From: a virus
IMG/VR virus record: IMGVR_UViG_3300030390_001702
Coordinates: 1 to 37,851 of that record
DNA length: 37,851 nucleotides
Strand: one strand, 5' to 3'
The position numbers and the translations under genes were made by a program. The notes under the pieces are model-generated. The model was not told the DNA's origin, did not search any database, and saw nothing but the letters and a program-made list of their open reading frames with translations. Shown here piece by piece: positions 1-37,851 of the stretch (position 1 is the first letter of the stretch; each line of letters opens with the position of its first letter).

Positions 1-383
1 CAACATTAAAGGGCCAAACAGTATTTTTAGCTGAACGTTGCGCTGAATTAATGTGTGATGATATTATTACTGATAGAACAATAATAGATGTAATGTCATT
101 TACTCAAAATGCTAAATCTATACCTTACCAAGATAAAGATAAATTTATAGAGTATGCAAAAGAATTTATTAGAGAATATGATTATATTTTTTATATTTCT
201 CCTGATGGCTTGCCTATTGAAGATAATGGAATACGTGAGATAGATGAACATTATAGAGATGTTATAGATTTTACTATTACAAGTTTTATTAGAAAATATG
301 CATACATGATGAAAAATGTAGAAACTATAAAAGGCACCACAGAAGAGCGAATTGAACAAATGTTGAATGTTATTAATTCTTAA
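1..383 (+). CDS. P-loop nucleotide kinase-like protein, 5' end missing
   Basis: The reading frame is open from base 3 to the stop at 381-383, so the gene starts upstream of the window; the ATG at 51 is internal because readable coding sequence (TLKGQTVFLAERCAELM) precedes it. The fragment resembles the C-terminal half of NadR/Ttd14-type AAA ATPases and deoxynucleoside-kinase-like proteins: a DRTIIDVMSFT segment (the usual D-R-[ST] lid/substrate region), a strand YDYIFYISP, and a closing segment GTTEERIEQM typical of the adenine-binding end. The Walker A loop would lie upstream and cannot be checked. The likely role is phosphorylation of a nucleotide or related small molecule in the cytoplasm. 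It sits directly before the late virion block but lacks any late character itself. The family call rests on motif resemblance only; the substrate is unknown. Confidence 0.6.
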   Translation, partial: TLKGQTVFLAERCAELMCDDIITDRTIIDVMSFTQNAKSIPYQDKDKFIEYAKEFIREYDYIFYISPDGLPIEDNGIREIDEHYRDVIDFTITSFIRKYAYMMKNVETIKGTTEERIEQMLNVINS

Positions 384-384
384 C

Positions 385-399
385 ATATTTATAATAAAA
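385..399 (+). promoter_or_regulatory. Late-promoter-like element ATATTTATAATAA
   Basis: ATATTTATAATAAAA ends 10 bases before the ATG at 410. It is one of about eleven copies in front of virion-type genes here, with a TATAA core comparable to the T4 late -10 (TATAAATA). The promoter role is inferred. Confidence 0.6.
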
Positions 400-409
400 T
401 CTAACTATA

Positions 410-925
410 ATGAGAAAATCTGAATTAAAATCGTTTATAAAAGAAAATGTAATTGAAACACTAACTGAAAGAATTGACTTTGATGAAGTTTTAACATTAA
501 GAGGTATAAAAGCTGAATTAGAAGATGAAATTGCTCAATTATATAGAGATATGGAGCAAGAAGCAGAACCAGAAGGAGGAGAAATAGCTGATAGATATGG
601 TAATGAATTGAATAAATTAGAAGACCGTTTATATAAAGTTACAAAACAAATCCGTGACTACGATATGAACGAAGATATAGATGCAGATGATGATGATGCT
701 AAAGCAATTAAAGCAGCTAAGGGTGCTAGAGGTAAATTTAAAAAATTAGATTTAGCAGTTAAAGCATTAAAAAAAATAGAAACTGAAATGAAGTCATTAG
801 CTCGTAAATATAGTTCGGGCGACGAAGCAGAAAAAGAAAGAATTAAAGATATTTTAAGAGTTAAAACTCCACAAAAGAAAGAATTAGAATCACTAGTTGC
901 AAAATTAGAAAAAGATGTTGTCTAA
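410..925 (+). CDS. Conserved-type coiled-coil protein of unknown function
   Basis: I do not recognise a function. The 171-residue product is highly charged and predicted helical: residues 30-85 and 110-165 have heptad-like patterns (for example [19 protein letters not shown] and [19 protein letters not shown]), with an acidic run [13 protein letters not shown] near residues 80-93. It begins [20 protein letters not shown], a lysine-rich amphipathic N terminus of a kind often seen on structural proteins of marine T4-like phages; it includes an LTE tripeptide that would match the prohead protease consensus L/I-x-E. There is no signal peptide or membrane segment. A late-type element lies just upstream, and its last 11 bases overlap the next gene, so it is probably expressed late with the spanin-like pair and terminase. 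A capsid-internal or assembly role is possible but unproven. Confidence 0.7.
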
Positions 926-1295
926 AGAAAGATTAATTACTTATGGTATAATTTTTATTCTACTAAGTACATTAATTTATTTTGTATTTTTAGGGGATGA
1001 AAGATATGTTGAAGATTATAATATTAAAATTGATGCTTTAGAAGCAAAAGTTGATTCATTGCATCATATAAATGATGATTTAGTATTTAAAATAGATACT
1101 TTAAATCAAGAAATTGTAAAATTAGACCTAGAAATTGGTCAACAAGATAAAAAGATTGTCACTTTAAAATATAAAGTAAATGAAAAAGTTAATTCCGTTG
1201 ATAATTTTAATGACGATGAGCTTACAAGGTTTTTCACAGAACGATATAAACAAATCGATTCAATTAAAAAAACCGATAGCGAAACTCGTAATTAA
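915..1295 (+). CDS. Inner-membrane coiled-coil protein, candidate i-spanin (Rz-like)
   Basis: The 126-residue product has a short cytoplasmic N terminus (MLSKERL), one transmembrane segment at about residues 8-26 ([19 protein letters not shown]), then a long heptad-patterned coiled coil at residues 35-95 and a polar tail. This is the architecture of Rz-type inner-membrane spanins, which span the periplasm and fuse inner and outer membranes at lysis. The next gene starts inside it in the +1 frame, as in Rz/Rz1 arrangements. The ATG at 915 overlaps the stop of the preceding gene. Function is inferred from topology and gene overlap; sequence alone cannot exclude a membrane-anchored virion or regulatory protein. 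No endolysin or holin is recognisable beside it. Confidence 0.6.
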
Positions 1296-1587
1296 AGATT
1301 TAATAACTGGTGATGGTGCTAAAGAAGAGTTAAGTTTATTAAGTAAAAAATTAAACTTATTAGAAACAAAAATAGTTTTTAAAGATAGTGTTATACTAAA
1401 TTTAAATAAAAGTGTTATAAATTTTGAATCTATAATGCTAACAAAATCAGATCAGCTAGCTTTATCCCAAGAGTTATCTTTAAAACTACAAACTGATCTA
1501 AAAAAACAAAAGGCAAAAACTAAACTATTTCAACTTGGAGGAGGAGCTGTATTAGTTGGAGGAATAGTTTTGTTATTAGCTAAATAA
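1180..1587 (+). CDS. Secreted coiled-coil protein with C-terminal membrane segment, candidate spanin partner
   Basis: The 135-residue product starts at ATG 1180 and overlaps the preceding gene by 116 bases in the +1 frame. Residues 1-20 ([20 protein letters not shown]) are a clear signal peptide with the FSQ ending common in Bacteroidetes. A helical, heptad-like region follows (about residues 45-110), and the protein ends in a hydrophobic segment at about residues 116-134 (LFQLGGGAVLVGGIVLLLA). No lipobox cysteine follows the signal peptide, so it is not a standard Rz1 lipoprotein. A periplasmic coiled coil tethered at the C terminus is closer to a unimolecular spanin that has lost lipidation, or to the second member of a two-part spanin. 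The stop is one base before the terminase start. The role is inferred. Confidence 0.6.
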   Translation: MKKLIPLIILMTMSLQGFSQNDINKSIQLKKPIAKLVIKDLITGDGAKEELSLLSKKLNLLETKIVFKDSVILNLNKSVINFESIMLTKSDQLALSQELSLKLQTDLKKQKAKTKLFQLGGGAVLVGGIVLLLAK

Positions 1588-1588
1588 T

Positions 1589-3163
1589 ATGGGTCAAGAT
1601 ATAAAAAAAGTAATAAGATCAGAATATTTGAAATGTGCTAAAGATCCAGTGCATTTTATGCGTAAATATTGTTATATACAACATCCACAAAGGGGTCGCA
1701 TACAATTCAATTTGTTTCCATTTCAAGAGAAGGTACTGGCGTTATTCCAGGATAATCCGTATTCAATAGTATTAAAATCTCGACAATTAGGTTTATCTAC
1801 TTTATCTGCAGGTTATTCTTTATGGTTAATGACATTCCACAAAGACAAAAATATTCTTTGTATTGCAACAAAACAAGAAACAGCTAAAAACATGGTTACA
1901 AAGGTAAAATTTATGTATGAAAATTTACCTTCATGGATTAAAATTAAAGCAGCTGAAAATAATAAATTAAATCTACGACTTGAAAATGGTTCTCAAATTA
2001 AAGCTACATCAGCCTCAAGTGATGCAGGTAGATCAGAAGCAGTATCATTATTATTAATTGATGAGGCAGCATTTATTGAAAATATCGGAGAGATTTGGGC
2101 ATCAGCTCAACAAACACTAGCTACAGGTGGTGGTTGTATTGCTTTATCTACACCTTATGGTACAGGTAATTGGTTTCATCAAACCTGGACTAGGGCAGAA
2201 GCAGCAGAAAATGACTTTTTACCTATAAAACTACCATGGTTTGTACACCCCGAAAGAGATGAAGCATGGAGAAAAAGACAAGATGAATTATTAGGAGATC
2301 CTAGAATGGCGGCACAAGAATGTGATTGTGATTTTAGTACTTCAGGGGATATAGTATTTTATCCTGAATATATAGAATATTATGAAAAATCTTTTATTAT
2401 AGACCCATTAGAAAGAAGAGGTAATGACCAAAACTTATGGGTTTGGGAACAGGCAGACTATTCAAGAAACTATATGGTAGTAGCTGATGTATCAAGAGGT
2501 GATGGTAAAGATTATTCTGCGTTTCATGTTATAGATACAGAAACAAATGTACAAGTAGCTGAATATAAAGGGCAAATTGGTACTAAAGAATATGGACACT
2601 TATTAGTAGGTATAGCTACAGAATATAATGAAGCAATGTTAATTATAGAAAATGCTAATATCGGTTGGGCAACTATACAGGTAGTAATTGATAGAGCATA
2701 TCAAAACCTTTACTATTCACAAAAGAGTGGAGAAGCCAATGTTAATTCGTATTTTGATAAATATCAAGACCATTCAAAAATGGTTCCTGGATTTACTATG
2801 TCATCAAGAACGCGACCTATGGTAATAGGTAAATTCCAAGAATATATTAGCGATAAAGGGGTTACGATACAATCTAAAAGATTGATAGAAGAAATGAAAA
2901 CATTTATATGGCGTAATGGAAGACCAGAAGCACAATCAGGATACAATGATGATTTAGTTATGGCTTTTAGTATTGCTATGTATATCCGAGATACTGCCCT
3001 TAAATTTAAACAAAGAGGTATAGATCTCACAAGACAATCGCTGGAAAATATGCAAGTTAATAGAACAGCATATCAAGGCAGTTATGGTAATAATCAAAAC
3101 GTTAAAAATCCATACCAAATAGACACAAATAATGGTAAAGAAAACATTGATTGGTTATTATAA
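1589..3163 (+). CDS. terL: Terminase large subunit (T4 gp17 family)
   Basis: ATPase-nuclease that drives DNA into the prohead through the portal and cuts the concatemer. The 524-residue protein has an N-terminal ATPase domain with an adenine-binding FPFQ at residues 43-46, a deviant Walker A KSRQLGLST (63-71), Walker B LLLIDEA (154-160, with D158/E159) and the coupling motif STPYG (187-191). The C-terminal RNase H-like nuclease has ADVSRGDGKDY (D300), an acidic LIIENANIG (E354) and a later NDDLVMA acidic motif. Length is somewhat below T4 gp17 (610). It starts one base after the previous stop, with no Shine-Dalgarno sequence. No small terminase subunit is recognisable in the window. Identification is secure. 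Confidence 0.97.
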   Translation: MGQDIKKVIRSEYLKCAKDPVHFMRKYCYIQHPQRGRIQFNLFPFQEKVLALFQDNPYSIVLKSRQLGLSTLSAGYSLWLMTFHKDKNILCIATKQETAKNMVTKVKFMYENLPSWIKIKAAENNKLNLRLENGSQIKATSASSDAGRSEAVSLLLIDEAAFIENIGEIWASAQQTLATGGGCIALSTPYGTGNWFHQTWTRAEAAENDFLPIKLPWFVHPERDEAWRKRQDELLGDPRMAAQECDCDFSTSGDIVFYPEYIEYYEKSFIIDPLERRGNDQNLWVWEQADYSRNYMVVADVSRGDGKDYSAFHVIDTETNVQVAEYKGQIGTKEYGHLLVGIATEYNEAMLIIENANIGWATIQVVIDRAYQNLYYSQKSGEANVNSYFDKYQDHSKMVPGFTMSSRTRPMVIGKFQEYISDKGVTIQSKRLIEEMKTFIWRNGRPEAQSGYNDDLVMAFSIAMYIRDTALKFKQRGIDLTRQSLENMQVNRTAYQGSYGNNQNVKNPYQIDTNNGKENIDWLL

Positions 3164-3165
3164 TA

Positions 3166-3178
3166 ATATTTATAACAA
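3166..3178 (+). promoter_or_regulatory. Late-promoter-like element before the portal gene
   Basis: ATATTTATAACAA, 15 bases before the portal ATG at 3194, in the gap after the terminase stop. Same element family as the other late-gene copies; promoter activity is inferred. Confidence 0.6.
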
Positions 3179-3193
3179 TAATAATATATAAAC

Positions 3194-5086
3194 ATGGCAA
3201 ATACTAGTGTATTTTCAAGATTAAGAAGATTATTTTCAACTGACGTAGTAATACGAAATGTAGGAGGTGATCAAATCAAAACAATAGATTCAGGACATAT
3301 CCAATCTAGTGGTGAATATGAAACTAATGCTTTAGTTGATAGGTTCAATAGAGTATATTCCACAGCTCCTTCTTCTTTATATGGAGCACAATTTAATTTA
3401 AATTACAATTATTTAAGACCTCAATTATACTCTGAATACGATATAATGGATCAAGATGCTATTATAGCTTCGGCCTTAGATATATTAGCTGATGAATCTA
3501 CTCTTAAAAATGATATGGGAGAAGTACTTCAAATTAGAAGTTCAAATGAAGATATACAAAAAATACTTTATAACTTATTTTATGATGTATTAAACGTCGA
3601 GTTTAATGCTTGGATGTGGATTAGACAAATGTGTAAGTATGGTGATTTTTTCCTTAAAATGGAAATATCAGAAAAATTTGGTGTTTATAATGTTATACCT
3701 TACACTGCATATCACATTGAAAGAATGGAAGGTCAAAATACAGAAAACCCATCAGAAGTAAGATTTAGATGGAACCCAGATGGGTTTGCAGGTGGTTCTT
3801 ATGGTTACTATAATGTACCTAATCAAAATGTTGATGATGATAGAGGAGGTATAGTATTTGATAATTATGAAATGGCTCACTTTAGATTTGTAGCTGATGT
3901 TAATTATCTTCCTTATGGTAGAGCTTATATCGAACCAGCTAGAAAATTATTTAAACAATATACATTAATGGAAGACGCGATGCTAATTCATAGAATTGCT
4001 CGTGCACCAGAAAAAAGAATATTTTATGTAAATGTTGGAGCAATTCCACCAAATGAAGTAGAAGCATTTATGCAAAAAACTATTTCAAGTATGAAACGTA
4101 CTCCTATGATGGATGAAAAAACAGGTGAATACAACCTGAAGTACAATATGCAAAACATGCTTGAAGATTTCTATATACCAGTTAGAGGTAATGATAATGC
4201 TACTAAAATTGATACAACACCAGGTTTATCATATGATGGTATTCAAGATGTAGAATATTTAAGAGATAAATTATTTGCAGCACTTAAAATACCTAAAGCA
4301 TTTTTAGGATACGATGAATCAACAGAAGGTAAAGCTACATTAGCAGCTGAGGATATTAGATTTGCTCGTACAATAGATAGAATACAAAGAATTATTTTAT
4401 CAGAATTAAATAAAATAGCATTAGTTCACCTATACACTCAAGGTTATACTGATGAGTCATTGACAAATTTTGAATTATCAATGCAAACACCATCAATTAT
4501 ATTTGAACAAGAAAAAATAGAATTACTTAAATCAAAATCAGAATTAGCAGGTAGTTTAATAGAACAAGGTTTAGTTCCATCTGATTGGATTTATCATAAT
4601 GTTTATCACTTTAGTGAAGATCAATATGATGAATATAGAGATTTAGTAAGAGAAGATGCTAAACGTCAATTTAGAATTGACCAAATAAAGGCAGAAGGTA
4701 ATGACCCAGTATCAACAGGTAAATCATACGGTACACCTCATGATTTAGCTTCATTATATGGTATGGGAAGAATGCAATCAGACCCAGCAAATGTACCAGA
4801 TGGTTATGCTGGAGATGATCCTAAATTAGGACGTCCCCAAGATTCAATAACAAGTAGGGGTAAACAAGATAGTAATTTTGGTAAGGATCCATTAGGTACT
4901 AAACGTATGAAAGATACAGATAAAAATGATGGAGATGGACGACCAAAGATTAGAGAATTTGAAAGTCCTAAAGTTACATTAATGAAAAACAAAGATTTAT
5001 TTAAGAATCTACCGAAAAAACAAATGGTTTTTGAAGGAGATAAAGATGATAGCTCATTACTTGATGAATCTCAACTAAGAAGCTAA
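3194..5086 (+). CDS. 20: Portal vertex protein (T4 gp20 family)
   Basis: Forms the dodecameric ring at one capsid vertex, the DNA channel and docking point for terminase and neck. The 630-residue product shows the gp20 family pattern: LRPQLYSEYDIMDQDAIIASALDI near residues 74-97, the FRFVADVNYLPYGRAYIEPARKLFKQ segment around 230-255, AMLIHRIARAPEKRIFYVNVG at about 262-282, and LKIPKAFLGYDES around 366-378 followed by a long helical region. Length is above T4 gp20 (524) because of an acidic, low-complexity C-terminal extension of roughly 120 residues (rich in D, G, K), ending ESQLRS. It lies directly after the terminase, as in most T4-like phages. Only the role of the extension is uncertain. 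Confidence 0.95.
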   Translation: MANTSVFSRLRRLFSTDVVIRNVGGDQIKTIDSGHIQSSGEYETNALVDRFNRVYSTAPSSLYGAQFNLNYNYLRPQLYSEYDIMDQDAIIASALDILADESTLKNDMGEVLQIRSSNEDIQKILYNLFYDVLNVEFNAWMWIRQMCKYGDFFLKMEISEKFGVYNVIPYTAYHIERMEGQNTENPSEVRFRWNPDGFAGGSYGYYNVPNQNVDDDRGGIVFDNYEMAHFRFVADVNYLPYGRAYIEPARKLFKQYTLMEDAMLIHRIARAPEKRIFYVNVGAIPPNEVEAFMQKTISSMKRTPMMDEKTGEYNLKYNMQNMLEDFYIPVRGNDNATKIDTTPGLSYDGIQDVEYLRDKLFAALKIPKAFLGYDESTEGKATLAAEDIRFARTIDRIQRIILSELNKIALVHLYTQGYTDESLTNFELSMQTPSIIFEQEKIELLKSKSELAGSLIEQGLVPSDWIYHNVYHFSEDQYDEYRDLVREDAKRQFRIDQIKAEGNDPVSTGKSYGTPHDLASLYGMGRMQSDPANVPDGYAGDDPKLGRPQDSITSRGKQDSNFGKDPLGTKRMKDTDKNDGDGRPKIREFESPKVTLMKNKDLFKNLPKKQMVFEGDKDDSSLLDESQLRS

Positions 5087-5098
5087 TATTTATAAATA
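5086..5098 (+). promoter_or_regulatory. Late-promoter-like element with exact TATAAATA core
   Basis: ATATTTATAAATA overlaps the portal stop codon and lies 12 bases before the ATG at 5111. Positions 5091-5098 match the T4 late consensus TATAAATA exactly. Confidence 0.6.
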
Positions 5099-5110
5099 AA
5101 TATATTTTTG

Positions 5111-5968
5111 ATGAAAATAAAACATTCAAAATTTAAAAACACTGGTATATTATTCGAATTACTAGTAAGACAAATAACAGCAGATACTTTAAAGGGTGTT
5201 GACTCTCCTGCTATAGATATATTAAAAGAAAATTTTGTAAAAACTCAATTAGGACGTGAATACAAGTTATATGAATCTATTTTAAAGTCAAAAGTTGTTA
5301 ATGAAGCTAGAGCAAATACACTAATTGCTACACTATTTGAAAATTCAAGAAAGTTTAGTAGAACTATTTTAAAAAAACAAAAGTATAATATTATTAATGA
5401 AATTAAAAAGCATTATGATTTAGAAAAGTTTTTTGGTTCTAAAGTAAACAATTATAAAGAAATAGCTGCCATTTATACTTTAATAGAAAGTTTCCACAGT
5501 GAAAAGTTAAATTTAGATCAAATAAATGATAATAAAATTACTATATTAGAATTTTTAACTAAAAAAGAAAAATTAGTTAAACAAGAACCTATTATAGAAG
5601 AATTTTCTGGATATGATAAAGATTTAAGAACTTTAACATATAGAGTTTTACTTGAAAAATTTAATAACAAATATGATAATTTAAGTGTAGAACAAAAAGA
5701 AATACTTAAAGAATTTATATATTCAATAGATTCAAAACCATCCCTTAGAGAATTTTATAATAAAAAAGTCAGTACATTAAAAAATATTTTATCTGAAACA
5801 TCTAAACAAATAAAAGACCCAGCTACTAAAATTAAAATAACAGAAGTGGCTAAATTATTAACTGAATTAAATAAAACTGATAAAGTAGATAATGATAATT
5901 TAGTTGATTTGTTACAATATTACGAACTAGTAAAAGAAATACAAGTAGCAAATGGCGTACAAATATAA
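5111..5968 (+). CDS. Unassigned head-module protein, helical
   Basis: The 285-residue product begins MKIKHSKFKNTGILFELLVRQITAD. I take the ATG at 5111 rather than the TTG at 5108 just before it. It is basic and lysine-rich, predicted mostly helical (for example residues 75-110 and 220-280), with no signal peptide, membrane segment or enzyme motif. The FKNTGILFELL opening is, to my knowledge, typical of conserved proteins of unknown function found near the portal gene in marine T4-like phages. Placement between portal and prohead protease, behind a late-type element, suggests a role in head assembly or as an internal head protein. Its last 17 bases overlap the next gene, implying coupled translation. 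No function can be assigned. Confidence 0.75.
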   Translation: MKIKHSKFKNTGILFELLVRQITADTLKGVDSPAIDILKENFVKTQLGREYKLYESILKSKVVNEARANTLIATLFENSRKFSRTILKKQKYNIINEIKKHYDLEKFFGSKVNNYKEIAAIYTLIESFHSEKLNLDQINDNKITILEFLTKKEKLVKQEPIIEEFSGYDKDLRTLTYRVLLEKFNNKYDNLSVEQKEILKEFIYSIDSKPSLREFYNKKVSTLKNILSETSKQIKDPATKIKITEVAKLLTELNKTDKVDNDNLVDLLQYYELVKEIQVANGVQI

Positions 5969-6632
5969 ACTTACAGAAATGTCTAAAAAGGCATCTGCAG
6001 AAGATGCTGAAAAAGAATTAGGTATCCCCAAATCTAAATTTGAAGTGGGTCAAGTTACTATTAGTGATGATGGTAATTCTAAATCTACTATTACTAACAT
6101 AAACGATACAACAGGAGCTATTAGTTGGAAGATTACTCAATTACCTGGATTTGATAAGTTATATGATGACATGGATGAATTGGTAGCAACAGCTAAAAGA
6201 GTTTATGTTAAAACTAAAGATGATGATAAATTTAGAGAAATTTATGAAGATGTTCGTAAAGTAAGAAATAAATTAAGAACTCACCTTAGAAACGAATACC
6301 CAGACGAATATAAAAGAATAGTTAGAATATCAGAAAATGATGTAGATGAAATATCTATGTCAGGAGCAGCTGGTGCTTATTTAACACCATATGCTTTTAG
6401 AAAAAAGAAAAAGAAAAAAAATAAAAAAGTAAAAGAAAATTATAGAGGTGTTGAATTTGAAGAATACATTGATGAGTTAGAAAAAACAATGTATGTTGAA
6501 AGAAGAGATAGAGGTAGATTTATTATACACCCACTAGACAAACCAGATGTAAGAAGACCTTCAAGAGATTATATTGTAATAGATGGAAATAATGTAACAG
6601 CTGTTCAAGGATATGGGCAAAACAAATGCTAG
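5952..6632 (+). CDS. Unassigned head-module protein
   Basis: The 226-residue product is not recognised. Residues 1-60 contain KKASAEDAEKELGIPKSKFEVGQ and a small beta-rich part (TISDDGNSKSTITNINDTTGAISWKI); the middle is helical and charged (residues 75-120); a lysine run (KKKKKKNKKVKEN) occurs at about residues 151-163, preceded by a SGAAGAYLTPYAFR stretch that is common at the C terminus of small marine phage head proteins. The last 60 residues contain REYRGVEFEEYIDE-like mixed sequence and a short beta-hairpin pattern. It overlaps the previous gene by 17 bases and the next by 20, so the three are probably translated together. A structural or assembly role is inferred only from position. 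Confidence 0.72.
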   Translation: MAYKYKLTEMSKKASAEDAEKELGIPKSKFEVGQVTISDDGNSKSTITNINDTTGAISWKITQLPGFDKLYDDMDELVATAKRVYVKTKDDDKFREIYEDVRKVRNKLRTHLRNEYPDEYKRIVRISENDVDEISMSGAAGAYLTPYAFRKKKKKKNKKVKENYRGVEFEEYIDELEKTMYVERRDRGRFIIHPLDKPDVRRPSRDYIVIDGNNVTAVQGYGQNKC

Positions 6633-6948
6633 TGGAAGAGTATCATTACTATCATCTAACATATTAAAAGATGCTATTAAAGCAATTGAAGATTCAAGAG
6701 ATTTAGAAGCAAAAAGACAACAAGATTACTACAGAGAAAGAGGCCCAGTATCAGGGGTTGGAAATATGGACGAAGGAGCTTTAGGAGATGGTGCAGATTT
6801 AGGCCCAGGTCCAAAAGCAGGTCCAGATGGAGTTACTGATAACGCATATACAAAACAATTTAAATATAAATTAGTTCCTAAAAATAAACAAGGTACTTAC
6901 GTACAAAAAGGGTCAAGTATGCCAGTTCGTAAACTTTGGGGAGAGTAG
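6613..6948 (+). CDS. Small unassigned head-module protein
   Basis: The 111-residue product starts at ATG 6613 inside the end of the preceding gene (20-base overlap). It opens with a helical segment (SSNILKDAIKAIEDSRDLEAKRQQDYYRE), followed by a glycine/proline-rich linker (about residues 45-75, LGDGADLGPGPKAGPDG) and a short basic C-terminal part ending RKLWGE. There is no signal peptide, membrane segment or catalytic motif. The compact helical head, flexible linker and basic tail would suit a small virion or DNA-packaging accessory protein, but this is guesswork from shape and context. It is the last gene before another late-type element. Confidence 0.65.
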   Translation: MGKTNASGRVSLLSSNILKDAIKAIEDSRDLEAKRQQDYYRERGPVSGVGNMDEGALGDGADLGPGPKAGPDGVTDNAYTKQFKYKLVPKNKQGTYVQKGSSMPVRKLWGE

Positions 6949-6950
6949 CA

Positions 6951-6960
6951 ATATTTATAA
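6951..6960 (+). promoter_or_regulatory. Late-promoter-like element abutting a start codon
   Basis: ATATTTATAA lies only one base before the ATG at 6962. If this is a promoter, transcription would begin at or after that ATG, so it may serve the gene at 7206 instead. Confidence 0.45.
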
Positions 6961-6961
6961 C

Positions 6962-7201
6962 ATGAAAAACACATTAGTTAAAGAGGATGAAGATAAATTA
7001 GAACAATTTCAAAACGAAAGAATTAATTCTTTTGATGAGATTGAAGATAGTTTAAAAGATTTAATAAAACCGTTAAGACAAGCAAAAATAGATACGGTTA
7101 AATATTATAGACAGGATGAACCTAAAAGTTATTCTGTTGTTTACGGAACCGATTTAATTAAAGATTATATTAAAGACATTAAAACATTATTAGAAAAATA
7201 A
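6962..7201 (+). CDS. Small charged unassigned protein
   Basis: The 79-residue product (MKNTLVKEDEDKLEQFQNER at the start) is acidic to neutral, entirely predicted helical with a short beta-like YYRQDEPKSYSVVYG segment at about residues 47-61. No motif, signal peptide or membrane segment is visible. It begins one base after a late-type element and ends four bases before the next gene. I see no alternative in-frame ATG, so the tight fit with the upstream element is real unless another start codon type is used. Function is unknown; context suggests head assembly. Confidence 0.6.
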   Translation: MKNTLVKEDEDKLEQFQNERINSFDEIEDSLKDLIKPLRQAKIDTVKYYRQDEPKSYSVVYGTDLIKDYIKDIKTLLEK

Positions 7202-7205
7202 TACT

Positions 7206-8441
7206 ATGAAAAATCCACAAGAATTACATGATGAGTTAACTAAAAAATTAGTAACTGAAAATTATGTTGATCTACAACCTATTAATAAAATAGAAGCTCA
7301 ACCAAAACAAACTTGGGAAGAGAAATATTTCGACTATATAAACGAAAATGGTAAACCAGATTCATTAAAACCAATCGTTAATAACGATATGAAAACTAAT
7401 ACTAAGGAAGCTGAAGATAAAATTAAAGCTGAACCTAAATTAAAGTTTGAAATGGATAATAAATTAGCTGGTTCATATAAAGTTTCTAATGAAGTAGAAA
7501 ATATAGAATCTCATAATTATGATTATTCTCCAAAAGTAGATAATATTAATAATGTTAACGCACAAGAAATGCAAAATGGTGTTTATTGTGAAGTTAAAAA
7601 CGATCCAAAATTAACATTAGATGAAGCACAAGCATTAGCTATTAAAAATTTAGCAGGTGATCCTTTATATTATGTTAAAAATGGAGCATTTGGTGTTAAA
7701 GGTTTAGGATATGAAGAACCAAAAGTACAAGAAAATGATGGTGAAACATATGGCGGTAGTGGATACAGCGCAAAATTAAAAGACAGTCCTGATGCTATGC
7801 AAGTAGTTAAAGAATCAGTTAAAGACGTACTTAAAGAACATAGTATTGGAGGTGTAGCTACAAGTGGTAACCCAAATAGTATAGCTAAGCAAATGGGTGA
7901 TTATTTTACTCAAATGATGGAAGAACATGGTTTAAATGATGGTCAAGTAGTTAATGAAGAAAATAAAGAAGAAGATCTTCCAATGGATGAAAGTGCAGAA
8001 GATGCTAGACAAGAAGCTATCGAAGCATCTCAAGAAGCGGCTGGAATGGAAGAAGAAGCAAGACCTGATTATCCAGATGTAGATGGAGATGGTGATAAGG
8101 ATGAATCAATGGAAAAAGCTCTTGCAGATAAGAAAAAGAAAAAAATGAAAAAAGAATCAATTGATTCTAAATTAGCTGAAATAGGAAAACAGGGTGAAAA
8201 TGTAAAATTAGAAGCTCAATTAGATTATTTAACTGATCATATTTCTGAAAAAATAGAAAGAGTTGAATCAATAGATGAAGATGAAAATCTTAAAGAACTA
8301 GTTGATAAATCTAAGATGAAAGCTATGCAAAAAGAAATTAAGCTTTTAGAAAAAAGAAAAGCTAAAATGGAGAAGATCTACGAAAAGTCTTGTGGTAAAA
8401 AATACCAAAAGAAAGAAATGGTAGATGAAACAGCTGAATAA
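7206..8441 (+). CDS. Large acidic unassigned head-module protein with EF-hand-like loop
   Basis: The 411-residue product is hydrophilic and rich in E, K, D and N, with low-complexity character. Near residue 294 it has DVDGDGDKDESME, which resembles a calcium-binding EF-hand or dockerin loop (D-x-D-x-D-G) although the last ligand is one residue out of register; a lysine run (KKKKKMKK) follows. This DGDGDK plus lysine pattern recurs in T4-like phage structural proteins. Residues 310-400 look like a coiled coil (IERVESIDEDENLKELV, IKLLEKRKAKMEKIYEK). The N terminus MKNPQELHDELTKKLVTE ends in a possible V/L-x-E protease site. It lies directly before the prohead protease gene, where prohead core components are expected. 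A core or internal head protein is a reasonable inference, not shown. Confidence 0.72.
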   Translation: MKNPQELHDELTKKLVTENYVDLQPINKIEAQPKQTWEEKYFDYINENGKPDSLKPIVNNDMKTNTKEAEDKIKAEPKLKFEMDNKLAGSYKVSNEVENIESHNYDYSPKVDNINNVNAQEMQNGVYCEVKNDPKLTLDEAQALAIKNLAGDPLYYVKNGAFGVKGLGYEEPKVQENDGETYGGSGYSAKLKDSPDAMQVVKESVKDVLKEHSIGGVATSGNPNSIAKQMGDYFTQMMEEHGLNDGQVVNEENKEEDLPMDESAEDARQEAIEASQEAAGMEEEARPDYPDVDGDGDKDESMEKALADKKKKKMKKESIDSKLAEIGKQGENVKLEAQLDYLTDHISEKIERVESIDEDENLKELVDKSKMKAMQKEIKLLEKRKAKMEKIYEKSCGKKYQKKEMVDETAE

Positions 8442-8454
8442 ATAAAATCTTTAA

Positions 8455-9057
8455 ATGAAAAAACTACTAATTGAAACGCATGCGTTTAAGGTATCCCCTC
8501 AACAATTAACAGAAAATGTTTCAGAAGCTGGTAATTTACTTGTAGAAGGAGTATTAGCTACTGCCGAAGTAAAAAACGGTAATGGTAGATATTATGCTAA
8601 AGACTTATGGGAACGTGAAATGGATAAGTATAAAGAACTTATTGAACAAAGACGTTCAATGGGAGAATTAGATCATCCTGAATCATCAGTAGTAAACTTA
8701 AAAAATGTATCTCACTTAATATCTGAATATTGGTGGGATGGAGATAATGTAATGGGTAAAATAGAAATTTTACCAACTCCAGCAGGTAATATACTAAAAG
8801 AACTTATTAAGCATGGTGTTACAGTAGGTGTATCATCAAGAGGAATGGGTTCATTAGAACAAAGGAATGGTATGATGGAAGTACAAAATGACTTTGAATT
8901 ACTATGTTGGGATTTCGTTTCAACACCTTCAAACCCAGGTTCATATATGCATGAGGTTATAAAAGAAGGAAAACAAACACAATTCCACGATTATACTAAA
9001 GTAAACCATATAGTAACAGAAATACTTTGTTCTAAAGGTTCTTGTCCAATAGTGTAA
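8455..9057 (+). CDS. 21: Prohead core protease (T4 gp21 family, peptidase S80)
   Basis: Processes scaffold and capsid proteins inside the prohead before DNA packaging, cutting after L/I-x-E. The 200-residue product has the family's catalytic histidine in MGELDHPESS (H74), the serine in TVGVSSRGMG (S127 or S128) and the conserved DFVSTPSNPG segment (residues 153-162; an acidic residue here, D153, may complete the site). ELDHP and SSRG are diagnostic for the family. Length is close to T4 gp21 (212). The N terminus contains QQLTENVSEAG, whose LTE could be a self-cleavage site. It sits upstream of scaffold and major capsid genes as in T4. A 124-base leader region separates it from the scaffold gene. 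Confidence 0.95.
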   Translation: MKKLLIETHAFKVSPQQLTENVSEAGNLLVEGVLATAEVKNGNGRYYAKDLWEREMDKYKELIEQRRSMGELDHPESSVVNLKNVSHLISEYWWDGDNVMGKIEILPTPAGNILKELIKHGVTVGVSSRGMGSLEQRNGMMEVQNDFELLCWDFVSTPSNPGSYMHEVIKEGKQTQFHDYTKVNHIVTEILCSKGSCPIV

Positions 9058-9075
9058 TTTCAATAAATATTCATA

Positions 9076-9084
9076 TACGTATAA
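9076..9084 (+). promoter_or_regulatory. Divergent late-promoter-like element TACGTATAA
   Basis: TACGTATAA differs from TATTTATAA at two positions and lies 97 bases before the scaffold ATG. If active it would make a leader of about 90 bases carrying two stem-loops. Weak evidence. Confidence 0.3.
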
Positions 9085-9091
9085 CCGTAAT

Positions 9092-9156
9092 ACACCATCT
9101 CTTATATGGTGTCGATATATATAATAATTCACTATTACGCTTCACGAATAAGCGTA
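9092..9156 (+). promoter_or_regulatory. Two stem-loops in the leader of the scaffold gene
   Basis: Two perfect 7-bp inverted repeats, each with a 7-base loop: ACACCAT/ATGGTGT at 9092-9098 and 9106-9112, and TACGCTT/AAGCGTA at 9136-9142 and 9150-9156. Neither is followed by a T run, so they are not typical terminators. They may stabilise or regulate the mRNA for the abundant scaffold and capsid proteins (inference). Confidence 0.5.
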
Positions 9157-9181
9157 CTTCACAAAACTAAATTTTGGGACT

Positions 9182-10462
9182 ATGGCAACAAACAGAGATT
9201 TGCTAACTGAAGCTATCGCTGATGCTAAAACCGTTAAGGAAACAGCTATCGCGAACGCTAAACTTGCTCTAGAAGAATCTTTTACACCACATCTACAATC
9301 CATGTTATCTGCAAAGCTAGCAGAAATGGAAGATGAAGATGTTAAGGAAGAAAAAGAAGAAATGGAAAAAGTTAAAGAAGAATCAGAAAAAGTAGAAGAC
9401 AAGGTCGATGAAGAAATTGATCTTGACGAACTTTTAGCTGAACTCGAAGATTCTAAAAAAGGTAACAAAGAAGAACAGAAAAAGATGGAGGGTGCTATTA
9501 GAGATGATAGAGACCACATTAAAGATCTTGAAGGAGATATCAAAGACAACGAAAAGAAATTAGCTAAATTAAAAGCTGATGAGAAAAAAGATGTTAATGA
9601 ATCAGAATCAAGTGATTTAGACGAAGCAAAAGACGAAGACGACAAGAAAATGGACGAAGAGATGAAAAAATCTGAGGACAAAGAAGACGTTAAAGAAGAT
9701 GCTCGTACTGACGCTGAAGAAGAAGGTTACCTTGATGGAGAAAAGGACGAAAAAGATGATATGGAAAGCATGGACGACGAAGATGTCGACCTTGAAGATA
9801 TGTCAGAAGACGACCTTAAAGGATTTATCGAGGATGTCATTAAAGACATGGTCGCTGACGGAGAAATTGAACCGGGCGATGAATTCGTAGAAGACGAAGT
9901 TGAAGTTGAAGACGACATTGACATTGAAGATGTTGAGGACGTAATAGACGTAGACGTAGAAATTGACGAAGAAATGAAAAAAGCTAAAAAAGACGAGTTA
10001 GACGAGGAAAAAGAGTACATGACTAAGAAAGAGAAAGCAGAAGGCGACGATCGTAAAAACGATAACAAAGCAGAAGCTGAAACTGAAAAGATGCGTAAAA
10101 TGAAAGAAGAATTAACTACTGCAATAGCGGAAGTTAATGATTTAAAAACTGAGTTAAACGAAGTTAATTTATTAAACGCAAAATTACTTTACACTAACAA
10201 AATCTTTAAAGCTAAAAACTTAACTGAAAGTAAAAAAGTTAAGGTGTTAAAAGCATTTGATAATGCTAAGGATGTAGCTCAAGCTAAAACTATTTTTGAA
10301 ACATTAAATACTGGATTAATTGATAAATCAGTAATTAACGAAAATCAAATTAAAGGATCAGCTTCAAAAGCAACAGGTATTGAACCTAAAGCTGAAAAAC
10401 AACCTATCATTGAATCAAATGACGTTTACAACCGTATGCGTAAGCTTGCGGGATTAATTTAA
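9182..10462 (+). CDS. 22: Prohead core scaffolding protein (T4 gp22-like)
   Basis: Internal scaffold around which the capsid shell assembles; destroyed by the prohead protease afterwards. The 426-residue product is extremely acidic: residues 50-290 are mostly D, E and K. The ends are less biased: N-terminal LLTEAIADAKTVKETAIAN and a C-terminal helical part (about residues 310-385, DLKTELNEVNLLNAKLLYTN and VKVLKAFDNAKDVAQAKTIFE) with the look of marine T4-like gp22 proteins. LLTE followed by A at residues 7-11 fits the protease consensus L-x-E. It is longer than T4 gp22 (269) because of the acidic region. Codons in the acidic part favour GAC, GTC and ATC, unlike neighbouring genes. The gene lies between protease and major capsid protein, the expected position. 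Confidence 0.88.
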   Translation: MATNRDLLTEAIADAKTVKETAIANAKLALEESFTPHLQSMLSAKLAEMEDEDVKEEKEEMEKVKEESEKVEDKVDEEIDLDELLAELEDSKKGNKEEQKKMEGAIRDDRDHIKDLEGDIKDNEKKLAKLKADEKKDVNESESSDLDEAKDEDDKKMDEEMKKSEDKEDVKEDARTDAEEEGYLDGEKDEKDDMESMDDEDVDLEDMSEDDLKGFIEDVIKDMVADGEIEPGDEFVEDEVEVEDDIDIEDVEDVIDVDVEIDEEMKKAKKDELDEEKEYMTKKEKAEGDDRKNDNKAEAETEKMRKMKEELTTAIAEVNDLKTELNEVNLLNAKLLYTNKIFKAKNLTESKKVKVLKAFDNAKDVAQAKTIFETLNTGLIDKSVINENQIKGSASKATGIEPKAEKQPIIESNDVYNRMRKLAGLI

Positions 10463-10492
10463 AATTATTATTAACCTATTAAACTTAAAAAA

Positions 10493-12193
10493 ATGAGCTT
10501 AAATACTCTTTTAGAAAGCGCTAACCCATATCAGTCTTTACAGTCTGATGCAGCTAAACTTGCTGGTAAATGGGAAAAGACAGGTTTATTAGAAGGTTTA
10601 GATGGTGCCCACAAAAATAACATGGGTATTATCCTTGAAAACCAAGCTAAACAACTTGTTGTTGAAAGTTCACAAACAGGTGGAGGCGCTGCTTCCTCAG
10701 GAACTTTCTCAAGTCAAACTGCTGTAAACATCGGTGGACAGTGGGCAGGAGTTGCTTTACCATTAGTAAGAAAAGTATTTGGTCAAATCGCTGCAAAGGA
10801 ATTTGTTAGTGTTCAACCAATGAACTTACCTTCTGGTTTAGTATTCTTTTTAGATTTCCAATATGGAAATAACAAATCGCCATTTACGGCTGGAAATTCA
10901 CTTTATGGAGATGGTGGCGGAGACGTTAACCCATTTGGTAACAATGCTTCAGGTGGATTATACGGAGCAGGAAGATTTTCTTACTCTATCCAAAGTACTT
11001 CATCTTTAATCTCAGCTTCTGCTGCTGCAAATGCAACATGGCAAGATTTTAACTATGACGCTACTTATTCTGCATCTGCAGGAACAAACGCACATTTATC
11101 AATTGATTTCACAACTGCATCATTAGCATTTGCTGACTTCACAGCTGTAGACTCTTGGCAATTATTTTCAGGATCTAGTGTAGCTGCTGGAGACTCAAAT
11201 GGTGTATATAAAGCAGGAGCTGGAGTACAATTATCAGCGTTTACAAGATACGATGGTGGATCTTCAGTAAGATTTATCGTATCAAGTGCATCTGTTGAAT
11301 CAGCTCCAACTGGAGACGTGTTTGCTGTTGTTTACAACATCCAACCAACTGATAGATATAGAGGTGACTTTGAAGCAGGAAATGGTAAGCCAAACGCGCT
11401 TAACAACAATACTGGTTCAAATTGCTGTCCAGCACAAACTATTCCAGAAATCAACATTCAGATGAAATCATCTGCAATCGTTGCTAAAACTAGAAAGTTA
11501 AAAGCTGTATGGACTCCAGAATTCGCACAGGATTTAAATGCATACCATGCATTAGATGCTGAAGCTGAATTAACTTCAGTTCTTAGTGAGTACATTTCAT
11601 TAGAAATTGACTTAGAGATCTTAAGTATGTTAATTGAAGGTGCTCCAAACAGAGAAGTTTGGTCAGCAGTTAACAATCAAGCAATTGCAAGTAATGCTGC
11701 AGGAACAATTACAAACCTAGGGTTTTATAACTCACAAGGTCAATGGTTCCAAACTTTAGGTACTAAAATCCAAAAGTTAAGTAACATTATTCACCAAAGA
11801 ACACTGAGAGGTGGAGCTAACTTTATGGTAGTTTCTCCAACAGTTGCAACAATCTTAGAAAGTATTCCAGGATTTGCTGCTGATTCAGATGGTGATGCTG
11901 CACAAGCGAGCTATGCATTCGGTGTACAAAAAGTAGGTGCCTTAAATGGTAGATACAAAGTATACAAAAACCCTTACATGACTGAAAACGTAGTCCTATT
12001 AGGATTTAGAGGTTCTCAGTTCCTTGAAAGTGGTGCTGTATTTGCTCCATACATTCCGTTAATCATGACTCCACTAGTATATGATCCAGACACATTCGTG
12101 CCAAGAAAAGGATTACTTACTAGATATGCTAAGAAAATGGTAAGACCAGAATTCTATGGTAAGATTGATATTGCTGGATTAAACACTCTATAA
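10493..12193 (+). CDS. 23: Major capsid protein (T4 gp23 family)
   Basis: Builds the icosahedral shell. The 566-residue protein has the T4-like pattern: an N-terminal part likely removed by the prohead protease (candidate site after E58 in QLVVESS, though with V rather than L/I at the -3 position), then the HK97-fold body with VALPLVRKVFGQIAAKEFVS and VQPMNLPSGLVFFLDFQYG (about residues 86-125). The later part includes TRKLKAVWTPEFAQDL (about 334-349), ANFMVVSPTVATILES (about 443-458) and a C-terminal AKKMVRPEFYGKIDIAGL. A serine/alanine/glycine-rich beta segment at about residues 165-290 is probably the surface insertion. Length is slightly above T4 gp23 (521). A strong terminator follows 37 bases after the stop. 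Confidence 0.97.
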   Translation: MSLNTLLESANPYQSLQSDAAKLAGKWEKTGLLEGLDGAHKNNMGIILENQAKQLVVESSQTGGGAASSGTFSSQTAVNIGGQWAGVALPLVRKVFGQIAAKEFVSVQPMNLPSGLVFFLDFQYGNNKSPFTAGNSLYGDGGGDVNPFGNNASGGLYGAGRFSYSIQSTSSLISASAAANATWQDFNYDATYSASAGTNAHLSIDFTTASLAFADFTAVDSWQLFSGSSVAAGDSNGVYKAGAGVQLSAFTRYDGGSSVRFIVSSASVESAPTGDVFAVVYNIQPTDRYRGDFEAGNGKPNALNNNTGSNCCPAQTIPEINIQMKSSAIVAKTRKLKAVWTPEFAQDLNAYHALDAEAELTSVLSEYISLEIDLEILSMLIEGAPNREVWSAVNNQAIASNAAGTITNLGFYNSQGQWFQTLGTKIQKLSNIIHQRTLRGGANFMVVSPTVATILESIPGFAADSDGDAAQASYAFGVQKVGALNGRYKVYKNPYMTENVVLLGFRGSQFLESGAVFAPYIPLIMTPLVYDPDTFVPRKGLLTRYAKKMVRPEFYGKIDIAGLNTL

Positions 12194-12230
12194 TCATTTG
12201 ATTATAAAATAATTCACAATGGATAAAATT

Positions 12231-12261
12231 AGCCCGAACTTATGTTCGGGCTTTTTTTTTT
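12231..12261 (+). terminator. Rho-independent terminator after the major capsid gene
   Basis: A perfect 9-bp stem, AGCCCGAAC (12231-12239) and GTTCGGGCT (12244-12252), with a TTAT loop, followed by a run of ten T. Its GC-rich stem stands out in this AT-rich region. It separates the head module from the neck genes. Confidence 0.95.
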
Positions 12262-12262
12262 C

Positions 12263-12275
12263 ATATTTATAACAA
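12263..12275 (+). promoter_or_regulatory. Late-promoter-like element before the neck genes
   Basis: ATATTTATAACAA directly follows the terminator T run and ends 12 bases before the ATG at 12288. A terminator followed by a promoter element supports a new transcription unit. Confidence 0.65.
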
Positions 12276-12287
12276 AACGACTTACAC

Positions 12288-13763
12288 ATGAATATACCAA
12301 TATGGACAGGAACATCTAAGTTTGTAAGCGGGTCTGGTGATACTGCTTTTGGGTTTTACGATGCTCAATCAGACTTTCAAATAGATGCTGACAAAGTAGC
12401 TAACTTCTGTGCTAGAAGAATGGGCTATCCTTTAGTGGATATTGAATTACAATCAGGTTCTTTTTATACAGCATTTGAGGAGGCAATTACCACGTATGGT
12501 AATGAATTATACGCGTATAAAATACGAGATAATCAATTATCTCTAGAAGGTGCTAGCACGGGTTCAAACTTAAACCACGCGTTAATAACACCGAATTTTG
12601 AGCCAATAGTAAGATTAACAGAACAGTATGGATCCGAAGCAGGATCAGGAGGTAATATACCTTGGTACTCAGGATCATTTACAACTACAGCTAGTGTTCA
12701 AGATTATAGTTTTTCTACTTTTATGTCATCTAGTGGTTATACTGGATCAGCATATGATGCAGGCATTGAAGTTAAAAGAGTATTTTATCAACCACCTTTT
12801 CCAGCATCAGCAAGATATTTAGATCCTTATGATGGATTTGGATTTGGAGGAGCAGTAGCAGCTGGTATTGTTGGATTTGGAGGATTTGGAATGGGAATGG
12901 GTTATTTAATGGCTCCCTTAAATTATGATCTACAAGTAATTCAACAAATTGAAATGAATGAAATGATTAGGATGAATAATTATTCATTTGAAATACATAA
13001 TGATAAATTAAGAATATTCCCTATACCACAAGGAACACAAGCTTTAAGAGGAAATTCATTGATATCTGGCTCAACAATGGAATTTTCAGCTACAACAGCT
13101 ACGTTAGCAGGTATAACAGCAGCTATAACAGGTTCAGCAACAACTGGATCAGGCGCATCATTTGTAGTAACAGCTACAGGAGGTAATGTAACAAAAGTTG
13201 CAGTAGTAGCTACAGGTAGTAAGTATATTGAAAATAAAACAATAACAATTTCAAAAACAGATCTAGATGCTGATGGAAACATAGGAGTAGTAGATCAAGA
13301 TATAACATTAACAGTTAAAAATAGAAACTTAAATGTAATTTGTGCTGGAGGAAGAATATGGTTTGAATACATTTTAAGAAACGAAAGAATAAACCAAGGC
13401 ATTAGTCAAAGACCAGATAAAGTTACTAATGTATCTAACACTCCTTATTCTAATCCTAATTATGATCAAATTAATTCTATTGGTAGACAATGGGTTTTTG
13501 AATATACATTAGCAATATCAAAAGAAATGTTAGGATATGTAAGAGGTAAATATTCAAGTATTCCTATCCCAAATGCTGAAGTTAATTTAAATCAAGGAGA
13601 TTTAATAGCAGCAGCAACAGCTGAAAAAGCAGCTTTAATTGATAGATTAAGAACTTATTTTGATGAAACATCAAGACAAGCATTATTAAATCGTAGGGCA
13701 TCTGAAGCAGAATCTAAGATGATTGAGTTACAGCAAGTACCCTACACAATTTATATAGCATAA
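12288..13763 (+). CDS. Neck/head-completion structural protein (gp13 position)
   Basis: The 491-residue product begins with the conserved-looking FGFYDAQSDFQIDADKVANFCARRMGYPLVDIELQ region (about residues 23-57), known to me from structural proteins that follow the major capsid gene in marine T4-like phages. Residues about 180-205 form a glycine-rich hydrophobic stretch (FGFGGAVAAGIVGFGGFGMG). Residues about 259-344 are a threonine/alanine/glycine-rich beta domain (SGASFVVTATGGNVTKVAV, KYIENKTITI), apparently inserted. The C-terminal part resumes helical sequence (WVFEYTLAISKEMLGYVRGKYS). It is followed by gp14- and gp15-like genes, so it occupies the gp13 slot, though it is much longer than T4 gp13 (309). 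The head-neck role is inferred from position. Confidence 0.75.
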   Translation: MNIPIWTGTSKFVSGSGDTAFGFYDAQSDFQIDADKVANFCARRMGYPLVDIELQSGSFYTAFEEAITTYGNELYAYKIRDNQLSLEGASTGSNLNHALITPNFEPIVRLTEQYGSEAGSGGNIPWYSGSFTTTASVQDYSFSTFMSSSGYTGSAYDAGIEVKRVFYQPPFPASARYLDPYDGFGFGGAVAAGIVGFGGFGMGMGYLMAPLNYDLQVIQQIEMNEMIRMNNYSFEIHNDKLRIFPIPQGTQALRGNSLISGSTMEFSATTATLAGITAAITGSATTGSGASFVVTATGGNVTKVAVVATGSKYIENKTITISKTDLDADGNIGVVDQDITLTVKNRNLNVICAGGRIWFEYILRNERINQGISQRPDKVTNVSNTPYSNPNYDQINSIGRQWVFEYTLAISKEMLGYVRGKYSSIPIPNAEVNLNQGDLIAAATAEKAALIDRLRTYFDETSRQALLNRRASEAESKMIELQQVPYTIYIA

Positions 13764-13764
13764 T

Positions 13765-14295
13765 ATGGCAATGTTTACAAGACAAAGGGATGTATCTCTA
13801 GTCAATAATATAAATAGAGAGTTATTAGGTAATATTATTACTCAACAAGCAGCGGTATATCAATTTAAATTAGAAGAAACTAAAGTAAATATATATGGTG
13901 AAGCAGCAGGAGAAAAATATTATGATGGGCCTTTCTTATTTGATGTATTAATAAATAGAACTAATCAACAGTATGCTGAAAATGAAGAAGGTATACAATT
14001 TGGTCAAAATATAGAATTTTATTTCTTTAGACCAGATTTAGTAGATGCTGATATTGTACCTAGAGTAGGAGATATTATATTATATGAAACAGCATATTAT
14101 GGAGTACAAAGTACAGTAGCTAACCAATATTGGGGAGGTAAAAATCCTGATTATCCAAATAATAACTCAGATGGAACTGCGAATCCACTTAATCCTAATT
14201 TAGATGAATTTGGAGAAAATTTATCAATATTAGTATCAACATATTATATACCAGCGGATAAAGTAGCTATTTCACCTTATATAGAAAGATTTTAA
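13765..14295 (+). CDS. Neck/head-completion protein (gp14-like)
   Basis: The 176-residue product starts one base after the previous stop. It shows RELLGNIITQQAAVYQFKLEETKVNIYGEA (about residues 19-48) and later FFRPDLVDADIVPRVGDIILYETAYYGV, a helix-then-beta-barrel pattern seen in neck proteins of the gp14 type in T4-like phages. The sequence would form part of the ring that seals the packaged head and receives the tail. It is shorter than T4 gp14 (256). No catalytic or membrane motif is present. Its stop overlaps the start of the next gene by one base (TAATG), implying coupled translation with the gp15-like protein. Assignment rests on pattern plus gene order. Confidence 0.68.
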   Translation: MAMFTRQRDVSLVNNINRELLGNIITQQAAVYQFKLEETKVNIYGEAAGEKYYDGPFLFDVLINRTNQQYAENEEGIQFGQNIEFYFFRPDLVDADIVPRVGDIILYETAYYGVQSTVANQYWGGKNPDYPNNNSDGTANPLNPNLDEFGENLSILVSTYYIPADKVAISPYIERF

Positions 14296-15248
14296 TGGCA
14301 ACACCTAGAAAACCTATACCAAAAACTCAAAGAAAATTAAGCATTGAGAAACAAGATGTCTTTAAAGGCATTGAAGATAGAGGTGCTGTTGGAAACCCTA
14401 ACTCAGCAGATGAATTAGTAAACCCAGCATCTAACTATTCTGAAACTGGAATTGAATTTAATAGATCTACAAAATTAAGTTTTAAAGACGATAATACAAA
14501 ACAATTTTCTGTTGGTATTAAAGATTTAGATGAAGCTGTATTTTTTTATTTTGAAAATATCATTAAACCTTTTGTTTATCAAAATGGCGATAGAAGAGAA
14601 GTACCTATAATATATGGTGCTCCTGAAAGATGGAAATCATTTCAACGTGATGGGTATTATAGAGATAAAAAAGGTGCTATTATGTTACCTATTATTGTAA
14701 TTAAAAGAGATTCTATAGCAAAAGATAGAACAGTAGCAAATAAATTAGATGCTAATCAACCCAATTTATATGGTACTTTTTCTAAACATTATAGTGCTAA
14801 AAACTTTTATAGCCCATTTGGTGTTTTAAATAATAGAAAACCTATAGAAACTTTTGATGTTGTAGCACAACCTGATTATGTAACCTTAGAATACAGTTGT
14901 TTAATACAAACTTATTACATGGAACAATTAAATAAAGTAATTGAAGCATGTGAATACGCTTCTGATGCATATTGGGGTAATCCTGAAAGATTTCAATTTA
15001 GAGCTTTTATAGATTCATTTACAACAGCAACTGAATTAACAGTTAATCAAGATAGGTTGGTTAAGGGTACTTTTGGCATTAGATTACGTGGGTATATTAT
15101 CCCTGATACAATACAAAAGGATTTAGCTTCTGTAAAAAAATATAATTCAAAAGCTAAAGTTACAATAACTACAGAAGCAGTTAGTAATATAGAAACGGCA
15201 AATAGACCAATTCAAGATCCTACATCAGATGGTAGAAGAAGAGATTAA
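14295..15248 (+). CDS. Tail sheath stabiliser/completion protein (gp15-like)
   Basis: The 317-residue product likely forms the terminator ring that caps tube and sheath and joins the tail to the neck. The pattern matches gp15-type proteins: KDLDEAVFFYFENIIKPFVYQ followed by VPIIYGAPERWK (about residues 77-115), LPIIVIKRDSI (about 132-142), then QPDYVTLEYSCLIQTYYMEQLNKVIEA and a closing beta part RLVKGTFGIRLRGYIIPD. The N-terminal 60 residues are polar and probably flexible. Length is near T4 gp15 (272). The gene overlaps the gp14-like gene by one base and precedes sheath and tube genes, a consistent arrangement. The family is inferred by pattern, not by alignment. Confidence 0.72.
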   Translation: MATPRKPIPKTQRKLSIEKQDVFKGIEDRGAVGNPNSADELVNPASNYSETGIEFNRSTKLSFKDDNTKQFSVGIKDLDEAVFFYFENIIKPFVYQNGDRREVPIIYGAPERWKSFQRDGYYRDKKGAIMLPIIVIKRDSIAKDRTVANKLDANQPNLYGTFSKHYSAKNFYSPFGVLNNRKPIETFDVVAQPDYVTLEYSCLIQTYYMEQLNKVIEACEYASDAYWGNPERFQFRAFIDSFTTATELTVNQDRLVKGTFGIRLRGYIIPDTIQKDLASVKKYNSKAKVTITTEAVSNIETANRPIQDPTSDGRRRD

Positions 15249-15266
15249 TTTTAAACAAATTAATTA

Positions 15267-15279
15267 ATATTTATAATAA
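15267..15279 (+). promoter_or_regulatory. Late-promoter-like element
   Basis: ATATTTATAATAA, 17 bases before the ATG at 15297, in the gap after the gp15-like gene. Same element family. Confidence 0.6.
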
Positions 15280-15296
15280 ATTAAAAATTACAAATT

Positions 15297-15548
15297 ATGT
15301 CAAGTAAAAAGTTATCGGAAGAAGAAGTTAAACAATTAAAAGATTTTCAATTAAAAAATAATGAAATCGTTGTAGCATTAGGATCTATTACATTAAGAAT
15401 AGATGCTTTAGAGAGACAAGAAGAAAGTGAATTAGAAAAGTTTCAAAATTTGCAACTAGAACAAAATAAATTTGCTCAAGAATTGCAAAATAATTATGGT
15501 GATGGTAATATTGACCTAGAAAAAGGGGAATTTACACCAGCAGAATAG
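15297..15548 (+). CDS. Small coiled-coil protein of unknown function
   Basis: The 83-residue product is almost wholly predicted coiled coil: KLSEEEVKQLKDFQLKNNE at the start and RIDALERQEESELEKFQNLQ in the middle, followed by an acidic tail NIDLEKGEFTPAE. No signal peptide or membrane segment. It has its own upstream late-type element, and a second such element lies between it and the sheath gene. Its place between gp15-like and sheath genes suggests a tail assembly helper, but nothing in the sequence shows this. The function is not recognised. Confidence 0.65.
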   Translation: MSSKKLSEEEVKQLKDFQLKNNEIVVALGSITLRIDALERQEESELEKFQNLQLEQNKFAQELQNNYGDGNIDLEKGEFTPAE

Positions 15549-15567
15549 TTTTTTGAAATAATTTCTA

Positions 15568-15580
15568 ATATTTATAATAA
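15568..15580 (+). promoter_or_regulatory. Late-promoter-like element before the sheath gene
   Basis: ATATTTATAATAA, 26 bases before the sheath ATG at 15607. The intervening leader is pure AT-rich sequence without a Shine-Dalgarno motif. Confidence 0.65.
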
Positions 15581-15606
15581 AACAATATTAAATATAATAT
15601 AAGACA

Positions 15607-17349
15607 ATGGCAGAAACATTAATATCTCCAGGTGTATTAGCACGAGAAAATGATCAATCTTTTATTGGTTCTAGACCCGTTACTTTTGGTGGCGCAGTAA
15701 TTGGACCAGCAATTCAAGGACCAGTTGGCATTCCAACACCGGTTTCATCATATTCTCAATATGAAGCTATTTTTGGGGGCGCAATAGAAAGCGGATCTCA
15801 ATATTACACATACCTAAACACAGTATCAGCAAGAAATTATTTTGAACAAGGTGGTGAATCATTATTAGTAACTAGAGTTGTCTCTGGTTCATTCACAGCA
15901 GCAAACACTTCAGGTAGTGCTACTTCACAAGAAGCTAACCTAAGTATTGACGCAAGTACTGGTACTAGAACATCATTTAAATTAGATACTTTATCACAAG
16001 GTGAAATAATGAATTCCTATCAAGCTGCAGATTCAGCTGGTGGTACATTAGATTTAGGTTCTACAAATAATTTAAGATGGGAAATCGCAGGATCTAATGG
16101 TTCATCTGGACAATTTTCATTATTAATTAGACGTGGTAATGATACTACAAACCAAAAAGCAGTATTAGAAACATATAATAATTTATCTTTAGACCCAACA
16201 GCAGAAAATTACATATCTAAAATGATAGGTGATATTTTCTTTACAGTAGATGTAGATGGAACAGATTATTATGTTAAAGAAAACGGAAATTATCCAAACA
16301 GAAGTGCTTACGTAAGAGTATCAGATGTATTTTTACCAACTCCACAATATTTTGATAATAATGGAACGGCAAAAGTAGCATTTACAGGAAGTTTACCAAA
16401 AATAGGATCTGGTTCATTTGCAAAAGCAACAGGAAAAAATGATTATGGTAGTGCCTTATTTAACGAAAATATATCAGCAACAAATATACAAGGTATTGGA
16501 CCAAATGATTATACACAATCAATTAAATTATTAGGTAATAAAGATGCTTACCAATTTAATGTATTAACTGCACCAGGATTAATTAAATCATTACACTCTG
16601 CACAAACTAATTTAGTAGTTTCACAAGCTCAAAATAGAACTGACTGTATAGCTGTAATTGATTTAGTACCAACAGGATCAACAATAGGAACAGTAACATC
16701 ACAAGCTTCATCATATGATACTTCATATGCAGCTGCTTATTGGCCTTGGGTTCAATCAGTTGATGGAGGAACAGGACAAATAGTTTGGTCTCCAGCTTCA
16801 ACATTTATACCAGGTGTATATGCATTTACAGATGCTTCTTCAGATCCATGGTTCGCGCCAGCAGGTCTAATTAGAGGAGCTTTAGGTAGTGTAGTTAGAG
16901 CTGAAAGAAAATTAACATCTGGAAACAGAGACACATTATATGAAGCAAATGTTAATCCAATTGCAACATTCCCAGGAAGTGGAGTTGTAGTATTTGGTCA
17001 GAAAACATTACAGAAAAAAGCAAGTGCTTTAGATAGAGTAAATGTTAGAAGATTATTAATAGCATTAAAAAGCTTTATAGTACAAGTATCAGATAACTTA
17101 GTATTTGAACAAAATACAATCGCTACAAGAAATAGTTTCTTAAGCCAAGTTAATCCATACTTAGAATCAGTACAACAAAGACAAGGATTATATGCATTTA
17201 AAGTAGTAATGGATGCAAGCAATAATACACCAGATGTTGTAGATAGAAATGAGCTAGTAGGACAAATTTTCCTACAACCAACTAAAACAGCTGAATTCAT
17301 TATACTTGATTTCAATGTATTACCAACTGGAGCAACATTTCCATCATAA
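15607..17349 (+). CDS. 18: Contractile tail sheath protein (T4 gp18 family)
   Basis: Forms the contractile sheath around the tail tube. The 580-residue product begins with the standard sheath opening LISPGVLARENDQS and a GPAIQGPVGIPTPVSSYSQYEAIFG region (about residues 38-62), then NYFEQGGESLLVTRVVSG. The central part is a variable beta-rich domain. The C-terminal conserved core contains AYWPWVQ (about 378-384), PAGLIRGALGSVVRAERKLT (about 418-437), NPIATFPGSGVVVFGQKTLQ and NVRRLLIALKSFIVQ, ending with FNVLPTGATFPS. These are diagnostic of sheath proteins. Length is somewhat below T4 gp18 (659). The tube gene follows after 45 bases. Confidence 0.97.
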   Translation: MAETLISPGVLARENDQSFIGSRPVTFGGAVIGPAIQGPVGIPTPVSSYSQYEAIFGGAIESGSQYYTYLNTVSARNYFEQGGESLLVTRVVSGSFTAANTSGSATSQEANLSIDASTGTRTSFKLDTLSQGEIMNSYQAADSAGGTLDLGSTNNLRWEIAGSNGSSGQFSLLIRRGNDTTNQKAVLETYNNLSLDPTAENYISKMIGDIFFTVDVDGTDYYVKENGNYPNRSAYVRVSDVFLPTPQYFDNNGTAKVAFTGSLPKIGSGSFAKATGKNDYGSALFNENISATNIQGIGPNDYTQSIKLLGNKDAYQFNVLTAPGLIKSLHSAQTNLVVSQAQNRTDCIAVIDLVPTGSTIGTVTSQASSYDTSYAAAYWPWVQSVDGGTGQIVWSPASTFIPGVYAFTDASSDPWFAPAGLIRGALGSVVRAERKLTSGNRDTLYEANVNPIATFPGSGVVVFGQKTLQKKASALDRVNVRRLLIALKSFIVQVSDNLVFEQNTIATRNSFLSQVNPYLESVQQRQGLYAFKVVMDASNNTPDVVDRNELVGQIFLQPTKTAEFIILDFNVLPTGATFPS

Positions 17350-17364
17350 AAATTAAAAAATAGA

Positions 17365-17377
17365 ATATTTATAATAA
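17365..17377 (+). promoter_or_regulatory. Late-promoter-like element before the tube gene
   Basis: ATATTTATAATAA, 17 bases before the tube ATG at 17395; a purely A/T leader follows. Confidence 0.65.
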
Positions 17378-17394
17378 AATAATAAAATAAAAAA

Positions 17395-17883
17395 ATGGCA
17401 GTATTAAACCCAAACGAAATATTTTTTACAGCATTTGAGCCAAAACAAAAGAATAGATTTGTTCTTTATGTAGACGGGATTCCATCATACCAAATTAAGG
17501 GTATGGGAGCTGTAACATTATCACAAGGTACAGTAGCCTTAAATCACATAAACGTTCAAAGGTTTGTAAAAGGTAAAACAACTTGGGGTACAATTCAAAT
17601 GACGTTATTTGACCCAATTACACCATCAGGTGCTCAAGCATGTATGGAATGGGTAAGATTACATCATGAATCAGTAACAGGTAGAGACGGATATTCAGAT
17701 TTTTATAAGAAAGATCTTACATTAGACATATTAGGTCCTGTAGGTGATATCGTATCTGAATGGATTATTAAAGGAGCATTAATTACAGAAGCGAATTTCG
17801 GCGATTACAGCTGGGATACTGAAAATGCTGCACAAGAACTAACATTAACAGTTCAACCAGATTACTGTATATTAAATTTCTAA
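17395..17883 (+). CDS. 19: Tail tube protein (T4 gp19 family)
   Basis: Stacks as hexamers to make the rigid tail tube through which DNA passes. The 162-residue product matches gp19 in length (T4: 163) and pattern: FEPKQKNRFVLYVDGIPSYQIKG at about residues 14-36, then a KTTWGTIQMTLFDPITPSGAQACMEWVR segment (about 61-88), and ESVTGRDGYSDFYKKDLTLDILGPVGDIVSEW before a C-terminal TLTVQPDYCILNF. It is a soluble beta-barrel protein without targeting signals. It follows the sheath gene as in T4, and a strong terminator begins 26 bases after its stop. Confidence 0.96.
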   Translation: MAVLNPNEIFFTAFEPKQKNRFVLYVDGIPSYQIKGMGAVTLSQGTVALNHINVQRFVKGKTTWGTIQMTLFDPITPSGAQACMEWVRLHHESVTGRDGYSDFYKKDLTLDILGPVGDIVSEWIIKGALITEANFGDYSWDTENAAQELTLTVQPDYCILNF

Positions 17884-17909
17884 AAATACTTTGTAGATTT
17901 ATTGAAAAT

Positions 17910-17936
17910 AGCTTGGCTTCGGTCAAGCTTTTTTTT
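17910..17936 (+). terminator. Rho-independent terminator with UUCG tetraloop
   Basis: An 8-bp stem, AGCTTGGC (17910-17917) and GTCAAGCT (17922-17929), with one G-T wobble. The loop is TTCG closed by a C-G pair, the exceptionally stable cUUCGg tetraloop. A run of eight T follows. It ends the sheath-tube unit. Confidence 0.93.
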
Positions 17937-17943
17937 ATATTGA

Positions 17944-17952
17944 TATGTATAA
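17944..17952 (+). promoter_or_regulatory. Variant late-promoter-like element TATGTATAA
   Basis: TATGTATAAC differs by one base from TATTTATAAC and directly follows the terminator, 33 bases before the ATG at 17986. It would restart transcription for the gp26-family and downstream genes. Confidence 0.45.
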
Positions 17953-17985
17953 CTAGAAACACGTTACAAATAAAATAAAGATTAT

Positions 17986-18714
17986 ATGAGTGATTACAAA
18001 TTTCCTACTGAAGAGGTAGAATTACCATCAAAAGGATTAATATACCCAGAAACAAACCCATTATCTAGAGGTGTCGTTGAAATGAAATACATGACAGCTA
18101 AAGAAGAAGATATTTTAACAAATCAAGCATTTATTAAAAAAGGTATTGTATTAGATAAATTATTAAGATCATTAGTAGTTACTAAAGATGTTAATATAGA
18201 TGATATGATAGTTGGAGATAAAAACGCTATTTTAATTGCATCCAGATTATTAGGATATGGTGCTGAATATAAGTTTACATACAACAATGAAGAACATACA
18301 GTAGATTTAAATGAATTAGATAATAAAGTAATTGATGAATCATTATTTGAAAAAGGTAAAAATGAATTTGAATTTACTACACCTACTTCAAAAAATAAAC
18401 TTACATATAAGTTAATTACAGGTAAAGACGAAAAAGCTATTGATAGAGAAATAGCTGGATTGAAAAAATTAAACAAAGAAGGATCATTTTCTCTAACTAC
18501 AAGATTAAAGTTTGCTATTATTGCCGTAGATGGTGATGATGAAAAGAAAACAGTACGTGAATTTGTAGATAATAGATTCCTTGCTAGAGACTCTAGGGCT
18601 TTCCGAGAACATATAAAACACACACAGCCTGATGTAGATATGAGTATTGTTCTTGATAGCGGAGAGGAGGCCGATGTCCCTATAGGACTTAACTTTTTTT
18701 GGCCTGACTATTAA
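17986..18714 (+). CDS. 26: gp26-family baseplate/tail assembly protein, probable tail assembly chaperone
   Basis: The 242-residue product matches the T4 baseplate protein family of gp26 (Pfam T4_baseplate): VELPSKGLIYPETNPLSRGVVEMKYMTAKEEDILTNQAFIKKGIVLDKLLRSLVV (about residues 11-65), then DKNAILIASRLLGYGAEYKF and a helical C-terminal half. In T4, gp26 takes part in hub assembly. Here the gene sits between tail tube and tape measure, exactly where other tailed phages carry the tail assembly chaperone gene, and its end contains a run of seven T after which the +1 frame continues as protein-like sequence to 18997. It normally ends NFFWPDY. The product may thus be the short chaperone form, with a frameshifted longer form. 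Family call is firm; the chaperone role is inferred. Confidence 0.85.
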   Translation: MSDYKFPTEEVELPSKGLIYPETNPLSRGVVEMKYMTAKEEDILTNQAFIKKGIVLDKLLRSLVVTKDVNIDDMIVGDKNAILIASRLLGYGAEYKFTYNNEEHTVDLNELDNKVIDESLFEKGKNEFEFTTPTSKNKLTYKLITGKDEKAIDREIAGLKKLNKEGSFSLTTRLKFAIIAVDGDDEKKTVREFVDNRFLARDSRAFREHIKHTQPDVDMSIVLDSGEEADVPIGLNFFWPDY

Positions 18715-18997
18715 TATCGCACCTCAAAAAAGGTTAAATTTATTTTCTCAAATAAACCAAATAGTATTCCACGGTAAAGGGGGATATGATTATCATACTG
18801 TATATAATATGCCTATATGGTTAAGAAATTATACATTTTCAGAAATTCAGAAATGGTATGATAAAGAAAAAAAGGCACATGAAGATGCTGCTAAGGGTAA
18901 AGAAAAACAAACTTTAGTAAATCCAGACGGAAAAGTAAATGCTCCTGCATTTGCAAATGCTAGTAAACCATTTCAAGGTAAAAGCAGTTATAAATAG
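18686..18997 (+). CDS. Frameshift-accessed extension of the gp26-family protein (GT-like)
   Basis: This frame is open from 18686 to the stop at 18995-18997 and overlaps the end of the preceding gene. It reads DLTFFGLTINIAPQKR, then LNLFSQINQIVFHGKGGYDYH, then NMPIWLRNYTFSEIQKWY and a charged, lysine-rich tail. No ATG occurs until 18809, and the sequence before that codon is as protein-like as the rest, so I do not take 18809 as the true start. The simplest reading is a +1 (or -2) ribosomal shift at TTTTTTT (18694-18700), giving a long form of about 340 residues, like the G-GT tail chaperones of other phages. Alternatives: a sequencing error in the T run, or a separate short gene starting at 18809. 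Confidence 0.65.
   Translation, partial: DLTFFGLTINIAPQKRLNLFSQINQIVFHGKGGYDYHTVYNMPIWLRNYTFSEIQKWYDKEKKAHEDAAKGKEKQTLVNPDGKVNAPAFANASKPFQGKSSYK
18691..18703 (+). other. Putative ribosomal slippage site, seven T
   Basis: AACTTTTTTTGGC: frame one reads AAC TTT TTT TGG and ends seven codons after AAC at 18712-18714; the +1 frame reads ACT TTT TTT GGC and stays open to 18997. tRNA-Phe on TTT can re-pair with TTT after a slip of +1 or -2. A -1 slip would hit a stop at once (TGA 18705-18707). Confidence 0.6.
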
Positions 18998-19009
18998 GTT
19001 TTTTTTTAA

Positions 19010-19023
19010 ATATTTATAATAAA
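19010..19023 (+). promoter_or_regulatory. Late-promoter-like element before the tape measure gene
   Basis: ATATTTATAATAAA, 19 bases before the ATG at 19042, preceded by nine T without a clear hairpin. Confidence 0.62.
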
Positions 19024-19041
19024 CCAAAAATCACACTCTGA

Positions 19042-21441
19042 ATGGCGATGTTCGATGATATTCAAAAAGCTAATAAAGAATTAGAAAGATTAAAAAAAGA
19101 TTATTTTGATCTAACTGGTAAGACGGCTCCTTTATTTAAAGTTAATAATATTAAAGATGCTAACGCAGCTGTAGAGACTATGAACAAATCCCTTGCTCAA
19201 ACGAGAAGGGAAATTGAGGAATTAGATAGAGGTTTTGGTGGAATAGCTGAAGAAATTGGTAATATACTTACTGAATTAGGTAAGGCCAATACTCCAATAA
19301 AAGAATCTACAAAGCAACTTGGTATTCAAGAAAAAATAGCTAGAAAATTAAGAGATGACCAAGCAGGAATAAATAAATTATCTTTAAAAGAACTTGAGGC
19401 ACTAAAATCTAAACAAGCATCATCTCAAGATATAATAAAATCAAAATCTGATCAACTTCTAAAAGATGCAGGTTTAGAAAATTCTTCTAAAAAACAAATT
19501 GAAAATGAAATAAAAAGGTTAGCAAACGGAACAGAAGAAGAAAAAAAGAAAGCTGAAATATTAGCTTTATCCCAAGACGAAAATAATGTCCAGAATAGAC
19601 TTGGTAAACAAATTCAAGATCGAATAGATAAAGAAAAAGTACTTAATGATGCATTAGGTATAAGTGGTGGTTTACTTAAAGGAGTAAAAGGATCTTTAGA
19701 TGCTTTAGGTTTAGGAGGTTTAGCAAGTGTGTTAAATTTAGAAGAGGCACAAAAAGAAATGGAGAAGGTAGCTGATGAAGTTACTAAGGGAGGAACGGAA
19801 GCAGCTGGATTTTCAGGAAAATTAAAAATAATGTCTGCAGGATCAGCAGCATTAGGAAAAGGATTAATGAAAGCCTTTACAGACCCAGCAACAGTAATGG
19901 TTGCTCTTACAAAGGGTCTTATGGATGCGTTTAAGCATTTAGATGAAGACACAGGAAATATAGCTAAAAACATGAATATGTCTTATACTGAGGCATTAAA
20001 GGTTACAGGCGAATTAAAATCTCAAGCTAAAGCATCAGGTGATGTATTTGTTACTACTGCAGGTATGACTGAAACTATGTTAGCTGTAAATGATGCATTA
20101 GGTATTTCAGTTCAATTAACAGGTGATCAAGCAGCTGAGTTTACTTCTTTAAGAGAACAAGCTGGTCTTACAAATGAAGAATTAATTGGTATAAATGCAC
20201 TTTCTGCTACTACAGGAAAGGGAATGAAAGAAATTACTGGTGAGGTAATGGCTCAAGCTAGATTAAAAGGACAAGAATTAGGTGTAGCATTAAATGAAAA
20301 AGAAATATTAAAAGAAATAGGAAAAGTATCAGCAGCTACAACATTATCATTTGGTAAAAACCCTGGTTTAATAGCTGAAGCAGTAGCAGCAACTAAAGCT
20401 TTAGGTTTAGAAATGGGTCAAGTAGAAGGTATAGCTGATAGTTTATTAGATTTTGAAGGTGGTATTGCTAAAGAAATGGAAGCTGAGTTATTACTTGGTA
20501 AGAATTTAAATCTTGAAAAAGCAAGACAAGCGGCATTAGATAACGACTTAGTAACCTTAGCTGAAGAAATAGCTAAAAATGTAGGAGATTCAGCTGATTT
20601 TGCTGAAATGAATAGAATACAACAAGATGCTTTAGCAGCATCCGTTGGTATGAGTAGGGAAGAATTAGGTAAAATGTTATTTAACCAAGAACAATTAGTT
20701 GGATTAAGTGCAGAAGAAACTGCTATTAGAGAAAAACAAATTAATGATTTAGAAGCAAAAGGTTTATCTCAAGCTGAAATAAAAGAAGAATTAGCTAATA
20801 CTTCTATTGCACAATTAGAAGAACAAGCGTCTATTAGTGATAAAATGAATGCTTCTATGGATAAACTAAAGGAAGCATTTGGATCCATAGCTATAATAGC
20901 AATGCCATTTTTTAATGGTATGGCAAGTGCAGCAGCAGCTTTAGCTGAAATGCCTGTAGTAGCTGGAATATTAGTAGGTGTATTAGGGAGTTTAGCTGCT
21001 ATGGCAGCAGTATTAGCAATAAGTTCAATGGTACAAGCAGTTGGTGCTATATTTACTTCATTCGGAGCAATACCATTTGGATTAGGTGTACCAGCTGCAA
21101 TTGGAACTGTTTTAGCTTTAGGTGGTTTAATAGGTGGTGTAGTAGCAGCAATTCCAAAAGGAGATGATGTTGTTATGCCAGGTAGTTCAGGTGGTGGATA
21201 TGGTGGTAGAATGTTAAAAGGACCAGAAGGTGTTATATCACTAAACAATAAAGACACAGTTATAGCAGGTACTAATTTATTCCCTAAAGGAGATGATGTT
21301 ATGTCAGCACCCGCTGGTGCAATATCTATGGGGGGAAATAGTGGAGCATCTGATAAAACAAATCAATTACTTACTCAAATGGTTGGATTCCAAAAGAAAC
21401 AACCTGGTTTTTCAAGAGTAAGTTTATACGAAGTACAATAA
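19042..21441 (+). CDS. Tail tape measure protein
   Basis: Sets tail length and occupies the tube lumen. The 799-residue product has the typical layout: a long helical coiled-coil N-terminal two thirds (for example residues 3-25, 45-70, 130-200), and a strongly hydrophobic, alanine/glycine-rich region at about residues 615-715 (AIIAMPFFNGMASAAAALAE, GILVGVLGSLAAMAAVLAIS). The C-terminal segment has KGDDVVMPGSSGGGYGGRML, GPEGVISLNNKDTVIAGTNLF and a second KGDDVMSAP. To my knowledge the GPEG-LNNKDTVIAGT-LF motif recurs in marine T4-like tape measures. By position it corresponds to T4 gp29 (590), but it is longer. If the usual 1.5 angstrom per residue rule holds, the tail would be near 120 nm (inference). 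Confidence 0.85.
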   Translation: MAMFDDIQKANKELERLKKDYFDLTGKTAPLFKVNNIKDANAAVETMNKSLAQTRREIEELDRGFGGIAEEIGNILTELGKANTPIKESTKQLGIQEKIARKLRDDQAGINKLSLKELEALKSKQASSQDIIKSKSDQLLKDAGLENSSKKQIENEIKRLANGTEEEKKKAEILALSQDENNVQNRLGKQIQDRIDKEKVLNDALGISGGLLKGVKGSLDALGLGGLASVLNLEEAQKEMEKVADEVTKGGTEAAGFSGKLKIMSAGSAALGKGLMKAFTDPATVMVALTKGLMDAFKHLDEDTGNIAKNMNMSYTEALKVTGELKSQAKASGDVFVTTAGMTETMLAVNDALGISVQLTGDQAAEFTSLREQAGLTNEELIGINALSATTGKGMKEITGEVMAQARLKGQELGVALNEKEILKEIGKVSAATTLSFGKNPGLIAEAVAATKALGLEMGQVEGIADSLLDFEGGIAKEMEAELLLGKNLNLEKARQAALDNDLVTLAEEIAKNVGDSADFAEMNRIQQDALAASVGMSREELGKMLFNQEQLVGLSAEETAIREKQINDLEAKGLSQAEIKEELANTSIAQLEEQASISDKMNASMDKLKEAFGSIAIIAMPFFNGMASAAAALAEMPVVAGILVGVLGSLAAMAAVLAISSMVQAVGAIFTSFGAIPFGLGVPAAIGTVLALGGLIGGVVAAIPKGDDVVMPGSSGGGYGGRMLKGPEGVISLNNKDTVIAGTNLFPKGDDVMSAPAGAISMGGNSGASDKTNQLLTQMVGFQKKQPGFSRVSLYEVQ

Positions 21442-21445
21442 TACA

Positions 21446-21458
21446 ATATTTATAATAA
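21446..21458 (+). promoter_or_regulatory. Late-promoter-like element
   Basis: ATATTTATAATAA, 11 bases before the ATG at 21470, in the short gap after the tape measure stop. Confidence 0.62.
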
Positions 21459-21469
21459 AATAAACAATC

Positions 21470-21712
21470 ATGAGTATACTAAAAAAATTAGAAAAACAAG
21501 GCTCTCAATTGAGTGGTTTAGATGGTCAAACACCACAACCTAAGGAATTTCAAACTTCTACATTACATGATGAATATTCTTTGAATGATTCACCTAATGC
21601 AGGAGCTGTAAGACCTAGAAATGGTGTATTACCTAAACCAACACAATTAGCCCCTACTAGCCAGGTTCAATATACACAGAACTTACCTGAATCAGGTCAA
21701 TTAAGAAGCTAA
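21470..21712 (+). CDS. Small proline-rich tail/baseplate-region protein
   Basis: The 80-residue product is polar and low in structure: MSILKKLEKQGSQLSGLDGQ at the start, then proline-, threonine- and glutamine-rich sequence (PKPTQLAPTSQVQYTQN). It ends LPESGQLRS, which is very like the portal protein's C terminus DESQLRS. No signal peptide or membrane segment. It lies between tape measure and tube-initiator-like genes behind its own late-type element, three bases before the next start, so a virion or assembly-helper role is likely but not shown. Confidence 0.62.
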   Translation: MSILKKLEKQGSQLSGLDGQTPQPKEFQTSTLHDEYSLNDSPNAGAVRPRNGVLPKPTQLAPTSQVQYTQNLPESGQLRS

Positions 21713-21715
21713 TAT

Positions 21716-23584
21716 ATGCCATTAATTGATTATCAAACGAGATTTACCAGTTTAAAATTTGGTAGAGATCGATTTGGAGAAAGAGAAGACGATAACTCAA
21801 GTAGACAACCGTATATTAAATCATCAATCCCCGACGAATATTTAGGGAAAACAGGAGGAGATGATTTTTTATTACGTGGTGGTACTCTTGTGCCTAGAGT
21901 TATTGGAAATGATCTTAGTCGATTAACAAAATTATTATTAGGTAGAGGTAATGCTAAAGGTCCTTTATTTATAGCTAAACAAAATTTATTATCATTAACA
22001 AATGTTAATTCACAATCAGGAATAAAATCTTGGGAACCAACAGAAAAGAAAACCGGTATAGGAAGATTTTTTCAACAATTAGCTTCTACAATAGCGGACG
22101 CAATTCCATTAAATCAAGGTATTTATTCACCCCTAAATACATTAGCATCAGTAGCTGGTTCTCCTATAGGAGCTAGATTTGTAAAACAAGGATATGATCC
22201 TACATTAGCAACAAATCCTGATAATCCATTTTCATTTGGATCAGACCCTAATGGTAATTTACCTTTAGGTTTACCAACTTATTTACGTACAATGGGAATA
22301 GTTGGAGAAGGTGCTGGTTTTGCTTCCAAAACTAGAATGACTGGGTTAATAGAAAAAATGTCAAATGGTAATTTAGGTAAAACATTTTTAGATTATAGTG
22401 GAGGTCCTGGGGCTTATTTAGGTATAGGAAAAACTAAATTAAAAGTAGCTAGGGGAGCAAATACAATATACGGTAAAGGAGAAGCACCAGAAAATTTCTT
22501 TTCATCTGGTATACTAAGAGGAGGTTCAGCAAAAACAAAAGGTAACCCATTAGGAAAATTAGTTTTATCACAATCAGAAATACTTGAATATGGAACACTT
22601 AATGCTGCATCACAAACAGGAATAACAAATGTACCAAATTTTCAAAAAGAAATAGCACCTGCAGGAAATGCAGAAATACCTAATACTTTAAGCTATATAG
22701 AAAAAAATTATGCTAAAAGAGTTAATTTAGGTAATCCTGGTAAAAAAGGTAACTTAGTAAGTTATACTATAGGTAAAAGAATTGGACCAATAGCAATTAA
22801 TAATAATACAACAGCTAATAATTCTCAATTTAACTCAGAAGCAGTATTAGATAAAATTAATCGTTATCCACTATACCAATCAAGTGAAGTTAAATCATCA
22901 GACCCATTACTAAATGATTTTGTTAAATTTAGAATAGGTGTAATTGATAATGATGATCCAAGTAAAAAAACATATATTCATTTTAGAGCTATTATAGATA
23001 GTTTTAGTGATAATTATAGTGCTGATTGGGACTCACAAAAGTTTATGGGTAGAGCTGAAAGTTTTTATAAATATAAAGGATTTGATAGGGATATTAGTTT
23101 ATCATGGACAGTAGCCGCTCAATCAAAAGGTGAATTAATACCAATGTATCAAAAATTAAATTATTTAGCATCAGTATGTGCACCATCTTATTCAGATAGC
23201 GGGTATATGCGAGGAAATTTAATTACATTAACGTTAGGAGGATGGTGTTACGAACAACCAGGATATATGAGTGGAATAAGTTTAGATGTACCAACAGAAT
23301 CACCATGGGAACTAGCATTACCTGATGGAGCTGGAACAGAAGTAACAGATTCAGGAAAAGTCACAGACCCTTCAGTTAAAGAAATGCCTATGATGGTTAA
23401 AGTATCAGGATTTAAATTTACACCAATACATAATTTTGTACCTTCAATACAACAAAATGAATATAATGGTAAAGATGGATTTATTAGTAAATATGGAGAT
23501 CAAAAATACGTATCTTTAAAAGCATCATCAGGAGATAATTATAATGATAACAATGAAATAAACTTAAATTATATACCTTCATAA
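21716..23584 (+). CDS. Baseplate protein, probable tube initiator/cap (gp48/gp54-like C-terminal domain)
   Basis: The 622-residue product has a variable, glycine/asparagine-rich N-terminal two thirds and a C-terminal domain (about residues 400-570) with a distinctive pattern: DFVKFRIGVIDNDDP, YIHFRAIIDSFSDNYSADW, FYKYKGFDRDISLSWTVAAQ, ELIPMYQKLNYLASVCAPSY, GYMRGNLITLTLGGWCYEQPG and VKVSGFKFTPIHNFVP. This domain is common in baseplate tube proteins of marine T4-like phages and resembles a tube-fold, as in T4 gp48 and gp54, which start tube polymerisation. The protein is larger than either T4 counterpart. It overlaps the following gene by one base. The exact T4 equivalent is uncertain. Confidence 0.72.
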   Translation: MPLIDYQTRFTSLKFGRDRFGEREDDNSSRQPYIKSSIPDEYLGKTGGDDFLLRGGTLVPRVIGNDLSRLTKLLLGRGNAKGPLFIAKQNLLSLTNVNSQSGIKSWEPTEKKTGIGRFFQQLASTIADAIPLNQGIYSPLNTLASVAGSPIGARFVKQGYDPTLATNPDNPFSFGSDPNGNLPLGLPTYLRTMGIVGEGAGFASKTRMTGLIEKMSNGNLGKTFLDYSGGPGAYLGIGKTKLKVARGANTIYGKGEAPENFFSSGILRGGSAKTKGNPLGKLVLSQSEILEYGTLNAASQTGITNVPNFQKEIAPAGNAEIPNTLSYIEKNYAKRVNLGNPGKKGNLVSYTIGKRIGPIAINNNTTANNSQFNSEAVLDKINRYPLYQSSEVKSSDPLLNDFVKFRIGVIDNDDPSKKTYIHFRAIIDSFSDNYSADWDSQKFMGRAESFYKYKGFDRDISLSWTVAAQSKGELIPMYQKLNYLASVCAPSYSDSGYMRGNLITLTLGGWCYEQPGYMSGISLDVPTESPWELALPDGAGTEVTDSGKVTDPSVKEMPMMVKVSGFKFTPIHNFVPSIQQNEYNGKDGFISKYGDQKYVSLKASSGDNYNDNNEINLNYIPS

Positions 23585-23907
23585 TGGCAACAGGTAGATA
23601 TTCATATACAAAATTAATACGTAACGATAGATCAAATTTGACTAGAGGAGCGAGACATTTTACTAATACAAAATATCCTGAAGTACCTGTTACTAGCACA
23701 GACATATATGTTTATGCTAATGTGGGAGATAGATTTGATTCTTTAGCACAACAATATTATAACAATTCTTCTTATTGGTGGATAATATCTATTGCAAATA
23801 ATACATTAACTCAAGATTCATATTTTCTACCTTTAAACGTACAAATAAGAGTACCTCAAGAAATTGGGCCTATTCTTAATTTATTTGATAAAATTAATAA
23901 TGTATAG
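23584..23907 (+). CDS. LysM-like baseplate wedge protein (gp53-like)
   Basis: The 107-residue product has a LysM-type core: VYANVGDRFDSLAQQYYNNSSYWWIISIANN (about residues 43-73) followed by LPLNVQIRVPQ. This spacing (GDR-LAxxYY-WWxIxxAN-LPxxxxIRVP) fits the small LysM-like proteins of contractile tail baseplates, such as T4 gp53 and tail protein X, which join wedge and hub parts. In such proteins the domain mediates protein contacts rather than peptidoglycan binding. The start ATG overlaps the preceding stop (TAATG), and the hub gene begins two bases after its stop, so the three are likely translated together. The match to gp53 specifically is inferred; it is shorter than T4 gp53 (196). Confidence 0.75.
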   Translation: MATGRYSYTKLIRNDRSNLTRGARHFTNTKYPEVPVTSTDIYVYANVGDRFDSLAQQYYNNSSYWWIISIANNTLTQDSYFLPLNVQIRVPQEIGPILNLFDKINNV

Positions 23908-23909
23908 TT

Positions 23910-26900
23910 ATGGGAAATTTAATTGGAGAAGCAATTGATGGGTTTTTATCAAGTCAAATAGACGTAAGACAAAAACTACACGGAAAAGGTTTACAAAATA
24001 ACCCTAATTTAACAAACACAGATTTAAATTTAATCAACAATAAAAATGCTTGGTTAAAATTAGCATCTGGTGTTTTTATAGGAAATCCTACTTTACAATC
24101 CCAATTAAGTGATTACCCAGATAATAAAGAACTTGTTAAAAATTTCCCAGAAGAAAGACTTAGAGCAATAGGGTTAGATATTAATGAAATGTCAGGGTTA
24201 AACTTAGCTAAAAAAACAGTATTATTTAATACTTTATCTGAGTGGGATAGTGAAGCACAAAAATATAATTTTAGATCTGGTATAGTAAATACTAAATTAA
24301 CAAGAGATAATGTTTGGAATAATAATAATGCTTACGGGTTAGGTAGTCCAAGTAAAGGATTAACCCCTTCACCAGGTTTAATAGGATTAAGTATAGAAAA
24401 TTTAAATAGAGGTTCTATTAGAGAAGCTAACATAGAAATAAAATGCTTTAATAAAATTCAATTTGAAATTTTAGAATTAGTTTATCTTAGATTAGGGTAT
24501 CATATGATAATAGAATGGGGTTGGGATAAATATATTAGTGATTCTGAAGATGAACCATATCAACAAGTAGGAAATACTATAATTGAAAAACACTGGTTTG
24601 ATGGATATAATACTGAAAATTTTTCATCTATAAATAGTTATATAAACAAATATAAACAAGTTTATGAAGGTAATTATGATGGGTTTATAGGTAGAGTATC
24701 TAATTTTGATTGGACTATGGATAGTGATGGTAGTTTTAATGTTCAATTAAAATTAATGTCTACTGGAGATGTCATTGAATCTTTAAAAGTTAATTTAGCT
24801 TTATCACAAAAGAAATTAGCAGAAACAAAGAAAAAAGTAGACCAAAATAGAAATGAATTTGAATATAAAAAAGATTCTGATGATTTTAAATCTATAATAG
24901 TTAGTAAAGCAGCAGAAAGCACTCTTCATTATGATTTATTTACAGATTTAATTAATAAAAAGATTTCTTGGTTGGCAAGTGATTGGTGGACAAGAATAGG
25001 AGTAGAAGATCCCAACCCAGAATACATAAATATATTCCAAACAGTATACCCTGATTATTCTAAAGAGGGAAATAATGCCCAATTTTATACTAGTGGAAGT
25101 AATGCAAAAGCAGACGAATTAGAAGCAGAAGGATTCCAACAAGGGTTAGATGATCATTATGGTTATTTTTTAACTTTTGGTGCTTTTTTAAATAAATTAA
25201 AAAAATTCTCTATCCCTAATTTATCTGATGATGGGATGATATCAATTAATACAGATGCAGATAGTAATATTTGTTCAGTTTTTCCAAATCAAATTTCTTT
25301 AGATCCTAGAGTTTGTTTTGTTAAACCTTTTTTAATGGAATCAATACAAGAAAAAAAAGAAAACACAACTTATGTAAAAAATACCTCACTAAATAATGCT
25401 ATGCCTTTTGGTCATCAAGATAAAACTAATAATGGTACAGAAGAGGCAGTATGTGTTTATGGTAAAATAATGAACATATATTTAAACTATGATTTTATTG
25501 GTAAATCTATGGAAGCATCATTTGATGATGAAAATAATATTTTCTTATTTACTTTACTTAATAAAATATGTACTGGAGTTAATAGAGCTTTAGGTAATAT
25601 AACTAATTTAGAAGTTACATTAAGAAATGGAAATGAAATAGTAATAATAGATCAAAACCCAATACCAGGTTTAGACTCAGTTTTTCCCCAATTAAGAAAA
25701 GATACTGTAACAAATATGAATTTATTTGGGTTTAACACTACTGAAGAAGAAACAACATCAAACTTTGTAAAAGATTTTAAATTTACATCTAAATTAACAC
25801 CAAAAACATCAGCAGCAATTGCTATAGGAGCTACAGCAGGGGGAACCAAAACAGCAAATATAGATGTAACTGGGTTTGCTAATTGGAATAAAGGATTAGA
25901 AGATAACTTTGCATTTGGATATGAAGATCCTATTGAAACAGATGAAGATAAAAATTTATCTACAGGTACAGGTGATACTATTACTAGGTCTCAAGTAAGA
26001 AAAATATTTAAAGCTTGGAAAGAGGGTGATTTAGATGAATATAATTGGAGAGGTAGAAAAAGATCAAAAATGAAAGGCTACCCAGGTAGAACTACAGCTT
26101 ATGGAGAAAGTGGAGTTGGATTTAGAGAAGTAGATAAATGTCCTATTACTAAAAAATCATATCAAGATTATACTTGGGAACAATACGCAAATAAAGTTAA
26201 TGAATGGTTAACTAAAGAAAAAAATAAAAAATCTAAAGAAGACGAAGGTATAGATGAGGCTAAAGTTAAATGGAAAGATGATTATTTTTACTATTTAGTA
26301 AGAGCATTTGGAGGAAAAGCACAAGATGGTTTAGGTGATGAAATTCCTCGTTATATGTCTATGGATAAAGATTTCATTAAAGAAGGACAAAAATGTTTTA
26401 GAGCATATTATAGAGTAGTTAATAACCAAGCTTATGAAAAAACAGGTAATCCATCTAATCAAGGAGGATTTATACCTTTAGATTTATCAATTACTTGTGA
26501 TGGTATTAGTGGGTTTAAAATATATAATGCTTTAAATATAGATCAAGGGATAAATTCTTTATTACCTTATCAATATAAAGCTATAAATAATTTTTTAATA
26601 CAAAAAGTTAATCATAAAATAGAAGATAATAGTTGGGAAACAACATTAGAAACATTATCAATTCCAAAAATAGTACCACCAAATCCAAATGAAATAGATT
26701 TATATTCTCAAAGTACAGATGGTAATTATAATGAATATAATCCTGGACCTGACTTTACCCCAACAAAACAACCTTGGAGTGCAGTATTTGTTTCTTATAT
26801 AATGAAACAAGCCGGTATAAGAAGTTTTCAATATGCATCAGCACATAGAATTTATGCTAATGCAATGTATGCAAATAGAAACTCATGGAGAAATGGTAAT

Positions 26901-27509
26901 CGTATTGATGGAGAAAGTCAAACATATTTAAGATTACAAGGTTCATCAGGATCATGGATTTTAATTAACCCTTATAGAATTTCAAGCTCAGAAAATAGTA
27001 CTAAAATTCAAGATTGGTTTAGACCACAACTTGGAGATGTATTTGTTTATAATAGAGCCGGCAATACTAATACATTTAGCTCAGCACCTTGGACAGGAGC
27101 CACACATGGTGATATAGTTACTGAAGTAAGTTTAAATGGAACTAATTGGACAGCTAAAGCAATAGGGGGTAATGTAAGTCAAACTTCTAGGTTTAGTCCT
27201 AAAAGTGTTGATATTTCAAAATCATGGCTTGATAGTAAAGCAAAAAATAAATTATTTGTAGTATTACGATATGGAACTAATCCAAGTGGAACTTTTGCAC
27301 AAAAAATTGCAAAAACAGCAATAGCAGAAAAAGATTTCTGGGCTGGTAGAGATGAAATAATTGCAAATCAAGTACCATCAAGTACCAATGAATTATTCCA
27401 AAGAATGACCGAATATTGGGACTTAGTAGGTATAAGAGCAGCACAATGGGGAAGAGATCCTGATGCACAACAAGCAGCTAAAAATCAACAAAAAGGTAAA
27501 TTTAACTAA
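23910..27509 (+). CDS. Large baseplate hub protein with C-terminal DUF2272/CHAP-like hydrolase domain
   Basis: The 1199-residue product looks composite. The N-terminal part (about residues 125-300) has hub/spike-type sequence (LIGLSIENLNRGSIREANIE, YLRLGYHMIIEWGWDKY, GFIGRVSNFDWTMDSDGSF). A second hub-like part (about 845-930) has FIPLDLSITCDGISGFKIYN and WETTLETLSIPK. A charged linker-like region (about 670-800) lies between. The C-terminal domain (about residues 953-1130) resembles DUF2272/NlpC-P60-type amidases: PWSAVFVSYIMKQAGI at P955, AHRIYANAM, LGDVFVYNR, THGDIVTEV (H1066) and AIGGNVSQTS. The nucleophile position is serine (S957), not the cysteine of CHAP (WC). If active it would cut cell wall during infection, the role T4 gp5 lysozyme plays. 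Activity is unproven. Confidence 0.78.
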   Translation: MGNLIGEAIDGFLSSQIDVRQKLHGKGLQNNPNLTNTDLNLINNKNAWLKLASGVFIGNPTLQSQLSDYPDNKELVKNFPEERLRAIGLDINEMSGLNLAKKTVLFNTLSEWDSEAQKYNFRSGIVNTKLTRDNVWNNNNAYGLGSPSKGLTPSPGLIGLSIENLNRGSIREANIEIKCFNKIQFEILELVYLRLGYHMIIEWGWDKYISDSEDEPYQQVGNTIIEKHWFDGYNTENFSSINSYINKYKQVYEGNYDGFIGRVSNFDWTMDSDGSFNVQLKLMSTGDVIESLKVNLALSQKKLAETKKKVDQNRNEFEYKKDSDDFKSIIVSKAAESTLHYDLFTDLINKKISWLASDWWTRIGVEDPNPEYINIFQTVYPDYSKEGNNAQFYTSGSNAKADELEAEGFQQGLDDHYGYFLTFGAFLNKLKKFSIPNLSDDGMISINTDADSNICSVFPNQISLDPRVCFVKPFLMESIQEKKENTTYVKNTSLNNAMPFGHQDKTNNGTEEAVCVYGKIMNIYLNYDFIGKSMEASFDDENNIFLFTLLNKICTGVNRALGNITNLEVTLRNGNEIVIIDQNPIPGLDSVFPQLRKDTVTNMNLFGFNTTEEETTSNFVKDFKFTSKLTPKTSAAIAIGATAGGTKTANIDVTGFANWNKGLEDNFAFGYEDPIETDEDKNLSTGTGDTITRSQVRKIFKAWKEGDLDEYNWRGRKRSKMKGYPGRTTAYGESGVGFREVDKCPITKKSYQDYTWEQYANKVNEWLTKEKNKKSKEDEGIDEAKVKWKDDYFYYLVRAFGGKAQDGLGDEIPRYMSMDKDFIKEGQKCFRAYYRVVNNQAYEKTGNPSNQGGFIPLDLSITCDGISGFKIYNALNIDQGINSLLPYQYKAINNFLIQKVNHKIEDNSWETTLETLSIPKIVPPNPNEIDLYSQSTDGNYNEYNPGPDFTPTKQPWSAVFVSYIMKQAGIRSFQYASAHRIYANAMYANRNSWRNGNRIDGESQTYLRLQGSSGSWILINPYRISSSENSTKIQDWFRPQLGDVFVYNRAGNTNTFSSAPWTGATHGDIVTEVSLNGTNWTAKAIGGNVSQTSRFSPKSVDISKSWLDSKAKNKLFVVLRYGTNPSGTFAQKIAKTAIAEKDFWAGRDEIIANQVPSSTNELFQRMTEYWDLVGIRAAQWGRDPDAQQAAKNQQKGKFN

Positions 27510-27513
27510 ATAG

Positions 27514-28350
27514 ATGTATTATCCACCATCACAAATATTAACAAACCAAAGCACCCCAGGAGGTGAATTTACCCTTAATGGTCAAAACTATCAAGGGCCC
27601 TATTGGACTAGTGCTGATGGTAAAGCATGGACTGGTAAAAGTCCACAAGACCAACCTGTAGAAAGATTATCTACTAATACAAATAATGTTAAAGCTAATC
27701 CTAAAGGTTCTTCAGAACCTCTGTCTCAATTAATAAATTCAACTTACAATATTGATCCTGCGTATTATCAAGCTAAAAACCTTCCCTATAATCCAGCAGT
27801 ATTAGATGCTAAAGCACCTCAACCACCACTTCCTGAATTAGTTTTCCCTACTGAAAAACAATATTCATTAGGTGAATTTCAAAGGTATTTTGCTAAAAAA
27901 ACAAACGAAAGTAAATTTATAGAAATATCTAAAAAAACATACCAAGGATTAGTTAATAAAAACCCGGGATTACAATGGCAACTTTACGAAGCATTACCTA
28001 TTACTTGGATATTAGAAGGTAAAATGAAAGATACTTATATTACTAATAGACGAATAGTTGAAATAGTAGGTATAAGGTCTCAATGGTTTGGGTTTACTAC
28101 TTATTTTAAGGGAGATTATTTAAGGTATTTCCGATTTAGTACTAACGAAAATTTATTTACTGATGGTAATGAATTTGTATCTAGATCAACAGGTAAAAAA
28201 TATAAAGGCTTTTATCATATCCACCCTACAAAAGGACCTATGGAAGGAAAACAACATAAAAAACAATTTCATGATTTTTTAGATCCTATATTTGAAAATG
28301 TAGAAATAGGCACCTCAAGAAGAACCAACATATCTCGTGGTGGTTACTAA
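27514..28350 (+). CDS. Unassigned virion-type protein
   Basis: The 278-residue product starts five bases after the hub gene. Its first 115 residues are proline/asparagine/glycine-rich and probably extended (MYYPPSQILTNQSTPGGEFT, WTSADGKAWTGKSPQDQP), like N-terminal arms of baseplate or fibre-attachment proteins I associate with marine phages. A helical middle follows (SLGEFQRYFAKKTNESKFIEISKKTY), then a beta-rich part. Near residues 232-250 is GFYHIHPTKGPMEG followed by several histidines, which could bind metal. No signal peptide, membrane segment or clear catalytic site. It is the last gene of the baseplate block, before the first replication-type promoter. Function unknown; a baseplate component is the best guess. 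Confidence 0.65.
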   Translation: MYYPPSQILTNQSTPGGEFTLNGQNYQGPYWTSADGKAWTGKSPQDQPVERLSTNTNNVKANPKGSSEPLSQLINSTYNIDPAYYQAKNLPYNPAVLDAKAPQPPLPELVFPTEKQYSLGEFQRYFAKKTNESKFIEISKKTYQGLVNKNPGLQWQLYEALPITWILEGKMKDTYITNRRIVEIVGIRSQWFGFTTYFKGDYLRYFRFSTNENLFTDGNEFVSRSTGKKYKGFYHIHPTKGPMEGKQHKKQFHDFLDPIFENVEIGTSRRTNISRGGY

Positions 28351-28355
28351 ATAGT

Positions 28356-28368
28356 TTCGTATATTGGG
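28356..28368 (+). promoter_or_regulatory. Promoter-like element TTCGTATATTGGG before the polymerase gene
   Basis: TATATTGG (28360-28367) matches the Bacteroidetes -7 element TAnnTTTG at seven of eight positions; the -33 region has GTG rather than TTG. The same 13 bases recur before the gp32 gene. Confidence 0.5.
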
Positions 28369-28382
28369 GTCAAAATGGTTTT

Positions 28383-29654
28383 ATGTATTGGTTAATAGAA
28401 GAAGAAGACCAACTAGAGTTTTTATTAAATAGTGGTTATAAAGAAGTATTTATTGAGGTTATTCCATATAATGATAGGGTACATCCAAGAATAAACGAAA
28501 TTTCTCTTATTTATATCCGCCCGATTAACGCAACTAAAGGTTATATGCTATGCATTAACCATAGTGAGGCCTTAAATGCGTTAAATACGGAATTATACGT
28601 GTTATTTAGCAAATTTAATGTGGTATATTGCCGTGATAAAAAAGAAACATTACATTATTTACCTCTAAAAACTCTTCGCGACATAAATTTGGGTCCTAAT
28701 CCGTATATACGACCAACTACAAATGCACATGACATTATGTATAATCGAGATGGTGATAATCCCGAGATAAACTTATGTGTACCTATAGTTAAACACTATG
28801 AAATGTGTGAAACCATTTTTGAAGAGTTAAAAACGAATATTAATAATAAACCAACTAAATATGATGAATTCTTTAACAATAGAGTATCAGTGGTATTCAA
28901 CGCCCTCGAACGAAGTGGATTACAAGTACACGTACCTACCTTCGAAGGGCACTTCCACAGTATTGACAGTGAACAGGTCTACACTCAGTACAACTTAAAA
29001 ACACTAACAACTAGACCAAGTAATAAATTTAAAAACGTAAATTATGCCGCACTTAACAAAGAAAACGGTTGTAGAAAAGCTTTTATACCCACTAATGATA
29101 AATTTCTTGAGTTTGATATTAGTGCTTACCATCCTAGTTTGTCTTGTCGTCTCATCGATTATAATTTTCCCACTAGTGATATTCATAGTCATTTACAACA
29201 ACTTTACGGAGTAAGTTATAAAGAATCAAAAGAGTTAACATTTAAACAATTATATGGAGGAGTATTTAAAAAATATGAACATCTGGAATACTTTCAAAAA
29301 ATAAAAGAGTATATACGTAATCTATGGTTGATATTTGAGCACGGAGAGGATATAGAGTGTCCGATTTCAAGTTATGTTTATAACAAAAAATATTATGAGG
29401 ATATGAATCCACAAAAGTTATTTAATTATTTGTTACAAAACTTGGAGACGTCAATGAATGTTCGTATACTGTGGGACGTACTTTGTTTATTAAAAGGAAA
29501 AAATACAAAACTAAGATTATATACATATGATTCGTTTTTATTTGACTGGGATCAAGAAGAAGAACAAGTTATGTTAGACATAAAAAATGTCTTTAAAAAA
29601 TATAAATTTAATATAAAAACAAAACAAGGTTATGATTACGACTTTAAAAAATAA
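28383..29654 (+). CDS. Short family-A-like DNA polymerase
   Basis: The 423-residue product carries the three palm/finger signatures of family A polymerases in order. Motif A is FLEFDISAYHPSL with the metal aspartate D245; the usual DYSQIELR becomes DISAYHPSL. Motif B is KESKELTFKQLYGG, fitting K-x3-F-x3-YG (K283, F287, Y291, G292). Motif C is LYTYDSFLFD with D383, in place of VHDE. Just upstream YTQYNLKTLTTRPSN recalls the T-x-TGRLSS region. The N-terminal ~170 residues may be a shrunken exonuclease-like domain without obvious catalytic acids (FIEVIP). It is much shorter than PolI or T7 polymerase. It opens the gp32-UvsX-FEN-gp41 cluster, so it is probably the replicative enzyme, where T4 uses family-B gp43 (not seen here). 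Polymerase assignment by motif; role inferred. Confidence 0.75.
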   Translation: MYWLIEEEDQLEFLLNSGYKEVFIEVIPYNDRVHPRINEISLIYIRPINATKGYMLCINHSEALNALNTELYVLFSKFNVVYCRDKKETLHYLPLKTLRDINLGPNPYIRPTTNAHDIMYNRDGDNPEINLCVPIVKHYEMCETIFEELKTNINNKPTKYDEFFNNRVSVVFNALERSGLQVHVPTFEGHFHSIDSEQVYTQYNLKTLTTRPSNKFKNVNYAALNKENGCRKAFIPTNDKFLEFDISAYHPSLSCRLIDYNFPTSDIHSHLQQLYGVSYKESKELTFKQLYGGVFKKYEHLEYFQKIKEYIRNLWLIFEHGEDIECPISSYVYNKKYYEDMNPQKLFNYLLQNLETSMNVRILWDVLCLLKGKNTKLRLYTYDSFLFDWDQEEEQVMLDIKNVFKKYKFNIKTKQGYDYDFKK

Positions 29655-30099
29655 ATCAAATACGTATAATGTGAACTATGATGTAATAACATCATTAAAT
29701 AACATTGGAGATTTGAATAATAAACTGTTCTGTACTTTTACCGATCTAGAAAGTCTAGATGCTTTGATTAAAGAAATAACTTCAAAGTATACAATTATTT
29801 ACAATAAAATGTTTGTTCTTGAGATTTTAGGCAAGGATGAATATGTTGTAACTTACAATGTAGACCAAGGAAATGTACATACAATACCAGATAATACGAT
29901 TCTTGTTCATAGGAAAAAAGAATCAAACACGTTATATACTATTAATGCTTTAAATGAATTAATTAAAAAGCTTAATGGTGGAGTTGTTGATACCAAATAT
30001 CAAGTGGATTGGCAACACTATAGAAATTGTGTCTTACTTACCCAACACAATGAATTAAACCAACTAAATACTAAGATTCATAAAATAATCGAAGTATAG
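29632..30099 (+). CDS. Unknown protein coupled to the polymerase gene
   Basis: The 155-residue product starts 23 bases inside the polymerase gene, in another frame, and ends 67 bases before the gp32 gene. I do not recognise it. It looks alpha/beta: KLFCTFTDLESLDALIKEI (residues 30-50), a beta section EYVVTYNVDQGNVHTIPDNTILVHRKKE at about 71-98, then YTINALNELIKKLNGG and a histidine-containing DWQHYRNCVLLTQHNELNQL. There is no enzymatic motif, signal or membrane segment. The overlap suggests tight translational coupling with the polymerase. A polymerase accessory factor, clamp-related or regulatory protein (T4 places RegA and clamp-loader genes beside its polymerase) is possible, but sequence gives no direct support. 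Confidence 0.6.
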   Translation: MITTLKNKSNTYNVNYDVITSLNNIGDLNNKLFCTFTDLESLDALIKEITSKYTIIYNKMFVLEILGKDEYVVTYNVDQGNVHTIPDNTILVHRKKESNTLYTINALNELIKKLNGGVVDTKYQVDWQHYRNCVLLTQHNELNQLNTKIHKIIEV

Positions 30100-30100
30100 T

Positions 30101-30132
30101 TTGGCTCCCCAAATCCCAATTCGTATATTGGG
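30101..30132 (+). promoter_or_regulatory. Bacteroidetes-type promoter candidate before gp32
   Basis: TTG (30101-30103), a 20-base spacer, and TATATTGG (30124-30131) match the Bacteroidetes TTG / TAnnTTTG pattern with one mismatch. TTCGTATATTGGG (30120-30132) repeats the element before the polymerase gene. CCCAAT and ATTGGG (30115-30120, 30127-30132) also form an inverted repeat that could be an operator or hairpin. Confidence 0.55.
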
Positions 30133-30166
30133 CACACATAAACATTAAAATTAAAATAAGAAAGTT

Positions 30167-31000
30167 ATGGATTTAAATGCACTAAAAGCAAAGTTGGATA
30201 CACTCCAACAAAAAACACCTGCAGGTGGACAAAAGCGAGACTATAGTCTTACTTTTTGGAGACCAACAGTAGGAAAACAACAAATTAGAATTGTACCGTC
30301 AGCTCACAATCCTAAAAACCCATTTTCAGAATTAAAATTCTATTATGGTATTACAAACAAAGTAATGATCTCACCACTTAATTATGGTGAAAAAGATCCA
30401 ATTGCTTTATTCGCTAAAAAGCTTAGAGAAGAGTATACAAAAGAAAATTACTTATTAGCTAAGAAATTAGATGCTAAAACTAGAATTTTTGTACCTGTTA
30501 TCGTTAGAGGAGAGGAGGACAAAGGTGTTAGATTATGGCAATTTGGAAAGTTAATTTATGAAGAATTACTTTCATTAGCAGTAGATGATGAAATTGGTGA
30601 TTACACTGATATTGTAAATGGTAGAGACCTTACAATTGAAACTGTAGGACCTGAATCTACAGGTACTCAATATAATAAATCATCAGTAAGAGTTAGATTA
30701 AAAGAATCTCCACTTAGTGCTGATGCGGCTCAAGTTGAAAAATGGAAAACTGATCAACCAAACCCAAATAATGAATTTAAAAAATTCACATTTGATGAAA
30801 TGAAGTCAGCATTAGAAAAATGGTTATCACCTGAAGATCAAGAAGGTGAAATTGTATCTGAACCTGCTAGTAATTTTGAAAGTGATGCTCCTAAATCTAA
30901 TTTTAGTTTAGATACTTCAAAGGCAAAGAAAAACAAAGCTGACCAGTTCGACTCCTTGTTTGATGGAGAGGGTAAAAAATCTGATGATTTACCTTTCTAA
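30167..31000 (+). CDS. 32: Single-stranded DNA-binding protein (T4 gp32-like)
   Basis: Coats single-stranded DNA and organises replication and recombination proteins. The 277-residue product has the gp32 layout: short basic N terminus (MDLNALKAKLDTLQQK) for cooperative binding, a central OB-fold core with SLTFWRPTVGKQQIRIVPS, VMISPLNYGEKDPIALFAKKL, FVPVIVRGEEDKGVRLWQFGK and GRDLTIETVG, and an acidic C-terminal tail. No cysteines are present, so the zinc site of T4 gp32 is absent. The C terminus ends DDLPF, strikingly like the DDDIPF tip of bacterial SSB that recruits partner proteins. Length is near T4 gp32 (301). The uvsX start is two bases after its stop. A Bacteroidetes-type promoter candidate lies upstream. 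Confidence 0.9.
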   Translation: MDLNALKAKLDTLQQKTPAGGQKRDYSLTFWRPTVGKQQIRIVPSAHNPKNPFSELKFYYGITNKVMISPLNYGEKDPIALFAKKLREEYTKENYLLAKKLDAKTRIFVPVIVRGEEDKGVRLWQFGKLIYEELLSLAVDDEIGDYTDIVNGRDLTIETVGPESTGTQYNKSSVRVRLKESPLSADAAQVEKWKTDQPNPNNEFKKFTFDEMKSALEKWLSPEDQEGEIVSEPASNFESDAPKSNFSLDTSKAKKNKADQFDSLFDGEGKKSDDLPF

Positions 31001-31002
31001 AT

Positions 31003-32076
31003 ATGGCAAAGAGAAAAACAAAATCATTATCGGCAGCAGTTTCCAAGGAAATTCAAAGTAAGTTTTCTTTAGCAGACTTTAAGAATAAAAAAGGACTTGA
31101 TAAAAATGTAAAGTTTAAGGACCAAGAATGGTTACCTTTATCAAGAGCATTTCAAGATGTTACTTCTATTCCTGGAGTTCCAATGGGACATATTGTGCTT
31201 CTAAGAGGGCACTCCGATACAGGTAAGACAACAGCAATGATTGAAGCAGCAGTTTCTGCGCAAAAGCGTAGAATACTGCCTGTATTCATTATCACTGAAA
31301 TGAAATGGAATTGGGAACATGCAATCCAAATGGGATTAGATATCAACATTCAAAGAGATGCTGAAGGTGAAATTACTGATTATGATGGTAATTTTATTTA
31401 TGTTGATAGAGAAACTATTCATTCTATTGAAGACGTAGCTGGATTTATTTTAGATTTATTAGATGAACAAAAGAAAGGTAATTTACCTTATGATTTATTA
31501 TTCTTATGGGATAGTATTGGATCAGTACCTTGTGAAATGTCTATTAAATCAAATAAAAACAACAACGAATGGAATGCTGGGGCAATGTCAACTCAATTTG
31601 GGAATAGTGTAAATCAAAGAATTACATTATCTAGAAAAGAATCCTCACCATTCACTAATACATTAGTTTGTATTAATAAAGTTTGGACAGCTAAAGCAGA
31701 ATCACCTATGGGTAAACCTAAATTAATGAATAAGGGTGGATTTGCAATGTGGTTTGATTCAACATTTGTAGTTACATTTGGTAATATTTCAAATGCTGGT
31801 ACATCTAAAATTAAAGCAATTAAGGATGGTAAACAGGTTGAATTTGCTAAAAGAGTAAATGTTCAAGTTGATAAAAATCACATTAATGGTGTTACTACTA
31901 GGGGAAGAATTGTTATGACTCCACATGGTTTTATTAACGATGATGAAAAAGAATTGAAACAATATAAATCTGATAATGTAGCTGATTGGGCTAAAGTATT
32001 AGGTGGTGAAGATTTTGATATCGTCGAAGAAAATTATGTAGAAAACATTTCACATTTCGAACAAGAACCAGAATAA
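31003..32076 (+). CDS. uvsX: RecA-like recombinase UvsX
   Basis: Strand-exchange ATPase for recombination-dependent replication and repair. The 357-residue product has Walker A GHSDTGKT (residues 69-76, K75) preceded by GVPMGHIVLLR, a Walker B strand YDLLFLWDSIGSVP (about residues 164-177) and a segment MSTQFGNSVNQRITLSRKES resembling DNA-binding loop regions, followed by NTLVCINKVW. A conserved-type late segment is MNKGGFAMWFDSTFVVTFGN. Length is close to T4 UvsX (391). It sits two bases after gp32 and four before the FEN-type nuclease, so one operon is likely. UvsY and the helicase loader gp59 are not recognisable in the window. Confidence 0.94.
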   Translation: MAKRKTKSLSAAVSKEIQSKFSLADFKNKKGLDKNVKFKDQEWLPLSRAFQDVTSIPGVPMGHIVLLRGHSDTGKTTAMIEAAVSAQKRRILPVFIITEMKWNWEHAIQMGLDINIQRDAEGEITDYDGNFIYVDRETIHSIEDVAGFILDLLDEQKKGNLPYDLLFLWDSIGSVPCEMSIKSNKNNNEWNAGAMSTQFGNSVNQRITLSRKESSPFTNTLVCINKVWTAKAESPMGKPKLMNKGGFAMWFDSTFVVTFGNISNAGTSKIKAIKDGKQVEFAKRVNVQVDKNHINGVTTRGRIVMTPHGFINDDEKELKQYKSDNVADWAKVLGGEDFDIVEENYVENISHFEQEPE

Positions 32077-32080
32077 AATT

Positions 32081-33121
32081 ATGAAGCATAAAGAATTATT
32101 TAAGTTGTTGGACGAGGTCCAAGAACAAGGGGAAGAAACTACTCAAAAAATACATGATAAAGTATTATTAATAGATGGATTAAATCTATTTTTTAGAAAC
32201 TTTGCAATGATGAATATGGTAAATCCTGATGGAGTTCATATTGGTGGACTGGGTGGTTTCTTCCGTTCTTTAGGTGCTTTAATAAGACAAACACAGCCTA
32301 CATCTGTTTATGTAGTATTCGATGGTGCGGGTTCTACGGCAAGCCGAAAGAACCTTCACTCCGAATACAAAGAAGGCAGAAATTTAACTAGAATTACAAA
32401 TTGGGATGCTTTTGATAACATTGATGATGAACATGATTCTAAAGTAGATCAAATTGTTCGTATAATTCAATATTTAAAATTATTACCTGTTAAAACTTGT
32501 GTACTAAATAAGGTAGAAGCAGATGATATTATCGCTGTGTTAGCTGAAAAATTAGTAGAAAAGTATAATTCAACGTGTTTTATTGTTTCAAGTGATAAAG
32601 ACTTTGTACAATTAGTTACAGACAAAATTATATTATATCGTCCTATTGAAAAAGAATATTATACTCCTAAAGTAGTAAAAGAAAAATTTGGATGTTTATC
32701 TGAAAATTTTATTTTATATAAAACATTATTAGGTGATAGTTCTGATAATATTCCTGGAGTTAAAGGTTTAGGTGTTAAAGGATTATTTAAAAAGTTTCCT
32801 GAATTACAAACTGAAGTTTTAACATTAGAAGACATTTTTGATATATCTGCTAGGAAGTTTAAAGATCATATTGTATATTCACGCATATTGCAAAATAGAA
32901 GTCAAATTGAGACTAGTTATAAAATTATGGATTTAAGTATTCCGATGGTTGGTCCAAATGATATTGAATATATAAATGAAGCAATAGAAGAAGACATACC
33001 AGATTTAAATTCTGAAATGTTTATTTCATTTTATAATGAGGATAAATTAGGTGGAATGATTAGGAATTTAGATGTATGGTTAAAAGAGTATTTTGAACAT
33101 TTTAAAGGTTATAAAATTTGA
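32081..33121 (+). CDS. rnh: FEN-type 5'-3' exonuclease / RNase H (T4 Rnh-like)
   Basis: Removes RNA primers and 5' flaps from lagging-strand fragments. The 346-residue product has the metal-binding acids of the PIN/FEN fold: VLLIDGLNLFFRN (D32), VYVVFDGAGSTASRK, KVEADDIIAVLAEKL and FIVSSDKDFVQLV. These are followed by the helix-hairpin-helix region LLGDSSDNIPGVKGLGVKGLFKKFP. It is longer than T4 RNase H (305). The family-A-like polymerase here is too short to carry its own 5' nuclease, so this free-standing enzyme would complement it. Its stop TGA overlaps the TTG start of the helicase gene (TTGA at 33118-33121), implying translational coupling. Confidence 0.92.
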   Translation: MKHKELFKLLDEVQEQGEETTQKIHDKVLLIDGLNLFFRNFAMMNMVNPDGVHIGGLGGFFRSLGALIRQTQPTSVYVVFDGAGSTASRKNLHSEYKEGRNLTRITNWDAFDNIDDEHDSKVDQIVRIIQYLKLLPVKTCVLNKVEADDIIAVLAEKLVEKYNSTCFIVSSDKDFVQLVTDKIILYRPIEKEYYTPKVVKEKFGCLSENFILYKTLLGDSSDNIPGVKGLGVKGLFKKFPELQTEVLTLEDIFDISARKFKDHIVYSRILQNRSQIETSYKIMDLSIPMVGPNDIEYINEAIEEDIPDLNSEMFISFYNEDKLGGMIRNLDVWLKEYFEHFKGYKI

Positions 33122-34500
33122 CATTAACAAGCTTAAACCAATACGGACCCGACTTTCAAATTAAGGTGTTATCATCCTTATTAACTCATAAAGGGTTTTT
33201 AACTAATATACATGATATTATTAGTGATGAATTTTTTGAAAATAGTGCACACAAATGGGCTATTCGAAATATTTTATCTTATTATGATAAGTATCATACT
33301 ACCCCAACTTTAGATATTTTAAAAGTTGAATTACAAAAAGTAGATAATGAAGTTTTGCAGTTATCTATTAAAGAACAACTAAAAAATGCGTATGTAGCTT
33401 CTGATGAAGATTTATTATACGTTCAAGAAGAATTTACTAATTTTTGTAGAAATCAACAACTAAAAAAAGCATTAATGTCTTCTGTTGATTTATTAAAAGG
33501 TGGTGATTTTGAATCAATTAGAATGTTAGTTGATAATGCATTAAAAGCTGGACAAGATAAAAACATAGGACATGAATATATTAAAGATATTGAAGAACGT
33601 TACAGAGAAAATTCAAGAGTTACTATTTCTACCCCTTGGCCTAAAATTGATAAATTACTCCAAGGCGGACTTGGAAATGGAGATTTTGGTCTCATATTTG
33701 GTAATCCAGGAGGTGGTAAATCTTGGTCATTAGTAGCTTTAGGAGCACATGCTGTAAGATTAGGTTATAATGTTATCCACTATACCTTAGAATTAGGAGA
33801 AGAATATGTTGGAAAACGATATGATGCTTACTTCACTAAAATACCTGTCAATCAGGATAGTATGTTAAAAGAAAGAGCACAAGAAGTTGTTCCGCAATTA
33901 ACTGGTAAATTAGTTATTAAAGAATTTCCTACTGGTCGTGCTACTATGTCAACTATTGAATCACATATTAATAAAGTAGAAGGAATGGGGATGAAAGCTG
34001 ATTTAGTAATTATCGATTATGTTGATTTACTTTCATCAAGAAAGAAAAATAGGGAGCGTAAGGAGGAAATTGACGATATTTATGGAAGCACAAAAGGACT
34101 AGCTCGAGAATTAGACATACCTATTTGGTCGGTTTCTCAAGTAAATAGAGCGGGTTCGAATGACGATATTATAGAAGGGGATAAAGCAGCGGGTTCATAT
34201 GATAAGCTAATGATCACTGACTTTTGTATGTCTCTTTCGAGGAAAAAAGAAGATAAAGTAAAAGGAACAGGAAGATTTCATATTATGAAAAACAGATACG
34301 GAACAGATGGTTTAACTTATGCAGTAAAAGCAGACACAGCTACAGGTCATTTTGAAGTACACCATTATAATACTGATCTTGAAGAAGAAAACTTATCTCC
34401 TAACTTACAATCTAATAAATTTGATGTGGATACTGATTCGTATGAAAAACAATCAATGCATTCTAAATTCGATTTATTAAAGGCAGAAATAAAAGAATAA
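33118..34500 (+). CDS. 41: Replicative DnaB-like helicase (T4 gp41 family)
   Basis: Hexameric 5'-3' helicase that unwinds DNA ahead of the polymerase. The 460-residue product has an N-terminal helical domain (about residues 10-130), Walker A GNPGGGKS (195-202, K201), LVIIDYVDLLSS as Walker B, and VSQVNRAGSNDDI followed by DKAAGSYDKLMITDFCMSLSR with arginine-finger-type residues. The start appears to be TTG at 33118: a stop codon lies two codons upstream in this frame and the first ATG is near residue 120, which would delete most of the N-terminal domain. TTGA overlap with the previous stop supports coupling. Length is near T4 gp41 (475). No primase (gp61) is visible, so it may lie outside the window. 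Confidence 0.93.
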   Translation: MTLTSLNQYGPDFQIKVLSSLLTHKGFLTNIHDIISDEFFENSAHKWAIRNILSYYDKYHTTPTLDILKVELQKVDNEVLQLSIKEQLKNAYVASDEDLLYVQEEFTNFCRNQQLKKALMSSVDLLKGGDFESIRMLVDNALKAGQDKNIGHEYIKDIEERYRENSRVTISTPWPKIDKLLQGGLGNGDFGLIFGNPGGGKSWSLVALGAHAVRLGYNVIHYTLELGEEYVGKRYDAYFTKIPVNQDSMLKERAQEVVPQLTGKLVIKEFPTGRATMSTIESHINKVEGMGMKADLVIIDYVDLLSSRKKNRERKEEIDDIYGSTKGLARELDIPIWSVSQVNRAGSNDDIIEGDKAAGSYDKLMITDFCMSLSRKKEDKVKGTGRFHIMKNRYGTDGLTYAVKADTATGHFEVHHYNTDLEEENLSPNLQSNKFDVDTDSYEKQSMHSKFDLLKAEIKE

Positions 34501-34521
34501 ATAACTAATAAAACAATTAAA

Positions 34522-35508
34522 ATGGCAAAAAAATCATTATTACAAGAACGTATAGTATATAAACCCTTTGAATATCCAGAAGCTTTTGATTTTTATATGA
34601 AGCAACAACAAGCACATTGGTTATGGACAGAAGTACCAATGATGGCAGATGTAAATGATTGGAAACAAAATTTGTCAGAAACTGAAAAAAATGTTGTAGG
34701 ATCTATTTTAAAAGGATTTGCTCAAACGGAAACAGTAGTAAATGATTATTGGACACAATTAGTTACAAAATGGTTTAGAAAACCTGAAGTTATTGCAATG
34801 GCTGTAACTTTTGGTTGTTTTGAAACAATTCATGCTGAAGCTTATTCTTTATTAAATGAGGAATTAGGTTTAGATAATTTTAGTGAATTTTTAGAAGATG
34901 AAGCAACAATGGCTAAAATTGATGCTTTAATGCAAGTTAAAGATTCTCATGATGGTACTCCTGATTGGCATGAAAGAGCTAAATCATTAGCAATTTTTTC
35001 TGCATTTACGGAAGGAGTTAATTTATTTAGTTCATTTGCTGTTTTATTATCCTTCAAATTGCAAAACAAACTTAAAGGAGTAGGTCAAATAGTTGAATGG
35101 AGTATTAGAGATGAATCTTTACATTCAAATGCTGGTTGTTGGTTATTTAGAACATTATTAAAAGAACACCCAGAATATGATACACCTGAATTAAAATCAC
35201 AGATAGAAGAAGCAGCTTTATTATCACTTAAACTTGAATTAGATTTTATAGATAAAGTATATGAAATGGGTGATTTAGAAGGTTGCACTAAATATGATTT
35301 AGTATCATTTATTAAGCATAGGTTAAATACTAAAATGAGTGATTTAGGTTATGGTTCTGTAGTAAATGGTATAGACGAAGAAGCAGTACAAAGAATGAGC
35401 TGGTTTGATAATTTATCAGCTGGAAAACAACATACAGATTTCTTTGCAAACAGAGTTACTAACTATTCCAAAGGAGTACAAGATTGGGATGCTAATGCAA
35501 TATTTTAA
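34522..35508 (+). CDS. nrdB: Ribonucleotide reductase class I, beta subunit
   Basis: Holds the di-iron/tyrosyl radical cofactor that starts reduction of ribonucleotides to deoxyribonucleotides. The 328-residue product has the ligand pattern of class I beta subunits: E70 in QTETVVND (Glu at the position of Asp84 in E. coli NrdB), E101 and H104 in FETIHAEAY, radical tyrosine Y108 at the canonical +7 position, then E164 in FTEGVNLF, and E198 and H201 in RDESLHSN. All expected residues are present, so it should be active. It precedes nrdA by two bases, the reverse of the T4 order (nrdA then nrdB). It supplies dNTPs for phage replication. The cofactor metal cannot be decided from sequence. Confidence 0.95.
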   Translation: MAKKSLLQERIVYKPFEYPEAFDFYMKQQQAHWLWTEVPMMADVNDWKQNLSETEKNVVGSILKGFAQTETVVNDYWTQLVTKWFRKPEVIAMAVTFGCFETIHAEAYSLLNEELGLDNFSEFLEDEATMAKIDALMQVKDSHDGTPDWHERAKSLAIFSAFTEGVNLFSSFAVLLSFKLQNKLKGVGQIVEWSIRDESLHSNAGCWLFRTLLKEHPEYDTPELKSQIEEAALLSLKLELDFIDKVYEMGDLEGCTKYDLVSFIKHRLNTKMSDLGYGSVVNGIDEEAVQRMSWFDNLSAGKQHTDFFANRVTNYSKGVQDWDANAIF

Positions 35509-35510
35509 TA

Positions 35511-37223
35511 ATGGATAATAATTTACAAGTAGATTATAGTGAGTGGGAAGCTGGAAAGCAATACCCAGAATGGATGGATGAAATTTCTTTAGCAACAATT
35601 TCTAAAGGATATTTACTTCCTGGCGAAACAGTAAGAACCGCTTATAAAAGAGTAGCAAATGCATCAGCAGCAAGGCTTAAAAAACCTGAATTAGCAACTA
35701 AATTTTTCAAATATATTTGGAATGGTTGGATTGGTTTAGCATCTCCTGTTATATCAAATATGGGTACTGATAGAGGATTACCAATTAGTTGTTTTGGTAT
35801 AGATACACCCGATTCTATACGTGGGATCGGTTTAACTAACGCAGAACTAATGAAGCTAACAGCATCTGGCGGAGGTGTAGGTATTAGTGTATCCCGCATA
35901 AGAAAACGCGGTGAATATATTACTGGAAATGGTAAAAGTGAAGGTGTAGTTCCATGGTGTAAAATATATGATTCATCTATTATAGCAACTAACCAGGGTA
36001 ATGTTAGAAGAGGTGCTGCGTCTGTTAATTTAGATATTGAACATGGTGATATAGATGAATTTTTACAAATTCGTAGACCTAAAGGTGATCCTAATAGACA
36101 ATGTTTAAATTTACATCAATGTGTTGTTGTAGGTGATTCATTTATGAGAAAATTAGAAGCTAGAGATCCTGAGTCAATGAACAAATGGGCTACAGTTTTA
36201 AAATCAAGAATGGAAACTGGAGAACCTTATATCATGTATAAGGATAATGTTAATAAAAATAATCCTATTGCTTATAGAATGCATAATTTAGATGTTACTA
36301 TGACTAATATATGTTCTGAAATTACATTATTTACAGATGAAGAACATTCATTTATATGTTGTTTATCATCTCTTAATTTAGCTAAATGGGAAGAATTTAG
36401 AGATACAGATTGTATTAAAACTGCTATTTGGTTTTTAGATGGTGTAATGCAAGAATTTATTGATAAATCAAATGGTAAAGAAAGTTTAAAAAGAACCCAT
36501 AAACATGCTAAAAAAGGTAGAGCATTAGGTTTAGGTGTAATGGGTTGGCATACATTTTTACAACAGAAAAATCTTCCATTTAACTCAGTAGCATCTACTG
36601 TTCATACTAGAAATATATTTAATAAAATTAGAGGTGAAGCAGAATCAGCATCTATGGATTTAGCAGCTGAATATGGAGAACCTTTATGGTGTAGAGGTAC
36701 TGGTATGAGAAATACTCATTTATTAGCAGTTGCTCCAACAGTATCAAATTCAGTTATTTGTGGTGGTATTAGTGCTGGTATTGAACCTTTACCTGCTAAT
36801 GTTTATACATTTAATGGTGCTAAAGGTACTTTTATTAGAAAAAATAAATCATTAGAAACTTTACTTGAATCTAAAGGCGAAAATAAGGAAAAATGGTGGA
36901 AACAAATGCTACAAGAAGGAGGATCTGTCCTAGGTTTACCAGATAGTATATTATCTTCAGAAGAAAAAGATGTATTTTTAACTTTCTCAGAAACAAACCA
37001 ATTAGAATTAGTAAAACAAGCAGCTGAAAGACAAAAATATATTGATCAAACTCAATCCTTAAATTTATCATTTGATCCTAATGATTCTCCTAAATGGATT
37101 AACCAAGTCCATATGGAAGCGTGGAAATTAGGTGTAAAAACGCTATACTATTTGCGAACTGATTCAGTAATTAAAGGAGATCTTGGAAGTAGGCAAGCAG
37201 ATTGCCTATCTTGCGATGGATAG
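35511..37223 (+). CDS. nrdA: Ribonucleotide reductase class I, alpha (catalytic) subunit
   Basis: Reduces ribonucleoside diphosphates. The 570-residue product carries the complete active site: C94 in PISCFGID, N266, C268 and E270 in NICSEI, a cysteine at C283 or C284 (ICCLSSLNLAKW) matching the second redox cysteine, the radical-relay tyrosine pair Y546-Y547 (TLYYLRT), and a C-terminal redox pair C565/C568 in CLSCDG. It is shorter than E. coli NrdA (761): there is no N-terminal ATP-cone, so overall activity is probably not inhibited by dATP, which suits a lytic phage; other regions are also compact. It lies two bases after nrdB. No glutaredoxin or thioredoxin gene is visible nearby. Confidence 0.96.
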   Translation: MDNNLQVDYSEWEAGKQYPEWMDEISLATISKGYLLPGETVRTAYKRVANASAARLKKPELATKFFKYIWNGWIGLASPVISNMGTDRGLPISCFGIDTPDSIRGIGLTNAELMKLTASGGGVGISVSRIRKRGEYITGNGKSEGVVPWCKIYDSSIIATNQGNVRRGAASVNLDIEHGDIDEFLQIRRPKGDPNRQCLNLHQCVVVGDSFMRKLEARDPESMNKWATVLKSRMETGEPYIMYKDNVNKNNPIAYRMHNLDVTMTNICSEITLFTDEEHSFICCLSSLNLAKWEEFRDTDCIKTAIWFLDGVMQEFIDKSNGKESLKRTHKHAKKGRALGLGVMGWHTFLQQKNLPFNSVASTVHTRNIFNKIRGEAESASMDLAAEYGEPLWCRGTGMRNTHLLAVAPTVSNSVICGGISAGIEPLPANVYTFNGAKGTFIRKNKSLETLLESKGENKEKWWKQMLQEGGSVLGLPDSILSSEEKDVFLTFSETNQLELVKQAAERQKYIDQTQSLNLSFDPNDSPKWINQVHMEAWKLGVKTLYYLRTDSVIKGDLGSRQADCLSCDG

Positions 37224-37245
37224 ATGCATCTAAAGATATCCTTCC

Positions 37246-37259
37246 ATATTTATAGATAA
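37246..37259 (+). promoter_or_regulatory. Late-promoter-like element before the secreted-protein gene
   Basis: ATATTTATAGATAA, 18 bases before the ATG at 37278; one G departs from the usual TATAAY core. It suggests the secreted protein is expressed late, separately from the nrd genes. Confidence 0.5.
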
Positions 37260-37277
37260 ACATAAATAGATCGTAAT

Positions 37278-37851
37278 ATGAGGATATTAGTACTAATTGT
37301 TGCATTCATCATATTTACCCCAACACTACAAGGCCAAGAGGTTCTCCAAACCCCTATTAAAGAAAAAGGTAATCTTTTTAAAACTATTTACCAAGATTTT
37401 ATTAAGTATGGAACAGTGTATGGAGCAGGTGATATTTCAAATTCAATTGAAGCTGCAGAACCATCGTATTTTTTAAGAACAAACCAAGATGGTAGTATTT
37501 ACTCTATTCCAGATGTAGTTGATAATACAGAAGTATTTCCATTTGACTATAGATATGGATTTGGTATTAGAAAATTAGCTAGATTTAACTACGAAAGAAA
37601 ACCAAGAAATTTTTATGATGGAACAGAAAATCAATTAGTATTTTCAGCTCCAACTTCAGCTTTAAAAGGATTAGAATACCAATTTCATTTTGAAAAAGAA
37701 AGGTGGAGAGGTAGAGATTTTACTAATTATAATTTCTTTTTAAAGCATACTGGAAAACATCATATTATAAAGGTACAAGCTAGAGAAGTAGGTAAAATTA
37801 ATTTAAATTATAATTCAGCTGAAGTAAGAGGTAGATTACCAATTGGAGAAA
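37278..37851 (+). CDS. Secreted protein of unknown function, 3' end beyond window
   Basis: The frame starts at ATG 37278 and stays open for 191 codons to the window edge. Residues 1-20 (MRILVLIVAFIIFTPTLQGQ) form a signal peptide with a Bacteroidetes-type QGQ end and no lipobox cysteine. The mature part is aromatic and beta-rich, with alternating patterns: YGAGDISNSIEAAEPSYFLR, FPFDYRYGFGIRKLARFNYE, FYDGTENQLVFSAPTSALKG, EYQFHFEKERWRGRDF, FFLKHTGKHHIIKVQAREVG and NYNSAEVRGRLPIG. The alternation and charge distribution would fit an outer-membrane or periplasmic beta protein. A late-type element lies upstream. A phage-coded exported protein could alter the cell surface or aid lysis, but this is inference. 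Confidence 0.75.
   Translation, partial: MRILVLIVAFIIFTPTLQGQEVLQTPIKEKGNLFKTIYQDFIKYGTVYGAGDISNSIEAAEPSYFLRTNQDGSIYSIPDVVDNTEVFPFDYRYGFGIRKLARFNYERKPRNFYDGTENQLVFSAPTSALKGLEYQFHFEKERWRGRDFTNYNFFLKHTGKHHIIKVQAREVGKINLNYNSAEVRGRLPIGE

Follow-up and report, generated by a model that had tools for sequence, protein, structure and literature searches.

Does an open frame that continues past the end of a phage tail gene encode a protein of its own, or is it joined to that gene by a ribosomal slip and, if so, in which direction? The question arises from a 37,851-nucleotide stretch of viral DNA (IMG/VR record IMGVR_UViG_3300030390_001702; here, the window). A reading made from its letters without database searches (the sequence-only reading) had described a gp26-family gene at 17986-18714 that ends just after seven T at 18694-18700, with the +1 frame open to 18997, and had taken the two frames for a G/GT pair of tail assembly chaperones. 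We confirmed this layout in the sequence. The locus is very probably a G/GT tail-assembly-chaperone pair made by +1 frameshifting, with both products predicted. Comparison with relatives showed conserved two-frame coding, a conserved candidate slip site, a +1 direction, and loss of the site where T has its own start; the G/GT reading also drew support from its position and from the predicted fold, at modest Z scores.

Gene order and the G/T junction

The window contains the tail module of a contractile-tailed phage that is a distant relative of T4, with sheath, tube, gp26-family, and tape measure genes. Two overlapping frames lie between the tail tube and tape measure genes, as in lambda gpG/gpGT and similar pairs, which likewise have a short and a long form and a slip near the end of G. 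The features are as follows.

17395..17883, + strand: tail tube protein (gp19 family), 5′ of G; phrog_4542 tail tube protein, E = 3.9e-22
17986..18714, + strand: G, putative short tail assembly chaperone of the gp26 family, 242 aa, zero-frame product; phrog_150 and matches of an AlphaFold2 model in the PDB
17986..18997, + strand: GT, predicted +1 fusion, 336 aa, junction ...PIGLNFF/GLTINIAPQK, from translation across the shift
18661..18670, + strand: purine-rich stretch GGAGAGGAGG, for which about half of the relatives have a counterpart at −28 to −34; GAGGAG-like enrichment and GAG codon excess
18694..18700, + strand: slippery T run, codons TTT TTT T(GG); conserved junctions, no synonymous variation, loss cases
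18697..18699, + strand: predicted P-site slip codon within the T run, re-pairing on 18698-18700
18701..18997, + strand: T, C-terminal extension in the +1 frame, 98 aa plus stop, beginning GLTINIAPQKR; relatives, purifying selection, T-domain profile similarity
18705..18707, + strand: TGA in the −1 frame directly 3′ of the slip site
19042..21441, + strand: tape measure protein, 799 aa, directly 3′ of T; matches the tape measure annotated in Flavobacterium phage immuto (30% identity, E = 3e-64)

Between the tube gene and G, an AGCTTG...CAAGCT hairpin followed by eight T (17909-17936) resembles an intrinsic terminator, and a terminator is annotated at the same position in Bacillus phage SP-15. 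This hairpin could lower G relative to the tube protein.

The 3′ end of G reads, in frame, AAC TTT TTT TGG CCT GAC TAT TAA. The +1 frame is open from 18686 to its stop at 18995-18997 and reads ...FFGLTINIAPQKR...FHGKGGYDYHTVYNMPIWLRNYTF; the part running through the seven T to 18997 codes GLTINIAPQKRLNLFSQINQIVFHGKGGYDYHTVYNMPIWLRNYTF... Its first ATG is at 18809, within the conserved T domain. The window contains the 15-mer TTTTTTTGGCCTGAC a single time, versus five runs of at least seven T. The purine-rich stretch GGAGAGGAGG ends 23 nt 5′ of the T run, and a mini-ORF (ATG 18674, TAG 18683-18685) is also present. Compared with the closest relative (L002), the T frame had a dN of 0.055 and a dS of 0.356 (dN/dS ≈ 0.15), a ratio indicating that it is under purifying selection. 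The predicted +1 junction peptide of the window phage is HTQPDVDMSIVLDSGEEADVPIGLNFFGLTINIAPQK, and the predicted tryptic junction peptide of Flavobacterium phage immuto is FFPEDGPDGGVDIPIGVSFLGLTPEYR.

Conservation of the +1 arrangement

We searched viral contigs (IMG/VR) separately with G and with T and retained 160 first-round loci that held both halves, the window included. T lay in the +1 frame in all 160, so the two-frame arrangement is not due to chance. The junction TTT TTT TGG CCT GAC was nearly invariant across these loci, in which most G proteins were only 49 to 70% identical to that of the window. With later searches included, there were 199 distinct +1 junctions: 175 TTT TTT TGG, 9 TTC TTT TGG, 6 TTT CTT TGG, and a remainder of rare variants. 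The split and the T run, whose conservation the sequence-only reading had proposed to check in homologues, are thus shared, and the case that it had named as fatal, six T and one continuous gene, occurred in no relative. The same +1 arrangement was found in 10/10 distant relatives from bacterial or archaeal assemblies (26 to 31% identity) and in isolates: Flavobacterium phage immuto, Microcystis phage Mel-JY01, Bacillus phage SP-15, Listeria phage LIS04, Streptococcus phage GXN1, and Rhodothermus phage RM378. A query of the viral contigs with SP-15 returned no match beyond SP-15 itself.

Within the window's clade (96 nonredundant G genes), the two Phe slip codons were the sole columns with zero synonymous variation among some 74 conserved degenerate codon columns. 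They were TTT in 96/96 and 95/96 genes, and TTT usage elsewhere was 86%. The relatives share, near the 3′ end of G, a conserved frameshift site that joins T in another frame. Stenotrophomonas phage IME-SM1 (L188) fitted neither the +1 pattern nor the −1 pattern described below.

Direction of the probable slip

The sequence-only reading had left the slip as +1 or −2. A −2 ribosomal slip on the T run, known from the tail genes of phage Mu (PMC5009743), would add one extra Phe at the junction, and from the window sequence alone it is indistinguishable from a +1 slip, TTTTTTT letting tRNA-Phe re-pair either way. The junction is, however, TTC TTT TGG in a giant-phage-like group and TTC TTT CGT in GXN1, where tRNA-Phe would re-pair perfectly on UUU or UUC after a +1 slip but would meet UCU, with a middle-base mismatch, after a −2 slip. 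The two-base-back re-pairing of the Mu type is therefore not available in all homologues. In addition, isolates and contigs with TTT CTT TGG match the CUU-to-UUU slip of release factor 2. Because TTC TTT TGG and TTC TTT CGT re-pair tRNA-Phe only at +1, we took the direction to be +1 and excluded −2, which we consider very unlikely; the +1 half of the earlier proposal was borne out and the −2 half was not. In two further variants, LIS04 (TTT TTT AGT) and LR756508 (TTT CTA TTC), +1 re-pairing is still possible at the first Phe codon. A −1 heptanucleotide (X XXY YYZ) leading into a downstream −1 frame does not describe the locus either: T is in the +1 frame, and the −1 frame meets the TGA at 18705-18707.

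The base before the run separated the window's clade from a group of −1 phages (see below). It was C, G, or A in 95/96 genes of the +1 clade and T in 42/42 genes of the −1 group, and where an Asn codon precedes the run in the +1 clade it was AAC in 49/49 cases, compared with AAT in 76% elsewhere. Each group's pre-run base favors its own shift direction, giving the opposite signatures that two directions would require.

Two further explanations would do without a ribosomal slip. RNA polymerase slippage on the run of seven T would give an mRNA one base shorter and fuse G to T without frameshifting, in keeping with a homopolymer run that is present and conserved in most relatives. The frame arrangement is unchanged, however, in clade members with four T (TTC TTT TGG) or three T (TTC TTT CGT) and in those with the broken run TTT CTT TGG (isolate immuto included), and the run is almost never lengthened leftward, though synonymous codons would permit it. 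Because these relatives lack a long enough homopolymer, we rejected transcriptional slippage as highly improbable. A homopolymer is also a typical site of sequencing or assembly error, and a broken gene would look much the same; yet the 199 distinct junctions, which come from many isolates and assemblies, differ in run length and agree in frame offset, and both parts are under purifying selection, so that an error or a broken gene is scarcely credible.

The predicted slip resembles that of release factor 2 (prfB), where the P-site tRNA slips +1 on CUU UGA; in the window's clade the codon would be NUU, moving to UUU. The exact CTT T of the prfB type is present in immuto and in the contigs L052, L155, and L316-L320. 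In tests of release factor 2, UUU and CCC ranked directly behind CUU in slipperiness (PMC10274946). prfB relies on an A-site stop codon and a Shine-Dalgarno sequence by the slip site, whereas the window's clade has TGG in the A site and no adjacent Shine-Dalgarno sequence.

Natural loss of the putative slip site

We next weighed whether T could be a separate small protein with its own start, by reinitiation after the G stop or from a non-AUG codon such as CUG at 18704. Three derived lineages do carry an ATG-started T, and the immuto record annotates a fragment of the 37-aa class from an internal start. Among the 96 nonredundant relatives, however, just one had an ATG within the first ten T codons, and just 45 had any ATG, GTG, or TTG within ten codons on either side. 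Conservation of T reaches the slip site, 5′ of any start, and a separate T would leave unexplained the frozen TTT TTT codons, which are changed precisely where T has its own start. We assign this explanation a very small chance and rejected an independent start except in the three derived lineages. The sequence-only reading had held that homologues with an independent start would count against it; such homologues exist but are rare, and their slip codons are altered, so that the frameshift reading stands.

The three lineages lie inside the clade (L296; L300/L315; L335/L336), and their T, on its own ATG, is beyond the reach of a +1 shift. L300 reads TTC CTT TGG CCA, with T beginning 8 nt after the G stop; its residual CTT T could still slip, yet T is not in the +1 frame. 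L296 reads TTC TTG TAT CCT, and its T is in a different frame and starts just beyond the G stop. L335 and L336 read TTC TTC TGG CCT, and a gene for a homing endonuclease of the GIY-YIG type has been inserted between their G and T. All three lineages have altered slip codons and retain the encoded F(F/L)(W/Y)P. These lineages amount to a natural loss control for the slip site.

The GIY-YIG gene (L335:2194-2877, identical in L336; PF01541, E = 1.3e-5) sits exactly between G and T, and a second endonuclease-like gene lies between the tube gene and G. Homing might be directed at the invariant slip site.

Sequence context of the predicted slip

A GAGGAG-like motif occurred at −28 to −34 in 52/96 relatives versus a background of 7.5%, within a GC-rich stretch, 18 to 45 nt 5′ of the slip, that has unusual GAG codons (GAG 73% versus 13%). 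The sequence-only reading had allowed that the purine-rich stretch might matter or be coincidence: it is enriched in about half of the relatives, but it lies too far 5′ of the slip for the classical, known effect of a Shine-Dalgarno stimulator. Third-position GC in the window (18649-18693) and its relatives was 0.32 to 0.64 in codons −15 to −6 before the slip, versus about 0.2, and Gly at codon −3 was GGG in 41/70 cases, versus about 6% elsewhere. The raised third-position GC and the GGG codon point to a constraint at the nucleotide level. No Shine-Dalgarno-like motif was found within −15 to −1 of the slip in the 96 genes. In the window as a whole, an AGGA, GGAG, or GAGG motif preceded 0/32 main ORF starts (background, 11%), which suggests that the host, like Bacteroidota, does not use Shine-Dalgarno initiation. 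The mini-ORF, for which the sequence-only reading had allowed either a role or coincidence, looks like coincidence; an ATG in that frame 5′ of the slip was present in 20/96 relatives.

The 70 nt 3′ of the slip folded like control regions, giving no sign of a downstream RNA stimulator, and the slightly better folding of −50 to +10 (mean z about −1 against simple shuffles) was not taken as evidence of a stimulator. The A-site codon varied among relatives (TGG, TAC, TAT, CAC, CGT, and AGT), and therefore no single special rare codon is required. A −1-frame stop just 3′ of the run was present in most relatives but not all, as was CCTGA. This stop was built differently from phage to phage (CC TGA in the window, TAA in Mel-JY01 and RM378, TAG in LIS04); speculatively, it could abort unwanted −1 slips or limit their damage.

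Family and fold of G and T

The window's G matched phrog_150 ("baseplate hub," T4 gp26 family; E = 1.2e-6). It fell below the Pfam T4_baseplate model PF12322, which was reached by its relatives in SP-15, GXN1, LIS04, RM378, and LR756508. An AlphaFold2 model of G had a pLDDT of 93.5, and its top three PDB matches were 3FGX (Z = 5.9), 2OB9 (Z = 4.9), and 5IR0 (Z = 3.8), a modest similarity (Z < 6, about 85 residues aligned) with unrelated entries from 2.6 down. 3FGX, 2OB9 (HK97 tail assembly chaperone), and 5IR0 have been described as tail assembly chaperones (PMC9603447; PMC12987554). Foldseek alone gave no significant PDB match for the model. The predicted fold is thus supporting, though not decisive, for a tail assembly chaperone identity. 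For T4 gp51, a naturally fused protein, the best PDB match of a model was unrelated (Z = 4.7) and no chaperone was among the matches, which neither supports nor excludes that identity.

The frameshift could be real and yet produce a minor structural pair of the hub rather than tape measure chaperones. Databases label the family "baseplate hub," and some T4 genetics places gp26 in the hub; the same source, however, lists both proteins, gp26 and gp51, among the hub assembly chaperones and describes gp51 as needed for assembly and absent from the finished particle (PMC3004832). The best fold matches are tail assembly chaperones and the gene order is that of G/GT, and we regard the hub pair as unlikely.

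For the window's T domain, searches of Pfam, PHROG, and NCBIfam returned nothing credible and no phrog hit, and Pfam gave no match to the P2 E′ family. We compared profiles with hhalign, for which all values are single-comparison E values. Window T against gp51 (phrog_634 type) was weak and not significant (E = 0.16), and T of the window's clade against cyanophage T was weak (1.4e-3). A chain of comparisons connected them: T of the window's clade with giant-phage-like T (5e-15), giant-phage-like T with cyanophage T (6.5e-7), and cyanophage T with the gp51 C terminus (8e-10). A giant-phage-like T domain (L285:2694-2880) also had a weak match to PF20546 (DUF6760, E = 0.03), a possible link to other contractile tail-like systems.

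A −1 group and a duplication in the same family

In the −1 group, G is followed by a T of about 50 to 65 aa in the −1 frame, via T TTT TTC in 40/42 nonredundant loci. Its members include cyanophages and further T4-related phages that lie outside T4's own group (pf16, Aeromonas phage P19, Acidovorax phage ACP17, Vibrio phage VH7D, Agrobacterium phage OLIVR6, and Rhizobium phage RHph_I1_9). In the records of cyanophages and related phages (L180, L182-L185, L189-L192), T is annotated, if at all, as a separate gene of 45 to 65 aa that is labeled "gp51," hypothetical, or "baseplate hub assembly catalyst." A −1 fusion, rather than separate genes, is what the T TTT TTC heptamer in these phages suggests.

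In hhalign, a fused cyanophage GT and T4 gp51 aligned over their full lengths (E = 6e-23), and T4 gp26/gp51 share the G family of the window (phrog_150). T4 has two genes, one for the short and one for the in-frame long form, whereas the window's clade has a +1 shift and the cyanophages and their like a −1 shift. The gp51 and gp26 genes of Klebsiella phage KP15 are in tandem on one strand (L193:2501-3795) and those of T4 are divergent, which are different layouts of one duplication. In a maximum likelihood tree of G, a single branch (support, 100/99) split all 21 of the +1 rows from all 18 of the −1 and duplicated rows, and the gp26/gp51 of T4 and KP15 formed one group (97/91) on the −1 side. 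On the tree, therefore, direction changed a single time, and the −1 side gave rise to the T4 duplication. The +1 half is spread over phages of Bacteroidota, Firmicutes, Rhodothermus, and a Microcystis host and over giant phages.

A broader proposal, on which we are evenly divided, is that a single ancient switch in direction splits the T4-type tail chaperone family. Its +1 half would use a previously undescribed signal, UUU-U or CUU-U plus a sense codon (usually UGG), that acts without a stop codon, a rare codon, or an ordinary Shine-Dalgarno stimulator and is aided by the GC-rich stretch 18 to 45 nt upstream.

Proposed expression of G and GT

On the +1 reading, most ribosomes would read AAC TTT TTT TGG CCT GAC TAT TAA and make the short form G (242 aa). 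In a fraction of them, with tRNA-Phe on the second TTT in the P site and TGG in the A site, the tRNA would slip one base forward, re-pair with UUU at 18698-18700, and continue in the +1 frame (GGC CTG ACT...) to give GT (336 aa). In the relatives with CUU, tRNA-Leu would occupy the P site and UGG the A site before the +1 slip and re-pairing. If lambda is a guide, the tape measure protein, encoded by the adjacent gene, would be coated by many copies of G and few of GT; the T part would recruit tail tube subunits, and G and GT would dissociate before tail completion. We infer the synthesis of both products, the ratio between them, and their action as chaperones.

Tail assembly chaperone pairs made by programmed frameshifting were reportedly described by Xu in 2004. 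Lambda-type pairs usually shift −1, whereas in the window the shift would be +1, on UUU-U, while a sense codon occupies the A site. The window's G belongs to the T4 gp26 family, unlike lambda-type G. Few bacterial +1 sites, to our knowledge, involve slipping on a sense codon. G/GT frameshifting in general, and +1 shifting in some phages, is established (PMC5009743). The haloarchaeal myovirus HSTV-2 has a proposed +1 shift in its tail chaperone gene, as in the window (PMC5009743); it belongs to a different virus lineage, and the likeness is one of direction and gene type.

The −1 and duplication parts of the family are already known. Vladimirov, Gautam, and Davidson reportedly treated the tail assembly chaperones of T4-like phages, with −1 and duplicated arrangements, in 2022. 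We also arrived at the view that gp26 and gp51 of T4 represent a split G/GT pair, which is prior art. Of the papers that cite the 2022 study, one states that some T4-like phages carry a short gene and a long fused one (PMC10885494), and another that −1 signals of the poly-T kind occur in T4-like phages (PMC12846349). We found no description of the +1 branch in the literature covered, in which the 2022 study is represented by the papers that cite it.

A 2016 review described G/GT frameshifting as conserved in long-tailed phages "except T4" (PMC5009743), and later work accounts for T4 by two separate genes. The arrangement supplies a rule for annotation: records such as those of immuto and SP-15 currently omit T or include just a fragment of it. 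The roughly 200 natural variants and the three loss cases make the predicted +1 site directly testable. With the +1 branch, the −1 branch, and the T4 duplication, one family would hold three solutions to one expression problem.
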